Shown one piece after another: positions 1 through 55,034 of a DNA stretch of 55,034 nt. Position 1 is the first letter of the stretch; every line of letters begins with the position of its first letter. Origin of the DNA: a virus; the IMG/VR virus record IMGVR_UViG_3300022074_000051, positions 1 to 55,034 of that record, one strand, 5' to 3'. The notes under the pieces are model-generated. The model did no database searches. It worked only from the letters and a program-made list of their open reading frames with translations, and had not been told where the DNA came from. The translations under genes were made by a program, and so were the position numbers.

Positions 1-1741
1 CAGCAGCACCAGCACCTTGCCCGGTTTGTTGTAGGCCTTGATTCATATCTTTCCCACTATTTTTAACGCTTTTACCAGCCATTTTACTTGTGCCACTGAG
101 TGCTGTGAATATAGTCGACAAACCGCTAAATATTGTTACAAGTTTAGTTCCAACAAAGCCGATTAAAGTGAGGACACCAATAACAGTGACCCCATTTGGA
201 CCAAGCGCACTCAACCCAGCTGAAAATAGGTCAATTAGGCCAACTAGAGCATCGATTGCTCCATTTACCGTTTCTGAGTTGGCTGCGATTTTTGCTAAAG
301 CTTCAGTTAGTTTTTCCTGTATTGGAACAGTAGCTCTTATTGCATCATTATACTTGTTTTGTCTTATCTCAGCGGCTTTCGCATCAGCAGCTTGTTGGCG
401 ATAAGCTCCCAAGGACATTCCAAATATCCTATTTGCCTCTGCCATATCGCTGATACCGGCAGCTTGAGCGATGGCTTTTTGAGTAAAGCGGTCCATTTCT
501 CTGAACGCCACTCCCTGTCCATTAACGGTCTTTATAAGTGTCTCTATCCTCTGATCTTCTGTCATCATAAGCATTTCAGTTGCGGACATTGTCGACCCTA
601 ATATTGAGTTCAATTTGCCTGCTGCATCGGCAGCATCGGAAAAAGTATCAAACTTACCGGCTATAGATAACAAGGTGTCAACAGATGTACCAGCGTTACG
701 AGCAGCAACAGCTAAGCCCTTGAATACGTCAATCGATTTCTTACCATGCACAGCTAACACTGATGAGGCTTTTCTAAAACTCTCAGCCATCATTTTAGGC
801 CCAATCCCTAGTTCGGTTGCTGACATCGCTATTTGTTTTGTCATCTCAGCGGCTTCATCAGCGTTTACACCAAGCACAGCATTTAGGTCATTAATTATAC
901 CGACTGCAAGCTCTGCTTCAATGCCAAAACGCTTGAGTTGTCCCACTTGCATTGTTAGGTTCTCTATAGAAGTATCAGACTCGTTATTAAACCCTATAAG
1001 GCCCTGCTGAAGTGCGGTAAATGCCTCACTTGCTATTTGGCCATTTATACCGAAGTCAAGACTATTTCTAGCCACTGATGCCATTTGAGAATCAAATTTT
1101 TCACCAGTTCCGGCAAGAGATGAAAATGAAGATTGTAATTTGTCAATTTGTATAACAGCCATTACAGTTGCCGCAACTATTCCTTCAAGGATACTACCCA
1201 ATATGTTACCGGGTGAGAACGTTTTGACTAAAGAATCTTTAAATGCATTTTGATGCTTTTCACTAGTTTTTAGCAAAGTTGCCTGCTCTTTAAACTTATT
1301 AACAGACTTGTTTAAAGCAGAGTTTCCAATGCCGATTTTAGCAGCAATCCCGCCAAGCATTGAATCATATTCGTTGGCTAAATCATTATGCTCTTGTTGT
1401 AGTTTGTTCCTTTCTTTGGCAATTTCAACCATTTCTGCTGCGCGATCATTTGATTTTTCTATTCTATCTATCTGTTCGTCTGTCAGACCAGCCTGCTCTC
1501 TAAGCTGTTGAATTAAAGCTTCCTGAAGCTCTCCCTGTTGGTTTAGGGCCGCTGCTTCGGTTTCTGAAAGTGCTATAAGTGCATCTCCGGCTCTTTGGGT
1601 TTCTTCCAGCATAGCCCTTCTGGCATCACCGGCAATTTTAATTGCATTCAGTTCTGCATCTGACATACGCGCCTGATCATCGGCGATGTCTTTTAATATC
1701 TGTTTTAATTCTTTTGCACTTTTTATTTTTTCTTGACTCAT
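1..1741 (-). CDS. Tail tape measure protein (C-terminus cut by window edge)
   Basis: The frame is open from ATG 1741 to the window edge, about 580 codons with no stop. The N-terminal 130 residues are charged and heptad-rich, as in a coiled coil. Hydrophobic stretches occur near residues 180-195 (GSILEGIVAATVMAV) and 515-545 (VLTLIGFVGTKLVTIFSGL), with a long Ala/Gly/Ser helical region between them. This architecture, and the position after sheath, tube and chaperone-type genes, is typical of the tape measure protein that fills the tail tube, sets its length and is ejected at infection. It does not look like T4 gp29 in detail, so the call rests on architecture and order. It follows the 1752-2123 gene by 10 bases and probably shares its transcript. 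Confidence 0.85.
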   Translation of the reverse strand, partial: MSQEKIKSAKELKQILKDIADDQARMSDAELNAIKIAGDARRAMLEETQRAGDALIALSETEAAALNQQGELQEALIQQLREQAGLTDEQIDRIEKSNDRAAEMVEIAKERNKLQQEHNDLANEYDSMLGGIAAKIGIGNSALNKSVNKFKEQATLLKTSEKHQNAFKDSLVKTFSPGNILGSILEGIVAATVMAVIQIDKLQSSFSSLAGTGEKFDSQMASVARNSLDFGINGQIASEAFTALQQGLIGFNNESDTSIENLTMQVGQLKRFGIEAELAVGIINDLNAVLGVNADEAAEMTKQIAMSATELGIGPKMMAESFRKASSVLAVHGKKSIDVFKGLAVAARNAGTSVDTLLSIAGKFDTFSDAADAAGKLNSILGSTMSATEMLMMTEDQRIETLIKTVNGQGVAFREMDRFTQKAIAQAAGISDMAEANRIFGMSLGAYRQQAADAKAAEIRQNKYNDAIRATVPIQEKLTEALAKIAANSETVNGAIDALVGLIDLFSAGLSALGPNGVTVIGVLTLIGFVGTKLVTIFSGLSTIFTALSGTSKMAGKSVKNSGKDMNQGLQQTGQGAGAA

Positions 1742-1751
1742 ACATTAGGTC

Positions 1752-2123
1752 TCAATCTTTAAATGGCCATTTTATGCCTGTGACTTGTTCAAAGTTCCTC
1801 ACAGCATTGTCCAATATTTGCTTTTGTTTTTTTGCTTGAAAATGATCTTCTCCAAACTTCATAAAGACATCTAAATACTCTTTTTCTGCGAACAACGCTC
1901 TTGCGTATGCTTGAACATCTTTGTGCTCACCACGTATCACAAACTTGAGGCTGTTGTCTGCACCTTCTTCATCTTCTTTAAGATTCTTGTGAACAGTAGC
2001 ATCCGCTGTGACTGTTACGTCCTTACCATAGATATATCTAAGTAACGTCTTGTTCCACTCTCCAAAAGCAGACAGCCAGTTTGCTTCCATCAATAGGCGT
2101 TTTTTTGTAAAATCTATTTTCAT
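1752..2123 (-). CDS. Conserved-looking hypothetical protein upstream of tape measure
   Basis: A 123-residue soluble protein starting at ATG 2123 with a clear GAGGG ribosome site 7 bases upstream. It is Lys/Glu rich with several aromatic residues and ends in GIKWPFKD. There is no signal peptide or membrane segment. I do not recognise the family. It lies between the chaperone-type ORF and the tape measure gene, and a late-promoter-type motif sits just upstream. A role in tape measure or baseplate hub assembly is therefore an inference from position only. Confidence 0.7.
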   Translation of the reverse strand: MKIDFTKKRLLMEANWLSAFGEWNKTLLRYIYGKDVTVTADATVHKNLKEDEEGADNSLKFVIRGEHKDVQAYARALFAEKEYLDVFMKFGEDHFQAKKQKQILDNAVRNFEQVTGIKWPFKD

Positions 2124-2141
2124 TATTAGTCCCTCGGTACA

Positions 2142-2150
2142 GTAAATAGT
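2142..2150 (-). promoter_or_regulatory. Putative late promoter motif (ACTATTTAC)
   Basis: The coding strand reads AAACTATTTACTG 19-27 bases before ATG 2123. It lies directly downstream of the hairpin at 2164-2181, so it would restart transcription for the tape measure gene pair. Confidence 0.5.
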
Positions 2151-2159
2151 TTATAAACA

Positions 2160-2184
2160 GAAACCCGAAGTTATCTTCGGGCTT
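2160..2184 (-). terminator. Probable intrinsic terminator
   Basis: The coding strand forms CCCGAAG-ATAA-CTTCGGG (7 bp stem, 2164-2181) followed by TTTCTGTTTA. The stop codon of the 2171 ORF lies in the loop. The T run is imperfect, so termination may be partial. Confidence 0.55.
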
Positions 2185-2431
2185 TTGATTTTTTCATCTC
2201 TTCATCATGGTGCTTCTTTTTTTCTTCAAAATGTTTTACCATACGATTGAAGAACCAATATCTCAAACCAACTGGTAAGCTATAAGCTTCAGAAAACGAC
2301 CAATTTCCATGCTGGATCAGGTTGAACATTTGTTCATACACTTGTTCCATATAGTTATCTGTCAGGCCAAAAAAAGTCTGCCCCAAAGGGCACCTCCAAT
2401 TCCTGACTATGTCCACAGGAAAAACAGGCAA
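2171..2431 (-). CDS. Tail assembly chaperone-type ORF, likely made by frameshift from gp26-like gene
   Basis: The frame is open from 2431 (a TTG) but has no ATG until 2350, which has no Shine-Dalgarno site. The 77-base overlap with the upstream gp26-like gene includes seven consecutive T at 2369-2375, where a +1 or -2 slip would fuse the two proteins. From the first ATG the product is 60 residues, with a helical SLPVGLRYWFFNRMVKHF segment and a very basic/acidic tail. In T4 the neighbouring pair is genes 26 and 51, so this may be a gp51 counterpart. In many tailed phages the two proteins before the tape measure are frameshift-related chaperones. Independent coupled initiation at 2350, four bases after the upstream stop, is the alternative. 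Confidence 0.65.
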   Translation of the reverse strand: MPVFPVDIVRNWRCPLGQTFFGLTDNYMEQVYEQMFNLIQHGNWSFSEAYSLPVGLRYWFFNRMVKHFEEKKKHHDEEMKKSKARR

Positions 2432-3167
2432 ATTGTTCTTTTATTTCTACATTAGGGCTGACTGACTTGTAAACCTCTCTAAGTGCTTTTGAATCTTCAA
2501 TAGGTATCATATCAACAAACTTGCTCAACAAAGCCGGACTTGTTTCTCCCTGTGCTGATACAATCATCATTTTATATTGATCAGTTACTAGGCTACTTTC
2601 TACTTTATTTTTCTCAATTAAAGTGGCCTTTTTAATCATTTGTTTCTCATCTTTACTAGTTAAAAGCCTAATTTCAAGCTCCACTTTCGATGCAGGCAAA
2701 ACAAATACGTAGTTGCCTTTTTCATTCATAGAGACACCTTCTGGAAGCTCTCCCTCTTTGTAGCACTTGTCGTTCAGATCGAATGTCATTTCGTTTTTCT
2801 TCCCACAAGCAGGACAATTCAAGCCTGTTTCATAAAGATTTCCATAACCAGATACTCTCGTGTCAATAATTATCGCGTTCTTGTCGCCTATCAAAAGACT
2901 ATCAACAGGAAACTGCTTATCCATCAAGACATTTTCTAAAAATCTGTCAATGGCTATTCCTTTTTTCAGGAGATGCTGGGAGCTTAGTATATCTTCATCC
3001 TTAGCTGTCATATACCGTACTTCTACTGTTTCCTGATCTTTTAAAGGGTGGCCTTCAGGATACCCTTTTCCCTTTGATGGAAGAACCACGAACTGTGTTG
3101 GTGATACAAAGTCTAATAGACTCTTCTTTTGTTCTTCCTGTGGTTGTGGGACATTTGGGGCTCCCAT
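2355..3167 (-). CDS. T4 gp26-like baseplate hub / tape measure chaperone protein
   Basis: About 270 residues. The segment VLPSKGKGYPEGHPL followed by VEVRYMTAKDEDIL and LLKKGIAIDRFL matches the T4 baseplate gp26-type family (PF12322 from memory). Two zinc-ribbon halves are visible: CPAC near residue 126 of the longest reading and CFSC about 130 residues later. T4 gp26 lies beside gene 51, as here. ATG 3167 has GAGGG 4 bases upstream. A TTG at 3191 with AGAGG would add eight residues and cannot be excluded. The last codons contain the T-run that may send ribosomes into the downstream frame. The role is assembly of the baseplate hub or handling of the tape measure. Confidence 0.8.
   Translation of the reverse strand: MGAPNVPQPQEEQKKSLLDFVSPTQFVVLPSKGKGYPEGHPLKDQETVEVRYMTAKDEDILSSQHLLKKGIAIDRFLENVLMDKQFPVDSLLIGDKNAIIIDTRVSGYGNLYETGLNCPACGKKNEMTFDLNDKCYKEGELPEGVSMNEKGNYVFVLPASKVELEIRLLTSKDEKQMIKKATLIEKNKVESSLVTDQYKMMIVSAQGETSPALLSKFVDMIPIEDSKALREVYKSVSPNVEIKEQFACFSCGHSQELEVPFGADFFWPDR
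2369..2375 (-). other. Candidate programmed frameshift site (T7 run)
   Basis: The gp26-like frame reads GAC TTT TTT TGG and stops 4 codons later. The downstream ORF reads ACT TTT TTT GGC across the same bases. Either a +1 or a -2 slip on the T run joins them. Confidence 0.45.
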
Positions 3168-3210
3168 TCGACCCTCGTTTCTATTTGTCAAAGTTACCTC
3201 TCTTGTTGTT

Positions 3211-3894
3211 TTATTGTGTTTCTAAACTCAATTTTTGCAAATACGCGTTTTTAAATATAAAAGTTATATTTATTGTGTTTATTTCGTCACTTGATGCGTC
3301 TAGGTCTCCCCAATCGCAAGCTACTATTTGTGGGTTCTGTAATACCCACTCTTCACCGAGAATATCTGGTGCTATTCGAGTCCCAGTGCCATCATCTACG
3401 ACTCTAGTTCTGTTTGAGTGTAGAAACTTCTGTATTCTGATATCGCCTAGTTTTCTGCCGTACTTACTATCAGCTCCGGTTCTTTGTATTCCTCCCGCTG
3501 TCTTGTATTTTATACCATCACCAGTAAGCCACTGGTTTTCTCTTTCTATGTCTAATAGCCCTCCATGAATCAGGGCTCCAGCCGTTGGGGTTTTCATTCC
3601 AACCAGCGATGATAACGTAAGCATGCCCACCGATACCTCTAGGCCCTCGGTTCCGACACCACCAACTATATATTTAGCGTGATCATACAATTGAACACTA
3701 ATTGGTTGCCACTGAGCCGTTGCTTGAGAGTTGATGTATTGGTTACCCGCAAGATCTCTATCGTAAGTTATATCAAATTTTGGAAGATCAGCAGTTTTTG
3801 CATACCAAACAATCTGATTGCTTGGATCATCCCCAATGATTAAACGAAATCTGTGCTTTTGTTGGGGTTTGTAATTGTTTGTCCAAAAACTCAT
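3211..3894 (-). CDS. Tail tube protein paralogue (gp19 family)
   Basis: A 227-residue protein starting MSFWTNNYKPQQKHRFRL. It shares its opening (xFWT, then a basic RFR stretch and a WYAK segment) and its C-terminal ITFIFKNAYL pattern with the neighbouring gp19-type protein at 3905-4450. It is longer by about 45 residues, mostly in the middle. Gp19-type proteins form the hexameric rings of the tail tube. In T4 the related gp48 and gp54 start the tube on the baseplate, so one of these two copies may be a tube initiator or distal tube protein rather than the main subunit. It starts 10 bases after its neighbour. Confidence 0.8.
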   Translation of the reverse strand: MSFWTNNYKPQQKHRFRLIIGDDPSNQIVWYAKTADLPKFDITYDRDLAGNQYINSQATAQWQPISVQLYDHAKYIVGGVGTEGLEVSVGMLTLSSLVGMKTPTAGALIHGGLLDIERENQWLTGDGIKYKTAGGIQRTGADSKYGRKLGDIRIQKFLHSNRTRVVDDGTGTRIAPDILGEEWVLQNPQIVACDWGDLDASSDEINTINITFIFKNAYLQKLSLETQ

Positions 3895-3904
3895 TTATCC
3901 TCTA

Positions 3905-4450
3905 TTATGATTGAGTAAAGTAGTTGTTTCCTTCTACGTTACAAGATGCCCAGTCATACTTAAATGTGATTTCAATTTCTCTCATATCTTCAGATGAGTA
4001 ATCAAAATCTCCAAATTTAACAGCGGATATGAATGCATTGTTAAGGGTCCACTCTTCAAGTATTTCGTTTCCGTCTTGGCTCAAAGCTTCTAGGATAATA
4101 TTTCCGTTGTTGTTTACCAAGTCAGACTTTGCGAAAGAATCGAAGTCCGTTCCATCAGCCAAACCGCCTCCGGTTGGTATCTTATAACCGGCAAGGTTTA
4201 TAAGGCTAAGTGTCTTGTTAACGATGTCATCATCACCTGCTGGGTCAACCAGAACTACCGAAACGTCATTCCACTTGATTTTACCAGGGTAATGAAAGAC
4301 GTGATCACTGAAGTGGTGTTCAATCGAGCTTATCTCGAATGAAGGTGCAGTAATTGACTTCGCATACCAAGCTGTCTCAGCTGAGAACAGACGTACTCTA
4401 AATCTAAATTTTCTCTTTGGTTCTGCATTTGAATCTGTCCAAAAGGCCAT
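3905..4450 (-). CDS. Tail tube protein (gp19 family)
   Basis: A 181-residue protein whose size is close to T4 gp19 (about 163). Signature stretches are FWTDSNAEPKRKFRFRV, AWYAKSITAPSFEIS, VSVVLVDPAGDDDI and DYSSEDMREIEITFKYDWA, which follow the T4-like tube family pattern. The gene follows the sheath directly, as in T4 (18 then 19). A late-type motif lies 24-32 bases upstream. It is the better candidate of the two paralogues for the main tube subunit because of its size and position. Confidence 0.88.
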   Translation of the reverse strand: MAFWTDSNAEPKRKFRFRVRLFSAETAWYAKSITAPSFEISSIEHHFSDHVFHYPGKIKWNDVSVVLVDPAGDDDIVNKTLSLINLAGYKIPTGGGLADGTDFDSFAKSDLVNNNGNIILEALSQDGNEILEEWTLNNAFISAVKFGDFDYSSEDMREIEITFKYDWASCNVEGNNYFTQS

Positions 4451-4473
4451 GATATTAATCTCCTGTATTTATC

Positions 4474-4482
4474 ATAAATAGT
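4474..4482 (-). promoter_or_regulatory. Putative late promoter motif (ACTATTTAT)
   Basis: The coding strand reads AAAAACTATTTATGATAAATA between the sheath stop and the tube start, 24-32 bases before ATG 4450. TATTTAT and ATAAATA form a small inverted repeat. Confidence 0.5.
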
Positions 4483-4490
4483 TTTTGTTG

Positions 4491-7400
4491 TTAGAATTGA
4501 ACACCGCTTCGCGATATAATGAAATCAACAGCAATAAATTCAACGGCTCTAACAGGCTTGATGAATATCTTAGCGTATATGATGTTTCTGTCAACATAGT
4601 CAGCTGTGGTAGTGCTATCGTCAAGAACCAATCTGTACTCGCTAATTCCAAGTCTAGCTTGTGTATCAGCAAGGATGGCATTTGCTTGGAATCTAAATCT
4701 GTTCCAAGTTGTTCTTACATTCTGGTCAAACAGAATGGTATCAGCAATAAGTCCGATTCTGTACTTAAGATAGATAAGAAGTCTTCTGACATTGATTCTA
4801 TCTAAAGCAGATGCGTTCTGTTGTAGGGTCTTTTGTCCAAACACAACAATCTGATTCAAGCTTGGGAATCTTGCGATTGGGTTAATGTTTGCTTCGTACA
4901 ATCTATCTCGATCGGTCTTGGTTAAGTGTTCCCAAGTTCCGTTTACAATCGGTCCTGCTGGGCCACCAAGTTCATTGATGCCACCACGGTTGAAGCCTGC
5001 TGGCGCAAACCATAGTTCTGATAGTCCTTGTGACTTTGCAAGGGCTCCGATGGCCGCAACAGATGGAGGTGCGTACAATACGTCATTCTGTCCACCTACA
5101 CGGTCTCTGAGTCTAACCCAAGGATAGTAAGCTGCAACATAAGAGTTGTTGATAAGTCGTCCTTCAAGATTGGTGATAGTTGTATTTAAACTACCTGCAT
5201 TGACAACACCATTGTTTTCGTAGCCTGGCTGATGTCCGTTTGGAAGATCGATAATACCCAAGAAGTCCTGTCGTTTGCTAGCCAAAGATATAATCTCATC
5301 AGTTACATCTGTGTTTGTTATACCGGGAATAGCTAACACACTGTACTTAGTACTCTCTGCGTCTTCAATAGTTTCAAGAGCCTTGAAGATAGAGTTGTAT
5401 TCGTAGGAGCCTAAACGGTTCTTGTCGGTTAAGTTCTTGTTTGAGAATGGTTCAACCTCTGTCAAGTCGAGTCCGTTATGTCCTCCAAAGAATGGCGCAC
5501 GATACTGGCGAACTTTCTTCTGGAATAATGTATTAAGGCCAAGCTCAGCTGATATTGATCTCTGTGCTGAGGCTGCATTATCGTATGAACCCGATGAAAC
5601 AAAGAATTCGTTTGTAGTGTTACTTCCAGACATGATATCGTCCATTGTGAAAATGAACTGGTATTCTAGAGCATCTGGTAGTGAGGCACCTTCAGCCAAA
5701 TGATGTGTCAATGTAACAGAAGCATTTGAAGGAAGGACTCTAACGAGATCGTTATAACTATCATCTCTTCTTATCGATTGTCCTCTGTGGTGTCTTACAC
5801 CAAAGATTTGAGTTGGAGGGTAGTTCTTTCCGGTTGAGTTTGAGTTTTCGTCTGTAAGTCTCAAGCTTGGGAAGTTCAACGAACCGGTGAACAAAGGAGG
5901 ACAAGAAGCAAAGTTGTTGGCATCTCCTCCAAAGCACGGAACAGATGCATTTGCTACAACAAATGGGTGAGCAAAAAGACTTTCATCAGCACCAGAAGTC
6001 CTTGTACTTCCGGAAGCAGCAAGTCCAAAGGTAATGTCCCCAGCTGAAATTGCTCCAAAGTTATCAGTAGTTGCTCTGGCGATGTCAGATCTCATTATAA
6101 CAGTAACCTCTGGTGCGTTTTTAGTCAAATTTACTTCTGCGTTGTAACCGCTTACACTGTTTAAAAGTGTTGCCAAAGCATCCGCAAAAGAACCTGAAGT
6201 GTTTGCACCGGCAAAACCACCAGCGCCTGTTTTCATATTAGCTACTCCGGTTGTAAATGAAGTAGCAGTAGTGGTACCATCAGCTCCACTGACAGCTAGA
6301 AGCAGGCTGCCGTTTGAGCCTGTGATCCCTAGGACTTCGCCGTTTGCCATGGTACCATTTATTCTAAGCTCTAGCGTGGCAGCTTGTCCGGCAACTTGCT
6401 CATGTTCAGCCAATACACCGGATCGACCATCAATTACTTTAACATTCTTAGGCTTAAGAGGGCCGACAAAACCAACGGGTAATGCGTGTCTATCTTGGAG
6501 TTGCTGATTCTTAACAGCATCAGTTACTTCAATATAGATGTAATCAGAGGTGTTTGCATATTCACCTCGAACATTGTACTTAAGGTTTGTAGCGTCCCAC
6601 TCTAGGTATTGATCACCAATCACTTTAGCAATATAATTTTCAGAGCTTGGGTCTAAGTTAAGGTTAGAGTATTGTTCTACAACCGTTCCATTGCTTTCAA
6701 CTATCTCAAGTGTAAATGTTGAGTTTGGCTCGACAACGTTACCAAGGCTGAGATCTTTAATAACAACATCATAGTTGTTCTGTAGCCACTCTCCGTCATG
6801 CAACGCTGCACATCGGAACAATTTCTCTTGAGCTGGTTTTCTGTTTAAGAACCATCCGGTCTTTGCTGGCTTCATGTCTTTAAAGTGATCTGCGTAATTT
6901 AGTGAACCACTATCAAGAGCAACCAACATCGCATACTGGGAACCGGCAGTTGTGGCCGTTCCAGCAACAGATCTAACTGCTTCTTCGTAAGACTCACCTA
7001 GGAAGTAATTCTTGTTAGTGAGTCCAAAGTTCTTGTTAGCTTGCAGTAGCTGAGGATTGGTGCTGAACACGTCCCTGATGTACTCTGATGAGCCTGGTGT
7101 AAAGTTGAATGTAAATTCTTCAGTAGGTGTGTCAAGTGTGTCGCTTGAAGCAATATTGTTGCTAGTAAACAAGGACATTTTGAATCTCGCAACTCCACCC
7201 TCTAAAGAGTTTATCAAAGTACCAGCCGAAGCTGTACCGGCAGTAGCTCCCGGTGCCGCCACAGTTGTACCAGACAGAGCCAGAGCAGCTCCGGTTACAT
7301 AAAAGATAGCAGCGAGAGAACCGGTTGAGTTCGTCGCGGAAGATCCTGTCGCCGGAAATACAAATAGGCCGTAAGCTGACGCATTACTAAGCGGAAGCTT

Positions 7401-7793
7401 GTTCGGGTTAGCAGCGTTGTCAACAGACCACCCAGCAAGTTCTGAGTTTGCATCAGCAGCAGAGTTAGCCTCTCCAAGAAGACGCACAAAGGTAACAGGT
7501 GTTGTCTGTGAGGCAAGGTGTGCTTGAGCAGCGTATACACCATAGGTTGGACCTAGGAGGTTACCGTTTCTCCAGATGTCGTTATCACGAGCACCTTTAC
7601 CGGAAATTCCTTTTCCAAATATTTCGTTGAAGTCGTCAAGTGTCTTCACTTTAATTGGCTTCATTGCGGGTCCGCTGAGCGAACGACCAATGATAATTGG
7701 TCCTAAGTCGTCACTAACGACTGCTGGTAGTTGTGATTCATCGACCTCGTTCAATAGAACTCCGGGAGAAACAAAATCAAATCTTGTAGGCAT
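4491..7793 (-). CDS. Tail sheath protein (gp18 type), unusually long
   Basis: A 1100-residue contractile sheath subunit. The N-terminus (FDFVSPGVLLNEVDESQLP) and the segment GPIIIGRSLSGPAMKPIKV are typical of sheath proteins. The C-terminal 330 residues contain VAAIGALAKSQGLSELWFAP, a hydrophobic helix with RRLLIYLKYRI and a final strand VEFIAVDFIIS, matching the conserved inner domain that contacts the tube. T4 gp18 has 659 residues, so roughly 400 extra residues are present, mainly Ala/Gly/Ser/Thr-rich central sequence (about residues 150-650). These probably form extra domains on the sheath surface. A tandem late-type motif lies upstream. Confidence 0.93.
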   Translation of the reverse strand: MPTRFDFVSPGVLLNEVDESQLPAVVSDDLGPIIIGRSLSGPAMKPIKVKTLDDFNEIFGKGISGKGARDNDIWRNGNLLGPTYGVYAAQAHLASQTTPVTFVRLLGEANSAADANSELAGWSVDNAANPNKLPLSNASAYGLFVFPATGSSATNSTGSLAAIFYVTGAALALSGTTVAAPGATAGTASAGTLINSLEGGVARFKMSLFTSNNIASSDTLDTPTEEFTFNFTPGSSEYIRDVFSTNPQLLQANKNFGLTNKNYFLGESYEEAVRSVAGTATTAGSQYAMLVALDSGSLNYADHFKDMKPAKTGWFLNRKPAQEKLFRCAALHDGEWLQNNYDVVIKDLSLGNVVEPNSTFTLEIVESNGTVVEQYSNLNLDPSSENYIAKVIGDQYLEWDATNLKYNVRGEYANTSDYIYIEVTDAVKNQQLQDRHALPVGFVGPLKPKNVKVIDGRSGVLAEHEQVAGQAATLELRINGTMANGEVLGITGSNGSLLLAVSGADGTTTATSFTTGVANMKTGAGGFAGANTSGSFADALATLLNSVSGYNAEVNLTKNAPEVTVIMRSDIARATTDNFGAISAGDITFGLAASGSTRTSGADESLFAHPFVVANASVPCFGGDANNFASCPPLFTGSLNFPSLRLTDENSNSTGKNYPPTQIFGVRHHRGQSIRRDDSYNDLVRVLPSNASVTLTHHLAEGASLPDALEYQFIFTMDDIMSGSNTTNEFFVSSGSYDNAASAQRSISAELGLNTLFQKKVRQYRAPFFGGHNGLDLTEVEPFSNKNLTDKNRLGSYEYNSIFKALETIEDAESTKYSVLAIPGITNTDVTDEIISLASKRQDFLGIIDLPNGHQPGYENNGVVNAGSLNTTITNLEGRLINNSYVAAYYPWVRLRDRVGGQNDVLYAPPSVAAIGALAKSQGLSELWFAPAGFNRGGINELGGPAGPIVNGTWEHLTKTDRDRLYEANINPIARFPSLNQIVVFGQKTLQQNASALDRINVRRLLIYLKYRIGLIADTILFDQNVRTTWNRFRFQANAILADTQARLGISEYRLVLDDSTTTADYVDRNIIYAKIFIKPVRAVEFIAVDFIISRSGVQF

Positions 7794-7825
7794 TAAAAAC
7801 TCTCCTTATTAATACTTTATCTCTT

Positions 7826-7834
7826 ATAAATAGT
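7826..7834 (-). promoter_or_regulatory. Putative late promoter motif upstream of sheath gene (two copies)
   Basis: The coding strand reads ACTATTTAT at 7834-7826, with a second CTATTTAC at 7845-7838. The first copy ends 33 bases before ATG 7793. The gap 7794-7854 holds nothing else evident. Confidence 0.5.
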
Positions 7835-7854
7835 AGTGTAAATAGGCAATCGCT

Positions 7855-8697
7855 CTATTCTCTATAATCCTTGTCCTTCTTTTTCCAAGGCACCTTATCT
7901 CCAACAATTCTTCTTTCGCTGGTAATTCTAACTTTCACTTGGTTCTCTCTTCTGGCAAGGGTGGGTCTTTTTCTAGAATAACCCTCTCCACACAAGTACC
8001 CAAGCACCTTGATGTCAATTTTTGTTTCAAACATTCGTTCTTCTTCTGCTGGATTTGTTGTGTTGTTATTCATTGAAAAATCTTGTTGAATAAACGCTTC
8101 ATACTTATGGCCGTCTTCTTTAAAAATAAAAGAATTAATTTGCCCTGTTGTTGTGATAAATGGTTGAAGCAAATCATTCATCTGCTGTTGATACTCTGTT
8201 CTTAGTGTTACTGAGTATACTATTGTCACATATACAGGTATTGGTGCCTTGAAGGTTTCATATATAACCTGATTGTTTTCATCAAGTTTAAAATTCTGTT
8301 GCTTGTTGTATGTCTTCTGCTGTGCAATTACTGATTGGAAGTTTTGAGTTTTATCTTGCTGAATTCTAGACGCAACAGCCTCGGTTCCTCCCTTGTAATC
8401 ATTTTGCTCGAAATCATTGGCTTGATAGGCTCCTTTGAAGTTTGGATCTTTTTGCATTGAGGACCGATTGATAGTTGCCAATGGCAATATCAACTTTCCA
8501 ACCTTGTCTCTTATTCTAACATCTTTCTTCACCTGCCATACGCGCTCGGACCCAAGCCACAACACAGGTACTTTATAGATACCCTTGTTTGTTTTGGTAT
8601 GCAGATCCAGAGAACCGTTAAGCCAATTGTAAAAACCAGTATCAATCGTCTCAATACTAGATGCTTTAAACTTTATATACTCTTCACTACTCGGCAT
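7855..8697 (-). CDS. Neck / tail terminator protein, gp15-like
   Basis: The chosen ATG 8697 (MPSSEEYIKF) has GGAG 6 bases upstream and overlaps the preceding stop by 11 bases. Upstream GTG 8712 and ATG 8709 lie in the same frame but lack a ribosome site. The product is 280 residues. KVPVLWLGSERVWQVKKDVRIRDKVGKLILPLATINR resembles the segment of T4 gp15-type tail terminators in which a PI/PV-x-aromatic motif is followed by a conserved LP-aliphatic-R. The length is close to T4 gp15 (272). It lies between the gp14-like gene and the sheath, where a tail completion protein is expected. The family call is by motif resemblance only. The C-terminal 30 residues are strongly basic. Confidence 0.6.
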   Translation of the reverse strand: MPSSEEYIKFKASSIETIDTGFYNWLNGSLDLHTKTNKGIYKVPVLWLGSERVWQVKKDVRIRDKVGKLILPLATINRSSMQKDPNFKGAYQANDFEQNDYKGGTEAVASRIQQDKTQNFQSVIAQQKTYNKQQNFKLDENNQVIYETFKAPIPVYVTIVYSVTLRTEYQQQMNDLLQPFITTTGQINSFIFKEDGHKYEAFIQQDFSMNNNTTNPAEEERMFETKIDIKVLGYLCGEGYSRKRPTLARRENQVKVRITSERRIVGDKVPWKKKDKDYRE

Positions 8698-9178
8698 TGA
8701 ATACTCCATCACGTGCTCTTATGCATTCAGCTAAAACTTCAAACTGAACGTCTGCTTGGCCGAACAAATGTTTCGGCTCGTTTAGCTTAACTATCTCGTA
8801 AAATATCTTTCCATACTTTATATAATCTCCTTCACGAACAAAGAGATTTTGATCTTCTGTCAGACGTCGTTTATGAAACATAACTTTTAGTCCTGTTTTT
8901 TTATCAAGCGCCATGTTTTCTAAAAAGCTAGTCTCGACACCTTGATATTCAATTCTTGCAAAAACTCTCACTGGTGGCAAGAAAGTCTTTTCAACTGCTT
9001 CTCCATATATTGGATGAAAATTTGTATGATCAATATCTATTGGGAAATACAATACCTGTTGCCCCACGACCCTCTCAATGATTTCGTCGTTGACTTGTTT
9101 TACCAAATTCTTTTCTTTCTCGCCCAAGAACATCGGCGGCGGCGGAGAATCTAATTTTGACCATTTGTCATCTGACAT
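8687..9178 (-). CDS. Neck protein, gp14-like
   Basis: 163 residues. NDEIIERVVGQQVLYFPI, then HPIYGEAVEKTFLP and VFARIEY, follows the pattern of T4/cyanophage gp14 (helix with an aliphatic-YY/YFP element, then IYGE and an F...V.A.IE strand). T4 gp14 has 256 residues, so this is a short version. Gp14 joins the head portal to the tail through the neck. ATG 9178 follows the gp13-like stop by four bases, and the gene end overlaps the next start. Confidence 0.7.
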   Translation of the reverse strand: MSDDKWSKLDSPPPPMFLGEKEKNLVKQVNDEIIERVVGQQVLYFPIDIDHTNFHPIYGEAVEKTFLPPVRVFARIEYQGVETSFLENMALDKKTGLKVMFHKRRLTEDQNLFVREGDYIKYGKIFYEIVKLNEPKHLFGQADVQFEVLAECIRARDGVFNAE

Positions 9179-9182
9179 TTAC

Positions 9183-10463
9183 TTATCCTACAAATATTTT
9201 AAGTGGTGTTTTACCAATCACCTTTTCTGAGTTTTCCGACATTTCAACATCCGTTGCAAGGAGTTTAGAATAAGTCATTTCTTCCAGATTCTTAGTCAAC
9301 TCTTCTCTTAGAGCTGCTTGTTCTTCTTTGGCTTGATTTAGAAGGTCACTTGCGTTTAAAGATATTTGGTCTCCGGGTATCGGTACGTTTCCTCCGAACT
9401 TGCCTCTAACTTGACCAAGAGTCTCCTTTGACAAAGCAAGGGCGAACCTTCTAATCCACTGCTTACCCATTGAATTTATACTTTCATATGGGAGGTTTTC
9501 AAACGGAATTGTGTTCATATTATTAACACCGTCTATACCAACATCCTTTTCATCAGACCAGATGTCTTTGTCTTCAATCGTGAACCTAAACCAGAATTTT
9601 TCTGGTGATACGCTGGAAGGCTCAGGGTATAATCTAAGTTTATTATCAACAATCTCATACGAGAAGTGAGAAGTCCTAGTATATAGGTGATCTTCATACG
9701 ACATAGCTTGAAGCTTGTTTTGCCAAGCTGGTATAACTTGAAACGTTGAATCGTCTGCGTATTGTCCGTAGTTGTGAAAGTCTCCTACGACATTAAGGCC
9801 ACCATAGTATCCATAGAACCTCCACATTTGTCTTGGAGTCACGTAATATACTTGTCTGATCTTGATTCTCTTATTGTTTTCTAGCTTGTTATAATAAGGA
9901 AAAGCTGCGTTATCGGCATCAAAAGCCGAGGAAGACACTATGTTTTGCAGGTCATAATCTTGAACTCCTGCAACACGGTCAAATGACGCGCTGTAAATGG
10001 GTGTTGTGCCTCCGATACCAGCTTCAGTAGCAAATGTATCAGCAATGCGATAAGATGTCTCAAATGAGAACTTAGGATATTTTAAAGCGTAATCTTGAGG
10101 CCCATCAGTAACTTCGCCTCGATGATTAAAAGAGCCGGTTTCAGAACCTAACGCCGAACCGAGAACATTTTTGGTTTGGTGAATATTAATGATGTATGAA
10201 TATTCTAAACAAGCTTCTTCATAAGCAGCAAAAACTGAACCACTCGTAAGCTCAATATCTAATACATCTCCACCCAAACGTTTAAATGTAAATGCAACCT
10301 GAGCGACTGCTCCGGTAACAAAAGAAGCAGATCCAGAATAAGCGCCGATTGGGCAAGCATCAGTGATTTCTGATAAGGCTGCTGTTGCTCCATTAAAAGA
10401 AACAGTTTTTGGTAATGTGATGGCTGATTGAGTTGATACTGGTGTTAAAGTGGGTAATGACAT
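9183..10463 (-). CDS. Neck / head-tail adaptor protein, gp13-like
   Basis: 426 residues. There is an adaptor-like helix AAYEEACLEYSYIIN near residue 95, then a long aromatic-rich domain with VQDYDLQNIV, RIKIRQVYYVTPRQMWRFYGYY, LRLYPEPS and KFWFRFTIEDKD. This order matches T4-like gp13 neck proteins, which bind the portal after packaging. T4 gp13 is 309 residues. The extra length is an N-terminal Ser/Ala/Thr-rich region and a central insertion. The C-terminus is acidic and helical. It is the first gene of the neck-sheath run, with a terminator and late-type motif directly upstream. Confidence 0.7.
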   Translation of the reverse strand: MSLPTLTPVSTQSAITLPKTVSFNGATAALSEITDACPIGAYSGSASFVTGAVAQVAFTFKRLGGDVLDIELTSGSVFAAYEEACLEYSYIINIHQTKNVLGSALGSETGSFNHRGEVTDGPQDYALKYPKFSFETSYRIADTFATEAGIGGTTPIYSASFDRVAGVQDYDLQNIVSSSAFDADNAAFPYYNKLENNKRIKIRQVYYVTPRQMWRFYGYYGGLNVVGDFHNYGQYADDSTFQVIPAWQNKLQAMSYEDHLYTRTSHFSYEIVDNKLRLYPEPSSVSPEKFWFRFTIEDKDIWSDEKDVGIDGVNNMNTIPFENLPYESINSMGKQWIRRFALALSKETLGQVRGKFGGNVPIPGDQISLNASDLLNQAKEEQAALREELTKNLEEMTYSKLLATDVEMSENSEKVIGKTPLKIFVG

Positions 10464-10483
10464 TCATTAAACCTCCGGTCTCA

Positions 10484-10492
10484 ATAAATAGT
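10484..10492 (-). promoter_or_regulatory. Putative late promoter motif (ACTATTTAT)
   Basis: The coding strand reads GAAAACTATTTATTGAGACC, starting 8 bases after a terminator hairpin and ending 21 bases before ATG 10463. The GGAGG ribosome site follows. Confidence 0.55.
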
Positions 10493-10499
10493 TTTCCTC

Positions 10500-10533
10500 A
10501 AAAGAAAAGCCCCAAGCAATAAATGCAAGGGGC
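10500..10533 (-). terminator. Intrinsic terminator
   Basis: On the coding strand GCCCC-TT-GCA-TTTAT-TGC-TT-GGGGC is followed by TTTTCTTTT. The outer 5 bp and inner 3 bp stems are separated by symmetric T-T mismatches. The terminator after gp23 has the same design. Confidence 0.8.
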
Positions 10534-10569
10534 ACAACGGAGGACTAAATACCTAAGTATATAGTTTTT

Positions 10570-10722
10570 TTATTCTTTTGAAGCTTCCGCTTTTTTCTTT
10601 GCAGCTGCCTTTTTCTTTGCAGCAGCTTCGGCTTTCTTTTTAGCCTCGGCAGCTTTAGCTTTGACCTTTTGGGCCTGGGCTTTGGCTTCTTGTTTTATTT
10701 TCATTCTTCTACGTCCGGACAT
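10570..10722 (-). CDS. Tiny Lys/Ala-rich basic protein
   Basis: A 50-residue ORF: MSGRRRMKIKQEAKAQAQ, then almost only Lys, Ala and Glu in repeats of AAKKKA type, ending AEASKE and TAA. A good AAGGAG ribosome site lies 6 bases before ATG 10722. The composition resembles the tail of histone H1 and other nucleic-acid-binding KA-rich peptides. It lies between the putative capsid accessory gene and the neck genes and is followed by a strong terminator. A virion DNA-binding role is a guess from composition. It may equally be a cytoplasmic late protein. Confidence 0.75.
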   Translation of the reverse strand: MSGRRRMKIKQEAKAQAQKVKAKAAEAKKKAEAAAKKKAAAKKKAEASKE

Positions 10723-10761
10723 TGTTTACTCCTTGTGAAATTTTACTAGACATTGTTTTTA

Positions 10762-11349
10762 TTAAAAGGTTCCAGCAACAGGATCAACAAACCCATGAAT
10801 GTAAATTAACAATTTACCGGCGGTAAATTCAGCAGAGGTATCAGCTGCACCTTGACAGATGTACAAATGTTTACCGGATAATGAGTTGTCATCAATGGGT
10901 GCTGATGTGTCTTCCCCTTTTGCTGAAAGAGCGGTCAGAATTGATGTTGCTCCACCAGCTTGAGTTCCTGCTCCACCGGACGCGGACTTTCCAGCTGTGT
11001 CATTACCAAATTCCAAATCAATGTCAGCAGGTCCACCAGTAGGCGCTTCTGTCATAATTGCGCGGACTTCAGTAATAATTCCAAAATTAGCTTCTGTTAA
11101 CTCCGCAACATTAGCTAACTGATCATCTTTTCCAACTGGTGATCTATCACCGTTGGCACCGGTTCCGGAACTAATAATACCTCCAACACCCAAATCAACT
11201 GCAATCTCAGTGATTATTTCATGTCCTTGTCGATGCTGAGTTGCATACAAAATAGCATCAGCAATTCCAGGTCCAGATCCTAAAGCAATCTTTTGACCTT
11301 TTTTCTCTAAACTAAACAGTCTTTTACGACCTAATCTTCTACTTCCCAT
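10762..11349 (-). CDS. Unrecognised structural-type protein next to gp23
   Basis: 195 residues with a strongly basic N-terminus (MGSRRLGRKRLFSLEKKGQK), then a low-complexity Gly/Ala/Thr/Asp-rich body with predicted strands and a hydrophobic C-terminus (GKLLIYIHGFVDP). I do not recognise a family. It is transcribed just after the major capsid gene but behind a terminator, its own late-type motif and a 115-base structured leader. The expression may therefore be set separately. A capsid decoration or accessory protein is a reasonable inference from the position. Confidence 0.7.
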   Translation of the reverse strand: MGSRRLGRKRLFSLEKKGQKIALGSGPGIADAILYATQHRQGHEIITEIAVDLGVGGIISSGTGANGDRSPVGKDDQLANVAELTEANFGIITEVRAIMTEAPTGGPADIDLEFGNDTAGKSASGGAGTQAGGATSILTALSAKGEDTSAPIDDNSLSGKHLYICQGAADTSAEFTAGKLLIYIHGFVDPVAGTF

Positions 11350-11382
11350 AATATTTCTCCTTATGTTATTATGGACTCGTCC

Positions 11383-11452
11383 TCTGGTTCGTTTCTACCA
11401 GCCCCATTCCGGTAGAGACAGTGAGCAGGGGCCTCGCTCAAAGGAGACCAGA
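11383..11452 (-). ncRNA. Structured leader RNA: three-way junction with kissing loops
   Basis: The coding-strand RNA folds as P1 UCUGGU (11452-11447) with ACCAGA (11388-11383), enclosing two hairpins. P2 is UGAGC (11440-11436) with GCUCA (11426-11422) and a 9-base loop. P3 is UCUACC (11416-11411) with GGUAGA (11399-11394) and an 11-base loop. Loop 2 has GGCCCC (11433-11428) and loop 3 has GGGGCU (11405-11400), which can form five G-C pairs and one G-U. The element lies between a late-type promoter motif and ATG 11349, in a 115-base leader, far longer than any other leader in the window. Pairings are read by eye. I found no match to a known riboswitch or ribozyme core. Confidence 0.5.
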
Positions 11453-11464
11453 ATTCAAGTCGTA

Positions 11465-11473
11465 ATAAATAGT
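11465..11473 (-). promoter_or_regulatory. Putative late promoter motif (ACTATTTAT)
   Basis: The coding strand reads AGAAACTATTTATTACG, immediately after the gp23 terminator and 116 bases before ATG 11349. It would produce the structured leader. Confidence 0.55.
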
Positions 11474-11480
11474 TTCTAGA

Positions 11481-11514
11481 AAAGAAAAAGCCCCAAGTCC
11501 GAAGACAAGGGGCA
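11481..11514 (-). terminator. Intrinsic terminator after major capsid gene
   Basis: On the coding strand GCCCC-TT-GTC-TTCG-GAC-TT-GGGGC is followed by TTTTTCTTTT. It has a stable UUCG tetraloop and ends about 30 bases after the gp23 stop. Confidence 0.85.
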
Positions 11515-11544
11515 TTTCGTTATTGGCTATTAGCTAATCAGAGA

Positions 11545-13353
11545 TTAGTTAGAACCTTCTTCTCCAAGAAGTCCTCGGACAAGAACGATACCGTACATGT
11601 CAGGACGAACCATCTTCTTCGCATAGCGAGTCATGACGCCCTTACGAGGTACAAAATCCTCTGTTCCGAAGATTGTTGGAGTGGTCTGTAGTGGCACATA
11701 AGGTGCATAAACATAACCAGACTCAAGGAAAGAGTTTCCTCGACGTCCAACAAGGATAGCAGCTCTTGGGAAGTAAGGATCAACGATAACGTCGAACTTA
11801 CGGCTAAGAGCACCGACCTTAACAGCTCCAATGTCACCCTTATCAGCATCAGCAGTTACGTTTGCACGGAACCCACTGGTGAATTCAAGAATGTTAGCAA
11901 CTTCAGGAGAACAAACTACAAAGTTAGCTCCACCACGAAGTGTCTTTCTGTGGATCTGAGCAGAAACATCATTGATGGTTTCAATGAGAGTCTCATACCA
12001 TTCGGAAACAGTTCCAGTGAAGTCAGGAGCAGCCGAAGATGCACCAAGTTCTTGACCAGTTTCTCTGTTAACAAAGAGTCCAGGAGAACGAGACCAGTAA
12101 TAAGTTGCAGCAGTTGCGCCGTTTACAAGGTCAGCAAGAATCTCACGGTCAATCTCAAGAGCAATTTGCTCTGAAAGGATTGAAGTCAACTCAACCTCAG
12201 CATCCAAGTTGTGGTATGCGTTAAGGTCTTGTCCCAACTCAGGAGTCCACTTAGCTTTAAGCTTTTTGGTCTGAGCTGTGATCGCTGTTGAATCAACCTT
12301 GATGTCGATTTCTGGAATGTTTGCATTCTTTTCCAATTCGAAAAGATCACCAACAACCGCACCAACAGTCGAAGAGTTGTCAATTTGATCTTTAACTGGG
12401 TATGTAAGTTTGTTCATAGCAATATCACCAGAGTCTGATGTGTTTCCAGCAGTAACAGTTCCACCTGTAAAAACGTAACGAACAGCTTTCAAAGTGGTTG
12501 CAGCATCAGCAGCAGAAGCCAAAGAGGTCAAACGACGAATTTGTGTGATTGCCGCTCCAGCAGCAACAATTCGAGCTTGCGCTTCGGTTGCATCAAAGAT
12601 GAACGCAGAAAGGTTATCAAAATCAGGATCACCCTCAGCAGCAACGTGGTCTGCCTCTTCAATATCAACTACTATAACACCCTGTGAAGAGTCAGTAATT
12701 GCTAGAAGATCTGGGTCAAATTTAATAAGCTTTTGGTTAGCTTCGCTAACTGCGCCGTCAAGGGTGAAAGCAGCTTTAACTTGATATCCGTTTGCATCTC
12801 CAGTAACTTCAGCGTTGTTACTTCCAGATGGTGAGCCATATGCATATCCGACCATACCAGAACGCCCAGGTCCTCCAAGGTCTTCTTTGCTAGAGCCAAT
12901 CAGCGAGACACCATCGATAACACCAGCACCAAGCTTGTCAGTACCATAGATGGATTGAGTTCCACCTTGTGTGTTTCCAAAGCGACTACCTGAAACACTT
13001 GATCCGCCCTCTTCGTCACCATAAGTGAAGTCAAGGAAGAAGATCAGTCCAGAAGGCAAGCTCATGGGCTGAACGCTTACAAGTTCATTTGCGATAAGTC
13101 CGGCGAATACACGACGAACGATTGGAAAAGCAACAGCAGCGAAACCTTCAACGTCACCAGCTCCCAAAGAGGAAGCCTCACGAAGAAGTTCTTTAGCTTG
13201 GTTTTCCAAGAGACGAGCCATTGAAGACTGTTGTCTTTGAGTGGTCAATCCCTCAAGTAGTCCTGTTTGAGACCACTTTTCAAGAAGAGCAGCGCCCTCC
13301 GCTTTCATATCACGGTTAACGATGCCTTCTGTCAATTTTTCAATAATAGACAT
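11545..13353 (-). CDS. 23: Major capsid protein (gp23)
   Basis: 602 residues. FPIVRRVFAGLIANELVSVQPM, then GLIFFLDFTYGDEEG, is the conserved N-domain start of T4-like gp23. Later TLRGGANFVVCSPEVANILE, FDVIVDPYFP and a C-terminal ...YAPYVPLQTTPTIFGTEDFVPRKGVMTRYAKKMVRPDMYG confirm it. T4 gp23 has 521 residues, and the additional length is an Ala/Asp-rich insertion around residues 170-320. A prohead protease site L57-R-E59/A60 lies just before the mature shell domain, like the T4 site at E65. Further candidates are LTE/G and LLE/G upstream. The scaffold gene precedes it by 25 bases and a strong terminator follows. The protein forms the head shell. Confidence 0.95.
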   Translation of the reverse strand: MSIIEKLTEGIVNRDMKAEGAALLEKWSQTGLLEGLTTQRQQSSMARLLENQAKELLREASSLGAGDVEGFAAVAFPIVRRVFAGLIANELVSVQPMSLPSGLIFFLDFTYGDEEGGSSVSGSRFGNTQGGTQSIYGTDKLGAGVIDGVSLIGSSKEDLGGPGRSGMVGYAYGSPSGSNNAEVTGDANGYQVKAAFTLDGAVSEANQKLIKFDPDLLAITDSSQGVIVVDIEEADHVAAEGDPDFDNLSAFIFDATEAQARIVAAGAAITQIRRLTSLASAADAATTLKAVRYVFTGGTVTAGNTSDSGDIAMNKLTYPVKDQIDNSSTVGAVVGDLFELEKNANIPEIDIKVDSTAITAQTKKLKAKWTPELGQDLNAYHNLDAEVELTSILSEQIALEIDREILADLVNGATAATYYWSRSPGLFVNRETGQELGASSAAPDFTGTVSEWYETLIETINDVSAQIHRKTLRGGANFVVCSPEVANILEFTSGFRANVTADADKGDIGAVKVGALSRKFDVIVDPYFPRAAILVGRRGNSFLESGYVYAPYVPLQTTPTIFGTEDFVPRKGVMTRYAKKMVRPDMYGIVLVRGLLGEEGSN

Positions 13354-13378
13354 AGTATTTTCTCCTTAAATGTATATT

Positions 13379-14437
13379 TTAGTCTATGCCAGCAAGCTTT
13401 TTCATTCTATCTGAGAAAGAATGGTTTTCGGTCAAAGTTTCTTGCTTGCGGCGTGGCAGAACGTGTGAGAGGTTAGACCTTCTGTTGACGGACTCACTCA
13501 GTGATTGTGGACCTTTCTGAGAGGTCCCCACTGTAGCTTCTTTAAGAGTCTCGTATAGAGATCTAGCTTCTTTTAAACTTTCTGCCTTAGCGATGGCTTC
13601 GACAATTTTTGACTTTTGTCGCTCATTCAAGGAGGCATCGCGTAAAACTTTGTTTGAGTATAGTAAACGTGCGTTTTGTACAAGAGCTTCTTCTAGGTTT
13701 CCTTTCATATCTGATATGGCACCATGAAGGCGGTCTTGTAACTTCTTATAATTAACAATAGAGTTTTTTAAATTTTCCATTTCACCGGAAAGTTCATCTG
13801 CTCTTTCTTTGTATTCTGTGGATTGTTGTCTTGCCAATTCAAGCTCTTTATCATATGCTATTGTTCCGTCATCGGTAACAAAGTGACCATGCTTGTCTTC
13901 GGAGGTATCAACAACCAATGCTTCTTCAAGATTCTCTTCCTCTTCGGATTCCTCCAACATAGACAAAAGTTCTTCAAGCATCTGTTCTTCATTGTTTTCT
14001 GATAGCAAATCTGCTAAAGGATCACCACCGGCAGGCTCTGCGGCTGGCTCGGCTGGTGGAGCACCTCCGACATCTTGAGCCACTTGTTGAGTGGTTTCTG
14101 GCTGATCACCACCAGATTCAGGATCTGCTTCTGCTTGATCTTTTAGATTGCCAAGATCCAAAGTAAAATCATTGATATCGAATTCAAATTCAATCTCAGC
14201 GGACACTTCTTGGTCTGGCTGCGTCATGGGATCAGAGGCGTACGGTATATCGTACTGGCCACCGTCAGCAACAGCTTCAGGAGCCTCTTGGATTACTTCT
14301 TTACCTTCTAACAAGGATTCAACAGCGGCCTTTATTTCTGGCGCGTACTTTTCAATTACGGAATGCTCCGCATTCTTAAGGGCAGCTTCTCGAAGAGCCT
14401 GTGCGTCGACGATTGCTTGGTCTAACATTGATGACAT
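13379..14437 (-). CDS. 22: Prohead core scaffold protein (gp22-like)
   Basis: 352 residues, highly acidic in the middle (runs of Glu/Asp, with a Pro/Ala-rich linker near 120-145) and helical at both ends. The opening DQAIVDAQALREAALKNAEH and KYAPEIKAAVESLLEGKE resemble T4-like gp22. It contains many sites of the gp21 protease type (L/I-x-E before A, G or S): LRE/A, LLE/G, LEE/A twice, LKE/A twice and LSE/S, as expected of a core protein that is degraded in the maturing head. It lies directly before gp23, as in T4. In T4 gp21 also adjoins this gene; here gp21 is 10 kb away. Confidence 0.85.
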   Translation of the reverse strand: MSSMLDQAIVDAQALREAALKNAEHSVIEKYAPEIKAAVESLLEGKEVIQEAPEAVADGGQYDIPYASDPMTQPDQEVSAEIEFEFDINDFTLDLGNLKDQAEADPESGGDQPETTQQVAQDVGGAPPAEPAAEPAGGDPLADLLSENNEEQMLEELLSMLEESEEEENLEEALVVDTSEDKHGHFVTDDGTIAYDKELELARQQSTEYKERADELSGEMENLKNSIVNYKKLQDRLHGAISDMKGNLEEALVQNARLLYSNKVLRDASLNERQKSKIVEAIAKAESLKEARSLYETLKEATVGTSQKGPQSLSESVNRRSNLSHVLPRRKQETLTENHSFSDRMKKLAGID

Positions 14438-14468
14438 TAATACATCTCCTAATAAACGTTTATCAACA

Positions 14469-14477
14469 ATAAATAGT
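14469..14477 (-). promoter_or_regulatory. Putative late promoter motif for gp22-gp23
   Basis: The coding strand reads GATCACTATTTATTGTTG, 32-40 bases before ATG 14437. It would drive scaffold and major capsid as one transcript ending at the terminator at 11481-11514. Confidence 0.55.
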
Positions 14478-14483
14478 GATCAT

Positions 14484-14527
14484 AAGAAGAAAAGGCAACA
14501 GCATTATTTAAGAAGGCTCCGTTGGCC
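14484..14527 (-). terminator. Possible weak terminator after fibre block
   Basis: On the coding strand GGCCAAC (14527-14521) and GCT-like inner pairing close on GTTGCC (14499-14494) with a bulge, followed by TTTTCTTCTT. The stem is imperfect. Its 5' side lies inside the end of the 14508 gene. Confidence 0.35.
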
Positions 14528-14840
14528 ACACAACATCGTCAAGAGACTGGTAGTGCTGTGTTATATCTCTGAGAGCCTGCCGGTATGTTTTCCACTCATT
14601 TGACATCGCAACACCTGTTTCTGTGGCTTTTATAACTCTCCAATCGGATTCTTTTAGTATTTTATTTCTTCTAAGTCTCAATCTCCTAAGAGGTTCTGAT
14701 GTGGATAGTTCTGCTATTTTTGCATCGATCTGCTCTTGTGTGGGATGAACTCCATCGGTAAGCCAAGTTACCTTTTCGTTTGTAACGTGGAACTGTTCAC
14801 CCGGTGCTAACTCCACTAATGCTTTTACTAAATAATTCAT
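14508..14840 (-). CDS. Tail fibre assembly chaperone (Phage_tail_APC type)
   Basis: 110 residues. The C-terminal half, LRLRRNKILKESDWRVI, then NEWKTYRQALRDI and a final VVWPTEPS, is the classic pattern of small phage tail assembly chaperones (R-D/N-K-x-L-x-x-SDW, W-x-x-YRQALRD, WP-x-x-P). These proteins help fold or trimerise adjacent tail fibres. It starts two bases after the stop of the 14843 fibre gene, which supports pairing with that fibre block. Confidence 0.85.
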   Translation of the reverse strand: MNYLVKALVELAPGEQFHVTNEKVTWLTDGVHPTQEQIDAKIAELSTSEPLRRLRLRRNKILKESDWRVIKATETGVAMSNEWKTYRQALRDITQHYQSLDDVVWPTEPS

Positions 14841-14842
14841 TT

Positions 14843-15679
14843 CTAACTCCCGTCTATTTCTAAAACTGTTATCGTTGAGGCCACTGTTGAGTGAAATCTT
14901 CCCTCTACTCCTGAATTTAAGTTATCGGTAGTTCTGTTAACATGCAAGGGATAAGCGGCATTTCTAACCTTATATATAAATGTGAACCTTAAGTCATTAG
15001 TTGTGTTAGGAGATATCATACCTGTTGCTGTATAATTCATAACCCTCTCTTCCTCTTCACCATTCCCATCAGTCTGAATTTGCGTGAATGTGATACCGGC
15101 TTCGTGAGTTCCACCAGCAGCATTATTTCCCCCAAGCGGGAATGTGTTACCAGCCCCAGCTTCGTTTACACGAATCTTCACAAGGGCGATGGCTTGTGAA
15201 TTGTCCACCATAGAGGCGTTTAGTGAAGCCATGACGATAAACTTTGAACTTGAAGCATTCGGAGTAATTAAAACCTGAAGTGGTCGGTTGGCATCATCGT
15301 TATCAGCACCGCTTAGTCCAATAACCTCAAGGACGGTTGAATTTCCACTAAAAGAGTCGGTGTAGATTGATGTAACTGCTTGAAGCACTTTTCCTCCGGA
15401 GCCACCTCCGCCACCTCCTCCGCTAACAGAAGCAAAACTTAATTGTCCATTCCCATCTGTTTGAAGAACTTGATCTGCATTGCCATCTGCGGTTGGGAAC
15501 TTGTATGCCTCGTTAAATGTTATTTCTCCGTTCGAACCGGATATCTTAAATCTAGTTGATCCATGGGTCTGTAGGTCTATCCTGTCCTCGCCAAAATCAA
15601 TCATTGTGTCTCTGTTGGTATCGTCGGCTGCTTTTATATCACCTTGGACTGTTGAGCCTTTTGAATATTTGTACGACAT
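14843..15679 (-). CDS. Tail fibre / receptor-binding-type protein
   Basis: 278 residues. An N-terminal fibre shaft-like segment (FGEDRIDLQTHGSTRFKISGSNGEITFN, then DQVLQTDGNGQLSFASV) leads to a glycine hinge (SGGGGGGGSGGK, near residue 90) and a C-terminal beta-rich domain of about 180 residues with SKFIVMASLNASM and TITVLEIDGS. The first part resembles collar/attachment repeats seen in marine phage fibres. The last could bind a receptor. The assembly chaperone follows directly. The specific ligand is unknown. Confidence 0.7.
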   Translation of the reverse strand: MSYKYSKGSTVQGDIKAADDTNRDTMIDFGEDRIDLQTHGSTRFKISGSNGEITFNEAYKFPTADGNADQVLQTDGNGQLSFASVSGGGGGGGSGGKVLQAVTSIYTDSFSGNSTVLEVIGLSGADNDDANRPLQVLITPNASSSKFIVMASLNASMVDNSQAIALVKIRVNEAGAGNTFPLGGNNAAGGTHEAGITFTQIQTDGNGEEEERVMNYTATGMISPNTTNDLRFTFIYKVRNAAYPLHVNRTTDNLNSGVEGRFHSTVASTITVLEIDGS

Positions 15680-15695
15680 AGTTTTATCTCCTGAG

Positions 15696-15704
15696 ATAAA
15701 TAGA
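15696..15704 (-). promoter_or_regulatory. Putative late promoter motif (TCTATTTAT)
   Basis: The coding strand reads AAATCTATTTATCTCAGG, 17-25 bases before ATG 15679 and directly after a terminator. One base differs from the common form. Confidence 0.45.
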
Positions 15705-15715
15705 TTTTAATAAAT

Positions 15716-15743
15716 AAAAAAGGCTGACAATAGCCAGCCTTTT
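15716..15743 (-). terminator. Intrinsic terminator (bidirectional in shape)
   Basis: On the coding strand AAAAGGCTG-GCTATTGT-CAGCCTTTTTT has a 6 bp G+C stem with A and T flanks, 28 bases after the stop of the 15771 gene. Confidence 0.75.
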
Positions 15744-15770
15744 GTAAAGAACATAGAGTTCTGCGACAAA

Positions 15771-17516
15771 TTATACAATGATAAATGTGTTTGCTGCAAC
15801 GTAGTACAAAGTAACAGCGGCACTGTCAGATTCTAAAACAATGTTTGCTTGAACACCGTCAATTTCTTGACCAGAATTAACAGCAACTGTTACAGGATGA
15901 GTACCTGAGTTTCCGTATGCTTTGATGATAATTGATTCACCAGCAGTAAGACCAGCAGAAGCAGGCAATGTCCAAGTACGCTGAGCGGAAGCAGCAGCGG
16001 AAGGAGCATTGATACCAACAGCAAGAGTAGCGTCTGCATCAGCAATAACATTTACTGGAGATACACCGGATCCAATAAAGGTCTTGAGAACTGAAGCAGC
16101 CATCTTCTTGTTACTACCGCCTGCGCCATCATCAACAATGAACAAGTCAGCAGCATCCAAACTTGTAACCGCATTGGATTCGCCATCAATCTCAAGAGCA
16201 GAAAGTGCAACCTTTCCAGCAGTAGTGATTTGATTCAACTTGCCGTCCGTAATAGATCCAGCCAGCATAGCATTGCTCACTTGTGCGTAAGAAATATCGG
16301 TTCCATCAGAAGAAAGAACAGTGTTTGCTGCGCCTTTAGCAAGCAGAGCAGTTGCACCAGATGAATTACCATGAATAATAGAACCACGAGCAACCGCATC
16401 AAGCAAGTTTAACTCTGAAGGGACAACAGTCAAAGCAGTTTTCAACTCAGCATCGGATGCACTCGGATCAAAAATCGCAAGAACACCAGAGCTGTTTGGT
16501 AAGAAAACAGTTCTATCCGCATCTGGATCAACAATACCGAGAGTAGTTTCAAAATCATCAGCGACACCTTCAAATGTAAAAGATGAAGAAATATTAATGG
16601 TTGTTGAATCAACAGTAGTAGTTGTTCCCTGAACGGTCAAATCACCAGCAACAATAACACCACCACTAAATGTAGCAGTATCACTTGATTGGTTACCAAT
16701 AGTAAAGTTAGCGCCCATATCAGTATTCAAAATCGCAGCAGCAGTAATAGAACCACCAAGAGAAGTAGAAGCACCAGCAATAGTGATTGCACTATTTGCA
16801 AGCTTTCCATTCGCAATTGAACCAGCAAGCATAGCATTTGTTACACCAGAAGCCTTAACACGAAGTGCATCAGAATTCAACTCAATAGAAGAATCGTCTA
16901 CACCAACAGCAAGAACACCAGAAGATGCAGCAAGCCCGTCACCAGCAACAGCAGTCATAAGGTCAGCAATTGACTCTTTTTTAGAACTGTCGTCAGTGGC
17001 ATCAATAATAGCAATACTATCTGCGCCAACAGCTACAGCAGCAGCAGAAAGATCATTGAGATCAAGCTGAAGGTTGCTTACAGCGGCAGAACCATTATAA
17101 GATGAAAAATTAACACCACCATTAGTAGCTTTAGATAATGAATTCAAGTTTGAACCAAGAGCAATACCAGAGATAGTAGAATTTGCAAGTTTTCCGTTCG
17201 CAATTGAACCAGCAAGCATAGCGTTTGTTACACCAGAAGCCTTTACTCGAATAGTAGAAGCAGCAGAACCGTTATAGGCGGAACCAGCAGAATACTCAAT
17301 TGATGAATCATCAACAGAAAGAGCATCAAGGTTTTGACCAAGATCTTTTCCAGAAATAGTTTTTGCAGCAAGCTTTGCGATTGGGATCTCACCATTGTCG
17401 ATTTCTGCGACAATATTTGCAGCGGTAGTATCATCAACATCAGTTGCGACAAGACCGTCCTCGAATTTTGCGGAACCACTAAGTACAGCGGCCCCTAATT
17501 GAAATTTATAAGCCAT
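15771..17516 (-). CDS. Tail fibre-like protein with internal repeats
   Basis: 581 residues, Ala/Ser/Gly/Asp-rich and short of Cys and Trp, as in beta-structured fibres. The element VKASGVTNAMLAGSIANGKL occurs twice (about residues 92 and 218) and in a shortened form (SNAMLAGSITDGKL) near 415. The last 75 residues (GLTAGESIIIKAYGNSGTHP...VALY..TFIIV) form a module that recurs at the end of the neighbouring 17584 protein. The start MAYKFQLGAAVLSGSAKF has a GGAGG ribosome site. The leader carries a late-type motif and a hairpin. It is probably a trimeric fibre or base-of-fibre protein. Confidence 0.75.
   Translation of the reverse strand: MAYKFQLGAAVLSGSAKFEDGLVATDVDDTTAANIVAEIDNGEIPIAKLAAKTISGKDLGQNLDALSVDDSSIEYSAGSAYNGSAASTIRVKASGVTNAMLAGSIANGKLANSTISGIALGSNLNSLSKATNGGVNFSSYNGSAAVSNLQLDLNDLSAAAVAVGADSIAIIDATDDSSKKESIADLMTAVAGDGLAASSGVLAVGVDDSSIELNSDALRVKASGVTNAMLAGSIANGKLANSAITIAGASTSLGGSITAAAILNTDMGANFTIGNQSSDTATFSGGVIVAGDLTVQGTTTTVDSTTINISSSFTFEGVADDFETTLGIVDPDADRTVFLPNSSGVLAIFDPSASDAELKTALTVVPSELNLLDAVARGSIIHGNSSGATALLAKGAANTVLSSDGTDISYAQVSNAMLAGSITDGKLNQITTAGKVALSALEIDGESNAVTSLDAADLFIVDDGAGGSNKKMAASVLKTFIGSGVSPVNVIADADATLAVGINAPSAAASAQRTWTLPASAGLTAGESIIIKAYGNSGTHPVTVAVNSGQEIDGVQANIVLESDSAAVTLYYVAANTFIIV
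16794..17244 (-). repeat. Direct repeat pair within fibre gene
   Basis: Bases 16794-16857 and 17181-17244 are near-identical (about 64 bases with a few substitutions) and encode the repeated LANS/GVTNAMLAGSIANGK element. A diverged third copy lies near 16240-16275. Confidence 0.75.
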
Positions 17517-17532
17517 AGAAAATCCTCCATAA

Positions 17533-17553
17533 AATGACTATTTTGAGATTACA
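17533..17553 (-). promoter_or_regulatory. Leader hairpin before fibre gene
   Basis: The coding strand forms TTGAGATT-CTTGT-AATCTCAA (8 bp stem) between the late-type motif and the GGAGG site of the 15771 gene. No T run follows, so it is more likely a stability or translation element than a terminator. Confidence 0.45.
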
Positions 17554-17566
17554 AGAATCTCAAGAC

Positions 17567-17575
17567 ATAAATAGC
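17567..17575 (-). promoter_or_regulatory. Putative late promoter motif (GCTATTTAT)
   Basis: The coding strand reads AAGCTATTTATGTC, 51-59 bases before ATG 17516, with a hairpin in the leader between them. Confidence 0.45.
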
Positions 17576-17583
17576 TTTGAGGA

Positions 17584-18714
17584 TCAGTAAATGAAGAATT
17601 TTGATGAACCATCTGTGTAAATATTAACTGCTGCGAAGGGCGATTCAAGGATAATAGACGTTTGTCCGTCAATTGTTTCTACACCAGTTGTTCTGATCGT
17701 TATGTTATTAGTATTTGCATTACCTGCTTCGTCTTTTACGATAAAATGTTGACCAGCTGTATAGCCAGATGCAGCAGGCAATCTGATGTCCAAAGCAGAT
17801 GAAGCGGAGACACCTAGTATTCGAGCAGATGTCGAAGCTGTAGCGGTTGAAGTGACGGCTGTTCGTGAATAATCAATGCCTCCGGGTATCGTAACCCTTA
17901 TGTTGTTTCCACTTGGCTTTGTGGCGGTCACACCAGCACCGACAAAATCAAAAGAGACCGCTTCGGTTGTAAGTGATGAACCTTCATCTTTCACAGTTAT
18001 GTCTGAGCCGCCTCCGCTGCCTATCGAAGCAGAGAGATTTGATATTTTTTGATCCAAGTATTCTCCAACATAGAGATAAGCGGAAGCAGTGACAGGTATT
18101 TTGGATGCGTTATAGTCCTGTATGAACACAATACCAGAGTAATAATCAAATTGCCAATCGATCGCGTCAGTTTCAGAAATTTTGTTTGATGGGTTAGTCG
18201 GATCACCGGTAAATAGTTCTACAAAGTACCTATTACTACCGTCTGAACCTGGAAGCCCCGCGTCTGTTGTGAAAGGGGGAACTAGCTGTAGTCCACCACG
18301 AGATAAATATAGTCGCTTATTATTGACAAAACTACCGGTACCTTTACTGGGATTTGAGGAAGTTGTTTGATAATTTGAAGGCAATTTTAAATAATAAGCA
18401 TGATCTCCTATTGTTTGTGATTCATCACCACCATCTGCTGCGGTGGCATCTGCATCATACAAACCGTCTGATATTGCCACACAGTCAAAGTAAACTCTCT
18501 CAACAGTAGCAGGTCCACCAGCGGAAGCCGAATACAGTGTAAAGAAATCAGTACCAGGTTCTCTTGGTATAGTTTCTGCAAACACACCAGCGCCTGGCAC
18601 AGAAACATTTGATGGAAACGATTCCTCAGCATCTGTTAGCGAGGGTCTAACCTGTGTCTTGCCTAGTAATTTTTTAGCAGCAAAGTTGGTAAATGTAACG
18701 TTAGTTTTTGCCAT
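17584..18714 (-). CDS. Tail fibre / appendage protein
   Basis: 376 residues. A globular beta-rich N-terminal part (residues 1-220, including FFTLYSASAGGPATVERVYF and YYSGIVFIQDYNASKIP) is followed by a linker with SIGSGGGSD and a C-terminal module of about 80 residues, starting near RILGVSASSALDIRLP and ending SSKFFIY. That last module matches the end of the 15771 protein in spacing and key residues (TAGQ/TAGE, then IxIxxxG, ETIDG/QEIDG, IxLES). The ATG overlaps the stop of the 18714 gene by one base (TAATG), so translation is coupled. Confidence 0.7.
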   Translation of the reverse strand: MAKTNVTFTNFAAKKLLGKTQVRPSLTDAEESFPSNVSVPGAGVFAETIPREPGTDFFTLYSASAGGPATVERVYFDCVAISDGLYDADATAADGGDESQTIGDHAYYLKLPSNYQTTSSNPSKGTGSFVNNKRLYLSRGGLQLVPPFTTDAGLPGSDGSNRYFVELFTGDPTNPSNKISETDAIDWQFDYYSGIVFIQDYNASKIPVTASAYLYVGEYLDQKISNLSASIGSGGGSDITVKDEGSSLTTEAVSFDFVGAGVTATKPSGNNIRVTIPGGIDYSRTAVTSTATASTSARILGVSASSALDIRLPAASGYTAGQHFIVKDEAGNANTNNITIRTTGVETIDGQTSIILESPFAAVNIYTDGSSKFFIY

Positions 18715-21700
18715 TAGTAAGCCACCTGTATTCTAGAAATATACCCTGTCCAATCTTTGTGAGCAGAGATTTTAACAATGAAATGTTGATTTTGTTTGAT
18801 TCTTCTTGTGCCAAGCGTTAAGGAAAGAGCCAAGCCCCCGCCATCAATTGTTTGGTCTTCACCAGAGAAACTACCAGCCCTGATACCAGCGCCTTCATTA
18901 TTTGGCTGGTTACTAGACTCAAATATTCTAGCCGCATCAGCAAAAGCTGTTGACTGATCATCAGCCCCAGAAAAGTTTGGATCAAACGGGACCTTAAATT
19001 CAACAAAACAGTTTTTATTTGCACCTAGAGATGCTGCGTATGTCCCGGCTTTACCAACTAAATTTGCGTCACCATAAAGAGTCATTGTGAAACTCGCAAC
19101 AGTTGATGCACCAGTGTACTGGAATCTTCTATAGAAAGTTCTGACGTTCTCACTAAGTGTTGAGTAGTTTGGATTACCCGGTGGTGCTTGAAGAGATCCA
19201 CCTTCACCCGCAGCCCTTGTATCCCCATCGTTTCCTATTTGCAATGGAGAGAAAACATAGCCATTTGCGCTAGCCATTCCATCTCCGTGAGCGTTAGCAG
19301 CGTTCATGTGAGTTTGTGAATTCCAAACGTTGGTTGATGATGTAAGAGCGGCTTGGTCAGCGTAGTTACCAGAAACAATTCGAAAAGTCTCTGTATTAAA
19401 ATACTCATTGTTTGTGACAGTGGTGCTGCCTAATGAACCTGAATAGACCATAAATGAAGTTTTAGAAGCAGTGGACGTGGTCCTGTTGGTTTTAAAGGGA
19501 TGCTTTAGCCGACCAGTGACAGAAACATCTTGAGCAGTAAAGAGGCCTAGTCCACCACTTATTGACGGAGTAGAACCATCATACTGCATGGTTCCAGTAA
19601 CCTGTATGTCTGTTGACTGACAATTGCTACCGCTATTTAGGAACGGCAAGGTAGTGCTGGCCGCAGCGACGCTGGTTGTTGTTATTCCTGAACCAGTCAT
19701 TCGGATGTTTGTAGCAGCACAGTTTGTAGTTGTTGGGAACGAAACCGCAGCAGAGTCTGAAGAGTACACGTTCTCGTAAAAATTGGAACCAGAGAAGTCA
19801 AAACTAGCGGTCGGATTGGACGCAAAGTATCCAATACCTGACTGATAGTAGACACTAGTGTGTCCAAAGTTACCAAGTGTGGGACTAGAAACAGCAGTGT
19901 TGTTTGTAGAACTTGACGTGTCGACAACCCACTGTACATAATTTGTGTTTGTATCGGAGCCATCTACACGGTGTATAACTCTCGCATAGTTCCAACCTAT
20001 CTTTTGATCATCAGCTCCAACCTGATAGGTTCCTGTTCTAAATGGTTTTGTGTAGTCTGGTATGTCATCACTGGTCGTACTGAAAGAAACAGCGCTTAGG
20101 TCGAAACCAGATGAGTTGCCATTGAAGTTATTAGAGATAGCAGACAGATTTGTTAGGGCTGTGGTATGGATCTCTGCGCCGTTAACTTCAAGGACAAGCG
20201 AACCTACAAACGCATCTTTAAATGCGTCGGCTGTATAATTATTTCCGTTTGAAGAGACATCTTCGTTGAGCGTACCAATAAATGTTGGCTTTGAAGAAAA
20301 GACACCTCTACGATCTCCAGAGACACCATAGGTACTATTGACATTAAAATCAGACAGAGATATATCCGAACCAGTTGCGTTAGTATAATTTGCTATTGTA
20401 TTTGCTGCACCGAAAGACAACTTTGCTTCTGTTCCTGTATTGTTGGCATCAATATCATCTAAGGCAGGTGCCTCAACCGCAGTGTTTGTAGTTGCACCAA
20501 CACTAAAAGACAGCTCTGAGATATAGCCACCCCAACTTTCATCAGCTAGGATTTTTATCATTACATTTTGGTTATTAGCAACAGATTGTGTTCCGAATGT
20601 AACAAAATGAGTATTGTTGCCTGAGTCAACATCGTTGGCTGCTCCGTTTATTAAAGCCCCATCACCATCAGATGTGCTACCGTAGGAGAAATTCTGCGAG
20701 ATATCCATCCAGCCGGTTGATGCCGGAATCTTTACAAAGAAATGCACGTTGGATGCTGCAAGGGATGAGTTGTTATAGGTCGTGCTGTTTTTTGTTGAAA
20801 CAATTTTCATGTCTCGTTTTGAAGCTCCACTGGAGTTTGATACAACTCTGTAAAACGTTCTAGTGCCGGTGACACCAGAATAGTTTGGTTGACCAGTCTC
20901 AACATTTGAAATACCTCCAAAGTTCCCACCATTTGGTATGTCATCATCAACAGGGCTGTATAGTCTTTGATTGTGAAACAACAAACCATCAGTGTGACCA
21001 GTTGCTCCACCTCCGGTCATATGATTTTGAGAACTCCATACCGAGGAAGCATTCGTTGTTGAGGCTTGTGTATCATACGAACCAGATGTTTTTCTATATG
21101 TTTCGTCATGAAATTTCTCTTCTAGCACTGCACTAGCGAGCGTCCTGTTATCAATTAAAAAGCCGTTCCCTGTCGTGGCGGAGCCTGTGTTCGTGATTGT
21201 GTTTTTGAGAGGGTGAGTAACAGTAACATTGCTTGTTATGGCTCCATTAAATAAAGTAGAGCCGTTGAAGTCCAAAGCACCAGTAACACCTAACACTTTT
21301 GTGTTGTTCTCCGAACCTCCTATATCTGGTACGCCTTGTGCCGAGGGTGTGGTACTGTTGACCACTGTGAATGAAATGGGCGTACCAGAGGCTGCGTATA
21401 CATTTCTATACAAGTTGTTTATGTCGGCTTTGTATTTCGCAGTTGCATCGGTATTGTACTCAACACCGGAGAGAAATTTTGATCCAGCTAATGTAACTTC
21501 TTCTATTCTAGGATTTGTTATTGACAAGTCATTGACTGCGCCAGATGGGTCGTTTATCCATTCGATATAGTTTGTTGCTGAGTCCGATGCTAGGGTGTGT
21601 ATAACTCTAGCATAATTCCAGCCAACTTTTTGATTAGCTGCATCAACTTTAAACTTCGCAGTTCTGTGTTTGAATATAAACCACTCTGCATTGTTACCAT

Positions 21701-23348
21701 CAAACGAAGAAGCCGTAACCGATACATTTGTAAAACCTGATTGACTAGTAAGAGATGTCGCAGAGCCAGTGTTTGGATTACCACTACCTGCCAAACCAGA
21801 CAATGAAACAGAGTGTATAACAACTCCGTTCAATTCAAGTTTAAGGGTTCCTTCATTGGCGTTTCCAAACGCATCATTGGAAAATGCTATTCGCCCATTA
21901 GACACAGACTCGACAGTATCATGGTTTATGAAACCTGTTATGTCTTGTGTGCCATCATAAACACCCAACCTTATGTTGGAACCAGATGTAGCAGCGGAGT
22001 AAGTACCAGTTCGCGCCACAGCACTGAATCCAGCGTTGGTACCAGAAGACACATAGCCTGAGATTGCATTTGAAGCACCAAACGATAGTTTAGCAGAGAT
22101 ACCGTCTGTGACGTCTTCATTTATTGAGTTGACCGCTGGAGCTGGAGGAGGTGCTAAGATTTTTAGAACCTCATTAAATCTATCAACAGCAGTCCCAACT
22201 GTGGTATCTGTGGTAAAGTCCGTATACAAACCGTCCGTATAGTCTCCATCCTCAGCTGCTCCGATAGTACCTCCAGAGCCACCTCCACCACCAGAGGACG
22301 ATGTTAGTATTACGTTACTGTTTGAATCAAGTGCTAAGTAGCTTGACGTTGTGGCGGTTCCGGGACTAAGATTGGAAAGTCTTAATGTAGAGCCAGTTAT
22401 TATACCAGCATTGACAACACCACCGTTTTGTAAGTTAAGAGATGTGCCTGTTATGGTTGTGAATGTAGCAGCAGCACCTGAGACGGTACTTGAGAATGTC
22501 CCAGTTGTAGCGCCTGCAATTGCTCCTGCATTCGTTATACCTCCGTTTTGTAGTGCTAAGCCTGTGGCACCTAAAGTGGTGAAGGTACCAGCAGCACCGG
22601 AAATGGTGCTTGAGAAAGTGCCCGTTGTTGCACCAGCAATAGCTCCGGCGTTCGTAATGCCGCCATTTTGCAATGCTAGGCCTGTGGCTCCCAATGTTGT
22701 AAAGGTACCAGCAGTTCCACTGACTGTGGTCGCACCTGCGATTGCTCCAGCAGCGGTTATACCACCGTTCTGTAGAGCTAGTTGTGTACCAGCGATAGTT
22801 GTGAATGTGCTAGCAGCACCAGAGAGAGTGCTGGAAAATGTTCCGGTTGTTGCTCCGGCGATGGCACCAGCGTTAGTTATACCACCATTTTGAAGAGCCA
22901 ATGACGTCCCGGCGATTGTAGTAAACGTACCCGCACCACCTGAAACAGTGGTGATCCCTGCTATCGCACCAGCGTTAGTTATGCCACCATTTTGAAGTGA
23001 AAGCGATGTACCAGCTAAGGTTGTAAATGTTCCTGCTGAACCGGACATGCGACCACTTACACTGAGAGAGCCTGTGAATTCATGAGCATCGTCTGAAGTG
23101 TCTCCGAACTTGCTTGAGCCTGTGATGCTGAGGTTTGTAACGTTCTTGTTTGTAACGTCTAAATTAAAAGCGTTAGCGTTAACAGTACCAGAGACATTTA
23201 AGGTACCTGTTAACGCTACTGTTGAAGAGGCAATGTTGTAGGTAAACTGATTCGAACCAGTAAATTCCTGGCCGATCTTAATTTGAACAGAATCATTTAC
23301 ACCACCTGCGTTGCTGCCGCTTATGAATGCCCAGCCAAGATTTGACAT
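18714..23348 (-). CDS. Giant repeat-containing tail fibre protein
   Basis: 1544 residues. Residues about 105-330 are six to seven tandem copies of a 30-40 residue unit with core LxLQNGGITNAGAIAG and flanking TFTTL and SGAA elements, suited to a rod-like shaft. The rest holds two diverged copies of a module of about 450 residues. Each has AKLSFGAxN, LxLELNG..IH, QKVGWNYARVIH or QKIGWNYARVIH, then a YKADINNLYRNVYA-type segment and a VWxSQxHM element. They can be aligned by eye over most of their length. Such architecture fits a long side fibre with duplicated receptor-binding or carbohydrate-binding heads. The C-terminus ends ...GYISRIQVAY. Confidence 0.75.
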   Translation of the reverse strand: MSNLGWAFISGSNAGGVNDSVQIKIGQEFTGSNQFTYNIASSTVALTGTLNVSGTVNANAFNLDVTNKNVTNLSITGSSKFGDTSDDAHEFTGSLSVSGRMSGSAGTFTTLAGTSLSLQNGGITNAGAIAGITTVSGGAGTFTTIAGTSLALQNGGITNAGAIAGATTGTFSSTLSGAASTFTTIAGTQLALQNGGITAAGAIAGATTVSGTAGTFTTLGATGLALQNGGITNAGAIAGATTGTFSSTISGAAGTFTTLGATGLALQNGGITNAGAIAGATTGTFSSTVSGAAATFTTITGTSLNLQNGGVVNAGIITGSTLRLSNLSPGTATTSSYLALDSNSNVILTSSSGGGGGSGGTIGAAEDGDYTDGLYTDFTTDTTVGTAVDRFNEVLKILAPPPAPAVNSINEDVTDGISAKLSFGASNAISGYVSSGTNAGFSAVARTGTYSAATSGSNIRLGVYDGTQDITGFINHDTVESVSNGRIAFSNDAFGNANEGTLKLELNGVVIHSVSLSGLAGSGNPNTGSATSLTSQSGFTNVSVTASSFDGNNAEWFIFKHRTAKFKVDAANQKVGWNYARVIHTLASDSATNYIEWINDPSGAVNDLSITNPRIEEVTLAGSKFLSGVEYNTDATAKYKADINNLYRNVYAASGTPISFTVVNSTTPSAQGVPDIGGSENNTKVLGVTGALDFNGSTLFNGAITSNVTVTHPLKNTITNTGSATTGNGFLIDNRTLASAVLEEKFHDETYRKTSGSYDTQASTTNASSVWSSQNHMTGGGATGHTDGLLFHNQRLYSPVDDDIPNGGNFGGISNVETGQPNYSGVTGTRTFYRVVSNSSGASKRDMKIVSTKNSTTYNNSSLAASNVHFFVKIPASTGWMDISQNFSYGSTSDGDGALINGAANDVDSGNNTHFVTFGTQSVANNQNVMIKILADESWGGYISELSFSVGATTNTAVEAPALDDIDANNTGTEAKLSFGAANTIANYTNATGSDISLSDFNVNSTYGVSGDRRGVFSSKPTFIGTLNEDVSSNGNNYTADAFKDAFVGSLVLEVNGAEIHTTALTNLSAISNNFNGNSSGFDLSAVSFSTTSDDIPDYTKPFRTGTYQVGADDQKIGWNYARVIHRVDGSDTNTNYVQWVVDTSSSTNNTAVSSPTLGNFGHTSVYYQSGIGYFASNPTASFDFSGSNFYENVYSSDSAAVSFPTTTNCAATNIRMTGSGITTTSVAAASTTLPFLNSGSNCQSTDIQVTGTMQYDGSTPSISGGLGLFTAQDVSVTGRLKHPFKTNRTTSTASKTSFMVYSGSLGSTTVTNNEYFNTETFRIVSGNYADQAALTSSTNVWNSQTHMNAANAHGDGMASANGYVFSPLQIGNDGDTRAAGEGGSLQAPPGNPNYSTLSENVRTFYRRFQYTGASTVASFTMTLYGDANLVGKAGTYAASLGANKNCFVEFKVPFDPNFSGADDQSTAFADAARIFESSNQPNNEGAGIRAGSFSGEDQTIDGGGLALSLTLGTRRIKQNQHFIVKISAHKDWTGYISRIQVAY
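22390..23030 (-). repeat. Tandem coding repeats of the long fibre
   Basis: Six to seven near-identical DNA units (about 90-125 bases) with shared words such as CCACCGTTTTG-type and GCACCAGC. They encode the LQNGGITNAGAIAG unit in frame. Confidence 0.8.
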
Positions 23349-23359
23349 TTATACCTCTC

Positions 23360-23836
23360 TTAGAATGTGCTACATGCGGCTCGAACCACCATATCATTTA
23401 GAGTTCCATCATGTACAAAAGCGATTCTGTCAATCCCATGAATTGGTATTGTTACCATGAACTTGCCGTCCACAGTTGTCCATTTTGCCTCAACGTACAC
23501 ATCATTAGTGGTTGTAGCTTCTAAATTGGTATCAGCCTGAACCTTAGTACCATGTGGCAGATAAAGCGCCGCCCAAGCACCAAAGGCATAGTTATACGCA
23601 AACAGTTGCAATGTGTCATCAGTTCCATCATTCTCTATTTGAATATGAATGAACCTTTGATTTTCTGTTACGTAGCCGTTCTTTCCTGCATCTGCGCTAT
23701 TCAAATTATCGGCAAGATCTGCAACCGCCACACAGGTTACTGAAGTAGCGGATTGTTTTGATGCAACCGCTGTATCGTTCATTAATGCTTTTGGTCTTCT
23801 TGTTCGACCCCAACTACTATGTTTATGTACTGACAT
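23360..23836 (-). CDS. Small virion-type protein, unrecognised
   Basis: 158 residues. A basic, His/Trp-containing N-terminus (SVHKHSSWGRTRRPK) precedes a beta-rich body (QRFIHIQIENDGTDDTLQLF, YVEAKWTTVDGKFMVTIPI) and ends in a Cys near the C-terminus. I do not recognise the family. It lies at the head of the fibre block, 11 bases before the giant fibre, with a late-type motif 21-29 bases upstream. A decoration protein or fibre connector is possible. Confidence 0.65.
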   Translation of the reverse strand: MSVHKHSSWGRTRRPKALMNDTAVASKQSATSVTCVAVADLADNLNSADAGKNGYVTENQRFIHIQIENDGTDDTLQLFAYNYAFGAWAALYLPHGTKVQADTNLEATTTNDVYVEAKWTTVDGKFMVTIPIHGIDRIAFVHDGTLNDMVVRAACSTF

Positions 23837-23856
23837 TTAATACTCCTTAAACTACA

Positions 23857-23865
23857 ATAAATAGT
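23857..23865 (-). promoter_or_regulatory. Putative late promoter motif (ACTATTTAT) for the fibre block
   Basis: The coding strand reads AGACTATTTATTGTAG immediately after the bS21 stop codon and 21-29 bases before ATG 23836. It separates the bS21 transcript from the fibre genes. Confidence 0.55.
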
Positions 23866-24072
23866 CTATTTTCTACGTTTTCTCTCTTCTTTAATTCTAC
23901 GACGAACAGCACGAGCTTTTGCCTTCCTTCGTTTCTCAGAAGGCTTAGTGTGATGACGTCGTTCTCTAACCTCATCAATTATACCAAGTTTTTTACATTT
24001 TTTTATAAAGCGCTTGATGACGCGCTCAATGTTGTCTTTACGACGAACTTTTACTGAATAGTTGGTTCCCAT
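23866..24072 (-). CDS. rpsU: Phage-encoded 30S ribosomal protein bS21
   Basis: 68 residues: SVKVRRKDNIERVIKRF, KKCKKLGIIDEVRER, KPSEKRRKAKARAVRR. These align by eye along the whole bacterial bS21 (VKV..NE.FD.ALRRFKR.CEKAGVL.EVR.RE...KP...RK.AKA.AV.R). The length and basic tail are normal for the family. bS21 binds near the anti-Shine-Dalgarno region of the 30S subunit and affects initiation. A phage copy could replace the host protein and favour phage mRNAs. Phage-borne bS21 genes are known from marine phages. It is the last gene of the terminase-portal-protease run, and its ATG overlaps the preceding stop (TAATG). Confidence 0.92.
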   Translation of the reverse strand: MGTNYSVKVRRKDNIERVIKRFIKKCKKLGIIDEVRERRHHTKPSEKRRKAKARAVRRRIKEERKRRK

Positions 24073-24485
24073 TATTTACCTGCCATTTTTGACCATATAG
24101 CGGAAGACTTGCTCATAAAAGAAGAAATGTCCACACCAGGATCGCCCGGCTCAACTCCACTTAATGCGCTGTTTGTTCGTCCTTCAGAAACAGAAGGCGC
24201 TGGTGTCGTCCCTTCAAACAGATTAACACCGTTGTAAGCATCTTGGCCAACAGCTTCCATCATTTTTTTTCTTTGTTGTTCAAGTCTTGTTTTTGCTTGT
24301 TCGTTTGTTTCGTATTGTGGTTTTTGTTTTACTTGAGGAGCTTGCTTGGTTTCAACGATAGGTTGCCCCATGCCTCTAACTACCTCAGATACAACAGAAG
24401 AAAGAGCACCTTCTTCAAATATTACTTCGCGAATACACTCTTTAATCAATGGTTTTAAAACGCTTTTTAATTCTTCTTTTTTCAT
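24072..24485 (-). CDS. Unknown protein between gp21 and bS21
   Basis: 137 residues. The N-terminal 35 residues form a clear amphipathic helix (KKEELKSVLKPLIKECIREV, then IFEEGALS), followed by a Gln/Lys-rich linker (about 45-75) and a Gly/Ser/Pro-rich C-terminus ending SAIWSKMAGK. I do not recognise it. The helix recalls the N-terminus of the 31222 protein (KEQLRQIIKEEL), so both may carry a head-targeting or assembly tag. The cleavage context is not the classic L/I-x-E/A, however. Its start overlaps the end of gp21 by one base. Confidence 0.7.
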   Translation of the reverse strand: MKKEELKSVLKPLIKECIREVIFEEGALSSVVSEVVRGMGQPIVETKQAPQVKQKPQYETNEQAKTRLEQQRKKMMEAVGQDAYNGVNLFEGTTPAPSVSEGRTNSALSGVEPGDPGVDISSFMSKSSAIWSKMAGK

Positions 24486-25117
24486 TAGTCCCTCAAGATC
24501 TTACTAAATAGATTGTCAATTTGATTTTGCTTGTTCTCTCTTATCTTGACACTAAAAGCATCAGAGCCGAACGCTTGCTTTTTGCTATCTGGATATACAA
24601 ATGCATCTGGTGTTGACGGCTCAGAGACAATATCAAAACAAATAAGCTGAAAGTCCTCATTAACCGTGGACGTCCCATCTAAGCCTTCGTTAACCGAGCC
24701 AAGACCTCTAGACGATATACCGAGCTTGACACCGGCATTGATAAGGTCTTTTAAAATTCTACCTGATGGTGTGTCAAGAACTTTTATCTTACCCATGACG
24801 TCATCACCCTGCCACCAGCACTCAACGATAATATGAGAAACATTTTTAAGGTTTATGACTGAGTCATCCGGGTGGTCTAGTTCACCAGTCGCTCTACTGT
24901 CTTTGACAATCTTTTGATAGTTTGTGATTTCCTTTTCTAGAACTTTACGAGGATATACTCTTCCGTTACCGTTCTTCTTACCTGCTGTTTGAATACGACC
25001 AGTAAGATAAACGGCCCCTTCCTCAACAACTTCGCGCTTTTGTCTTTCGCTAAGCATATCGAGGCAGCGCCCATTAGGGCATAATTCAAAAAATTCTGTT
25101 AATAATTGTTTACTCAT
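24485..25117 (-). CDS. 21: Prohead core protease (gp21)
   Basis: 210 residues, close to T4 gp21 (212). The catalytic His lies in GELDHPDDS (H82) and the Ser in KLGISSRGLGSV (S135/S136), spaced as in the T4 gp21/herpes-like S78-U9 prohead protease family. NGNGRVYPRKVLEKEI is a further family hallmark. The enzyme cuts scaffold, capsid and internal proteins at L/I-x-E sites during head maturation. It carries its own early LLTE/F site, which could be used for self-cleavage. ATG 25117 has GGAG upstream. The nearby substrates gp22, gp23 and the tagged 25556 protein all show candidate sites. Confidence 0.92.
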   Translation of the reverse strand: MSKQLLTEFFELCPNGRCLDMLSERQKREVVEEGAVYLTGRIQTAGKKNGNGRVYPRKVLEKEITNYQKIVKDSRATGELDHPDDSVINLKNVSHIIVECWWQGDDVMGKIKVLDTPSGRILKDLINAGVKLGISSRGLGSVNEGLDGTSTVNEDFQLICFDIVSEPSTPDAFVYPDSKKQAFGSDAFSVKIRENKQNQIDNLFSKILRD

Positions 25118-25196
25118 TCATATCTCCATAGTTGCGGGCATCACCCGCTTGAGTCAGCTGCCTGAACAGCAACGACGAACTGGTTGTAGCATCCAT
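25110..25196 (-). CDS. Possible 28-residue ORF overlapping gp21 start
   Basis: The ORF starts MDATTSSSLLFRQLTQAG and ends NYGDMNE, with its stop overlapping the gp21 ATG by 8 bases, a typical coupling geometry. The frame is open for a further 13 codons upstream (TVQEGAHYDEE-type) without a start codon. The ATG has no close ribosome site. Real expression is uncertain. Confidence 0.3.
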   Translation of the reverse strand: MDATTSSSLLFRQLTQAGDARNYGDMNE

Positions 25197-25207
25197 TTCT
25201 TCATCAT
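25154..25207 (-). CDS. Possible 17-residue ORF with strong ribosome site
   Basis: ATG 25207 has AAGGAG 6 bases upstream and overlaps the stop of the 25204 gene (ATGA). It encodes MMKKWMLQPVRRCCSGS. It competes with the other frame at 25110-25196. At most one is likely to matter. Confidence 0.25.
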   Translation of the reverse strand: MMKKWMLQPVRRCCSGS

Positions 25208-25539
25208 AATGTGCTCCTTCTTGAACAGTTGCAGTTTACTTTTTGGCTTTGAGTCCTAAGCCCATCGTCATTTATTATCATGGATAAGATGTACGACGAA
25301 CCAGCGGAAACACAACCGCAAATAAATGCGTTTGCTAAATTATATTCAAATGTAAATAGTTCTGTAAATCCGTTTATAGAAAACAAAAATACTCCGACCC
25401 AGAAACCCATACAAAGCGGACAGTGAAAAAGCGTGTTCCATTTCTTTGTATAATCTTTTGGTGGACGAATATCTTCAAATATCTTGCCATACACAAGAAT
25501 AAAAGTCATGCCGTAACAGGCAAGGATAAAATTTAACAT
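25204..25539 (-). CDS. Small membrane protein with CPLC motif (DUF1360-like)
   Basis: 111 residues. The first hydrophobic segment is at residues 1-20 (LNFILACYGMTFILVYGKIF). A second follows the motif HCPLCMGFWVGVFLF, and a third near residues 70-88 (NAFICGCVSAGSSYIL). The CPxC-x-GFW pattern is that of a small integral membrane family found in bacteria and phages (DUF1360 from memory). Its function is unknown. The C-terminal tail NCNCSRRSTL is hydrophilic and Cys-rich. It lies between the GNAT-like gene and the protease. Confidence 0.65.
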   Translation of the reverse strand: MLNFILACYGMTFILVYGKIFEDIRPPKDYTKKWNTLFHCPLCMGFWVGVFLFSINGFTELFTFEYNLANAFICGCVSAGSSYILSMIINDDGLRTQSQKVNCNCSRRSTL

Positions 25540-25555
25540 TTAAACTCCGTTATGT

Positions 25556-26275
25556 TTATAGTCCCTGTTCTTTTGCTAGTTCATCAGAATACACATCCGA
25601 AAAGCGATTGGCACCTCTGTCAGATAGTTGTTTTTCTAGCCATTTCATATCTTTACCATTCTTTAAATATCTGATATTCAATAAGTGATTTCTTATTAGT
25701 TTTTTGTAAGTTTGCCCTTCAGCACTTGTGTTTTGTTTTTCAAACGAATGATCTGTTGCTAGTTTGTCTGGATCTCCATATAAGCCAACGTCACAATCAT
25801 CATCCGGATCAGGAGTGCTTTTATTGTAATCAAACTCTGAGTTGTTCTCGCCGGTCTCTCTTTTGGTATACTCGGCAGACGCTTCTATTTTGCTCCAAAC
25901 TTTATCTTTTGCTACATCAGTTGTTCCAGCAGAATGGTCCGATGTTACTCCGTATCCTTTATCCTTCGCTATAGCGAATAGTGAATCATATAATATTTTA
26001 GAAAAACCTTTTCCTCTTGCCTGATTCTCAGTATAAACTGCTTCTATTTCGTAAGTTTTTGGAATGCAAGGTTCATTTGTTTGGCCGTATGTCATGTACC
26101 CAACAATGTACATTCCATTATCCGTAATAGTTGGCATCATATGATATAATATCAATTCACCATTGTCTCCATTATCTTCATGAAAAAGAGACAGCTCTGC
26201 AAACTTTTCGGGTTGATAATCGTACAAAGGGCTTTCAGTTAAGAACCTTCGCCAGTTTTCCATTATAAGTTTCAT
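25556..26275 (-). CDS. GNAT-like acetyltransferase with capsid-targeting N-terminus
   Basis: 239 residues. Residues 77-110 (IEAVYTENQARGKGFSKILYD) carry the acetyl-CoA-binding motif A of GNAT enzymes (Q85-x-R-G-x-G90) after a beta strand and before a helix. The N-terminus MKLIMENWRRFLTE/S has the length and L-x-E/S end of T4 capsid-targeting sequences (such as MKTYQEFIAE/A of the internal proteins). The same nine residues begin the unrelated CDS at 38084. The gene lies two genes before the prohead protease. Inference: an enzyme packaged in the head, trimmed by gp21 and injected to acetylate a host target. The C-terminal 90 residues are acidic then helical and unrecognised. It could instead be a cytoplasmic enzyme. 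Confidence 0.72.
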   Translation of the reverse strand: MKLIMENWRRFLTESPLYDYQPEKFAELSLFHEDNGDNGELILYHMMPTITDNGMYIVGYMTYGQTNEPCIPKTYEIEAVYTENQARGKGFSKILYDSLFAIAKDKGYGVTSDHSAGTTDVAKDKVWSKIEASAEYTKRETGENNSEFDYNKSTPDPDDDCDVGLYGDPDKLATDHSFEKQNTSAEGQTYKKLIRNHLLNIRYLKNGKDMKWLEKQLSDRGANRFSDVYSDELAKEQGL

Positions 26276-26877
26276 TAGTAAGTGTACCTTCCGTATAAAT
26301 ATGGAGCAAAGAGATTGTGCTGTACGATAGAACCTTTCTCTTCCTCGTGAGGAACTTCTCCAAGTTCCGTTGAGTGGTCGGCATCAGGCTCCAGTAGTGC
26401 ATCTTCCATTTGTTCATCATGGCCCTTTGTTGCTTCTATATATGGGGCTTCTGAGCCTATCCATTCGGATATTTGATATAGAGCAGAACTAACAGAGTCT
26501 CTTTCTTTAGACTCATGTATCTTACCCTCTAGTGAGCCATATACATTACCGCCTTGTATCGAATCATACTCAATGATCCCTACCCGACGTAAGTACTCCA
26601 TCAGCCGAGACTCAGCCCCGTAGGCAACTTCGGAAACCAAGTCTTTTGCAAAAGCAACAACTTTTTTCTTTTCTCGCATAACAATGATATCAATATCCTT
26701 GTGATCAAATATCATCAAGTCTCCGTTCAAAGCCTTGCGCATATTCAGAGCAAAATTAAGAGTCTGTTTGTTGGAATTTACAATCTCAACATTTATAGTT
26801 GGCTTAACTTCAACCTCAATATTTTTATCAACGTCGACACTGATAGTCTCTTCCGGCTGTACAATTTTAACTTTCAT
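26275..26877 (-). CDS. Unrecognised protein of portal-protease cluster
   Basis: 200 residues. A beta-rich N-terminal part (EETISVDVDKNIEVEVKPTI, NVEIVNSN) is followed by a mixed region with LMIFDHKDIDIIVMREKKKVV and an acidic C-terminal third (EQMEDALLEPDADHSTELGE) ending YLYGRYTY. I know no family for it. The genes on each side overlap by 1 and 11 bases, so it belongs to the head operon. In T4 the equivalent place holds small prohead core genes (67, 68). No sequence similarity to those is visible to me. Confidence 0.7.
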   Translation of the reverse strand: MKVKIVQPEETISVDVDKNIEVEVKPTINVEIVNSNKQTLNFALNMRKALNGDLMIFDHKDIDIIVMREKKKVVAFAKDLVSEVAYGAESRLMEYLRRVGIIEYDSIQGGNVYGSLEGKIHESKERDSVSSALYQISEWIGSEAPYIEATKGHDEQMEDALLEPDADHSTELGEVPHEEEKGSIVQHNLFAPYLYGRYTY

Positions 26878-27673
26878 TTTTACTTATCTCCGCAACCAGG
26901 TCTTGAATATAAAATACGTCCTCAACCATTTTCTTATCGATTGGTTTTGTCGAAAAACTTTCCAACTTCTCTCCAACCATGGCAAGCTTGTCTTTATAAC
27001 TAGTCTCGGATAACAGAGTGACTTGCTTCTTTAATCTACCAAGCTCCTCATTCATAAATGACTTAAGCCCCAAACCGTTGTCGGAGAAAGACGTAATATA
27101 GTTAGATAGCAGTTCTCTTTGTTCTGTTTGTAGAGTTCTCTTGTATGTTTCATTAAACTTATTGACAAACGTTTTATATTCTAAGGAGTCTAAAGGTTTC
27201 ATCGCTTCCTCATTCTTTGGCCGAGAATGCGAAATAACGAGGTCTTTTACCCTATCCTCTATGAGCAGCCTAGTCTTTGGTTTAAGGCCGCTAGAATGGA
27301 AATACTGGCCAACTGTGGCTATGTTTTTATAGTTAGGTACAAAGTTTGCAAATGCGTGTGGAACATGCACATTAAATTCTTTGATAAGAATGGTTTGAGC
27401 ATTAAATATTTTTTTTCTGTCTAACTCATCCCAGTCCTTTTTGACCTCTGTGATGAACCGTTTTCCAAAACTCTCAGCAAGATCTTTTGTTTCAAGCAGT
27501 TGTTTGTACATCTGTAGATCTTCGTACAACGGGGTGCCCTTTGAGAAGTTTCTTTTAAGCATATTAACTACTGTTTCTTTTGTCTGCTCATCTTTACGTA
27601 CGATAGCTTTTGTTGTTTCTTTGATAAGACATTCATAAAGAAAAGCGGTATTTCTTTTCTTATTGTGTTTCAT
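26867..27673 (-). CDS. Unrecognised helical protein next to portal
   Basis: 268 residues, Lys/Glu-rich and mostly helical, with no membrane segment. The opening KKRNTAFLYECLIKETTKAI and later RFITEVKKDW and TYKRTLQTEQRELLSNYI suggest a soluble coiled or bundled structure. It overlaps the portal gene end by 14 bases. A prohead core or portal-associated assembly role is plausible from position alone. Alternative roles cannot be excluded. Confidence 0.7.
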   Translation of the reverse strand: MKHNKKRNTAFLYECLIKETTKAIVRKDEQTKETVVNMLKRNFSKGTPLYEDLQMYKQLLETKDLAESFGKRFITEVKKDWDELDRKKIFNAQTILIKEFNVHVPHAFANFVPNYKNIATVGQYFHSSGLKPKTRLLIEDRVKDLVISHSRPKNEEAMKPLDSLEYKTFVNKFNETYKRTLQTEQRELLSNYITSFSDNGLGLKSFMNEELGRLKKQVTLLSETSYKDKLAMVGEKLESFSTKPIDKKMVEDVFYIQDLVAEISKNES

Positions 27674-29567
27674 GTTTTTTCTCCTTTAAATATAGACCTT
27701 CCAACAGGTCTTCAACTTCTTTTGATATTGAAAACAATCTTTCTTCATCGTGTTCGATATTTTCTTTTCGCTTATACAGGTTTGACATGCCACCGTAGCC
27801 CATAGCCCCATGGTGTGTTGTCCTAGGTGTTCCTTGTTCCGGCGTACTCCAGTTTGTAAACTGCTTATTGAGAGCGCCCTTGTTGGTTATATATGGTGGC
27901 CTAATAACCTCATCATCTCTCTTGGCGGGTGGAGGCTCGGCGAGAAGATCAGAATCACCCCCTTTGTCACCCCCGGTTTCCCCAGTGGGTGTCTCGCCGG
28001 CTCCAGTATCGCCAGGAGGGGTGTCGGCTTGTTCGGCATCAGATGTGCCACCAAGCGCACTCATCCCACCAGCGACTCCTCCGTCTCCGCCTGCTCCCTC
28101 AGCGGCTTCACCGCCAGCAGATGCAGCATCAAGTTTCGCAGCGTACTTTTTATCAAAGAACATTTCTCTTTGATTACGTAAGAACTCGTCTTCAGACATT
28201 CCGAGCAAGTTTTCTGCAATCCAGCGCTTTGAAAAGTAACCTTCTGTGGCTGATCCTGCAATGTCAAATTTTTGCTTCCAATGCTCAAGCTCCTGAAGTT
28301 CTGCTATTTTAGAAGGGTTGTTAAGTTGTAATTTGAAAGAAAGAAGATCATCCTCTCTATATCCTAAAGTATACAAGTGTATTATACCTATTTTTTCAAG
28401 CTCTGAGGTCATAATTCTTTGCAAGCGTTGAATGGTTCTAGCGAAACGAATATCTTTTTGAGCCAAAGTTGTCTTGTCTTCCGTGGCGCCCTCTCCCATT
28501 GAAAGGTATGATTGTGGGACTTTTAGTGCTGAAAAGAGCTTATCTCTAAGGTATTTAACATCGTCAATACCACCATTATAGGTAGCACCTGGTAGACTGG
28601 ATATATCGGTAGTACTTTGCCCGCCACGAATAGGAATGTAATAGTCTTCCTCAACAGACAAAGGATTGTATCTCAAATCAACTTGCCCTGTTTTGGGATT
28701 GGTAACTTGGTGACGTTTCATTTGCGTCATTACTTTTTGCATATATTGTTCGACTTCTTGTGGCGGAATACCGCCAACATCAATTTTAAACACACGACGC
28801 TCAGGAGCACGAACAATACGATAAGCCATCATAGCATCTTCAAGCAATATAAGCTGTCTGTGTATTCTTCTGGCTGGTTCCAAGATAGATGTTCCATAGG
28901 GAGCATGTTTGTCATTACCCAACACTCTAAAGTGTGCAACCTGCCAATTCTCTAGCGTGAGAGCGGCAGTGTTCCATTGGTACTGTACGTAATTTGGATT
29001 GGTCTCATCTTCGCCTTCTAATCTTTCTATCTCTTGGGGAGGTAAACCAATTGCTGCTCTGATGCCGAGATGCTCATCGATATCTAGGTAAAGAAAGAAG
29101 TCTCCGTACTTACACATTGTTCTGCAATATCCGAACAGGTTTTGTTCAATATTTAGCACATTGTGATACAGGTTCTTAAGAATGTGTTTTATTTCTTCGT
29201 TTGCACATTTTATCCTAAGCATTGGACGGATATCAGTGTGAGTTGTCATCTCATCAGCGTAGATGTCTAGAGACGAAGCAATCTCTGGTACGTACTCCAT
29301 TTCGTCAAAATCAACATATCGCTCAGCACGGTTCCTGTTGGATATCATACTCAGTGTCAAATTGTTAATTGGGTTATATTCCCATTTTTTAAACTGTTTG
29401 CCAGACGCTGACTTGAATCTGGATGCGTACATGTCTAAATGCCTACGACGCAATTGTCGTCCTGTCTGTGTTTTTCTTTGAGTTATCGGTCCAGAAAACA
29501 ATCTAGTCAACGCTTTAAACAAATCCGACTGCGGATTGTAGGGCGATTTTTTATTTCTATTTGCCAT
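27660..29567 (-). CDS. 20: Portal vertex protein (gp20)
   Basis: 635 residues. RAERYVDFDEMEYVPEIASSLDIYADEMTT and YGDFFLYLDIDEHLGI match T4-like portal signatures, as do RAPERRVFKIDVGGIPPQEVEQYM and LPGATYNGGIDDVKYLRDKLF. T4 gp20 has 524 residues. The extra length is a disordered Gly/Ala/Asp/Pro-rich segment (about residues 490-560) before a short basic-acidic tail. The dodecamer forms the DNA entry vertex and docks the terminase. It follows the terminase gene, and a strong sigma70-type promoter and a late-type motif lie in the 61-base gap. Confidence 0.93.
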   Translation of the reverse strand: MANRNKKSPYNPQSDLFKALTRLFSGPITQRKTQTGRQLRRRHLDMYASRFKSASGKQFKKWEYNPINNLTLSMISNRNRAERYVDFDEMEYVPEIASSLDIYADEMTTHTDIRPMLRIKCANEEIKHILKNLYHNVLNIEQNLFGYCRTMCKYGDFFLYLDIDEHLGIRAAIGLPPQEIERLEGEDETNPNYVQYQWNTAALTLENWQVAHFRVLGNDKHAPYGTSILEPARRIHRQLILLEDAMMAYRIVRAPERRVFKIDVGGIPPQEVEQYMQKVMTQMKRHQVTNPKTGQVDLRYNPLSVEEDYYIPIRGGQSTTDISSLPGATYNGGIDDVKYLRDKLFSALKVPQSYLSMGEGATEDKTTLAQKDIRFARTIQRLQRIMTSELEKIGIIHLYTLGYREDDLLSFKLQLNNPSKIAELQELEHWKQKFDIAGSATEGYFSKRWIAENLLGMSEDEFLRNQREMFFDKKYAAKLDAASAGGEAAEGAGGDGGVAGGMSALGGTSDAEQADTPPGDTGAGETPTGETGGDKGGDSDLLAEPPPAKRDDEVIRPPYITNKGALNKQFTNWSTPEQGTPRTTHHGAMGYGGMSNLYKRKENIEHDEERLFSISKEVEDLLEGLYLKEKKHETQ

Positions 29568-29586
29568 GTTAAAACCTTATTTGTTA

Positions 29587-29595
29587 GTAAATAGT
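29587..29595 (-). promoter_or_regulatory. Putative late promoter motif (ACTATTTAC) before portal
   Basis: The coding strand reads AAACTATTTACTAAC, 20-28 bases before ATG 29567. It lies directly after the -10 box of the sigma70-type promoter. Confidence 0.45.
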
Positions 29596-29598
29596 TTA

Positions 29599-29627
29599 AT
29601 TGTACCATAAAGTAAATGGTTTGTCAA
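29599..29627 (-). promoter_or_regulatory. Sigma70-type promoter, extended -10, before portal gene
   Basis: The coding strand has TTGACA (29627-29622), a 17-base spacer ending TGG, then TACAAT (29604-29599). It is placed between the terminase stop and the portal start. The expected start site is near 29592. Confidence 0.75.
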
Positions 29628-29628
29628 G

Positions 29629-31212
29629 TCATCCTTTGAAAATCCAAACAAATTCTTTTGCTTGACTGATTTCTTCTTTGTACTTGTTTTCAAACTTTGT
29701 GTCATGGCTCTTCATACCTGGAATGGTTGTACTTAGAGTTTTGTTTGTTGAGTACATTGCATTGACCATCGCTTTTTGATATTCCATTTCTTTTTTCGAT
29801 ACCTCTAGGGAAGTGTCTCTAACCCAACAGGCGATTGCCATAGACATTATTAAATCATCATGATAGCTTCTCATAGCCTGTGGTTTTCCATTGTTCCAAA
29901 TAAATGTTTTAACTTCGTGAAATAGACGTGAAGATCTTGGCTTGATAAGTTTATTCCTGATATATTCTTCTAGCTTTGCTACAATGAGCGGCCTCGTTTT
30001 ACTAGACGTGGTGAAGCCCATTACCGCTCTATCGTTATATTCTCCTTGCAGTGCGTCAATATATTCATGAGTCGACTTGATAGAATAATATATCTTAGGG
30101 TATTCAAGGTCTCTTAGTTTCTCTAAAACAGATATACCGATACCAACGTTCTCAACAACAAGCAGACAGTTTCCATACTCCTTACCAGCATCATTGAGTA
30201 TATGAGAGTAATGATCTAGCGTTGGTTTTCCCTGGTACTCTGCTACAACCTCCATCGTATCAGTACGCAACACATGAAAGACCGAAGAGTCGGCGCCATC
30301 ACCTCTTGCAACATCAGCAACCAAAAGATAAGGCACACCCTCTTGATATCTCTCCCATATCCAAAGATTTCTATCAAAGCCGGTCTTGTATTCTGGTTCA
30401 CATATCTGTTCATGTATCCAAGCTATATCGTCAGGGTGTATGACAGTTTCGCCTGATGTATTAAAATTACACTCAAGCTCTTGTGCTATTTGTCTCCGAG
30501 ACATGTTTTTAGTCTCTTTCTCAAACCAAGATTGATCGCGCTCCGGGTGCACATCCCATGGAAGCGAGATAGGGTGAAACTCGTTGTCACCAGCCTCAGA
30601 ATCAACATAAGTTCTGTGGAACCAGTTACCAACACCCATAGGAGTTGATAGGGCAATGCAGCGACCACCTGTTGATAGAGTTGGGTAAAGACCTGCCCAG
30701 AGTTCTTCAAGTCCTTCGACGTGAGCAGCCTCGTCAATAATAAGAAGAGACAGTGCCTCTGAACGACCAGCATCGGCTGAGGTTCCGACGGCTTTTATCG
30801 TTGAGCCATTAGATAACTCAAACGAGTTTCTGTTGTCGATTGTAATCTTGGCCACCTTCATCCATGGTGGTAGATTCTTCATAACGCTTTTGACTTTCTT
30901 GACAAGGTTTGCGGCTGTTGTAAACTTGGTTGCCATTACAAGAATGTTCTTTTCTTTGTGAAACAACATAAACCAAACAGCATAAGCAGCCGAGATCGTT
31001 GAGATCCCAAGCTGTCTTGCTTTGAGAATGACATTGAAACGATAATCGTTAAAGTCTCTTAATAAGTCATCTTGATAAGGATAAGTATTAAAAGGAATAA
31101 GACCGCGAAGTGGGTGAGAGATCCGGCAATAGTTGTTAATAAAATATACCGGATCTTTTCCCGACTTTACGATCTCTTTTACAATCTCTTGTTTTGTTAA
31201 CTTAAGAGTCAT
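29629..31212 (-). CDS. 17: Terminase large subunit (gp17)
   Basis: 527 residues (T4 gp17 has 610). Walker A-type LKARQLGIST is at residues 63-72, and Walker B LSLLIIDEAAHV has D160 and E161. The nuclease domain shows VADVARGDGADSS near residue 300, LLVVENVG near 350 and YHDDLIMSMAIA near 440, the acidic triad of the RNase H-like fold. The enzyme cuts concatemers and pumps DNA through the portal. No clear small terminase (gp16) is visible next to it. The 31222 and 31593 proteins are positional candidates only. Confidence 0.95.
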   Translation of the reverse strand: MTLKLTKQEIVKEIVKSGKDPVYFINNYCRISHPLRGLIPFNTYPYQDDLLRDFNDYRFNVILKARQLGISTISAAYAVWFMLFHKEKNILVMATKFTTAANLVKKVKSVMKNLPPWMKVAKITIDNRNSFELSNGSTIKAVGTSADAGRSEALSLLIIDEAAHVEGLEELWAGLYPTLSTGGRCIALSTPMGVGNWFHRTYVDSEAGDNEFHPISLPWDVHPERDQSWFEKETKNMSRRQIAQELECNFNTSGETVIHPDDIAWIHEQICEPEYKTGFDRNLWIWERYQEGVPYLLVADVARGDGADSSVFHVLRTDTMEVVAEYQGKPTLDHYSHILNDAGKEYGNCLLVVENVGIGISVLEKLRDLEYPKIYYSIKSTHEYIDALQGEYNDRAVMGFTTSSKTRPLIVAKLEEYIRNKLIKPRSSRLFHEVKTFIWNNGKPQAMRSYHDDLIMSMAIACWVRDTSLEVSKKEMEYQKAMVNAMYSTNKTLSTTIPGMKSHDTKFENKYKEEISQAKEFVWIFKG

Positions 31213-31221
31213 ACTCTCCTA

Positions 31222-31596
31222 TTAGGACTTGCTATCAAATCCATACGATGAAAACTCTTCACCAGCTCGACCTCTAAGTTCCGGTGATCTCATACTAGCA
31301 GACATTCTGCTGGCGAGTTCATCATCAAAAATATCTATTGTTGGCCCTGATGGGTCCATGTACACTCTGGCCATTAATTGACCAGTTGTTTCATCTATAT
31401 AGTCTACTACTTTTTGGCCTTGCATCTCGCGCTCTTCTTCTCTGGTATTTTTTTCCATTTCTGATGTTGCTATGTTGTATGCTTGGTTTTCTAAATTATC
31501 CAATGTCAGTAAAGGTCGCGGACCAGACTCTTCGCTCATTACGGCTTCGAGTTCTTCTTTAATAATTTGTCTTAGTTGTTCTTTCGTGATTCTCAT
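31222..31596 (-). CDS. Unknown small acidic protein before terminase
   Basis: 124 residues, beginning with an amphipathic helix (RITKEQLRQIIKEELEAVMS), a start seen in several marine phage proteins from memory. The rest is acidic (NTREEEREMQGQKVVDYIDE) and ends in a Ser-rich tail SSYGFDSKS. It overlaps the 31593 gene by four bases (ATGA) and precedes terminase by 9 bases. A small terminase is possible by position, but no helix-turn-helix is evident to me. Confidence 0.65.
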   Translation of the reverse strand: MRITKEQLRQIIKEELEAVMSEESGPRPLLTLDNLENQAYNIATSEMEKNTREEEREMQGQKVVDYIDETTGQLMARVYMDPSGPTIDIFDDELASRMSASMRSPELRGRAGEEFSSYGFDSKS

Positions 31597-32147
31597 TTTT
31601 GATTATCTCCTTTCTTACGAGTATCATTGCTTGGCCTCTTGTCAGAAAACTGAGAAAGGAACTTTCTAGTGATATCACGAGTGTGATCAACTGAAGGCTC
31701 AAGAATAGGTAAAGATTCAATACCGGAAACTTTATAGTGTTGGTACGCTTGTACAAACGAACGAACCCGTGAGGTTGACTGTACTAGTATTTGTGGTTCG
31801 CCTTTTGCTTTAAGAGTGACCGAGTTTCCGGTAACAGCCCGATACTCTTTTTGTAAAAACTTTTTTACTTCGTTGAGTCGTCTAGATATCTCATTTTCGA
31901 AGTCATTTGCATATACCTCACGAAGAGCGATATCGGACTGGTAATTAATAATCATTGAGTCGCCGTAGAATTTAATAGAGAAGCCATCCATAACTCTTGT
32001 GTCCATCAGCGGACAACCTTGTTCTCTTTGGAGACCGACTTGTTTTGTTTGTCCATCAAGCGTATAACGTTCATCATGCGCACCATCATAGGCATTTGCT
32101 GCTGCCTGTGCGAGTCCTTGAATTATCTCTAGTGTTTTACTGCTCAT
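31593..32147 (-). CDS. Unknown protein of the packaging cluster
   Basis: 184 residues, alpha/beta. MDGFSIKFYGDSMIINYQSDI and DFENEISRRLNEVKKFLQKEYRAVTG are the most structured parts, followed by VTLKAKGEPQILVQSTSRVRSFVQAYQHY. The C-terminal 30 residues are Ser/Lys/Asp-rich and probably disordered. No family is recognised. It overlaps the previous stop by 11 bases. Context suggests a conserved late or assembly function. Confidence 0.65.
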   Translation of the reverse strand: MSSKTLEIIQGLAQAAANAYDGAHDERYTLDGQTKQVGLQREQGCPLMDTRVMDGFSIKFYGDSMIINYQSDIALREVYANDFENEISRRLNEVKKFLQKEYRAVTGNSVTLKAKGEPQILVQSTSRVRSFVQAYQHYKVSGIESLPILEPSVDHTRDITRKFLSQFSDKRPSNDTRKKGDNQK

Positions 32148-32514
32148 TTGGTCTCCATCCTTTTAGCCATCTTTCCTCACGTCCCTCAACCCATTGAATG
32201 TAACACTTTTCACAACATTTAAACTTTGACATATAAACATCATCATTAGACTTAAATGAGTATGTATTGCAAACCGGGCAAGAACGCTTGGTTTCTTTCA
32301 TAAGTAGTTTATTTGATATAAAAACTCCATTTAGTTCAACGTGTTCTTGTTCGCAAACACCAGAACCGCTGTATAGATCTTTGAGCTGCTTGACGTAATC
32401 TCGCTCTTTGTCATCGGTCCAGCTGCTTCTTGGGTGCTTTACGGTGTCTTCTCCATACTTTTTTACTATCGCTTGTTCAACCTTGACAGCATAATTAGGA
32501 TCTTTACTTTTCAT
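32137..32514 (-). CDS. Zinc-ribbon protein, start corrected
   Basis: 125 residues from ATG 32514 (MKSKDPNYAVKVEQAIVKKY), which has GGAGG 5 bases upstream and overlaps the preceding stop by 11 bases. The frame continues upstream to 32670, but that part is only the shadow of the neighbouring gene. CPVC and CCEKC, 22 residues apart, make a zinc ribbon, followed by YIQWVEGREERWLKGWRP. A second Cys (GVCEQEH) lies before the ribbon. The function is unknown. It pairs with another Cys-rich gene upstream. Confidence 0.75.
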   Translation of the reverse strand: MKSKDPNYAVKVEQAIVKKYGEDTVKHPRSSWTDDKERDYVKQLKDLYSGSGVCEQEHVELNGVFISNKLLMKETKRSCPVCNTYSFKSNDDVYMSKFKCCEKCYIQWVEGREERWLKGWRPNEQ

Positions 32515-32926
32515 CAAAACCTCCAGAGTTTTTCTTTTGCCATTCGGCTGATTCTTTATCTGTTTTGATTGGGCCGCCTTTTGCCCAAGTATGACAAGCA
32601 CGAGCAGAATGACATTTAAAGTGGTGCATCCAACAATATCCGAGCACTCCATCGTCATCAAACGTATCACCGGGTAAACACTCCTTCATGCGAGGAGATA
32701 TATCAAACGCAACGCAGTTGTAACATACAGACTTCTTTGCTGCTTTCAAGCTGGTCTTCCAATACTTTGCTATCTTATCCCAATAGTCCGCTGGTTCGTC
32801 AACATTAAGAGGTCCGTAGTTGTACTTCTTTATTGTTGCGTCTCGGTTCTTTGTATTGAGAGCGAGATCTTGAGTTGCCGGTGGACAAACCAACTTCTTT
32901 ATTTTCTTTATTATTTTTACTAACAT
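32504..32926 (-). CDS. Cys/His-rich conserved phage protein
   Basis: 140 residues. The core CYNCVAFDISPRMKECLPGD, then LGYCWMHHFKCHSARACHTWAKGGPI, has seven Cys and several His, suggesting metal binding. This motif is, from memory, common among marine T4-like and other phages, with no known function. Upstream, a basic helix (KIIKKIKKLVC) opens the protein. The ribosome site is weak (GCGGTAA), and the start codon follows the previous stop closely, so coupling is likely. Confidence 0.75.
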   Translation of the reverse strand: MLVKIIKKIKKLVCPPATQDLALNTKNRDATIKKYNYGPLNVDEPADYWDKIAKYWKTSLKAAKKSVCYNCVAFDISPRMKECLPGDTFDDDGVLGYCWMHHFKCHSARACHTWAKGGPIKTDKESAEWQKKNSGGFDEK

Positions 32927-32927
32927 A

Positions 32928-33323
32928 TTAGTTTACCGCATTTGCTATGGCTATTGTTGTGCCTACGCCAGTAATTAGTCCCAAGCCAAACCAAAGTCTG
33001 CTTTTTGGCGGGGTTTTCAACTCTTCAAGTTCTTGGATGCGCTTTTGTTGTTCTAGGATCTTTGCATCGTGAATTTCATTGTTAAACTTCATTGTGCTCT
33101 TGAGCTTTCTTATCTCTTCGTTTTTATCTGCTTCAAGCATCGCAAGTTGATATTGCATTTCAATACGGCACTCTTCTGGTGCGTTTACAATCTCTTGAGT
33201 TATGAGGTCAATCGCTGCGTCGCTCATCAGGCGTCCGTTGAATGGTGCGATATCTCCTGCTTGAAGGTAAGTGTATTCGGGGCTTGAACCCCATGCTAGT
33301 GATGATAGTAGTATTAAAATCAT
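32928..33323 (-). CDS. Membrane-anchored coiled-coil protein (possible spanin-type)
   Basis: 131 residues. An N-terminal hydrophobic signal-like segment (MILILLSSLAWGSSP) suggests export. A coiled coil covers about residues 55-105 (LEADKNEEIRKLKS, KILEQQKRIQELEELK), and a C-terminal hydrophobic segment (LWFGLGLITGVGTTIAIANA) is probably a membrane anchor. This layout is consistent with a periplasm-spanning protein of a lysis set, but no endolysin is visible nearby. It overlaps the 33320 gene by four bases. Confidence 0.6.
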   Translation of the reverse strand: MILILLSSLAWGSSPEYTYLQAGDIAPFNGRLMSDAAIDLITQEIVNAPEECRIEMQYQLAMLEADKNEEIRKLKSTMKFNNEIHDAKILEQQKRIQELEELKTPPKSRLWFGLGLITGVGTTIAIANAVN

Positions 33324-33655
33324 TTTCTGTCTATTCCTAAGTCTTGTAAAACCTTGTCAGCGTCAATATCTCTCTTCAAATCTTCAAGGTCTTGTCGTTT
33401 CTTTTCTTCTATTCTTTTCTTTATCTCTTCAACCTTCTTGTCAATCTTTTGATCTCGCTTGTTCTTATCTCTTGCTGCTTCCTCGATTGCTTCGGACTCT
33501 GCTTTATATTGTGCCTTTGCTGCTTCTGCTTGGGCTAGTAAGCCTCGTGCTCCTTTCTTTCCAAGAGCATAAGCCAAACAGAACAAGCCCACAAGAACCA
33601 ACCAGTTCCAGTGAGCTTTTATCCATGCTTTTATTTTAGACCAACTAACCACCAT
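33320..33655 (-). CDS. Single-membrane-span protein with long Lys/Glu coiled coil
   Basis: 111 residues from ATG 33655 (MVVSWSKIKAWIKAHW), which overlaps the preceding stop. The longer frame to 33694 lies inside the upstream gene. One membrane segment (NWLVLVGLFCLAYALG, about residues 18-34) is followed by a 70-residue charged helix (EEIKKRIEEKKRQDLEDLKRD part). An i-spanin such as Rz has the same plan, so a lysis role with the two neighbouring genes is plausible. It may instead be a virion or membrane scaffold protein. Confidence 0.6.
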   Translation of the reverse strand: MVVSWSKIKAWIKAHWNWLVLVGLFCLAYALGKKGARGLLAQAEAAKAQYKAESEAIEEAARDKNKRDQKIDKKVEEIKKRIEEKKRQDLEDLKRDIDADKVLQDLGIDRK

Positions 33656-33938
33656 GTTTCCACATCTTTGCAAAATCAACAGCGGTTTGACCACCGATGT
33701 ATATCATAGCAATCATTCCCCAAGTCTCCGGATCAAGTTGAGCCGAAGCAAGGAGAGCGGTTGCACAAATAAAAACAAGAAGCTTGCGAGATATCAGCCT
33801 CTCTTGTACTGCATCCAAAATACCTTTCTTGGGGTTGTTTAAATGAAGTGCTTTTTGAAAGTCTGCACTCGCAAGCTTCTCTTGGCTTGCTTCTACTATA
33901 CTATCGTTGATAGTATCTAGAATCTTATCTTTGTCCAT
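33645..33938 (-). CDS. Small membrane protein (holin-like)
   Basis: 97 residues. A charged helical N-terminal half is followed by two hydrophobic segments (RKLLVFICATALLASAQL, and TWGMIAMIYIGGQTAVDF) with a short turn containing DPE, and a basic end (AKMWKHGG). Two-span proteins of this size with a soluble extension are often holins, though none of the classical families is clearly recognised. It overlaps the Mre11-Rad50 gene stop by one base (TAATG), so it is co-translated with a DNA metabolism gene, which is unusual for a holin. Confidence 0.55.
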   Translation of the reverse strand: MDKDKILDTINDSIVEASQEKLASADFQKALHLNNPKKGILDAVQERLISRKLLVFICATALLASAQLDPETWGMIAMIYIGGQTAVDFAKMWKHGG

Positions 33939-36900
33939 TACACGTTTACCTTGGCGTAGCCATTATGCTTTTGTATGTCGATAGTTGTGTCAACGCAATC
34001 CTTTAAAACATCCAAGTGCGATATCAAAAGGATAGTTTTGAACTTTGTCTTTATCATCTCCAAAAGTCTTATGAACCCTTCCATATGCTCTTGATCAAGC
34101 GCAGTTGCAGGCTCATCCATAATAAATAGTGTGCTTTTGGGCAAATTTGTAATAGAAATAAGAGCAAGGCGTATAGCCATCGCAGCGATCGTCTTTTCAG
34201 CACCAGAACCCATTGATATTGGACGAGAGTCATATTGTGGGTGTTTTATATTGATGTTAAGGTTCCTACCGTCTTCTTCAAAGTTTATTTCAAAGTCGAC
34301 AATGGTTGACAAACATTTCTGTATCTCTTCATTGATGATCGGTAGTTTTCGCTTAATGACTTCATAAGCAATACCATTTGGATGCATACATCTCATAAAA
34401 AGATCATAAGCCACCCAACCACGTTCTAGAACATCTTGTTCTGCTTTTTCTGAACGTATAATCTTGATTGCATGCTTCATTGCTCCAAGCTCTACAAGGT
34501 AATCTTGAATCTTGTTGTCACACTTGTCCTTCCTGGTTTTAGCTTCCGACATCTTCGTCTTGATTGCATGTCTCTCTCTGGATAGCGACGACAAGTTTTC
34601 TATGATGTGTTTGTTATCCTCATACTCTTGTTGTTTTTCTCGCAAAGTTTCCAATTCATTTTTATACAAAGATATCTTTGAGGATAGAGAGTCTATCTTC
34701 ATTTCTAAATTTTTGTTTTGTGCTAAGATTGTTTTCTTTCTATTTTTAAACTTATCAACCTTTTGTAAGTCTCTGTGGATTGCTTCTATATCTAAAAAGT
34801 TCATTTTTTCATCAAGATCAGCGATACTAGCAGAAAGTTCGGCTATCTCTTTTTGAATGGTCGGTAGAGTTGTTCTTGCCTTGTTTGCATCTTTTACAAA
34901 TTTGTTTTCACAACAATATTTACAATCCGGATCATACTCATGCTTATCAAGTATTTTTATTTTTCCAGTAGCGTTTTTCTCTTTTACGGCTAATGTTTTT
35001 GTTTTGTTAACGGCAGTAGTGTGCTCTTTCTTGTATTCGTTCCATGTTTCTTCCATAGACTGTAGTCTCTCTTGGGACAAGCAGGAAATGAACGTGACTA
35101 TCTCACTTGCTACCTCTTTGTTCTTTGCTATTTCCTTCTTACTGGTGTCAATTGTCCTAACGCAAGATAAGATATCTTCTTGCTTTTGTGCAATCGCATC
35201 TTCAATCTGATGTATGTCCACAATTTCTGTGGGGATAGACGAGATCTCTTCGCTTATCTTATCAAATTCTGCTTTAAGTTCTTCGTATCTACTGTTGTGC
35301 TTCTTGCACAGATCTGTTTGCTTGTCTATATCGTCCTTGATTTCTTCGATAGTTTCCTGCTTTATTACTAGCTTTTTAGATAATTCTTTATTCTTAAAAC
35401 GCTTTATCAAAGTAGAAATCTCAGCAGAGTCTTTTTTGGCTAGTTTGAACTTCTTATCAAATATCTCAAGGTCCAAAAACTTTGCAAGTATTTCCTTACG
35501 CTTGGTCGAACCTTCTTTGATAAACGATAGAGAATCCATCTGACTAGCCATCGATGTAATCATAAAGTCTTCGATAGAGCCGAGAACCCGCCGTATATTC
35601 TTATCAGAGTCCTTTACAGAGTCGCCATTGCAAGAGCTATCGGTGCTGATATTATGAAAGTCAAGATCCCCAGCGGCACTAACGACGGACTTTCCTTTGA
35701 CGGTCTTACTAGACTTATTAAGATTCCTGCATATTTGATACTCTTGGTTATCTGCTTCAACAACCATTTTGATGCTTGCTGTGTTCTTATTTTGATTAAC
35801 GATGTGTACGTTCTTTCTCTCCCCCTTGGAGGTCGTATTAAAAAGCCCATACAAAGCAGAATCAATAACAGAAGATTTACCGCTGTAGTTCTTGCCAAAA
35901 ATGCCAACAATTCCAGACAGCTTATTAAAATCAACCCTATTGTCTGATCCATAATTGAATAGATTGCTGAACTGCATCTCTTTAATATTCCATGTGACAT
36001 TTCTTCTGACTTCTTCATTCTTTTCTGCTTCCTTATTGTATTTAGAGTTCAAGTCAAGTACTTCTTGTACTATTTCCTCATCAAGTTCATAATCTTTCAA
36101 ATAGTCTCGAATCCAACGTTCTTGTACGGATAGTTCTCGAAGGTTTTCCATTTTCTGTGTTCCTCCAAGCGAGGACGTGAATTCTGAGTTGCTTTTGTCT
36201 ACAAAGGTAACAGAGGTAGGGCTGTATGTTGCGTGGGCTAATTCGGTAACCTTGCGTATTTGTGACGATGCTAAATTTGTACGCCCTATTAGCCTGAGAC
36301 GGGCACCACGTGGAATATGGTAATGCTCTGGTATGTTCCCTGCTTTATCTAAATCAAGCGTCATAAACGGCCTAGGAGAGACAAAGGTGACGTGCTGTAC
36401 ATCAAATGTATCTGCGTCTTTAATGTTCCAGAGTTTGTACCCCTTGCGTGTGCCTTCTGAGAAATTCTGCTGTATAGTTGAGCCAGCATATTGAACTCGA
36501 CCTTCGGGGTCTAGTATCTGCGGTTTGTGTATATCTCCAAGCATAGCAAAGTCATGACCTTGGAAGACAGAGATATCGTCGTCTCCATGTTCCATTGCCC
36601 AGCCGGTGCCAGTTCGAGAGCCCATCACAGCACCGTGATAGAGTGCGATACTTATTGTATCTTCATCCGGGTCTTGCCAATGGTGTCTATCAAATATGGA
36701 GAGAACATTAAAGGACAATCCTGAATCTACCTTGTAGTTTCCTGAGTCCTTGAGCAAATATAGGTTAGGGTGTTCCAGAGCGTTAGCGATAGGAGAGACT
36801 GCGTCTTCCCTTCCGGAGTTCTTTAAATTGCCATCGTGGTTTCCTAATATAATATAGGTTGGTGCGATATCGGCAAGGTTCTTAAGAAACTCAGCAGCCA

Positions 36901-37081
36901 GAGCAAAGTACTCTGGTGATAGTTGAGTTTTGGTGTGAGCAAGGTCGCCACAGTGAACAATCATATCAACGTCCTGTTCTCGAAGCTTCTTGTACATCTG
37001 TTTGAATACGAAGCGGTATTCATCGTGATATTTAAGATTACGAATGTGTGTATCCGCAAAGTGTGCAATTTTATAAGTCAT
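33938..37081 (-). CDS. Single-chain Mre11-Rad50 (gp47-gp46) recombination nuclease
   Basis: 1047 residues. Residues 1-300 are an Mre11/SbcD phosphoesterase (FADTHIR, HCGDLAH, LGNHDG and ALYHG, with HKPQ further on). From about 365 the protein is Rad50/SbcC: NLFNYGSDNRVDF, Walker A GKNYSGKSS (396-404), long coiled coils, a zinc hook CKYCC near 716, the signature SMGSGAEKT near 957 and Walker B TLFIMDEPATALD near 986. In T4 these are two proteins (47 and 46). The complex resects DNA ends for recombination-dependent replication and host DNA degradation. The linker at 300-360 carries no extra domain. It lies after the primase by 11 bases. Confidence 0.93.
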   Translation of the reverse strand: MTYKIAHFADTHIRNLKYHDEYRFVFKQMYKKLREQDVDMIVHCGDLAHTKTQLSPEYFALAAEFLKNLADIAPTYIILGNHDGNLKNSGREDAVSPIANALEHPNLYLLKDSGNYKVDSGLSFNVLSIFDRHHWQDPDEDTISIALYHGAVMGSRTGTGWAMEHGDDDISVFQGHDFAMLGDIHKPQILDPEGRVQYAGSTIQQNFSEGTRKGYKLWNIKDADTFDVQHVTFVSPRPFMTLDLDKAGNIPEHYHIPRGARLRLIGRTNLASSQIRKVTELAHATYSPTSVTFVDKSNSEFTSSLGGTQKMENLRELSVQERWIRDYLKDYELDEEIVQEVLDLNSKYNKEAEKNEEVRRNVTWNIKEMQFSNLFNYGSDNRVDFNKLSGIVGIFGKNYSGKSSVIDSALYGLFNTTSKGERKNVHIVNQNKNTASIKMVVEADNQEYQICRNLNKSSKTVKGKSVVSAAGDLDFHNISTDSSCNGDSVKDSDKNIRRVLGSIEDFMITSMASQMDSLSFIKEGSTKRKEILAKFLDLEIFDKKFKLAKKDSAEISTLIKRFKNKELSKKLVIKQETIEEIKDDIDKQTDLCKKHNSRYEELKAEFDKISEEISSIPTEIVDIHQIEDAIAQKQEDILSCVRTIDTSKKEIAKNKEVASEIVTFISCLSQERLQSMEETWNEYKKEHTTAVNKTKTLAVKEKNATGKIKILDKHEYDPDCKYCCENKFVKDANKARTTLPTIQKEIAELSASIADLDEKMNFLDIEAIHRDLQKVDKFKNRKKTILAQNKNLEMKIDSLSSKISLYKNELETLREKQQEYEDNKHIIENLSSLSRERHAIKTKMSEAKTRKDKCDNKIQDYLVELGAMKHAIKIIRSEKAEQDVLERGWVAYDLFMRCMHPNGIAYEVIKRKLPIINEEIQKCLSTIVDFEINFEEDGRNLNINIKHPQYDSRPISMGSGAEKTIAAMAIRLALISITNLPKSTLFIMDEPATALDQEHMEGFIRLLEMIKTKFKTILLISHLDVLKDCVDTTIDIQKHNGYAKVNV

Positions 37082-37092
37082 GTATCCTCCTG

Positions 37093-38028
37093 TTATATGT
37101 TTTGCATCATTCTTTCAAAGAAATAAAAGTCCGACTCTATTGGTTCGGCATTTTGGAAAGCATTATAGAACTGTCTCTCGGACATTGATCCAATATCTTC
37201 AACTGTCGAAGTATCAATCCTATAAACCTCCATATCATATTGTAACATGTTTTTTATCATTTGTCCAGCTTTTTTTTCTGCATCGGCGTCGAGTCCCAGA
37301 TAAACTGGAGTATCGTTGATTGACAGAGCTTGGAACAGGCGCGAGTTAGTCCTTAGAGTGGAGCCGAGGATAGGAACGGCTTGTGTTCCTGCTACGAGGG
37401 CATCGAAGACGCCTTCGACAAGAACCACCGGCTCATCCCAATCAATGATAAGCTCATTGAATATAATATCCTTGGAAGCCAAAGGGTTGAGATACTTCCT
37501 CTTGTGACCAACATACGAACGAGCAATAAAATAATTAGGCTCTCCGTTCATATTGAATGATGGCACAATAATGCGGCCTCCGTATCTTCCCTCCGTGCAG
37601 TAGCCTATTTTCCAAAGCTTTATCTGCTCCATGGATATCCCTCGGTCTCGTAAATAATCTAAGGGCTTTTGAGATGACTTGGGGAGTCGCTTGTTACAAA
37701 GCGATATCATCTCTTTTGGCAAGTCAATAACTTGCTCTACTTCTACCTCGTTTAGTTCGTTGAAAAGCTTATCAAACTCTGATAGGTCTAAGCGACCTTC
37801 AAGTTCAAGCCACTTCTGGCGTTGGTTATAATTACCAAACTTACGAACAATCCTGTAGATGTTCTTACCTCTTGTGTCGCAAACCCAACATTTGAATACG
37901 CCTTGTGCAAAATTGACAGACATCTTCTTTTTGTGGTGCTTGCAGTAGGGACAAGAGTATAGGTGTTCATTTCCCTTCCGAACATACCTCCCAAGTATGT
38001 CGGAAACGATCTTACGTTTCTCTTCCAT
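37093..38028 (-). CDS. DnaG-type DNA primase
   Basis: 311 residues. A zinc finger CPYC at 26-29 and CWVC at 47-50 (CHC2-like, all-Cys form) binds template. The TOPRIM domain shows VVLVEGVFDALVAG near residue 200 and VYLGLDADAEKK near 252, with an intervening region GGRIIVPSFNMNGEPNYFIARSY typical of the DnaG core. It makes RNA primers for lagging-strand synthesis with the phage helicase, which is not in this window. It is shorter than DnaG (about 580) and lacks a helicase-binding C-terminal domain. A compact sigma70-type promoter lies directly upstream. Confidence 0.88.
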   Translation of the reverse strand: MEEKRKIVSDILGRYVRKGNEHLYSCPYCKHHKKKMSVNFAQGVFKCWVCDTRGKNIYRIVRKFGNYNQRQKWLELEGRLDLSEFDKLFNELNEVEVEQVIDLPKEMISLCNKRLPKSSQKPLDYLRDRGISMEQIKLWKIGYCTEGRYGGRIIVPSFNMNGEPNYFIARSYVGHKRKYLNPLASKDIIFNELIIDWDEPVVLVEGVFDALVAGTQAVPILGSTLRTNSRLFQALSINDTPVYLGLDADAEKKAGQMIKNMLQYDMEVYRIDTSTVEDIGSMSERQFYNAFQNAEPIESDFYFFERMMQNI

Positions 38029-38046
38029 GTTATCCTCCGATAATTT

Positions 38047-38074
38047 AGTATAACACGTTTTGAATATTTGTCAA
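38047..38074 (-). promoter_or_regulatory. Sigma70-type promoter, extended -10, before primase
   Basis: The coding strand has TTGACA (38074-38069), a 16-base spacer ending TGT, then TATACT (38052-38047). The expected start is near 38040, giving a leader of about 12 bases that is almost entirely the GGAGG ribosome site. Confidence 0.8.
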
Positions 38075-38083
38075 ATTGTTTTT

Positions 38084-38545
38084 TTACCCACCGGCTGCGG
38101 CTATTGAATTTAAATCAGTTTGGGCGCCTTTTTTCATGATGGTTGCAACTGTTTCGAGATCATCCATATCTAAATCACCAGCATACCATTTAGATGCTGC
38201 ATACGCCAATGCCATTATCGCAGGAGCTGCATTCGCTAGTTTCTGTCCGCCGGGACGATCTTTTAAGGCATCAATCATCGACATGCCTTTAACCGATAAA
38301 GAAGCCATAGCATCATCAATAAGTCCTTCGTCTACGGGTAGGGCTTCAATTTCAGAAAAGAACGACATCAATTCTTTGAACTGTGCGTCTTGTTGTAGTT
38401 TGTCAAAAACGGCTTCAACCTTTTCATCAGGCAAAGAATCCTTAGCAGCAGAGTTCAGGAACGTTGTAATTTGTTTCTGATCGGCTTCTAGTAATAAGCG
38501 ACTGGTTCTCCAGTTCTCCATTATAAGTTTCATATCGTTAGACAT
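38084..38545 (-). CDS. Putative capsid-targeted internal protein
   Basis: 153 residues from ATG 38545 (MSND then MKLIMENWRTSRLLLE/A), with AGAGG 8 bases upstream. An internal ATG at 38533 gives exactly the tag. The tag MKLIMENWR is identical to that of the GNAT-like gene 12 kb away; the first 27 bases of tag DNA agree at 25. It also ends in an L-x-E/A protease site. The rest is helical: a soluble domain (residues about 20-90) and a hydrophobic helix (ANAAPAIMALAYAASKWYAG) followed by MDDLETVATIMKK. Inference: a second head-internal protein, perhaps membrane-active after ejection. No known family. Confidence 0.65.
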   Translation of the reverse strand: MSNDMKLIMENWRTSRLLLEADQKQITTFLNSAAKDSLPDEKVEAVFDKLQQDAQFKELMSFFSEIEALPVDEGLIDDAMASLSVKGMSMIDALKDRPGGQKLANAAPAIMALAYAASKWYAGDLDMDDLETVATIMKKGAQTDLNSIAAAGG

Positions 38546-38562
38546 AAACATCACCTCTATGC

Positions 38563-39075
38563 CTAAATAGTTTTTAAACCTGCATTTGCTATAACAATCG
38601 CGTCGGCTTTATCATCTGTGCCGGGCTTTGGGTTGCCATGTCTTGTGTATTCAACTATAAAATCTTTTGGATATTTCGCCTCAACCCACTCAATAACCTT
38701 GAGCTTCGTCTTTTCTCCACGCTTGATCTTAAGTCCAACAAGCCCTCTTGCTTTATTAGCCTGTATGAGTGTTGCAGGAAAACCAAATAGCAAACGGAGG
38801 ACATAGCAGCACATACCATTAAAGCGTTGCAACTTTGCCATAGTAGCTGCCGTCGTCTTGCCTCCTGAAAATGCGATGAACGGCTGTTCGACGAATACGT
38901 GTTTGATTTCATATTTCTTCTCCACTTCAGTTATGATACTGAAGAATAGATCTGCTCTTGTTTCTAAAGAATCTGAAGATTTTAATTTAATTAATTGACA
39001 TTCAATTAAATTTGTGCTACAATCAATCACAGAGTAACCAATCTTACTTGTACTAATATCTATTCCTAAAATCAT
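38563..39075 (-). CDS. RuvC-like Holliday junction resolvase
   Basis: 170 residues. The RuvC fold is visible from ILGIDISTSKIGYSVID (D6), HVFVEQPF (E63) and GTDDKADAIVIA (D154/D155, D158), giving the acidic active site. T4 uses endonuclease VII (gp49), so this is a different resolvase for debranching DNA before packaging. The size equals bacterial RuvC (173). The start ATG 39075 coincides with the predicted transcription start of a consensus promoter, so translation may be leaderless. No Shine-Dalgarno site is present. Confidence 0.85.
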   Translation of the reverse strand: MILGIDISTSKIGYSVIDCSTNLIECQLIKLKSSDSLETRADLFFSIITEVEKKYEIKHVFVEQPFIAFSGGKTTAATMAKLQRFNGMCCYVLRLLFGFPATLIQANKARGLVGLKIKRGEKTKLKVIEWVEAKYPKDFIVEYTRHGNPKPGTDDKADAIVIANAGLKTI

Positions 39076-39081
39076 AATTCT

Positions 39082-39110
39082 ATTATAACATATAATCTGG
39101 AGGTTGTCAA
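39082..39110 (-). promoter_or_regulatory. Perfect consensus sigma70 promoter with extended -10
   Basis: The coding strand has TTGACA (39110-39105), exactly 17 bases, then TATAAT (39087-39082) preceded by TGT. The predicted +1 base is 39075, the A of the resolvase ATG. Confidence 0.88.
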
Positions 39111-39111
39111 A

Positions 39112-40539
39112 TTATAAATCTAACTTTAATTTAAAAGTATATTGACGGTCTTCTGTTTTCCTCACAGGATTGGCAACAGAGGCTATGCCTATAAGATTTC
39201 TTTTGTCATCGTATATGGCAACTTTGGTTATATAGGTTTCTCTTTTTTTCTCTGGTGTGTACTCAGCGAATTGTGTATCAGTTACATTGGCAGCCAACAC
39301 ATCTTGCTCTGTATAGTTGTATATATTGGATGAATATGCTCCTAAGTAGGGACTTGTGCTATCAACGAACGTAGGGTTGTTTGACCAGTTAAGTTCTCCA
39401 TATTTAGCATGAGCCATCATCATCATGGTTGGTGTTTCAGTAGTTCCCTGGAACTTTACTTCATAAGAAGCAGACGCCAACGTTGGAGGTATTGCCATTG
39501 ATCCTGTGACTCCACCTGAACCGAAGTGTGTCCACTTATTGATGCTAGCTCCTAATACATTGCCATAGTGATCAATATAGCTAATGTCATTGTCGACACC
39601 CAGTTGATACGAACCAGTTAACAATATCAGGCCCTCATTATAAAGAACAATACCCGCTACTGAGCCTGAGTAATCCTCTGGAGATGACGATGTAATAAAC
39701 GTCTGTATAAGTTCTCCATTGTACCCTCGATCCTTCAATGTACCAACAACAGAGCCTGAGATGTAGTAGTTTAGTTCAACGGAGCCAGGCTTAATTTTCT
39801 TTCCGTAAAATATGGAAGGAATAGAAACTACCGCAACCTCGGCTGTTTTCAAGTCACGAACAGGTAATGGAGCAGCTGTTACCATCTTGAAGTGAGGCGA
39901 TTTGAAAGTGTACTTGTCGAGCGTATTTTCTATAGTGAAGAAACCAGTGAAGTCAGTTCCACCCTCACCAGGTTGGAAGGTTTTCTTCCCAGCAATTACT
40001 CTAGCTATCCTACTTAGGGACTCTTGATATATATATGATGATATTGAAGCCGAAAGGTTACTTGAACCCTCTACAAGTTCACCAGAATCAAAGAGCACGT
40101 TATAATCTGAATTCTCATATATTTTCAAAGAGTTCTTGAATCCATCACGAAACACAAACGGTCGTATAAGAGAACCTGTTGCATCCGTTTCGGAAACCCT
40201 GACGGTTTCGATAATTGGGTCACCAAATTGATTTGTACCATATAGATCACCATTGCTGTCTGTTGTTCCTTCATCTCGAACCACAGTGAGAATAGAACCC
40301 GATGGTCTATTAATGTTTTTTTCGTATAACGAAATAGAGCCTTCAGCGACACCAAGAACTGGGGCGCCCTCAAACTTTGCGCCAATACCAGTACCGTTAG
40401 TATATCCGTTAAAAGACCCAGACAGATTGGGCTGGTTATCTATGTACACACTACCGCTGGCCATATAGAAGCTTGCCTCTGGGTATGCTTCTAAAATGTT
40501 TATGAAGACATCGTTGTCATCAAACTTAAATAAAGCCAT
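39112..40539 (-). CDS. Structural protein of paralogous pair (475 residues)
   Basis: Beta-rich, Ser/Gly-rich 475-residue protein. It shares with the neighbouring 40564 protein the opening (ALFKFDDNDVFINILEAYP versus GAFKTLGANDV) and, more clearly, the end: YITKVAIYDDKRNLIGIASV, then ANPVRKTEDRQYTFKLKLD here, against YITTIGLYSAANELMAVAKL, then SEPLKKTPSQEFTLRVRLDY there. FELNW-type motifs (GELNWSNNPTF versus EFNYSSNPTY) also match. This C-terminal module recurs in large virion proteins. Probably a baseplate or appendage component. A late-type motif lies upstream. Confidence 0.7.
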   Translation of the reverse strand: MALFKFDDNDVFINILEAYPEASFYMASGSVYIDNQPNLSGSFNGYTNGTGIGAKFEGAPVLGVAEGSISLYEKNINRPSGSILTVVRDEGTTDSNGDLYGTNQFGDPIIETVRVSETDATGSLIRPFVFRDGFKNSLKIYENSDYNVLFDSGELVEGSSNLSASISSYIYQESLSRIARVIAGKKTFQPGEGGTDFTGFFTIENTLDKYTFKSPHFKMVTAAPLPVRDLKTAEVAVVSIPSIFYGKKIKPGSVELNYYISGSVVGTLKDRGYNGELIQTFITSSSPEDYSGSVAGIVLYNEGLILLTGSYQLGVDNDISYIDHYGNVLGASINKWTHFGSGGVTGSMAIPPTLASASYEVKFQGTTETPTMMMMAHAKYGELNWSNNPTFVDSTSPYLGAYSSNIYNYTEQDVLAANVTDTQFAEYTPEKKRETYITKVAIYDDKRNLIGIASVANPVRKTEDRQYTFKLKLDL

Positions 40540-40553
40540 GTTTGCACCTCAAG

Positions 40554-40562
40554 GTAAATAGT
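40554..40562 (-). promoter_or_regulatory. Putative late promoter motif (ACTATTTAC)
   Basis: The coding strand reads ATACTATTTACCTTGAGG, 15-23 bases before ATG 40539 and directly after the 40564 stop. Confidence 0.4.
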
Positions 40563-40563
40563 A

Positions 40564-41694
40564 TTAGTAATCTAATCTAACTCGAAGAGTAAACTCCTGG
40601 GATGGTGTCTTTTTAAGTGGTTCTGATAGTTTTGCAACAGCCATCAACTCGTTAGCAGCAGAGTATAGTCCTATAGTTGTGATATAAGCAATGGGATCAT
40701 CTGTTGCTCTTTCTTTGACTCGTATCTTAGATGAGCTAAGGTAAGTTGGATTGGAAGAGTAGTTAAACTCGTTGTGGTTAGCTCGACAGAAATAGATTGT
40801 AGAGTTAAGTTCAGTGGTGTTATTGAACGACAGATTGTATATTCTGTTTCTAAAGTTATCAGATGAGCCGGTTATTAGAGAACCGGTCAAAACAGCATTT
40901 AGCTTTTCAGCAGTAGTGCTAGGACCGGACATTGAAATGTTGTGATAAGTATCATTTAAGATTCCACCCTCTGTTGCGGTATTGAAAATAGAACCACTAA
41001 TCACAGCAATACCTGCTTGATAATAAATTAAACCAACAGGAAACCTTCTATTAGCAGATAGCATCTGAGGGTTCAGGCCATTGTTAGCTGTGGTTCCATG
41101 TGTGGAGGCTGTAGCGAATAGAACTCCGTACTCACCTGCTGGTGAATTAACAAAGAATCCAGTAGAGCCGCTAAAGTCAGTAATAAGAAGCCTTCGATCA
41201 AATACTGAGCCATTTTGTGAATACGCTGGGAGCATTCCTAACTCTAGATTGAACGAACCTTTTTTGATTTCATCTTTTACTAAAAGACGAGAAAATGGAA
41301 GTATGAACACTTCCTGTAGTTTATCACCACCGGCAAGAATGTTTCCGTCGGCATCAAAGTCTAAAACTGAACCTGTGACATCATAGCCAACTAAAATCTG
41401 TGCCATCTGATTGTAGATGTTCTTCTTTTTCTTGTTTTGCACATTTGTCGTATTGAAGAGGCCGGAATTAGTTCCAAAACCTGTTGTGATATCAAAAATG
41501 TGATTTGCTGAGGAACTTAGAAACGGATAGTCGTATATTGTCTGAAACATGCCATGGGCATGAAATTTGACATTCGCATCAGCGTAAGTCCCAGAAACTA
41601 TCGAACCGGTCAAGGGTATAGCTTCGTGTAGTAAGGTGCGCGTGGAAACGACATCGTTTGCACCAAGTGTTTTAAATGCTCCAATATTAGCCAT
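40564..41694 (-). CDS. Structural protein of paralogous pair (376 residues)
   Basis: Paralogue of the 39112 protein, shown by the shared C-terminal KxTPSQEFTLRVRLDY end and the EFNYSSNPTYLSSSKIRV element. Central sequences such as LINMGFGTNSGLFN differ more. VIFILPFSRLLVKDEIKKGSFNLELGM and FYQAGIAVISGSIFNT-type strands suggest a beta-rich virion protein. It is followed by 24 bases containing a late-type motif. No function beyond structural can be assigned. Confidence 0.7.
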   Translation of the reverse strand: MANIGAFKTLGANDVVSTRTLLHEAIPLTGSIVSGTYADANVKFHAHGMFQTIYDYPFLSSSANHIFDITTGFGTNSGLFNTTNVQNKKKKNIYNQMAQILVGYDVTGSVLDFDADGNILAGGDKLQEVFILPFSRLLVKDEIKKGSFNLELGMLPAYSQNGSVFDRRLLITDFSGSTGFFVNSPAGEYGVLFATASTHGTTANNGLNPQMLSANRRFPVGLIYYQAGIAVISGSIFNTATEGGILNDTYHNISMSGPSTTAEKLNAVLTGSLITGSSDNFRNRIYNLSFNNTTELNSTIYFCRANHNEFNYSSNPTYLSSSKIRVKERATDDPIAYITTIGLYSAANELMAVAKLSEPLKKTPSQEFTLRVRLDY

Positions 41695-41707
41695 GTTTTA
41701 TCTCTCT

Positions 41708-42664
41708 TTAAGTTGCTTTAAATTTTACAAATCTAACTGGTACGTCAATGGTGTATCCTGTGGATATACCTGTAATCCTTACGTTAGAATCTATGTGATA
41801 CACTTCCGTACTCGTACCGTCACGTGCGCCTAATCTTGAAGTGCTACCTATCTCTGTAAATAAGAAGGTACTTGTATTTAGCTCCAAAGAAGCTGCAATT
41901 TTAAACTCTAGGATAGTGCCACGAGGACCAGCGATCACTTGTCCAGTTGTGGCATTAAGTCTGTCTGTGTTCTCTCTTACTATACCGTCCTCTTGTGTTA
42001 CGTTATAGAATGCTATATCATCATCATCGATGTAATCCAAAGAGACGCTAGTTCCTGTTGTGGTTGCAATTGCTCCAAGCCTATTGTCAATTTGAATTGT
42101 GTAACTGCTTTCAATCATATCCGGATTGGTCTGGGCCAAATTTTGCTGGAATGAAATAGCTGTTGTGTCAAGCCCCTGATCGAGCCTAATGGCTGTACCT
42201 CCAGCCACTGTTTGTCCGTGCATTATACCAGTGACTTCATTGCCATTGCTGTCAAAACCAATTCCGTTTTGCGTGGAATCACTTCCATTGTCATTTTCAG
42301 TGAGACCATCGACAGCAACAATAAAAGAACCAGAAGCATGTCTTTGGTTAGATGATGCCACTTCGTTCAGCTTGACCACTGGTAGGTATAGTAAATCTAA
42401 ATTTTCATAGGTTACAAGCTTTGATTTCATTGATACTGCATTATCTGTGAATGCTTCTAAGATTGGTGTTTGTAAGATCTCAATATCATAATACGCTGAA
42501 CCATTTGTGTTGGTTGAGTCATACAGAGCATAGTCTATCTCCTCATCACCAACGGCAAACTTAACAATCTGAAAAGAACCGTCTCCTTTTGAAAGAACCT
42601 TTCTCCCATGATCGGTTAAAACGGCATCTAATATGATGTCACCGCTATTATCTAAAAAGCCCAT
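41708..42664 (-). CDS. Baseplate-type structural protein with LTxxGR-LSKG start
   Basis: 318 residues. The N-terminus GDIILDAVLTDHGRKVLSKG, then FQIVKFAVGDEEIDYALYD, matches the start of the 47702 protein (VLDIQLTPYGRHLLSKG, YYSFLDEDVLYD). This N-terminal domain is shared with several T4-like structural proteins from memory. The C-terminal part is beta-rich and ends GYTIDVPVRFVKFKAT. Hydrophobic strand pattern with Asn/Thr/Gly insertions. It is the third of seven consecutive structural genes. Function is inferred from context. Confidence 0.7.
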   Translation of the reverse strand: MGFLDNSGDIILDAVLTDHGRKVLSKGDGSFQIVKFAVGDEEIDYALYDSTNTNGSAYYDIEILQTPILEAFTDNAVSMKSKLVTYENLDLLYLPVVKLNEVASSNQRHASGSFIVAVDGLTENDNGSDSTQNGIGFDSNGNEVTGIMHGQTVAGGTAIRLDQGLDTTAISFQQNLAQTNPDMIESSYTIQIDNRLGAIATTTGTSVSLDYIDDDDIAFYNVTQEDGIVRENTDRLNATTGQVIAGPRGTILEFKIAASLELNTSTFLFTEIGSTSRLGARDGTSTEVYHIDSNVRITGISTGYTIDVPVRFVKFKAT

Positions 42665-42685
42665 AGTTGTATCTCCTAGTCTATA

Positions 42686-42694
42686 ATAAGTAGT
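42686..42694 (-). promoter_or_regulatory. Degenerate late promoter motif (ACTACTTAT)
   Basis: The coding strand reads AAAACTACTTATTATAG, 22-30 bases before ATG 42664, one change from the common motif. A TTGACA sits upstream at 42714-42709 without a matching -10 at 16-18 bases. Confidence 0.3.
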
Positions 42695-42710
42695 TTTTGA
42701 TGCATTTTTG

Positions 42711-44681
42711 TCAATTATTATGATTTTTATTCAAAATGAATTTTAAATTTAAATCTAATTTACGACCTGTATCTCTTGATGTAAGCCTCACTTTAAACCT
42801 TATACCTTGATTTGTTTCAACTCCATTAAGCTTGGTGTACCACATTTTCTCACCAACAACCCCCAATGTTGGAATTGGATCGCTGTCTGAATATTGGGCA
42901 AAGGTTCCACCATTTAATTGAGCAGAGTCAAATGAAGACTGGTTTAAAGAGGGGACAATCTGTAATAACCTAGACATTGTCTTGTCTAATTTATACTTGT
43001 CTTGATTTGGTTTAGCAAAACCAACAACATTTGCATGTAAAAATGTTTCATCTGCATCTCTGGTTTTTTCAATCTGCCATATTGGTGACGGATTTGATGG
43101 ATACCCATAAGCGTTTATGGCTCTAAAAACATAATAGTATTTTTTAAACGGCACAATGGAGTCCGTTAGGGTTGCTAATGTTCCGCCAAATGGGGCTTGA
43201 ATTCTAGTAACAGTTGAATTTGTGGCTATGTTTTGATATGGATTACCATCAGGTCCTTGTTGGGGTTGTGTTTCCATTTTGTATATTTCGAAATCCCCTG
43301 CTTGTGATTCATAGGTAAATTTATCTTTTTCTCTTGTTATATCATACTCGGACTCTCTTTGATCAAAATCAGCCTTTTCTGATTCAAATAGGCCAAAGAA
43401 TTCTGGTGGGTTTTCTGAGTTTGCAGATAGGTTTAAATTTATCTTTATTTTATTTTTTGAATCTTTTACATTTGAAAAGCTTACCTGCGGTACTGGTAAA
43501 CTCGGCTGTTCAATTTTACACGTCTGTTCAAAGATTGGAACCTTAAGTAGCCAATATTCGGGCACTCCGTCTTGTATCCGCCCAGCCATCACATAGGCAT
43601 AAAATTCATACCTATATCTATTTCCTGAGCCTACATGAACTTGTGTATCAAATACTTTGACGCTATTGTTTCCAAAATTTCCAATCCAGAATGATTGTTT
43701 TTTACCGTTACTTCCTCTACCGCCACCTACTTTGTACTTTTGTATTTCAAAGAAAAGGTACTCATCTCCGCTGAGATTTGGGTGGTTGAATGTGCCTAAA
43801 TTACTTATTTTTTGTCTTAAATTTAAATAATAAAGAGATTTATTCGAATCAAAAATAGAATCAGTTATGGGAGCAATGTGTGTATAAAACAGTCCCTCAT
43901 CGGTGTTTACTGCTCTTTGAGTTAAGCTGTCGTCAGGGTTGTCGCCACCCCAGAGTTTCCAACCTTCAAGCGTTTGCTCTCCAAAAGTAAAATTGGTCGG
44001 ATCTGGCATGTCATTGACAAAATCTGATATTAAATGGTAGTATCCAAAAGCGTTCTGTAAACGGTATTGTAAAGAATTTACGGAGGTGTTGTTTTTGGCA
44101 AACCTTCTAGATAAACCAGGACCTCCAAGTGAAATTTCTACGTATTGAGGAAAGTATTTTGACTGATTGCCGACACGGACGGTAGAATGAGCACGATTTA
44201 TCATTCCTCCATTCGCTAAGACAATGTTACTAAATTCATCTGTATATTCAGTATTACGCTCCGATATTTCATAGGGAATAACTGAGCCGCCCTGATTACC
44301 GTACCCTGTGAATATTAGCCTTGGATTTGTGTTGGAGTTCTCGTTTCCAGAGTCAATAATTCCACCCTTTAACATGTTAAAACCTGGTGTTGAGTAAACC
44401 TCCTCTATCTCATCGCATTCTTGAAAGACCTCACTATATGGCGTTGGCAATAATCTCTCATCTTTTCCAGAAAAAGCATCATTGTATCTTTTAGCTATAT
44501 AATTGAATTCTGGTCTTAAAACGTGTTCAAATTCAAATCTACCACTTGAAGTGTTAGCAAGACCCCCAAAAAGCACACTAGACCCCAATTTCGGTGTAGA
44601 CTCTGTGGACGGCGCTCCATCAAGTAACCTGCTACTATTGACTTTAAAATTAAAATTGTTACCTAAATATCTAATAGCCAC
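42711..44681 (-). CDS. Large structural protein (656 residues), GTG start
   Basis: The start is GTG 44681 (AIRYLGNNFNFKVNSSRLLDG). The AGGAGG-type ribosome site lies 8 bases upstream within the glycine codons that end the 44671 gene, and the two genes overlap by 11 bases. The central part is beta-rich with LPVPQVSFSNVKDSKNKIKI and YYYVFRAINAYGYPSNPSPIWQI, which resembles a fibronectin-type III domain (near residues 430-560). The C-terminus (IRFKVRLTSRDTGRKLDLNL) resembles the ends of the neighbouring structural proteins. Probably a baseplate or tail surface protein. Confidence 0.72.
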   Translation of the reverse strand: MAIRYLGNNFNFKVNSSRLLDGAPSTESTPKLGSSVLFGGLANTSSGRFEFEHVLRPEFNYIAKRYNDAFSGKDERLLPTPYSEVFQECDEIEEVYSTPGFNMLKGGIIDSGNENSNTNPRLIFTGYGNQGGSVIPYEISERNTEYTDEFSNIVLANGGMINRAHSTVRVGNQSKYFPQYVEISLGGPGLSRRFAKNNTSVNSLQYRLQNAFGYYHLISDFVNDMPDPTNFTFGEQTLEGWKLWGGDNPDDSLTQRAVNTDEGLFYTHIAPITDSIFDSNKSLYYLNLRQKISNLGTFNHPNLSGDEYLFFEIQKYKVGGGRGSNGKKQSFWIGNFGNNSVKVFDTQVHVGSGNRYRYEFYAYVMAGRIQDGVPEYWLLKVPIFEQTCKIEQPSLPVPQVSFSNVKDSKNKIKINLNLSANSENPPEFFGLFESEKADFDQRESEYDITREKDKFTYESQAGDFEIYKMETQPQQGPDGNPYQNIATNSTVTRIQAPFGGTLATLTDSIVPFKKYYYVFRAINAYGYPSNPSPIWQIEKTRDADETFLHANVVGFAKPNQDKYKLDKTMSRLLQIVPSLNQSSFDSAQLNGGTFAQYSDSDPIPTLGVVGEKMWYTKLNGVETNQGIRFKVRLTSRDTGRKLDLNLKFILNKNHNN

Positions 44682-47600
44682 TGCCTCCGCCTCCTGTTCT
44701 TACTGGTGTGCTTCTTGCTTGTTGTTGGGACGCTGGCCTTTGTTGCCTCTGTCGTTGGGGTGCTGGTCTTTGTTGTGCCTGCCGTTGAGGAGCTGGTCTT
44801 TGTTGTCTTTGTTGTTGAGGAGTTGGTTGCTGCTGGCTACGCTGAGGTGGTCCTTGGGTATTGTTTGAACGTTTGCTTTGCATAATCTGTTTTTTTTGTT
44901 CATCTATTTCTTTTTTACTTTTTCTTCTCTGCATTTCATTTTGTTCCTGTCGTTGTCTGCTTTTCTTGGAAGCAGCAACAAGGGCCCCTTTTGGTGGTGG
45001 AGCTTGTTTTGGTATATGCCGCTTTCTTTCTTTAGGCTCTATATTGTCTGTGTTTCTTAAATACTCACTTTGGTAATATCTTCTTTGCCTTGACGTTTGT
45101 AAATTACTATCCAATCTGTTTCTAAACTGAAATTGTCCAACGTTTCTTGTCTTTTTAAATACAAAATCATCCGGCACTATTACAAAAAACGAATTTATCA
45201 CTGTGAAATCTTCAAAGTTGTTTGTGTTTTTCAAACGTGGTTCCTCATAAGTTACCAAGCGACAGAATAAAACCTCATCAGTTGGAGATTGAGAATTGTA
45301 CTCTCGCAGCAATGGTGCACCAATTAATACTCTATCGTTGCTATCTGACTGGTATGAATTATAGTATACAATCTTTTGCAAATTAAAGAAAGCTGCGTCT
45401 GCTGTAAACGGGCGATTGTTGAACAATTCAGCTTCAGAACCAAACGTGTCCGCAATCTGTTGTTTGTTAAACAACGTCCGTATCTGAAATGGGGTTCTGA
45501 GGGCTTCTTGATTGGTTTTGTTTGCAAAATAATTTTGCTCACTGGTTGGACTTAGCACACTTTGTGTTTCTCTTTGTTGCTTTGTTTGCGAGCCCATCTT
45601 TCTTAAAATTGTTTTGTTTGGCTTTGTTGAACTTATTTGTTCTTCAAACAAATCAACATCATTAGTAAAATTAGTTCCCGTTCCAAGATTTTTTTCTGCT
45701 CTGCTTTTATTCGCAGACGGTTCTTCAAACAGTTCTACATGTAAATTTTTACCAAATAAAGAGCCAAGGTTCGGTTCTAGCTTGCTAGTTGCTACATCTC
45801 TTAGCTTTTCCTCGTTCAGTTTTTCTATTGCACCAAATGTGGTGTTTTTGTTTCTATTCGATATTGTCAAAGGGCTTAAATATGATGAATCGTATGCATC
45901 ATCATTAGCAGCAGATATTCGACTAGGGTCTCTAAACAACTCTGGTTGTAATTCAAACGATAGGCTTTGGAATTTTTGCTTCTCATTGTCAACTATGTTT
46001 CTAAATTGGGTTTGAGTAAAAACAGGAACAGGAAATGCTTGGTTGTTAATTTGTCTAAAATAGGATATTGCCTTCGGGCTTTTACGATATTTGATATTGT
46101 ATTTCTTTATTATGGAGTATTCACGTATACGACCACCTTTAGATCCAGCTGGTTCCGTGTTATCTCCATTATTTGCTCTGAGTGAGTACGTTGTTACAAA
46201 CTGATTCAGTACCCTATTAAACTGATTAATAAAGTATTCAACAGACTCTGGTGTGCAGGTCTTTGGTGACATATTCTCAAACGCTCTGTCTGTCTCGAAG
46301 GACGTTACGCTTTCATTCATTTTTTCTACTAATGTTTTGATTTTCATAAAAATATCAACTGGTGAATACCAAATATTTGTTTTGTTCTCGAAATCTGTTA
46401 CCAATGCTAGTTTATTAAATGTCTTAGTTTCCCTAGAGTAATACTTGCTACTAAATATCTTCGCCCTATAATCAGACAATTTTCTTTTTTGTGTTTTGGC
46501 TTGAATAAGCAAATCTTCTAAATATTTTTCAAATGGATCATCTAGTTCAACATAGGCTGTCACATCTGATATCTCTTTTGAATTTAGTTGAAATGCAATA
46601 GTTCTTACGGTCGGAGTGTCATCAAATTCTATTTCTGCGACACGGGAGAACAATATCGAATTGGCCTTCCTAGACAAGCTCTTTCGAGGAGATGAACTGT
46701 AGGAGTCCATATAATAATACGCTTCAATTAATTTAGAGTTGTTGTCTTTTGTTGAAAATGCTGTTCTGACTCTCTTGGTTTCATCTTGGTATGTCACTTT
46801 CAGTTTTTTAATACTAATATTCTGAGCAATAGAATTAAAAACTGCTTGATTGTACTGCTTCAATGTGCCTGAGTATTTGCCAATGTTCATCATAATCTGT
46901 TTGGTGTTAAAAGAGAACATGAGATTCGCAATACCGTTTTGACCTTGGCTGTGCTCTAGACTTGAAAAGAAATATTTATCTGTTTGCTTTAGACTATCGG
47001 GTGTGTTTTGTATTTCGCTAGGTTTTGTTTCTCTATAATCTTTTATTTTAAAATTTCTAGATAGCACTTTTTCAAGGACGGTGTGTGGTGATGAAACATG
47101 AAACGAGCCAACCATAGGGACGCCCTCATGTTTATGGATCGGCCCAGTCCAGATTTGTTTAGTCAGAGGATCTACGTAATAGAATGAGTTTTTAGATACC
47201 ACACCGTCTATCATTACAGACTCTGCGGCACTTGGTCCGATAGATGATGCGTCTCGTTTCATAATACAGGCTGAAAATGCATAAGTGTCTATTTGACTGT
47301 TTAATGTGACTTGTTTTTTTATCTTTATTTTCGTTACCTTGTCCATTCTTAGCTTGGATATATCTAGCCTCGGCAGGTCTAAATACTCTACTTTCAGATT
47401 GCCCAGAGGTTGCTGGTCGCGTATGTACAAATGTTGTTGAGTCTCGGTCTCTAAAGCCAAGAAAGCGCTAAAAGTCTGTTGATTGTAAAAATTTACAAAT
47501 CTAACAGCATACGGTGTGCTACTTTCGTTTGCGTATTGAAAAACAGGACGGTTTGGTCTCTCTAGAGAATTGTTGAAACACATATCAACCTTTACTCTCA

Positions 47601-47700
47601 CACCAGCATTTTCATTTGAATCATGAGAATCTTCAATAGATATGTTTTCAACATAAATATTTGGTATACCTTCTCGACCTAATATATCTTTATCATACAT
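44671..47700 (-). CDS. Large structural protein with Gln/Pro/Arg-rich tail (1009 residues)
   Basis: The opening (MYDKDILGREGIPNIYVENI) and a long alpha/beta body contain repeated SSPRKSLSRKANSILF and VLEKVLSRNFKIKDY type stretches. From about residue 900 it becomes basic and coiled (KKSRQRQEQNEMQRRKSKKE), then a strongly repetitive QQQPTPQQQRQQRPAPQRQ type segment ends in GGGGSGY. The tail is probably disordered. No known family is evident. The next gene starts within its last codons. It is likely a baseplate wedge or tail appendage protein, and the tail may bind nucleic acid or another virion part. Confidence 0.72.
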   Translation of the reverse strand: MYDKDILGREGIPNIYVENISIEDSHDSNENAGVRVKVDMCFNNSLERPNRPVFQYANESSTPYAVRFVNFYNQQTFSAFLALETETQQHLYIRDQQPLGNLKVEYLDLPRLDISKLRMDKVTKIKIKKQVTLNSQIDTYAFSACIMKRDASSIGPSAAESVMIDGVVSKNSFYYVDPLTKQIWTGPIHKHEGVPMVGSFHVSSPHTVLEKVLSRNFKIKDYRETKPSEIQNTPDSLKQTDKYFFSSLEHSQGQNGIANLMFSFNTKQIMMNIGKYSGTLKQYNQAVFNSIAQNISIKKLKVTYQDETKRVRTAFSTKDNNSKLIEAYYYMDSYSSSPRKSLSRKANSILFSRVAEIEFDDTPTVRTIAFQLNSKEISDVTAYVELDDPFEKYLEDLLIQAKTQKRKLSDYRAKIFSSKYYSRETKTFNKLALVTDFENKTNIWYSPVDIFMKIKTLVEKMNESVTSFETDRAFENMSPKTCTPESVEYFINQFNRVLNQFVTTYSLRANNGDNTEPAGSKGGRIREYSIIKKYNIKYRKSPKAISYFRQINNQAFPVPVFTQTQFRNIVDNEKQKFQSLSFELQPELFRDPSRISAANDDAYDSSYLSPLTISNRNKNTTFGAIEKLNEEKLRDVATSKLEPNLGSLFGKNLHVELFEEPSANKSRAEKNLGTGTNFTNDVDLFEEQISSTKPNKTILRKMGSQTKQQRETQSVLSPTSEQNYFANKTNQEALRTPFQIRTLFNKQQIADTFGSEAELFNNRPFTADAAFFNLQKIVYYNSYQSDSNDRVLIGAPLLREYNSQSPTDEVLFCRLVTYEEPRLKNTNNFEDFTVINSFFVIVPDDFVFKKTRNVGQFQFRNRLDSNLQTSRQRRYYQSEYLRNTDNIEPKERKRHIPKQAPPPKGALVAASKKSRQRQEQNEMQRRKSKKEIDEQKKQIMQSKRSNNTQGPPQRSQQQPTPQQQRQQRPAPQRQAQQRPAPQRQRQQRPASQQQARSTPVRTGGGGSGY

Positions 47701-47701
47701 G

Positions 47702-48775
47702 TTATGTGCTCACTATATCATCATCACAAGGATCTTCTTCACAATCATCACTGCTAGATGGATTTGGAGGAACAGAGCCAGTGGTCTGTGCTAGGATGTC
47801 AGGACAAACAACGTTATAATCATTAACATACAATCCTCGACTTTCAAGTTCAGAAATCCCCAGACATATATCATATTGCGGTATTTCTTCATCCACTCTT
47901 AAATCAAAGTAATATTCGACCACGTTTGGATCATCAGCTATTAAAGGCTCTGGTTCGTCATCAAAGAAAATATCTTTCTCTACCCTATAGTTTTTTCCAA
48001 TCGTTCTGTTTAGAAATTTGAGCGGTAGAAGTTTATCCTTGTTTGTTTCATCGTACTTGAACACTTGAATATCAAAAGCTTCGTCGTGTACAAAGCCATT
48101 TTTTTCAAGCAAATCTATGATAACCTGATCATCGGAGATGTCCAAATATGTATTACCAGCGGTTCTACTACTCACCGATTGTAAGTTGGCGCTCGAACCC
48201 GCTTGGCTGGCTTCGACACCTATTTCCTTCACCTGAATGTCGTAAACAACCTCGCAGTCAATTTGTGGAATGTGTACCACTGATGCCGATGGTGAAGGTA
48301 TACCTGTGTTATTGGGCAAAGAAGATGTGTGGTTGATTGCTGACGCTATCTCCCCTCTGATCATCTTGGCACTCCAGCGAGGTGCCTTATCAGTTCCATG
48401 CTTCGACGTCCCAATTGTGTTTTGTAGAAATCTAGTATTGGCATCACTGGCTGGTCTGAAATTATTTGAATAGATATTGTTATAGTCTTCTATCTTAACT
48501 TGGTTTCTAGAAAGCTCTATGGTTTCGCTATCTACTAACTCAGTTTCCACTGAATTGAAGGTTGTCATTGGCTTTAAAGATGGTGTTTCATCAATAATTC
48601 TTGTTTTTATCGCTGAATTGTTTTCTGTGAAGGAAATGTGAGAAGAATCATATAACACATCTTCATCCAAAAAAGAATAGTATTTTGGCATAAGTTTGCC
48701 TTTAGACAACAAATGTCTTCCATATGGTGTTAGCTGTATGTCTAAAACATCTTCTTTTTTATCAAAAAATGGCAT
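47702..48775 (-). CDS. Structural protein with LTxxGR-LSKG start (357 residues)
   Basis: The N-terminal 45 residues (KEDVLDIQLTPYGRHLLSKG, then YYSFLDEDVLYDSSHISF) match the start of the 41708 protein. The middle contains DKAPRWSAKMIRGEIASAIN and VVHIPQIDCEVVYDIQV. The end is acidic (DDCEEDPCDDDIVST) with clustered Cys, perhaps for metal binding. Its ATG overlaps the giant 48775 gene stop (TAATG). It is probably a partner of the neighbouring baseplate-type proteins. Confidence 0.7.
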   Translation of the reverse strand: MPFFDKKEDVLDIQLTPYGRHLLSKGKLMPKYYSFLDEDVLYDSSHISFTENNSAIKTRIIDETPSLKPMTTFNSVETELVDSETIELSRNQVKIEDYNNIYSNNFRPASDANTRFLQNTIGTSKHGTDKAPRWSAKMIRGEIASAINHTSSLPNNTGIPSPSASVVHIPQIDCEVVYDIQVKEIGVEASQAGSSANLQSVSSRTAGNTYLDISDDQVIIDLLEKNGFVHDEAFDIQVFKYDETNKDKLLPLKFLNRTIGKNYRVEKDIFFDDEPEPLIADDPNVVEYYFDLRVDEEIPQYDICLGISELESRGLYVNDYNVVCPDILAQTTGSVPPNPSSSDDCEEDPCDDDIVST

Positions 48776-51700
48776 TACTCTGGTTTGACCTTATGTGGTT
48801 TTATAAACGCTTGATTTAACTCAATTGATTTTTCCGTGTCTATGTTTCCGAACTCAATCGACGCGTCTAACTTAATTAGTTCCACCAAGGAAAAGAAATC
48901 GTAAGGCCAGTTGTAACTTATCTTTTGTCTCTTACCCAGTGCCGTCGCTACAATCTCATCAGAAGAAATGTCCGCTCCAGATTCATTTCTTTCAAAAATC
49001 TTATCAAAGTAACTGGAAGATGCTCTCTTTTTCACTTTGAACACCATCCATCTAATGTCTGATGGCAAGTTACTGAGCGCAGTAAACTTTTGCATCTGTC
49101 CGGTTGCAGAGTCTATAAGCGGTGTGGTTCCCAAAAACTCCTGTGAGAACAATTCATGAGAGACGGTTGCTGTTGCTGTTTCGTGAGTTCTGCCTATAGT
49201 GGGCGGCAGGTTTTGCCAAATGTCAGCAAGGTCTTGTTTTGTTAGTGAGTGAGAGAACTCAAACACATACATTGCCAGAGGCTTAACAATACGATTGTTT
49301 AAAAAGTCGAACTGTGGTGGGAACACATATTTTCTAATTTGGTTTACCAAGTTTCTCACAGTTTCTCCTGCTTTCTGAGGTTCGCCATTTAAAATGTTTT
49401 TAACTTGCGCTACATCAATCTCAAAGAACACACGATCCCCATCTCTTTCTAAGAAAGGTATGGCAACAACAGCCTCCTCTATAACTTTTGAATCTTTTAT
49501 TTCTCCAACTCTCAGAGGGTCTGTTGTGAAACCACAAAGATTTAACAGCGAGCCAGTTTGGTTTGTGTTTCCACCATAAGCGCCTTCTGTCCAGTTTTTC
49601 GGTATCTCCTCTACCTGTATGAAGATACCCTCATTTGTGTTCTGCGGTATCCTACCGTACTGGTGCCACATACCAATCGGTACAGATGATGTGCCGATGT
49701 TTGGCATTGTTATTGAATCATGCGAATGGTGATTAAAATTAAGAGTTGGGGTCTCGAACTTTGACTGCATAATCCACCTGTATTTGTTCTCAAGCTGACT
49801 GTCTACTGTCACGTTGCCAACTTGCTCAATGTCTTGTCTCAAGATACCCTTAGAAAATATGTTCATTGATGAAGCAATTTGCATCGCTAACTCGTTTGTT
49901 GCAACCGTTCCGGAAGTAAACGTTCCAAATGATGCATGATTCGAGCCACTTTCATAGAATCTACAAAACTCAACAGAAGAGTGGTTTATAATTTCCGGAA
50001 GGGAATACTTCTTAGTACCATCCGGTGGCACAAAAATAATGTCAGCCCAAGCTTCTCCGTGATAATAAGGAGGAGTGTATGGGAAATTGTAGCCCAAATC
50101 TGGACCCATCATATGAACCGGCCCCAGTGTCGAAGAGGTGTTATAAGTGAACTGTACGCAACCTACTTTCTTAAATACGTTCCACTGTTCTGTCTTGAAG
50201 CCAGCCGATGCTGAGAAGTTAACAGGGGGTCCAAAGGCTGAGGGTCTAGAGTACATTGTGAATGCTTCGCCCATAGAACCAGTGTCTTGTGGGACTCCGA
50301 ACTTTATGCCAAGGTTTGATACCTCTGGTGGTTTACTACCGGTGATTGTTCTATACATCTTGAGCCTCAATGCATACACCTTGTCTCCCTCGGCGTTTCC
50401 AAAGTTTGGATCACCTTGTGGGAGAGATGCAATTGTCGTGTAGTTTTCGTTTTCCAAAAAGAAGCCACCAACTTCTGATAAGAAGTTATTCATTTGTAGT
50501 TTGTACAAGTTATTTCCTTGACCGTTCCAAATAGTTTCAGTTTGCGTGTTTCCATTTGGATCTGGTTCATTAGAAAACAATCTTGTGTTTGCCAAGTGTT
50601 TTTCTGGCTCCACAAGGGCTTCAAATGGAATCCTAGCATCGAACCTATCATTTATCATGTAGTTTATGTCGTCTGTTGTTGAAACGTTCATAGATGATGT
50701 TAAAATTGGATAGTCACATGCAATACCAGATCTTATTGTATTAAACAACACTCCGGGGCCAAACAAAGGATTTAGCAAGTATTGCTTTGGAAAGTTCTGC
50801 CCTTCGGCTATAACCCCAAAGCTACTGGTAGAAAATGTATTGTCTCCATAGGAACTGTAGAACTGTTCTGCTATTTGCACTGTTCTTTGTGCTGGATAAA
50901 ATCCATCATAAGGCAAAAACTTCTTTATAGCTTTACACTCTAGCGTTACTTTATACGGATCAAAAATTTCAGCGTGGTCTTCCTTTACTTGTGCGAAGTG
51001 TTTTAAGAAGTCTGTGTTTGTGTATACCTTATAAAAGTTATCTTGCGAGCTGTTTTTTAAAGTTTCCAGGCCTCCAGAAATTTCAAAAATGTCGTTCTTG
51101 GGCTCCAATGGTCCTTGTGATAAGTAGTGATTTATGTGATCGCTAATTTTAAACTCTGGTACGATTGAAAATTCTTTACCCAATCCTCTGAATTCTTCTG
51201 CGAATAGGTCGTACGAATCATAAAAAGGAACTTTGGAACTAGAAACAAAGGAGCCGTCAGCATCAAAAAACCCAGCTTGATTTGGAGCATCCCAGTTGGC
51301 AGTGCCCAAATAAAGATGAACGGGTATTACAGGATAAATTGTTGATGACGATAGGTTTCTAAAAAATGGATTAACAACAGACAAAGAAGATGTTATACTG
51401 TGTCTTCTAGAATAGAAACAGGATGCCGACATCTGTGCGTCGATAGTTACTGCTGCATTTAGAGACAGGTTTCTACTAAACTGTGAGTAAGAATTCTGAA
51501 GCAGCCCTCCGCCGAACTGTGAATTGAAGCCTGTTCCTCCGCCTATAGGCACTGCTGCTTCACCCGGTGATACAAAGCTTTCAATTATACCAACAGAATT
51601 TGAAACTCGCATTGCGTATGTGTCTAGGTTGTTACCTGGTGTTAATGTGAAGTCAGCGTATGATCTGTTATCGAGTCTAAAGAATTGAGTTATAGGCTCA

Positions 51701-54700
51701 ACATAGCCATAAATATCAATTACTGTACTGAGATCTCTGCTTTGCCCAGAGCCAGAATAATCATAAGCAGCGCCATAAAGCTGATCAGCGGCCGATCTTA
51801 ATCCAAAATCAGTGCTTGTATTTTGAAATGTAGCGCCTAAGTGGTCTTTCATAAAATCATACCACAAGAACGGCCCACTCAATTCCGTAATAACCCCAGC
51901 ATCGATGGGGCCGGGATAATCTACATACCTGATTGAGCCGGCTGCTGTTGAGGTTAGCGCTTCAGAGGCCTTTACTCCACCACAAAGGTGTTTGATTTTA
52001 TTTTCTAATCCAACCACAGTCAAATCATTGTGGACAAAGGCTCCGCTAAAAACCGCAATATCAGAAAAGTACATTTCATTCATGTATGTGTCGTCAAACG
52101 CATTACCTGCCTGAAACCAAAACACATCTGTTGGAGCCGAAGCCGTACATGCTGCTGTCCACATGGACGCTGTGTAACCAACAGCACCGCCACTACCGGT
52201 TACTCCAAATCTGTGATTAAGTCCGTTAAAGAAGCCCCACTGGTCATTAACAGCACTGGCTGAAAGCACCTCTCCGTTTATAGCCAATAATACATTTCCG
52301 GATGGATTTAAATTAGCTGCTGGTGTCAAATGTGATTGGCTTAACGACAAGTAAAAATGTTGTTGTCGACCTAGCATTGGTTTTAAATAAAAATCACCAG
52401 AGTCAGAAACTCCAAAAGGATTGTTATCGGTGTAAATTTTATCAAATATATATTCAACTGCTCCACTTTCAGGGACGTTGCCATAATGAACAGAGCCATC
52501 GTTTTTAAACCACTTCGTGCCTAATCTGACAACAAGTCTTGGGTGTTTATAGCTTGTAAACCCTGAATCGTTTAATGCCTCTGAGCCTGTGGAAAAATAA
52601 ATCTGTCTATTTAAGGCAGTGATGTTATCGTTTTTAAAACTTATGGCATCATCGTTGTAGGTTACATCAACAGCGGCAATAGATGCCGACACGTCAAACA
52701 TCAAAGTGTTATAAGAATCAATGGGGTGGTTGTAGAGCGCATTCCAAAATGAAATACCACAATCAACAGAACAACTGTGCCAGTGTTGTCTGTATGTTTC
52801 ACTCTTACCAGCAGGAGCAGCACGGTCCCTAGATATGTTCTGAATAAAAAAGTTTCGTCGGGCTGAGCTTGGTGTTGGTAAGCTACCAAGATCAGACAGA
52901 TAAATACCAGGACGAGTTACGTATGTGGCATCAAATGTCACATCGCTGTGAGCAGGAAAAGATGGGCTTGTATCTAAGAAATGATCCCTCACAGTTTGCC
53001 AAGAGTATTGAACTCCGTAAAGTAAGTGAGCACCATTCGGCTCTACGACAATGTCTGTTTCATCGGCTGATAATCCTCTTTCAACCCAATTGTCCTGAGA
53101 TATGTCGAATCCGTTGTTAGTGAATTCAGTTGCAAGACCTGCTGTTCTTGTGAAGTAGTACAGAATCGATTCAGCGTCTGGGTCTAGTTTATTAAAGCCC
53201 CAACCAGTTGCATTTTCTGGTGTAGATGTTGTAGATGCTGTTGCATAAGCCGGGCCATAAAGTTTAAAAGTACCGGGAGTGCTTACAAGTGTTCCGTTTT
53301 CAAAGTTACTCTCTGCGTCTAAGACCCACACTGATTGTGTTGGTATACTGTGTCCGAAACCGTTTGTTCGTTCAATCTCAGCTCTTTTAAGTCTATCGTC
53401 TCTCCAATAACCAGAGATAAAATTTGGCCTTTGACGTACATTGGTTTTTGTAATTTGCAGCTCTGTTGGGAAAATTGTTTGACTTAACTTGACAGACTCC
53501 ACGCTATCTATAACTGAGTCTTCGCCTTTGCTTTTCATGTAGGTATCTTTAAAATTTTGATAATTTCCATGAGTATCTAAGCGAGTATTTGCTTCGACAT
53601 TTAAGCGTCTGTTTTTGAAAAAAGTAGTTTCATTTGAATATGGTGTTTTAACAATTAGTTTTTGTTCTAAAATCTCAAACTCGTCTTCATACTTTGCATT
53701 TATAATCGATGAAATGGGCTTGTTCACCGTTACAACCGGTTCTTCAAAATTTAAAATAGGTCCATGCTTATCTGTGTGAATTGACAAAATTCTACCTTGA
53801 GAATCTGTCACTGTCCTTTGTTCAGCGTGTTGTCCTATTATTGAAAAAATGTTATTTTTGTTGTGGAATCTAGTAACAGGATTTTCTGCTGCTCTAAGTT
53901 GTTTAAAAGTAGAATGACCGTACGGTCCGTTTCTGTGTGTGTTCAATGCGGCAAAATACTCAGAGTATGGCACTGTGGCTACAAGCTTATTCCTAGTTTC
54001 AGGTGTGGGCCCTTCAGAAACAAAAATGTTGTTTTTTGCCTCCAAGCTGTTTAGACCCAAAGTAGGTTTGATAATTGTGCCATTTGGAACTTGATCGTCT
54101 ATTTCCAAAGAAGACAACTCAGGTTCAGGCCCCAATCTCCAGTAATCAACAATTCCTTCAATTATAGGACTTCCATCTAATCGCGTTATGCCTCTCAGGT
54201 CGTTTATAAATCCATTGCTGTAAATTCTTATTGCATCGGAAGACTCTAATTGAGTTTTGTAAAAGGCTAAATCTCTGAGTGAACCTAGGGAAGGGCTAAG
54301 CGAATCTCCGGGGAGATCGTCTTCAAAAACAAACAGCTCTCCGAAGATCCTCCTAGCAGTACCACTAGACGGAGTAGTGTCAGTTGACACGTTTTCCGCT
54401 TCGACACCATTTATCCAAAGTACAGGTTGTTCGGCAAAATTACCTGACCAAGAAAGTGCATAGCATCTCCAAGTATCATGATTAATTACCGAATCGGTAA
54501 ATTGAAAAAACTTGCTATCACCAGACAAATCAAGCGCTATAAAGATAAATTTATTACTACTCCAATAAGCATAAGCAGCCGTATCTTGCCCAGAGGTGTT
54601 CGCCCACCAAAGTCTTTTGGTGGAAGTGGTTTGGTTGTCATCAGACTTATACCAAAATGAAAAAGAAAACGCCCCCGTAGAACCGTAGCCTTCTAAACTT

Positions 54701-54852
54701 AAATTTTGCAAACTGATATCTAACGTAGAACTGTAGGCCACAGATGGCGACCTCAACGCTTTTGTAGTTGCTTGTCCTATTGTGTTTGTATCTGGGTCGA
54801 TTTCTTCTCGAACCAAAGTGTTCAAACCAACAAAATCTAGGTTTATGGGCAT
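48775..54852 (-). CDS. Giant virion protein with LamG-like domain (2025 residues)
   Basis: Residues about 55-215 form a concanavalin A/LamG-like domain: FSFSFWYKSDDNQTTSTKRLW, WRCYALSWSGN, PVLWINGVEAE and SLGSLRDLAFYKTQL. A second, diverged LamG-like stretch appears near residue 890-950 (YTASMWTAACTAS, EMYFSDIAVFSGAF). The remainder is beta-rich, with a mixed C-terminal region (RYVFPPQFDFLNNRIVKPLAMYVFEF). LamG domains commonly bind glycans, so surface adhesion is likely. With the adjacent structural genes it probably belongs to the baseplate or a side appendage. ATG 54852 follows an upstream stop by one base and has GGAG before it. Confidence 0.75.
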   Translation of the reverse strand: MPINLDFVGLNTLVREEIDPDTNTIGQATTKALRSPSVAYSSTLDISLQNLSLEGYGSTGAFSFSFWYKSDDNQTTSTKRLWWANTSGQDTAAYAYWSSNKFIFIALDLSGDSKFFQFTDSVINHDTWRCYALSWSGNFAEQPVLWINGVEAENVSTDTTPSSGTARRIFGELFVFEDDLPGDSLSPSLGSLRDLAFYKTQLESSDAIRIYSNGFINDLRGITRLDGSPIIEGIVDYWRLGPEPELSSLEIDDQVPNGTIIKPTLGLNSLEAKNNIFVSEGPTPETRNKLVATVPYSEYFAALNTHRNGPYGHSTFKQLRAAENPVTRFHNKNNIFSIIGQHAEQRTVTDSQGRILSIHTDKHGPILNFEEPVVTVNKPISSIINAKYEDEFEILEQKLIVKTPYSNETTFFKNRRLNVEANTRLDTHGNYQNFKDTYMKSKGEDSVIDSVESVKLSQTIFPTELQITKTNVRQRPNFISGYWRDDRLKRAEIERTNGFGHSIPTQSVWVLDAESNFENGTLVSTPGTFKLYGPAYATASTTSTPENATGWGFNKLDPDAESILYYFTRTAGLATEFTNNGFDISQDNWVERGLSADETDIVVEPNGAHLLYGVQYSWQTVRDHFLDTSPSFPAHSDVTFDATYVTRPGIYLSDLGSLPTPSSARRNFFIQNISRDRAAPAGKSETYRQHWHSCSVDCGISFWNALYNHPIDSYNTLMFDVSASIAAVDVTYNDDAISFKNDNITALNRQIYFSTGSEALNDSGFTSYKHPRLVVRLGTKWFKNDGSVHYGNVPESGAVEYIFDKIYTDNNPFGVSDSGDFYLKPMLGRQQHFYLSLSQSHLTPAANLNPSGNVLLAINGEVLSASAVNDQWGFFNGLNHRFGVTGSGGAVGYTASMWTAACTASAPTDVFWFQAGNAFDDTYMNEMYFSDIAVFSGAFVHNDLTVVGLENKIKHLCGGVKASEALTSTAAGSIRYVDYPGPIDAGVITELSGPFLWYDFMKDHLGATFQNTSTDFGLRSAADQLYGAAYDYSGSGQSRDLSTVIDIYGYVEPITQFFRLDNRSYADFTLTPGNNLDTYAMRVSNSVGIIESFVSPGEAAVPIGGGTGFNSQFGGGLLQNSYSQFSRNLSLNAAVTIDAQMSASCFYSRRHSITSSLSVVNPFFRNLSSSTIYPVIPVHLYLGTANWDAPNQAGFFDADGSFVSSSKVPFYDSYDLFAEEFRGLGKEFSIVPEFKISDHINHYLSQGPLEPKNDIFEISGGLETLKNSSQDNFYKVYTNTDFLKHFAQVKEDHAEIFDPYKVTLECKAIKKFLPYDGFYPAQRTVQIAEQFYSSYGDNTFSTSSFGVIAEGQNFPKQYLLNPLFGPGVLFNTIRSGIACDYPILTSSMNVSTTDDINYMINDRFDARIPFEALVEPEKHLANTRLFSNEPDPNGNTQTETIWNGQGNNLYKLQMNNFLSEVGGFFLENENYTTIASLPQGDPNFGNAEGDKVYALRLKMYRTITGSKPPEVSNLGIKFGVPQDTGSMGEAFTMYSRPSAFGPPVNFSASAGFKTEQWNVFKKVGCVQFTYNTSSTLGPVHMMGPDLGYNFPYTPPYYHGEAWADIIFVPPDGTKKYSLPEIINHSSVEFCRFYESGSNHASFGTFTSGTVATNELAMQIASSMNIFSKGILRQDIEQVGNVTVDSQLENKYRWIMQSKFETPTLNFNHHSHDSITMPNIGTSSVPIGMWHQYGRIPQNTNEGIFIQVEEIPKNWTEGAYGGNTNQTGSLLNLCGFTTDPLRVGEIKDSKVIEEAVVAIPFLERDGDRVFFEIDVAQVKNILNGEPQKAGETVRNLVNQIRKYVFPPQFDFLNNRIVKPLAMYVFEFSHSLTKQDLADIWQNLPPTIGRTHETATATVSHELFSQEFLGTTPLIDSATGQMQKFTALSNLPSDIRWMVFKVKKRASSSYFDKIFERNESGADISSDEIVATALGKRQKISYNWPYDFFSLVELIKLDASIEFGNIDTEKSIELNQAFIKPHKVKPE

Positions 54853-54853
54853 T

Positions 54854-55034
54854 CTATTCTCCGTATATTTCTGATGCTGAAGGGAACGTTATTGCTGATA
54901 CCAGTATGTTATTTACTCGGTTTAGACCGTCTTTTGGCCAATAACCAAACACTTTTTGTGTTCCACTTCTTACAGAGTAATTATCTCCAAGTGAAGAAGT
55001 TGTCCAAGAATAGTTGTAGTCTGATGCTGGTATT
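54854..55034 (-). CDS. C-terminal end of another structural protein (cut by window edge)
   Basis: An open frame of 59 codons ending TAG (54856-54854): DYNYSWTTSSLGDNYS, then TQKVFGYWPKDGLNR, NNILVSAITFPSASEIYGE. No start is visible within the window. The stop lies one base before the 2025-residue gene, so the two are one operon. Too short for a family call; a virion protein by context. Confidence 0.75.
   Translation of the reverse strand, partial: IPASDYNYSWTTSSLGDNYSVRSGTQKVFGYWPKDGLNRVNNILVSAITFPSASEIYGE

Follow-up and report, generated by a model that had tools for sequence, protein, structure and literature searches.

The window, by which we mean the whole 55,034-base stretch of DNA analysed here, is an IMG/VR record from an uncultured, probably marine phage of the T4 type. 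A sequence-only reading had proposed an open reading frame in its middle to be a GNAT-like enzyme that is packaged in the phage head. This ORF exists and is encoded on the minus strand, which had been left unstated (Table 1). It begins MKLIMENWRRFLTE/SPLYD, the slash marking here and below a proposed cut, and its ATG and the stop of the gene upstream overlap (TAATG), so that late production alongside the head proteins is to be expected. The gene is co-oriented with its neighbours, all of which lie on the minus strand in a run of terminase, portal, two conserved genes, GNAT, a membrane protein, the S77 protease and a probable core protein, with a scaffold candidate and then the Gp23 capsid protein following further on. 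The prohead protease that had been noticed nearby is indeed present, with one small gene between it and the GNAT gene. Profiles served to assign the protease and the capsid protein, position and synteny the terminase and the portal, and the gene at the place of the portal candidate is annotated as Gp20 in a cultured relative. The gene of the probable core protein lies close to the protease in most related genomes.

Table 1. Features of the window, with positions counted from its first base.
Feature	Position	Strand	Basis
Major capsid protein Gp23	11545-13353	-	Pfam Gp23 6.7e-74
Scaffold candidate	13379-14437	-	
Probable prohead-core protein, conserved, MKKEELKSVLKPLIKECIREV...	24072-24485	-	Tag-B-like N-terminus
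Prohead protease, T4 gp21 type (Peptidase_S77)	24485-25117	-	Pfam 2.6e-34; PHROG 207 head maturation protease 4.2e-58
Small membrane protein, next after the GNAT slot	25204-25539	-	Synteny
Whole ORF (239 aa): tag, GNAT domain, C-terminal region	25556-26275	-	
Family signature STPDPDDDC (TPxDPxDDC), residues 153-161	25793-25819	-	Invariant T, P, D and C positions in alignments
GNAT core, residues 28-138	25862-26194	-	AlphaFold model, PDB matches
Acetyl-CoA loop QARGKGFS, residues 85-92	26000-26023	-	RxxGx[G/S] register in most orthologues
Tag A, MKLIMENWRRFLTE, residues 1-14; proposed capsid-targeting propeptide, cut after E14	26234-26275	-	Tag on unrelated families, T4 spacing, low pLDDT
Conserved head-operon gene directly upstream, stop overlapping the GNAT start	26275-26877	-	Synteny, sequence
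Portal protein	27660-29567	-	Synteny, position by terminase
Terminase	29629-31212	-	Position and synteny
Tag-B type protein, MRITKEQLRQIIKEELEAVMSE/E	31222-31596	-	N-terminal sequence; tag B modular
Second tag-A protein, MSNDMKLIMENWRTSRLLLE/A... (start also MKLIMENWRTSRLLLEA), about 150 aa, unrelated body	38084-38545	-	28-nt match to GNAT 5' end

The proposed GNAT fold is strongly supported. The Pfam family PF00583 (Acetyltransf_1) matches the ORF at 1.3e-6, with 29.1 bits against a curated cut-off of 20.7, and an AlphaFold model built from a more diverse alignment (A3) reached a mean pLDDT of 80.7 and a pTM of 0.80, superseding an earlier model (pLDDT 56) whose alignment consisted mostly of close copies and distant degenerate members. 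The modelled core comprises strands at residues 29-34, 38-47, 54-65 and 74-82, a helix at 91-105, a strand at 109-111 and a helix at 120-132, and from residue 29 onward this predicted succession follows the GNAT order. The best 50 PDB matches are nearly all named acetyltransferases, the remainder being GNAT toxins or GNAT-type entries; RimI-type enzymes and SSAT are among them, and the top structure match is a RimI-type enzyme. Foldseek gave these matches probabilities of 0.97-1.00 at E-values of about 1e-3 to 1e-2, and a PDB profile search returned weak acetyltransferase matches. With such modest E-values the assignment of the modelled structure to the GNAT fold is firm, and placement in a particular family was not reached. 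The acetyl-CoA motif that had been claimed at residues 77-95 was located more exactly, since the loop QARGKGFS falls inside this range; it reads Q85-A-R-G88-K-G90, corresponding to Q/RxxGxG/A, and in the model sits between strand 74-82 and helix 91-105. Residues 1-18 have a pLDDT below 50 and stand outside the modelled fold.

The N-terminus, here named tag A, recurs on other proteins. The first 28 bases of the GNAT gene are found again at 38506-38533 of the window in an unrelated ORF (5.2e-6), and the degenerate pattern MKLIMENWR matched at least 119 virus stretches in IMG/VR at ORF starts, in many cases with MSD or MSE in front; a control pattern of identical composition in scrambled order had no match in IMG/VR. 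Bacterial and archaeal genomes totalling 257 Gb contained the pattern a single time, on a member of the GNAT-like family. These numbers place the IMG/VR count far above chance. This sole GTDB match (L364, CP070664.1) lies in a WOR-3 MAG on a protein with the WGPLLYD sequence described below; it may represent a prophage or a mis-binned phage and may offer a host lead. Among the matches listed, 114 tag-A proteins, clustered after removal of 17 residues, fell into 52 families with unrelated bodies. At positions on which the search had not selected, F or Y stands at residue 11 in 40 of the 52 families (maximum in within-protein shuffles, 12) and E at residue 14 in 32 (shuffle maximum 14), the full motif F/Y-L-x-E at residues 11-14 is present in 23 (shuffle maximum 3), and L, I or V is conserved at position 12, likewise outside the search pattern. 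Past residue 16 conservation drops toward background, and an [LIVM]xE ending within residues 12-16 is missing from 16 of the 52 families. The L-x-E end to which the sequence-only reading had pointed is upheld by its enrichment across families, whereas a bare [LIVM]xE is uninformative for one protein, as it occurs near the start of 19 of the 42 window genes. Since synonymous codons vary within the tag, it is the protein sequence that is conserved. That the N-terminus merely opens the GNAT fold or serves to initiate translation, as could be thought from the Pfam alignment beginning at residue 8, is thus extremely improbable, given its occurrence on 52 unrelated bodies among the matches listed, its disorder outside the predicted model, the varying codons and a GNAT orthologue that carries a different tag; as a part of the fold it was ruled out by the bodies, the disorder and this orthologue.

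Several tag-A proteins have recognizable cargo domains, namely an amidase (L105:6699-7517), an M23 peptidase (L026:3181-3984), a C5 cytosine methylase (L065:1442-2416), a P-loop kinase-like domain (L091:2143-3153) and a cytidylyltransferase-like (nucleotidyltransferase-like) domain (L084:7502-8095). In isolate genomes (50,697 INPHARED records) nothing convincing was found for either the tag or the GNAT, and neither tag sequence was found quoted in the literature searched. In the cultured Flavobacterium phage immuto two adjacent genes (L365:912-2212), located near the terminase and an S77 protease 45% identical to that of the window, start MADNFNLRSFLTENKLTKN and MENFDLKKFLVENKLTTN, with the FLTE/FLVE-type N-termini MADNFNLRSFLTE/N and MENFDLKKFLVE/N.

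Tag A resembles the capsid-targeting sequence (CTS) of phage T4 in being a short N-terminal peptide on unrelated cargo with a protease-type site at its end and an S77 protease in the operon. In the T4 IPIII peptide, residues 4 and 7 serve targeting and residues 8 and 10 processing, and a change corresponding to E14D blocks its cutting (PMC9026906); IPII and IPIII begin MKTYQEFIAE/A in the T4 record, and their Y4-F7-I8-E10 corresponds in spacing to W8-F11-L12-E14 of tag A. In contrast to the T4 CTS, tag A has a different sequence (ENWRRFLTE, with W for Y), is 14 residues long instead of 10, and its form was not found in the 50,697 phage records. An LxE-type site is also suggested by the capsid protein, as the stretch KELLRE/[AV]S, conserved in an alignment of the window protein and five relatives, was taken from the sequences as the putative end of the propeptide (AKELLRE/AS in the window, E59), and the N-terminus of T4 gp24, MAKINELLRE/S, is the same kind of sequence. 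Among the matches listed, 16 of 29 tag-A records encode an S77 protease, and these include all 12 that reach 120 kb or more; this co-occurrence, counted in tagged records, may partly come from shared ancestry.

A second modular N-terminus, tag B (MKITKxQLRxIIKEE...LLxE), is present on a GNAT orthologue as MKISKARIRKIILEE. The strict tag-B pattern matched at least 120 stretches, and among the matches listed 136 proteins formed 100 families, of which 77 have an LxE ending within residues 20-25 (shuffle mean 13, maximum 26); 14 of the 16 large tag-B records listed encode an S77 protease. The loci L244-L323 carry tag B, and one contig has as many as five tag-B genes within 1.6 kb. Like tag A, tag B was not found in the isolate collection. 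It is probably another head-targeting tag. The two tags replace each other on related bodies: the window GNAT with tag A is 39% identical to the tag-B orthologue of L201, and in a second family (phrog_2859) the tag-B protein of L191 is 54% and 42% identical in its body to the tag-A proteins of L187 and L178, respectively. In the 54% pair the similarity starts at the proposed cut, and in the 42% pair a few residues earlier, within the tags. A tag-B orthologue of the GNAT matches PF00583 with 28.6 bits. The phrog_2859 genes (L178:2564-3562, plus strand; L187:8998-9873, minus strand; L191:12604-13503, plus strand) lie near the protease, and their products, which contain 'HIMDGHHRW', look ParB/DdrB-like by eye. 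In 16 related records the slots around the protease are occupied by accessory genes, which mostly carry tag A or an MKITKxQLRxIIKEE-type start.

That the tags direct proteins to the tail, the baseplate or a phage compartment instead of the head could account for the many tagged genes outside the head operon, such as about six tag-A genes clustered at G001:78000-84500, a long way from the protease of that 190 kb phage record. We consider such a destination very unlikely, because of the LxE ending, the T4 spacing with its processing residues and the tagged genes in the slots beside the protease, and because, among the matches listed, all large tag-A records and 14 of 16 large tag-B ones encode an S77 protease.

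The GNAT gene stands between the same two head-operon neighbours in 23 loci, a few of them nearly duplicates, and identities fall as low as 31-36%; the tag-B versions of L201, L227, L232 and L240 lie across the terminase, on its other side. In a tag-blind sample, for which members were chosen by the C-terminal TPDDPxDDC and which comprised 28 distinct proteins with complete 5' ends, 17 carry tag A, 4 tag B and 7 neither, several of these seven beginning with a short stretch that ends in LLxE. With modularity, the LxE ending, the T4 spacing, tag swapping and this fixed slot, the capsid-targeting reading that had been given to the N-terminus is strongly supported. L205 (3780-5174, plus strand) and L206 combine tag A, a large domain and a C-terminal GNAT in one protein. 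An ART identity of the additional domain in L205 (YRG...SxS...E) was suspected by eye and found no support in Pfam, PHROG, NCBIfam or PDB; the same suspicion for a tag-B protein with 'GYHATNTG...GGGFYLFSDKNRA' (L192:15246-16073, plus strand), which lies between the two usual flanking genes of the GNAT, found none in Pfam, PHROG or NCBIfam. In a distant branch (L009-L015, L225, L237, L364) a WGPLLYD/E-like sequence replaces the acetyl-CoA loop and TPxDxxDDC is kept. These proteins may be non-acetylating relatives, and with the loop lost in the WGPLLYE branch and weakened in L007, GNAT activity may not be universal across the family.

The chief rival is that the GNAT is packaged by its tag and works within the prohead, either as part of its core or by acetylating head proteins, and is no host modifier. 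The slot conserved in 23 loci and the distant branch, which keeps its signature despite a degenerate acetyl-CoA loop, would both agree with such a role. However, in many sampled genomes of the clade the slot holds other tagged genes or none, so that the GNAT is not required for assembly, and the other tag-A proteins, among them a cytosine methylase, a P-loop kinase, an M23 peptidase and an amidase, look more like an accessory payload; we therefore regard a role inside the prohead as rather unlikely.

The best overall explanation, which we consider likely, is that the tagged, head-associated GNAT is packaged, cut, ejected and acetylates a host protein. The first 14 residues would bind the prohead core as a capsid-targeting sequence, and the S77 protease, as the proposed remover of the tag, would cut after E14 and free residues 15-239 within the head. 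On the sequence comparisons, packaging by the tag and this cleavage are very likely. The freed GNAT would then leave the head together with the DNA; ejection, suggested by the T4 precedent, is fairly likely. Early in infection the ejected enzyme would most probably acetylate a host protein, for which we see an even chance by analogy with Alt, with the GNAT domains of polyvalent proteins (PMC5512222) and with Rac (PMC7552054). One point against this explanation is the fixed slot, unlike the freely exchanged internal proteins of T4, with which an assembly role would also fit.

Compared with known systems, T4 Alt (PMC9026906) follows the same proposed logic of a host-modifying enzyme in the head with a cleaved N-terminal propeptide, but is an ART and has no sequence relation to the window GNAT. 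Calling the GNAT a new type of delivered host modifier went too far, as GNAT domains, often beside an ART domain, were already proposed in 2017 in the polyvalent proteins of phages, which are predicted to be packaged and injected (PMC5512222). These GNATs were described as RimI-like, as is the best structure match of the window GNAT, but are domains of large multidomain proteins, whereas the family studied here is mostly stand-alone, with a short tag predicted to be cleavable and a fixed slot. Rac, a GNAT of phiKMV-like phages, turns off host transcription and is thus a phage GNAT able to hit the host RNA polymerase; it is a protein of the infected cell that the abstract does not present as virion cargo, and it is not known to carry a tag (PMC7552054). 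The inner-body propeptides of SPN3US and phiKZ are also cut after glutamate, and some paralogues share identical N-termini (PMC5694885), but they are mostly longer and have A-x-E or S/A-x-E sites, unlike tag A.

The principle is that of T4. Measured against the literature searched, what is new is the tag's sequence class, the existence of a second tag, the broad range of cargo, and a GNAT that mostly stands alone and keeps a fixed place in the head operon. The pair of tags is the larger result, a variant of the T4 system from which the head cargo of uncultured phages can be predicted, with a far larger cargo repertoire than the T4 CTS, many enzymes included, and a second interchangeable tag class. 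We somewhat favour the view that ENWRxFLxE and MKITKxQLRxIIKEE...LLxE form an interchangeable, cleavable cargo code of a large uncultured T4-type clade, loading into the head more than 100 families that include host-modifying fixed-slot GNATs. Injected effectors of uncultured phages are usually invisible, as they bear no sequence mark. If the tags are capsid-targeting sequences, every tagged gene becomes predicted virion cargo, and the tags would supply a short, testable packaging signal together with a list of candidate host-takeover or anti-defence proteins (acetyltransferases, methylase, kinase, peptidoglycan hydrolases). If this holds for the GNAT, the principle of T4 Alt would be widened from ADP-ribosylation to acetylation, by a stand-alone enzyme.
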